From contig QMMZ01000126.1 of NCBI GenBank assembly GCA_003647525.1, positions 1 through 6,346 on the forward strand: a stretch of DNA of 6,346 nt, in the 5' to 3' direction. Source of the stretch: Deltaproteobacteria bacterium (GTDB lineage Bacteria > Desulfobacterota > Desulfobacteria > Desulfobacterales > ETH-SRB1). The position numbers and the translations under genes are program-made. The notes beneath the pieces were generated by a model. It did not search any database. It was given only the letters and a program-made list of their open reading frames with translations, and was not told the DNA's origin. This document shows, one piece after another, positions 1 through 6,346 of this stretch; the first letter of the stretch is position 1, and every line of letters begins with the position of its first letter.

Positions 1-99
1 CATGGGTTGTTTGTGCCCGTGGCCTTCGGCTGCAGCAACAGCGGATAAAGTCATGGTTAAAATAAGAGAAAAGACTAAAATAGTAATTTTCCTTTTCAT
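1..99 (-). CDS. Exported His-rich protein, N-terminal 33 codons only (runs off the window)
   Basis: Seen: an ATG at 97-99 opens a minus-strand frame that stays open to the window edge. It encodes a short basic start (MKRK), a hydrophobic stretch (ITILVFSLILTMTLSAV) and a signal-peptidase-I-like Ala-rich end (AVAAA), followed by a mature start EGHGHKQPM. An AAGGAGG Shine-Dalgarno at 108-114 is 8 nt from the ATG and fixes the start. The product is therefore expected in the periplasm or outside the cell. It is the last gene visible in the riboswitch-led operon, 37 nt after the 86-residue gene. The histidines next to the cleavage site could bind metal. Inference: in this context a periplasmic cobalt chelatase of the CbiK type or another metal-handling protein is possible, but no catalytic domain is visible, so the function is unassigned. 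The existence of the gene is fairly sure. Confidence 0.75.
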   Translation of the reverse strand, partial: MKRKITILVFSLILTMTLSAVAAAEGHGHKQPM

Positions 100-107
100 A
101 ATTACAT

Positions 108-114
108 CCTCCTT
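108..114 (-). promoter_or_regulatory. Shine-Dalgarno AAGGAGG of the exported protein
   Basis: A near-consensus ribosome binding site, 8 nt upstream of the ATG at 97-99. It is the main reason to accept this partial gene and its start. Confidence 0.7.
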
Positions 115-136
115 GGTTTTAATTAATGCTTATTTA

Positions 137-397
137 TCACTCACACAATTGGATCTCACATCCCGTAAGCCTGAGCCCGGAATCATTGCCGATCTCAGCA
201 ATCAAACAAACAATGTGTTTCATGCCCTTTGTTGTCAGCAACCACCATGCATCCATGACATCGAAATGGCCAAATCTTGAAGAGACAATCTCCACCTTAT
301 CTGCCTTGATCTTTAAGTTCTTAACCGCTTCTGTCATATCAAAATCTTTTTCAATATTTTCTTTTCCAACAACATAAATAATTACCCCTGTCTTCAT
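137..397 (-). CDS. Uncharacterised 86-residue operon protein
   Basis: I do not recognise this protein. The frame starts at the ATG at 395-397 behind a strong AAGGAGGT site and ends in TGA at 137-139. There is no signal peptide or membrane segment, so it should be cytoplasmic. The sequence alternates likely beta strands (TGVIIYVVG, KVEIVSS, MKHIVCLIAEIG) with helices (MTEAVKNLKIKA, VMDAWWLLTTK). This suggests a small alpha/beta, perhaps Rossmann- or DsrE-like fold; that reading is by eye only. Three cysteines (C64, C80, C85) lie in the C-terminal third and the last two flank EIQL near the very end, so metal or thiol chemistry is possible. It sits between the btuF-cbiZ fusion and an exported His-rich protein with short gaps, so it is probably co-transcribed under riboswitch control. 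The gene is well supported, the function unknown. Confidence 0.72.
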   Translation of the reverse strand: MKTGVIIYVVGKENIEKDFDMTEAVKNLKIKADKVEIVSSRFGHFDVMDAWWLLTTKGMKHIVCLIAEIGNDSGLRLTGCEIQLCE

Positions 398-402
398 TTT
401 TT

Positions 403-410
403 ACCTCCTT
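403..410 (-). promoter_or_regulatory. Strong Shine-Dalgarno AAGGAGGT of the 86-residue gene
   Basis: A full match to the anti-Shine-Dalgarno core, 5 nt before the ATG at 395-397. It supports this small gene as real and suggests efficient translation. Confidence 0.75.
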
Positions 411-471
411 AAAAATCCCCTGACCGAGTCAAGTTTGAGGAATTTCGCCGGAAAAGAGTATCCCTTTCTGC

Positions 472-603
472 TTAATTTCTGCTGATCGCTTTGGTAACTC
501 TTTCTTTTAATTCTTGAAAAATATCTTCCATTTTTTCTACCTCATCCTGAGGCAAAGACCATTCAACAAGCTGTTCAATGACATCCTGAGCACACGCGGC
601 ATG
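472..603 (-). other. Out-of-frame 3' continuation of the btuF-cbiZ gene (apparent -1 frameshift)
   Basis: In the -1 frame relative to the upstream gene, codons from the CAT at 601-603 to the TAA at 472-474 encode 43 residues beginning HAACAQDVIEQLVEW and ending KERVTKAISRN. The composition is that of a normal soluble, helical, Glu/Lys-rich C-terminus. The in-frame tail over the same bases is Leu/Met/Arg-rich, lacks acidic residues and looks non-coding. The switch point coincides with a run of five A on the minus strand (plus T at 604-608). One extra A there would give DKKHAAC and a continuous product of about 692 residues. Possible explanations are a homopolymer error in the read or assembly, a genuine mutation, or ribosomal slippage on AAAAAC. 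The site (T AAA AAC) is not a canonical XXXYYYZ heptamer, so an indel is the simplest view. Confidence 0.6.
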
Positions 604-2549
604 TTTTTATCAGCAATCAAATCTTTTGTGGTTTCTATCTTTTTTCCGGCTATCTCCTCAGCCATATCACTACACCAGAGTTTAAAAAAGCCAAGATCGT
701 TAACCAGCCCATTTTCATAGTCATCACTTATAGCAAAAGAAGATTCGATAAAGCCGGCATAGCGAGGCTGAAGAAGTATCTCTTCAAAAGCCTTAATCAA
801 ATCGTACTTGCCGACGTTACATTCATATCCATCCACGGAAATCAATCCAAAGCCACTGATTTTTCTGTCTTTCAGACGTTGAAAAACATTGCGTTGGGAA
901 ACCATCCCGTTTTGTTTATACATCGCTTCCTGAACAGCTTCATATACGGCCTTTGCAATCAGTTCCCCCATCTTTGTGTGGCCGCCGGCATTATTGATTT
1001 CACTTCCTTTGCCCTCCACAACGATGATATTATCGGTTCCTGTTCCGGTAGCCTGGTGAATGAGGGGAGTACAACTGCTTCTGATATCAAAATCCTGTAA
1101 CGTTGCGGTTTTAGCCTCAGTGGCGCTGATTATGGCTCTTGTCATCGCACGCTGTGATAGCTTCATATTGGTTAAAAGAATGATATTTATGGTCCCGGGC
1201 TCATAAAACCTCCCTTCATCAACTGACATTCTGACCGCATTTGATTTAACTCCGGCAGTTACCAGGGCATATACCTTCATATCTTTAAACCGTTTTTGCT
1301 TTACCGCCAGGTTGTCCATATCCGCACCCGTAAAGATGAAACTGACTTTATCTTCCGATTTACCGATGACCTGATATACCCGCTCCCTTATTTTCTTCAA
1401 TCCGAGTTTATGTCCAAGCGCCCAGCATGGAGGAGGAGAATAATGGTTTCCTACAGATATGATATGGTTGCGTTGTCCTTCGAGGGAGGAAACCACGGAT
1501 AATGGTGACTTGAATTCGACAATCAGTGTCTTGTTCACAAAATCATGGATTTTGCTGTATATAATACGTGCATCTTCTATGTAATTGAGGTCAAGATCAA
1601 AATGATGTGATTTAAATATATGATCTTTAAAGACTTGTACTTCTTCCCTGGAAAACTCATTTTCATAAATCCTGGCAAAAAGCCATGAAACAAAATAACC
1701 GGCACGGGTGGATGCCCTGCAGGTCAGATCGCATGGAAAATAGAATATCTTACCGTTTTTTACTGCCTCCACATCCTTCCAGCCGGGCTGGTCGAAAAAC
1801 TTCCTGGCTGCTTCTCTATCACCGCCGCAGCCATAAACAATCTGTGGGTTAAACCTGATCCATTCCTCTTTGGTTACAAGAACAATATTACCCTTTTTGT
1901 TGAGCTTCGGAGGAATACCGCCGGCGATTCTGATATATTCATTTTGAAAGGAATCATCACCGGGGGTCATCACCGGGTCTCGCCCCATGAGGCGAATAAC
2001 CCTTTTTCTCTTTGATTCCGGAATGCTTTCCACCTTCCCGGCAACAATTTGAAGCTCATTCCTTATATCTTCGATAAGCGTTTCCGCTTGCTTTTGCCTG
2101 TTAAAAATTTTGCCCAACAAATCGATATTTCGATAGATATCTGAAACAGACTTTGCATCAAGATTGATTAATTGACATTTTTTGTTTTCAAATCTTTTTC
2201 TCACTTCTTTATGAAGACCGGACAAGAAAATCACATCAGGCTGTATCGCTTCAATAGCCTTAAGGGATGGTGAGAAGAAGCCGCCAACGACAATTTTATG
2301 AACCGTCTCAGGCGGATAGGTGTCGTAATGGGTAACGGCCTTGACCGCATCTCCTGCCCCTATTCTGAAAATAATTTCGGTTATGCCGGGTACCAGGGAA
2401 ACAACCCTCAATGGCCTTTTTGTAATTGAGATATGGTTGCCCTGAACATCAGTAAACTCTATTGGATGGGAAAATACCGGAACCGCACTCCAGAGAATTG
2501 CAAAAAAAATAAAGGAGCATAGATAGTAGTAATGTTTGACTTCTTTCAT
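537..2549 (-). CDS. cbiZ: Secreted BtuF-like corrinoid-binding domain fused to CbiZ-like adenosylcobinamide amidohydrolase
   Basis: Counting from the ATG at 2549, residues 1-27 are a Sec signal peptide (basic start, YYYLCSFIFFAILW core, end near VFS). Residues about 28-300 match a class III periplasmic binding protein (Peripla_BP_2/BtuF type): VVSLVPGITEIIFRIGAGDAV, then KAIEAIQPDVIFLS and FNPQIVYGCGG. Residues about 345-545 match CbiZ: GNHYSPPPCWALGHKLGL, FTGADMDNLAV, ALVTAGVKSNAVR, ATGTGTDNIIVVEG and GGHTKMGELIA. CbiZ hydrolyses the amide of adenosylcobinamide to adenosylcobyric acid for corrinoid salvage. Residues about 550 onward form an extension I do not recognise. The gene follows the TonB receptor and shares its riboswitch. 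The signal peptide would place both domains in the periplasm, which is unusual for CbiZ. A TTG at 2574-2576 could add nine residues but would precede the signal peptide awkwardly. The in-frame stop at 537-539 probably follows a frameshift near 604-608. The fusion is certain from the reading frame; substrates are inferred from the families. Confidence 0.9.
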   Translation of the reverse strand: MKEVKHYYYLCSFIFFAILWSAVPVFSHPIEFTDVQGNHISITKRPLRVVSLVPGITEIIFRIGAGDAVKAVTHYDTYPPETVHKIVVGGFFSPSLKAIEAIQPDVIFLSGLHKEVRKRFENKKCQLINLDAKSVSDIYRNIDLLGKIFNRQKQAETLIEDIRNELQIVAGKVESIPESKRKRVIRLMGRDPVMTPGDDSFQNEYIRIAGGIPPKLNKKGNIVLVTKEEWIRFNPQIVYGCGGDREAARKFFDQPGWKDVEAVKNGKIFYFPCDLTCRASTRAGYFVSWLFARIYENEFSREEVQVFKDHIFKSHHFDLDLNYIEDARIIYSKIHDFVNKTLIVEFKSPLSVVSSLEGQRNHIISVGNHYSPPPCWALGHKLGLKKIRERVYQVIGKSEDKVSFIFTGADMDNLAVKQKRFKDMKVYALVTAGVKSNAVRMSVDEGRFYEPGTINIILLTNMKLSQRAMTRAIISATEAKTATLQDFDIRSSCTPLIHQATGTGTDNIIVVEGKGSEINNAGGHTKMGELIAKAVYEAVQEAMYKQNGMVSQRNVFQRLKDRKISGFGLISVDGYECNVGKYDLIKAFEEILLQPRYAGFIESSFAISDDYENGLVNDLGFFKLWCSDMAEEIAGKKIETTKDLIADKNMPRVLRMSLNSLLNGLCLRMR

Positions 2550-2553
2550 CTTA

Positions 2554-2558
2554 CCCTC
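2554..2558 (-). promoter_or_regulatory. Shine-Dalgarno GAGGG deciding the btuF-cbiZ start
   Basis: GAGGG lies 4 nt upstream of the ATG at 2547-2549. That ATG gives a protein starting directly with a well-formed signal peptide. The alternative in-frame TTG at 2574-2576 has no comparable site and sits inside a hairpin arm. Confidence 0.5.
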
Positions 2559-2572
2559 ATCAGAAAGGCAGG

Positions 2573-2607
2573 GCAAGGAGAGATACTCCGCAGAAGCCTC
2601 CCCTTGC
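2573..2607 (-). other. Intercistronic hairpin between receptor and btuF-cbiZ
   Basis: Minus-strand arms GCAAGGGGAG (2598-2607) and CTCTCCTTGC (2573-2582) pair over 10 bp with one G-U, around a 15-nt loop. It lies in the 71-bp gap between the receptor stop and the btuF-cbiZ ATG. No U tract follows, so it is not a classical terminator. It could protect the 3' end of the receptor mRNA or set the ratio of receptor to binding protein; that role is inference. Confidence 0.5.
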
Positions 2608-2620
2608 TATCAATGTCATT

Positions 2621-4609
2621 TTAGAAATCATACCTCAAGCCGAGGAAAAAACTCCTGCCAGGCATGGGATAGCCCTGAACGTGCTCACAATCCTTGTCAA
2701 AGAGGTTTTGAATCTCGCCCCTCAAGGTGATCCCTCCATATTCTTTAAAATCAAAGATCCTTTTACTGACAGTCAAATTGGCAAACGTAAAGCGGCCCTG
2801 TGTTATCGTCGTGTAGGTGCCGCCTTCGTAATCCGTAATATCCTGTTTCCCTGTGTAGTAAAGGTTAAGGTTGGCGGAAAAGCCGTCAAGATCAGAGACT
2901 GTGATACCATACGATACATGAAGAGCCGATGTGTATTTAAGGTCTTCATTAGCTTCCTTATCTTTGTATTTTGTAAGATAGACAAAACTGACGTAAGGCT
3001 CGACCTGATAATCCCAGGAAAAAAGAGAGCCAATATCGTACGAAAGCTCACCTTCCACACCTTCTACTTCAGCTTTTCCAAGGTTTTTCCATGAGGTATC
3101 ACCACCCGCTGTCGTGTAGGTATCTATTTTATCCTTAAAATCGGTATGAAAATAGGTGAGGGAAGAATCAAAAGAAGCGTATGAGAAGTCTATACCCGCT
3201 TCATATGTCCCGCTTTTTTCCGGTTTCAAATTGGGGTTGCCCACATAATGTGTAGGCCAAAACCCCGAAGTAGTGAAATCCGCAGCCAACTGCTTTGCAG
3301 AAGGCATCTTGAATGCCTCGCCGTAGTTTGCCCTCAGCTTCAGCCAGTCTGTGATGAGATAGGCCGCTCCAACCCGCGGAGAAATGTGATCATCACTCTC
3401 TTTCTTCCCGTCATCTTTCATATCCACTTCATATTCGTCATATCTTACGCCGCCGGTGATTATAAACTTTTTATCAAAAAGCCTGGTTTTGGCCATGAGA
3501 AAACCAGCAGGATTGTCATATTCAGATTTTTTCGGATCCCAGGAAGTTTCTATTTCATAGTTTACCCAGTCAACGCCGGCGGTAACAAGAAAATATTCCT
3601 GGTTGCAAGATACCTGTACCTGTGCCCCCCTCTGATCGGTTTTCTGTTCGTCTGGAATACCATCATCCCAACCGTTGGGATCGCTTGCCGTGGGATCAAC
3701 CCACTTGTCCTTATCCTTACCGTCAAAATATCTGGCCTGCCAGGTAAAGAGACCATCCGGAGTTCCGCCGTCATAAATAAAGTCGATTGCCCTGTTGCTT
3801 GAATTTTTATAATCGTCCAGATCGTTCTGGCTCAAGTATCCTGAATCGCCTACATGATCGGCATCATAATAACTGTAAATGACGCCGATGCGATTTTCGG
3901 GCAGGAACTCATAACCGAGATTCAGGCTGCAGTTTTCCTTGCGATCATATCCGGTGTTGTAAAACTTCTCTCCACTGGCAGTATCGTAATCGTCTTTAGA
4001 ATTTCTGGTAAAACTGCCGGAAAAATCAAACGATTTATACTTTCCTGAAGCCCCTGCACTTCCTTCCTTGTAGCCAAAACTTCCCAGTGTTCCCTCAGCA
4101 AACGCAGAGGGTTTATCCTTTCCCTGCTTGGTAATAACGTTTATGACTCCTCCCATAGCGGCAGATCCGTATTGAACGGAGGCGGGTCCCCTTATTATTT
4201 CCACTCTTTCTATGTTTTTGGTGCTGATTTTGGCTGTGTTACCGGTACCGGCCCTCCGGCCGTTCACAAGAATCAGCACACGACCCTCAAGGTCATTGCC
4301 GTGGGTTTCTGTCCTGAAGCCGCGAATACCGACTGAATTTAAGGCACCCGGGTATCTTTGACTGTGCCCAATAGCCTTTTCAGTCAATAATTCTCCTAGA
4401 TCCTTAGCAGAAGAATTTTTGATCTCTTCCGCATTAATAATGGTTACATTGGTGGTAATCTCCTTTTTCTTTTCTTCTACCCTGCCTGCGGTTACCACCA
4501 CCTCTTCCATTGTTACCGAATTGCTCCCTTCCAGCGCAAAAATCGGTACAGGTAAGGCAAAAAACATAAATACTGATAATACTGTCACACAACTTAACAA
4601 CTTGTTCAT
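2621..4609 (-). CDS. btuB: TonB-dependent outer-membrane receptor, BtuB-like (corrinoid uptake)
   Basis: The 662-residue product has a signal peptide (1-25, ending PIFA before LEG) and a TonB box (EEVVVTA, 35-41). A plug domain follows to about residue 165, with GIRGFRTE, VLILVNGRRAG and VEIIRGPASVQYGSAAMGG. A beta-barrel with alternating aromatic strands and the NPNLKPEKSGTYEAGI motif near 458-473 completes it, ending in Phe (LRYDF), the usual signal for barrel assembly. The length is normal for this family. An acidic loop (about 295-327, with DGKDKDKW and DDGIPDEQ) may bind calcium, as loops of E. coli BtuB do; this is inferred. TonB-dependent receptors move scarce ligands across the outer membrane using TonB-ExbBD energy. 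A cobalamin riboswitch directly upstream and a BtuF-like gene downstream point to corrinoids. The start ATG at 4607-4609 has an AGGAG site about 10 nt upstream. The receptor type is near certain; the corrinoid ligand rests on context. Confidence 0.93.
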   Translation of the reverse strand: MNKLLSCVTVLSVFMFFALPVPIFALEGSNSVTMEEVVVTAGRVEEKKKEITTNVTIINAEEIKNSSAKDLGELLTEKAIGHSQRYPGALNSVGIRGFRTETHGNDLEGRVLILVNGRRAGTGNTAKISTKNIERVEIIRGPASVQYGSAAMGGVINVITKQGKDKPSAFAEGTLGSFGYKEGSAGASGKYKSFDFSGSFTRNSKDDYDTASGEKFYNTGYDRKENCSLNLGYEFLPENRIGVIYSYYDADHVGDSGYLSQNDLDDYKNSSNRAIDFIYDGGTPDGLFTWQARYFDGKDKDKWVDPTASDPNGWDDGIPDEQKTDQRGAQVQVSCNQEYFLVTAGVDWVNYEIETSWDPKKSEYDNPAGFLMAKTRLFDKKFIITGGVRYDEYEVDMKDDGKKESDDHISPRVGAAYLITDWLKLRANYGEAFKMPSAKQLAADFTTSGFWPTHYVGNPNLKPEKSGTYEAGIDFSYASFDSSLTYFHTDFKDKIDTYTTAGGDTSWKNLGKAEVEGVEGELSYDIGSLFSWDYQVEPYVSFVYLTKYKDKEANEDLKYTSALHVSYGITVSDLDGFSANLNLYYTGKQDITDYEGGTYTTITQGRFTFANLTVSKRIFDFKEYGGITLRGEIQNLFDKDCEHVQGYPMPGRSFFLGLRYDF

Positions 4610-4644
4610 TTTCTTATTTCTCCTTTCCCCTCGGTTGGAATTGC

Positions 4645-4683
4645 AAAAAAAAATCCCCGGACCGATGAATCGATCTGGGGATT
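4645..4683 (-). terminator. Intrinsic terminator of the cobalamin riboswitch leader
   Basis: On the minus strand the arms AATCCCC (4677-4683) and GGGGATT (4652-4658) close a hairpin whose inner part (AGATCGAT against ATCGGTCC) also pairs almost fully. A run of nine T (plus A at 4645-4653) follows at once. It ends about 35 nt before the receptor start codon, downstream of the riboswitch core, as expected for an expression platform that stops transcription when corrinoid is bound. The same hairpin read on the plus strand is followed after 3 nt by T6 (4687-4692), so weak activity in the other direction is possible. Confidence 0.85.
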
Positions 4684-4701
4684 GCCTTTTTTATCCTCAA
4701 A
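4674..4701 (-). promoter_or_regulatory. Candidate antiterminator pairing
   Basis: The leader RNA segment UUUGAGGAU (4693-4701) can pair with AUCCCCAGA (4674-4682) at eight of nine positions, one of them a U-G wobble, with a single A-C mismatch. This would occupy the 5' arm of the terminator stem and prevent termination. It is found by eye only, and how ligand binding would switch it is not evident. Confidence 0.35.
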
Positions 4702-4752
4702 CGCTTGCTGATTAGCCCCCCTGTCCGCGAGGTTGCCAAACAATCTTTCAGG

Positions 4753-4791
4753 TATAGACTTTCAGATAATTATTTATCTGAAAAGTCTATA
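4753..4791 (-). other. Long hairpin directly after the B12 box
   Basis: Plus-strand arms 4753-4769 (TATAGACTTTCAGATAA) and 4774-4791 are complementary over 17 bp with a single extra A, around a 4-nt loop. In the RNA it follows the B12 box immediately, where cobalamin riboswitches commonly carry the P13 arm whose loop can kiss L5. No U tract follows, so it is not a terminator. Assignment as P13 is inference. Confidence 0.6.
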
Positions 4792-4930
4792 GGTCTTCTG
4801 GCTTTCGGATCACACTACTTACCGCGCCTTCCCATCCTAATTGGACAGTGACATTTTGCGGTTTTCGTCCCCGATTACAGCGACGGGCTCGCTCCCGATT
4901 TTCACGGGATTTCCTTAAAGTCACCTAAAA
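4785..4930 (-). ncRNA. Cobalamin (B12) riboswitch aptamer
   Basis: Reading the minus strand, conserved elements come in the right order. GGTGAC is at 4920-4925 and AAGGAAATCCCGTGAAAATC follows it. The CCCG/CGGG arm lies at about 4893-4910. The GAGCCCGTCGCTGTAATCGG region, with the usual CTGTAAT, and then CACTGTC and ATGGGAAGGCG follow. AGCCAGAAGACCT, a match to the B12 box AGYCMGRAGACCT, is at 4791-4803. Aptamers of this class bind adenosyl- or other cobalamins and lower expression of transport or synthesis genes. Here the element sits in the leader of the receptor gene, followed by an intrinsic terminator, so control at transcription is likely. Exact boundaries are approximate. Confidence 0.93.
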
Positions 4931-4940
4931 TCAATTTTTA

Positions 4941-4968
4941 AAATTACACTTTTCCATGAATACGTCAA
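4941..4968 (-). promoter_or_regulatory. Candidate sigma70-type promoter of the corrinoid operon
   Basis: TTGACG (4963-4968) resembles a -35 box and TAATTT (4941-4946) a weak -10 box, with a 16-nt spacer. Transcription would begin around 4933-4936, just before the first conserved riboswitch segment. The -35 box is good, the -10 poor (three of six consensus bases), so the position fits better than the sequence. Confidence 0.4.
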
Positions 4969-4974
4969 TGAAAA

Positions 4975-5012
4975 ATTGGACTTTTACTTTTGTATTTTTT
5001 TTGATTTGCATT
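4975..5012. repeat. 38-bp direct repeat, copy A
   Basis: This stretch matches 5884-5921 at 36 of 38 positions without gaps, including TTTTACTTTTGTAT and TTTTTTGATTTGCATT. Differences are C/A at 4981 and T/C at 4996. The copies are in the same orientation, 909 bp apart, and bracket the DUF433-DUF5615 gene pair. Copy A lies 6 bp from the -35 box of the putative corrinoid-operon promoter. The following 5013-5099 is AT-rich and I see no gene or clear terminator there. Confidence 0.85.
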
Positions 5013-5099
5013 GGGAGAGTCAGGTTTAACAATAGGCCGGCAGATATTATTTCAGTAAAATTTTAAATATTTGTGTGCGGGCGAAGATATGCTTAATAT

Positions 5100-5444
5100 T
5101 CAAAGCGGTAAAAATTGCACACGATTTATCAAGTCTTCGGGTTCGCCGGCTTTTGAAATGATCTCCAGATCGTTGATGCAAGCGCCGATAGAAATTTGCA
5201 GTTGGTGGGAATAGATCACCCCGCCAAAAGTAACTCCTTCTTTTTGTCGTCTGGTTGCCTCAGCGATTAGATCATCATCTTGTGTGAAAAGTGCTCGACC
5301 CAGTTCAGTAGCTCGATCCAATAATGCTGGATCGTTCATATCATCGGCGCTGTCTTCATAGGCTGTAATAACATCTATACCACGTAAGCGAAGTCCCTCG
5401 CTTATAGCTCGCGGCACATTATGATCCATATAGAGCGCAAGCAT
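5100..5444 (-). CDS. DUF5615 PIN-like protein, probable toxin of a type II toxin-antitoxin pair
   Basis: The 114-residue product begins MLALYMDHNVPRAISEGLRLRGIDV. This has the layout of the DUF5615 (Mut7-C/PIN-like) family, where an LDENLP-type strand carries the first acidic residue; here it is D7 with H8 in place of the usual Glu. Further acidic positions fit the PIN-like site: D38 and the D56-D58 cluster in LFTQDDDLIA. A strand GGVIYSH and a helix ISIGACINDLEII follow. PIN-like nucleases of this family are usually paired with DUF433 antitoxins, and such a gene lies directly upstream with 2 nt between its stop and this ATG. An AAAGGA site 6 nt upstream of the ATG lies inside the end of the upstream gene, so translation is probably coupled. 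RNase activity is predicted from the family only. No terminator is obvious after its stop. Confidence 0.85.
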   Translation of the reverse strand: MLALYMDHNVPRAISEGLRLRGIDVITAYEDSADDMNDPALLDRATELGRALFTQDDDLIAEATRRQKEGVTFGGVIYSHQLQISIGACINDLEIISKAGEPEDLINRVQFLPL

Positions 5445-5446
5445 AA

Positions 5447-5767
5447 TCAGATCAATCCTTTGGATTTCAGCCGGGCAGCAAGAGGCGTTTGTCCTGTGAT
5501 TTTCCGGGTCTGATTTACAAAAGCAAGCCTTTGTTCAATGTCCCGATCAAGCACATCCCGATGATCCCAGTAGTAGGCTAATGCCGAGTATATTTGCCCC
5601 AGGGTAAGATAGGGATGCTGGAAATGCAGTTCTTCCGGACTCCAGCCGTAGGCTGTTTTTTCCAGTACTATCTCAATTACCTTCATGTTTGTCCCTGCAA
5701 TAATGGGGACGCCTTTTTCGTCTAAGACTACATGTTCATATTTTGTTTTTGCAGAAGTCAAAGGCAT
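5447..5767 (-). CDS. DUF433 family protein, probable antitoxin of the DUF5615 partner
   Basis: The 106-residue product carries the DUF433 signature. A short strand pair (HVVLDEKGVPIIAGTNMKVIEIV, residues 12-33) leads into a helix-turn-helix-like part (SPEELHFQHPYLTLGQIYSALAYYWDHRDVLD, 43-74), with the typical pattern of a hydrophobic helix before YPYL-like and QIYSALAYY elements. The family is considered a winged or simple HTH antitoxin and is the VapB45-like partner of PIN-like toxins. It should bind its own promoter and neutralise the downstream product. The C-terminus (ITGQTPLAARLKSKGLI) is basic and probably the part that contacts the toxin; this is inferred. The start ATG at 5765-5767 has a GAGGTG site 6 nt upstream. 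It is the first gene of the pair and lies inside the two 38-bp repeats. Confidence 0.85.
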   Translation of the reverse strand: MPLTSAKTKYEHVVLDEKGVPIIAGTNMKVIEIVLEKTAYGWSPEELHFQHPYLTLGQIYSALAYYWDHRDVLDRDIEQRLAFVNQTRKITGQTPLAARLKSKGLI

Positions 5768-5804
5768 AATTTACACCTCATATTAAGGAATTTTCTATAT
5801 TTTA

Positions 5805-5834
5805 TATATATCATGAAATTAGATATCTATTCAA
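5805..5834 (-). promoter_or_regulatory. Candidate promoter of the DUF433-DUF5615 pair
   Basis: TTGAAT (5829-5834) and TATATA (5805-5810) are separated by 18 nt, upstream of the DUF433 start. The spacer contains the palindrome AGATATCT (5821-5828), a plausible operator for an autoregulating antitoxin. AT-rich DNA gives such matches by chance, so this is tentative. Confidence 0.35.
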
Positions 5835-5883
5835 AACAATTATTGAGATTCAATCTGTACGCCGGTGCCAAGCTCAGGACGTT

Positions 5884-5921
5884 ATTGGAATTTTACTTTT
5901 GTATCTTTTTTGATTTGCATT
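5884..5921. repeat. 38-bp direct repeat, copy B
   Basis: Second copy of the repeat at 4975-5012, same orientation, two mismatches, no gaps. It lies in the 240-bp non-coding spacer (5768-6007) between the DUF433 gene and the PIN gene. Apart from this repeat, the candidate promoter and a small 6-bp hairpin at 5976-5992, I see nothing else in the spacer. Confidence 0.85.
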
Positions 5922-6007
5922 TACGACGTCCAGCCTAAACCAATTTTTCCGAACAATATTGCACATGACGATTGAGATTTGCGGTTCAAATCAGACGTTC
6001 GCCCCGT

Positions 6008-6346
6008 TCATTTTGCGCTTTCCTTCAACGGATTTATAGTGGTAAAACCAATGACTTCTGCAACCCTGCAAAGGTTGTCATCAGCCACCACAAAAGACCA
6101 ATCCTTTTCAGATATGAGACTAAAGGCACCGAGATGTAATGCATCCAGAGCTTTGAGACCGTATGTTCTTCCATATTTTTTAATAAAAAGTTCAGCTTGC
6201 TCAAGAACAGCATGCCCTAAAGGTTCGACATTGAACCCTGCAATTTGATTCTCAAAAGAATCGACTGCCGTGTTCAATTGCCCTTCATCCAGCTCTTTGT
6301 TACGAAATCTCCTGAAAACGGCGCTTATGAATTCCAGCCGTCCCAG
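6008..6346 (-). CDS. PIN-domain (VapC-type) protein, C-terminal 112 residues
   Basis: The frame is open from the window edge at 6346 to TGA at 6008-6010. It begins LGRLEFISAVFRRFRNKELD, matching the PIN segment that carries the conserved Glu (E5 of this fragment). It continues to GLKALDALHLGAF, with the third catalytic Asp at fragment residue 68, and FVVADDNLCRVAEVIGFTTINP, with the fourth acidic site (D89/D90) and the usual closing strand. These are hallmarks of VapC-type RNases, metal-dependent toxins that cut tRNA or rRNA. The N-terminal strand with the first Asp lies beyond the edge, as would any VapB-like antitoxin gene. A shorter frame from TTG at 6275-6277 would lose the conserved Glu, so the gene is better read as continuing outside. 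No intact antitoxin is seen downstream. Confidence 0.82.
   Translation of the reverse strand: MGRLEFISAVFRRFRNKELDEGQLNTAVDSFENQIAGFNVEPLGHAVLEQAELFIKKYGRTYGLKALDALHLGAFSLISEKDWSFVVADDNLCRVAEVIGFTTINPLKESAK

Follow-up and report, generated by a model that had tools for sequence, protein, structure and literature searches.

The window analysed here, a stretch of 6,346 nucleotides, carries on its minus strand, in this order, a cobalamin riboswitch, a gene for a TonB-dependent receptor, a gene in which btuF and cbiZ are fused, an 86-aa ORF and a truncated, signal-bearing CbiK-type gene (Table 1). In the single frame of the fusion gene, for which an alternative upstream start (TTG at 2576) is possible, an initial annotation had read a signal peptide, a BtuF-type domain and a CbiZ domain, and all three were found there. 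The adjoining receptor scores 175.9 bits (1.3e-51) against the BtuB model TIGR01779, below the cut-off of 599.7, and a TonB-hemin model outscores TIGR01779 on this protein. The 86-aa ORF and the CbiK-type start closely resemble the starts of clusters in the metagenome-assembled genome (MAG) relatives G001 and G002, which comprise the 86-aa ORF, a CbiK-type gene, btuC, btuD and btuF and, further on, a stretch with cbiG. Because its last two ORFs match these cluster starts, we read the window as holding the front of a corrinoid uptake operon. A full-length relative of the CbiK-type gene, in G001 (L141:938-1819), matches PF06180 (3.4e-71). Upstream of the riboswitch, a pair of genes for DUF433 and DUF5615 (PIN-like) and a weak match to a PIN domain are reminiscent of toxin-antitoxin pairs.

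Table 1. Features of the 6,346-nucleotide window, with the basis of each assignment
Feature	Position	Strand	Basis or remark
5' end of exported CbiK-type chelatase gene, first 33 codons, cut by window end	1..99	-	Translation
86-aa ORF, no assigned function	137..397	-	Near-identical ORF in MAG relatives
btuF-cbiZ fusion gene, 670 aa	537..2549	-	ORF, profile matches, structure model
C-terminal helical region, residues ~551-670	540..899	-	Without Pfam match
CbiZ amidohydrolase domain, residues 345-539	933..1517	-	Profile match and residue conservation
T453 codon, proposed nucleophile	1191..1193	-	Fold similarity; weak profile alignments
BtuF-like binding domain, residues 25-299	1653..2477	-	Profile match, docking-site alignment, fold
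Predicted signal peptide, residues ~1-27, VFS/HPIEF	2469..2549	-	Same form in homologues, hydropathy
TonB-dependent outer-membrane receptor	2621..4609	-	Plug and barrel domains; BtuB-like by context
Cobalamin riboswitch RF00174, upstream of receptor	4773..4962	-	87.6 bits, cut-off 31.5
DUF433/DUF5615 pair and weak PIN match	5100-5767 and 6008-6346	-	Domain matches

Distribution and surroundings of the fusion

The fusion belongs to a large family. A search with its residues 300-640 retrieved 1896 of 5380 candidate proteins at E<=1e-3, and the survey for the same fusion that the initial annotation had called for found it repeatedly: both Pfam domains are present in 113 of the 120 matches listed (of the 1896), and 68 of 80 fetched loci carry the fusion, while the other 12 have only a CbiZ lacking the binding domain. 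L061 has such a CbiZ frame without binding domain. One fusion (L073) and two free-standing forms (L108 and L115) escaped the ORF picking, and all three are outside the residue and neighbour counts given below. In a tree of CbiZ domains, built with a midpoint root from 69 of 127 aligned rows and with long branches flagged (L009, L011 and Rhodobacterales among them), 38 fusions form one group with a support of 99/98, beside a long free-standing form of ~390 aa, and the short free-standing forms stand apart. As the fusions form one clade, one origin fits the sample, and the family is apparently of single origin. That the frame is an ordinary cytoplasmic CbiZ, joined to a binding domain by accident or by mis-assembly, could be suspected because the window is a fragment, and is refuted by the recurrence of the fusion in these loci and matches and by its single clade, so that we regard this explanation as hardly credible.

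Genome surveys, in which frame length is a mere stand-in for fusion, place long CbiZ frames around the relative G003. CbiZ occurs in 107 of 291 genomes of its class, with 96 of 125 matches in frames of at least 600 aa; the figures for its phylum are 49 of 247 genomes and 32 of 51 matches, the two genome samples overlapping in part. In the phylum of L005 (Ignavibacteriales) CbiZ was found in 7 of 296 genomes and in that of L011 (Lutispora) in 37 of 299, the longest frames being 553 and 497 aa, respectively, with no frame of fusion length in either. No BtuF-CbiZ fusion or exported CbiZ is described in the CbiZ literature searched, an earlier mention being possible, and within that literature the fusion is an undescribed form of a known enzyme. 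Database names of the fusions give either half or both, and none among the matches listed mentions export; the family is therefore easily misread in surveys of the B12 pathway. A precedent in architecture is CbiS (NF038002), in which CbiZ is likewise joined to another corrinoid function, an alpha-ribazole phosphatase, whereas the partner in the fusion is a binding protein. An identity with CbiS was rejected because the fusion scores 75.6 bits against NF038002, for which the cut-off is 250.

The surroundings of the fusions point to corrinoid uptake. Of 73 fusions, 57 have a TonB receptor no more than 8 kb away and 34 have btuC/btuD inside their gene run. Of the 69 fusions that have a gene following them, 33 are followed by a separate btuF. 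Next to the free-standing CbiZ of Qingshengfaniella, in contrast, the order is the classical one, btuB-btuF-btuC-btuD-cbiZ. No btuFCD is found beside the fusion in L001-L003; the relatives of the window have a separate btuF with btuC-btuD on other contigs (L141 in G001, L138 and L140 in G002, L139 in G003). Riboswitches were scanned for in 14 hand-chosen loci of the 80, as well as in L001, L002, L003, L010 and L138-L141: one is on the strand of the fusion in all 14, in L002, L003 and L010, and in the window, and none was seen in L001, which begins inside the receptor gene.

Predicted export and the probable part played by the fused binding domain

The fusion of the window has a predicted Sec-type signal peptide, and the same holds for the family. 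As a measure we took the highest hydropathy mean over any 15 residues among the first 75, with starts that are longest-ORF picks. All 74 fusions reach 1.85 or more, and none of the free-standing CbiZ does, neither the 12 from the loci nor the 120 from the protein search (sets that may overlap), among which the highest is 1.67. In L118 the peak is just inside the binding domain and the N terminus looks signal-like by eye. A signal of the form P[AV]FS/YPV recurs among homologues. Lack of a predicted signal peptide, which the initial annotation had named as an observation that would count against it, is thus not what we found. The (-3,-1) cleavage rule was discarded as evidence of export, since, besides 74 of 74 fusions, it accepts free-standing CbiZ too (7 of 12 from the loci and 115 of 120 from the protein search). 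We also rejected a second membrane segment that would put CbiZ back in the cytoplasm, because a 19-residue window above 1.6 after residue 100 occurs in just 2 of 74 fusions (L051 and L106), both times marginally.

The strongest argument for export, as far as sequences can make one, comes from three-part chains of 933-986 aa with the architecture SBP-CbiZ-Cterm-BtuF, of which there are 18 distinct ones (L088, L093, L104, P0242-P0257 and P0264; 20 rows minus the duplicates L093 = P0244 and L104 = P0248). Since these chains run on into a second, transport-type BtuF, their CbiZ would be flanked by two periplasm-type domains. Cleavage in the periplasm is therefore a reading well supported by sequence, the location itself being predicted.

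What the fused binding domain binds is read mostly from its setting. It is a class III SBP domain with a BtuF fold, a fold that heme and siderophore binders fit equally, and it scores 53 bits against the NCBIfam equivalog NF002894, below the cut-off of 234. The residues of E. coli BtuF that contact the ligand, which we take to be W66, F162/F168 and W196, are mostly altered in it (W66 to F, F162/F168 to M and W196 to I/V), and binding of corrinoids is for this reason assumed from context. It has three conserved cysteines of its own (Cys 241, 273 and 277, in 73, 72 and 72 of 74 fusions), for which, as for the cysteines of the C-terminal region, disulfides or a role as metal or cobalt ligand are candidates.

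Another difference from BtuF, besides these cysteines and the attached enzyme, concerns docking. When aligned to E. coli BtuF, all 47 separate BtuFs compared (40 from fusion loci and 7 from loci without fusion) have the pair of glutamates contacting BtuC, E72 and E202, against 9 of 74 fused domains; these counts come from related, non-independent sequences and so are not probabilities. The fusion of the window has K97 and E228 at these positions. Because the pair is mostly lost and a separate btuF is often the next gene, delivery to the ABC transporter is probably not the task of the fused domain. The same contrast, seen inside single chains, would be hard to explain otherwise: in the 18 three-part chains both glutamates are found in the C-terminal BtuF of all 18 and in the N-terminal domain of 7. 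These counts go against the picture, drawn in the initial annotation, of a fused protein that itself hands over to the transporter, and with the docking pair lost and a separate btuF adjoining, capture is more likely to be coupled to cleavage and import to be left to another protein. The fused binder would thus probably feed its attached enzyme, while the separate BtuFCD would import the product.

A fused domain that still works as a BtuF, docking on BtuCD so that cleavage and import become one step in one protein, would agree with its BtuF fold, with the nine fusions that keep both glutamates and the one kept in the window, and with the lack of btuFCD beside the fusion in L001-L003. We nevertheless consider it unlikely, given the loss of the pair in 65 of 74 fused domains and its retention in every separate BtuF, the two-SBP chains in which only the C-terminal domain has the pair throughout, and the relatives G001-G003, which carry a separate btuF with btuC-btuD and in which 4 of 4 of these closest separate BtuFs have both glutamates.

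The CbiZ domain and its putative chemistry

The CbiZ domain of the window matches PF01955 over its full length (profile 1-191 of 191; 179.6 bits, cut-off 27). In this it resembles free-standing CbiZ of the archaeal and Rhodobacter type, from which the fusion differs by its signal, N-terminal binder and C-terminal extension, the free-standing forms compared here being without N-terminal hydrophobic signal. Of the 21 positions common to all CbiZ groups sampled (short, long, Rhodobacterales and Bacillus CbiZ), the domain of the window keeps 19, including every polar one. A comparison with 53 non-fused CbiZ gives 30 positions conserved to 95% or more, of which 26 are retained here; the four that have changed are Gly or Ala. 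The motif T453-I454-N455 and ATGTGTD at 500-506 are retained, and across the family the polar set (S354, T407, T431, N437, R440, T453, N455, T501, T503, T505 and D506) is kept in 74 of 74 fusions. A loss of conserved CbiZ residues, the other observation that would have spoken against the initial annotation, is not seen apart from two glycines (G359Q and G442S); at position 359 the glycine is kept in no fusion.

These two widely shared glycines, together with the low confidence of loops 435-439 and 491-503 in the structure model, are what could be said for a CbiZ domain that no longer hydrolyses and has become a second corrinoid-binding or sensing module. We judge this very unlikely, because every polar position common to all CbiZ groups is kept throughout the fusions, and in a dead domain the loss of such positions would be expected.

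How CbiZ might cleave is suggested by its fold. In a model of the free-standing P0144 (m6a6a000594b5), the fold is shared with amidases of the DmpA/NylC/ornithine acetyltransferase (OAT) type, with which there is no sequence-level match; a search by sequence found no solved CbiZ structure, and a fold search with the whole fusion was uninformative on the CbiZ part, as the matches were all taken by the binding domain. This fold assignment applies to the CbiZ family and is independent of the fusion. In weak profile alignments to DmpA/NylC/OAT (P 0.029 from a mixed alignment; two other alignments gave 0.2 and 0.13), T453 stands opposite the threonine of the NTT motif. We propose from this modelling that CbiZ would act as a DmpA/NylC-type N-terminal-nucleophile amidase in which T453 would be the nucleophile and might be set free when the chain cuts itself between G452 and T453.

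The region that follows CbiZ is also a property of the family, being matched in 71 of the 73 other fusions. The long free-standing CbiZ has a tail with which it aligns collinearly and weakly (hhalign P 0.028). Its cysteines, a CxC and one more, are kept in 59-61 of 74 fusions; the window has C577 and C626, with Y575 in place of the first Cys of the CxC.

Proposed cleavage before import and the possible fate of the product

Taken together, these data lead us to consider it probable that the gene product is a periplasmic corrinoid amidohydrolase fed by its own binder, with a separate BtuF importing the product; we infer the actual location of the fusion protein, its substrate, its catalysis and its hand-over. 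The TonB receptor, under riboswitch control, would carry corrinoids over the outer membrane, and the BtuF-like domain of the exported fusion would bind them and present them to the attached CbiZ, which would hydrolyse the amide that holds the nucleotide loop, yielding cobyric acid. As a rule the fused binder would no longer dock on BtuC, and a separate BtuF would pass the product to BtuCD; inside the cell, CbiB, CobU and CobS would rebuild the cell's own cobamide. Of the earlier interpretation, the export signal, the conserved polar residues of CbiZ, the corrinoid context and the rebuild genes have thus held up, and delivery to the ABC transporter by the fused domain has not.

Genes with which the hosts could make a cobamide out of cobyric acid are widespread, among them cobS, one of the genes that the initial annotation had suggested looking for. 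Among 27 fusion-bearing genomes, hand-picked from 107 CbiZ-bearing ones mostly for large contigs and with G001-G003 included, CobS was found in 26, CbiB in 25 and CbiG in 26. As CbiG is a marker of ring synthesis, salvage in these hosts would come on top of synthesis. In the L138 cluster of G002, cobS and cbiB are close to btuFCD: the order is btuF, btuC, btuD and then, after one opposite-strand ORF, cobS, an aminotransferase gene, cbiB and an AP_endonuc_2 gene, so that cobyric acid once imported would meet CbiB at once. The AP_endonuc_2 gene (L138:11939-12730) resembles that of the remodelling enzyme CbiR, and in this genome an exported CbiZ would coexist with a CbiR-like enzyme.

Characterised CbiZ, so far known as intracellular enzymes, act on adenosylated corrinoids, which would speak against a periplasmic enzyme if such forms stayed out of the periplasm. 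A reason for export can nevertheless be suggested. Sulfate reducers, in which the fusions are common, are known for purinyl cobamides. The CbiZ of R. sphaeroides cleaves purinyl pCbl, not Cbl, as stated in the CbiR paper (PMC7733943). A hydrolase in the cytoplasm is able to act on the cobamide that the cell has made for itself. Export would avoid this: cleavage outside the cytoplasm would keep the enzyme from the finished cobamide, and an exported hydrolase would answer the own-product problem by compartment. CbiR, as the fusion would, starts cobamide remodelling, and differs in superfamily and in the bond cut. Mok et al. 2020 call it unclear how cells with CbiR spare their own cobamide and note that a coupling to uptake is possible (PMC7733943); the words periplasm and signal are absent from the main text of that paper. 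A close relative bears the name EthSRB1. Eth-SRB1 and Seep-SRB1a form one family, and some Seep-SRB1a species do not synthesise cobalamin and might rely for it on their archaeal partners (PMC10553843). Given this kinship and the fusions in sulfate reducers, trimming of corrinoids before import may shape such partnerships.

A different use of the trimmed corrinoid is suggested by the genes near some fusions. Of 73 fusions, 16 have a CobN-like gene at a distance of 8 kb or less and 13 have one inside the gene run; it is the next gene after 11 of 69. At fusion loci, 15 of 18 CobN-like proteins of more than 1000 aa combine a hydrophobic signal at the N terminus with a membrane segment at the C terminus. 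Of the three at loci with only long CbiZ, two have neither export feature and L114 has both. The predicted location of the partner thus tends to follow that of CbiZ. CbiK-type genes at these loci are mostly without signal, clear signals being present in L089, L099, L123, L126, L141 and the window. The exported fusion might serve to salvage corrin or cobalt rather than to remodel cobamides, CbiZ trimming the loop and a neighbouring exported CobN/HmuS-like or CbiK-type chelatase removing or exchanging the metal. This would agree with the CobN-like neighbours, with the exported CbiK-type gene into which the window runs, and with the presence in the hosts of CbiG of the anaerobic corrin pathway, which to our knowledge does not need CobN. 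The layout of these 15 CobN-like proteins is also that of HmuS, a heme de-chelatase with membrane segments at both ends (PMC12583661). HmuS offers a parallel of membrane-anchored tetrapyrrole chemistry on a TonB-delivered substrate, but it is not homologous to the fusion and its substrate is heme, not corrin. CobN is missing from most loci, btuC/btuD are the commoner partner (34 of 73), and corrin action of such CobN-like proteins is putative, so that we hold metal salvage as the general function to be improbable.

The preferred reading, a periplasmic amidohydrolase with its own binder, may be extended to some of these operons. We suggest tentatively, as a speculative possibility, an extracytoplasmic corrinoid workshop in Desulfobacterota, with a non-docking binder, a self-processing exported CbiZ of the N-terminal-nucleophile type that takes off the nucleotide loop and, in some operons, an exported HmuS-like CobN or CbiK that removes or exchanges the metal before import. 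If this were true, foreign corrinoids would be dismantled before import and the cell's own cobamide would never be exposed to the hydrolase.

Several of the loci show further genes. In L123, genes for DUF2162, MotA/ExbB, DUF2149 and a carbon-nitrogen hydrolase come after the CobN-like gene (5203-9126), an HmuS-like gene set in a corrinoid setting. Carbon-nitrogen hydrolase genes (PF00795, ~530 aa) lie beside both types of CbiZ (L123:1861-3453 and L112:10165-11751) and might provide a second amide-cleaving step on corrin side chains. The long free-standing CbiZ of L112-L117 (~390 aa), which has no signal, is a possible cytoplasmic counterpart of the fusion; its neighbours include, besides the carbon-nitrogen hydrolase, a ChlI/VWA gene in L112 and a CobN without export features in L113 and L116.
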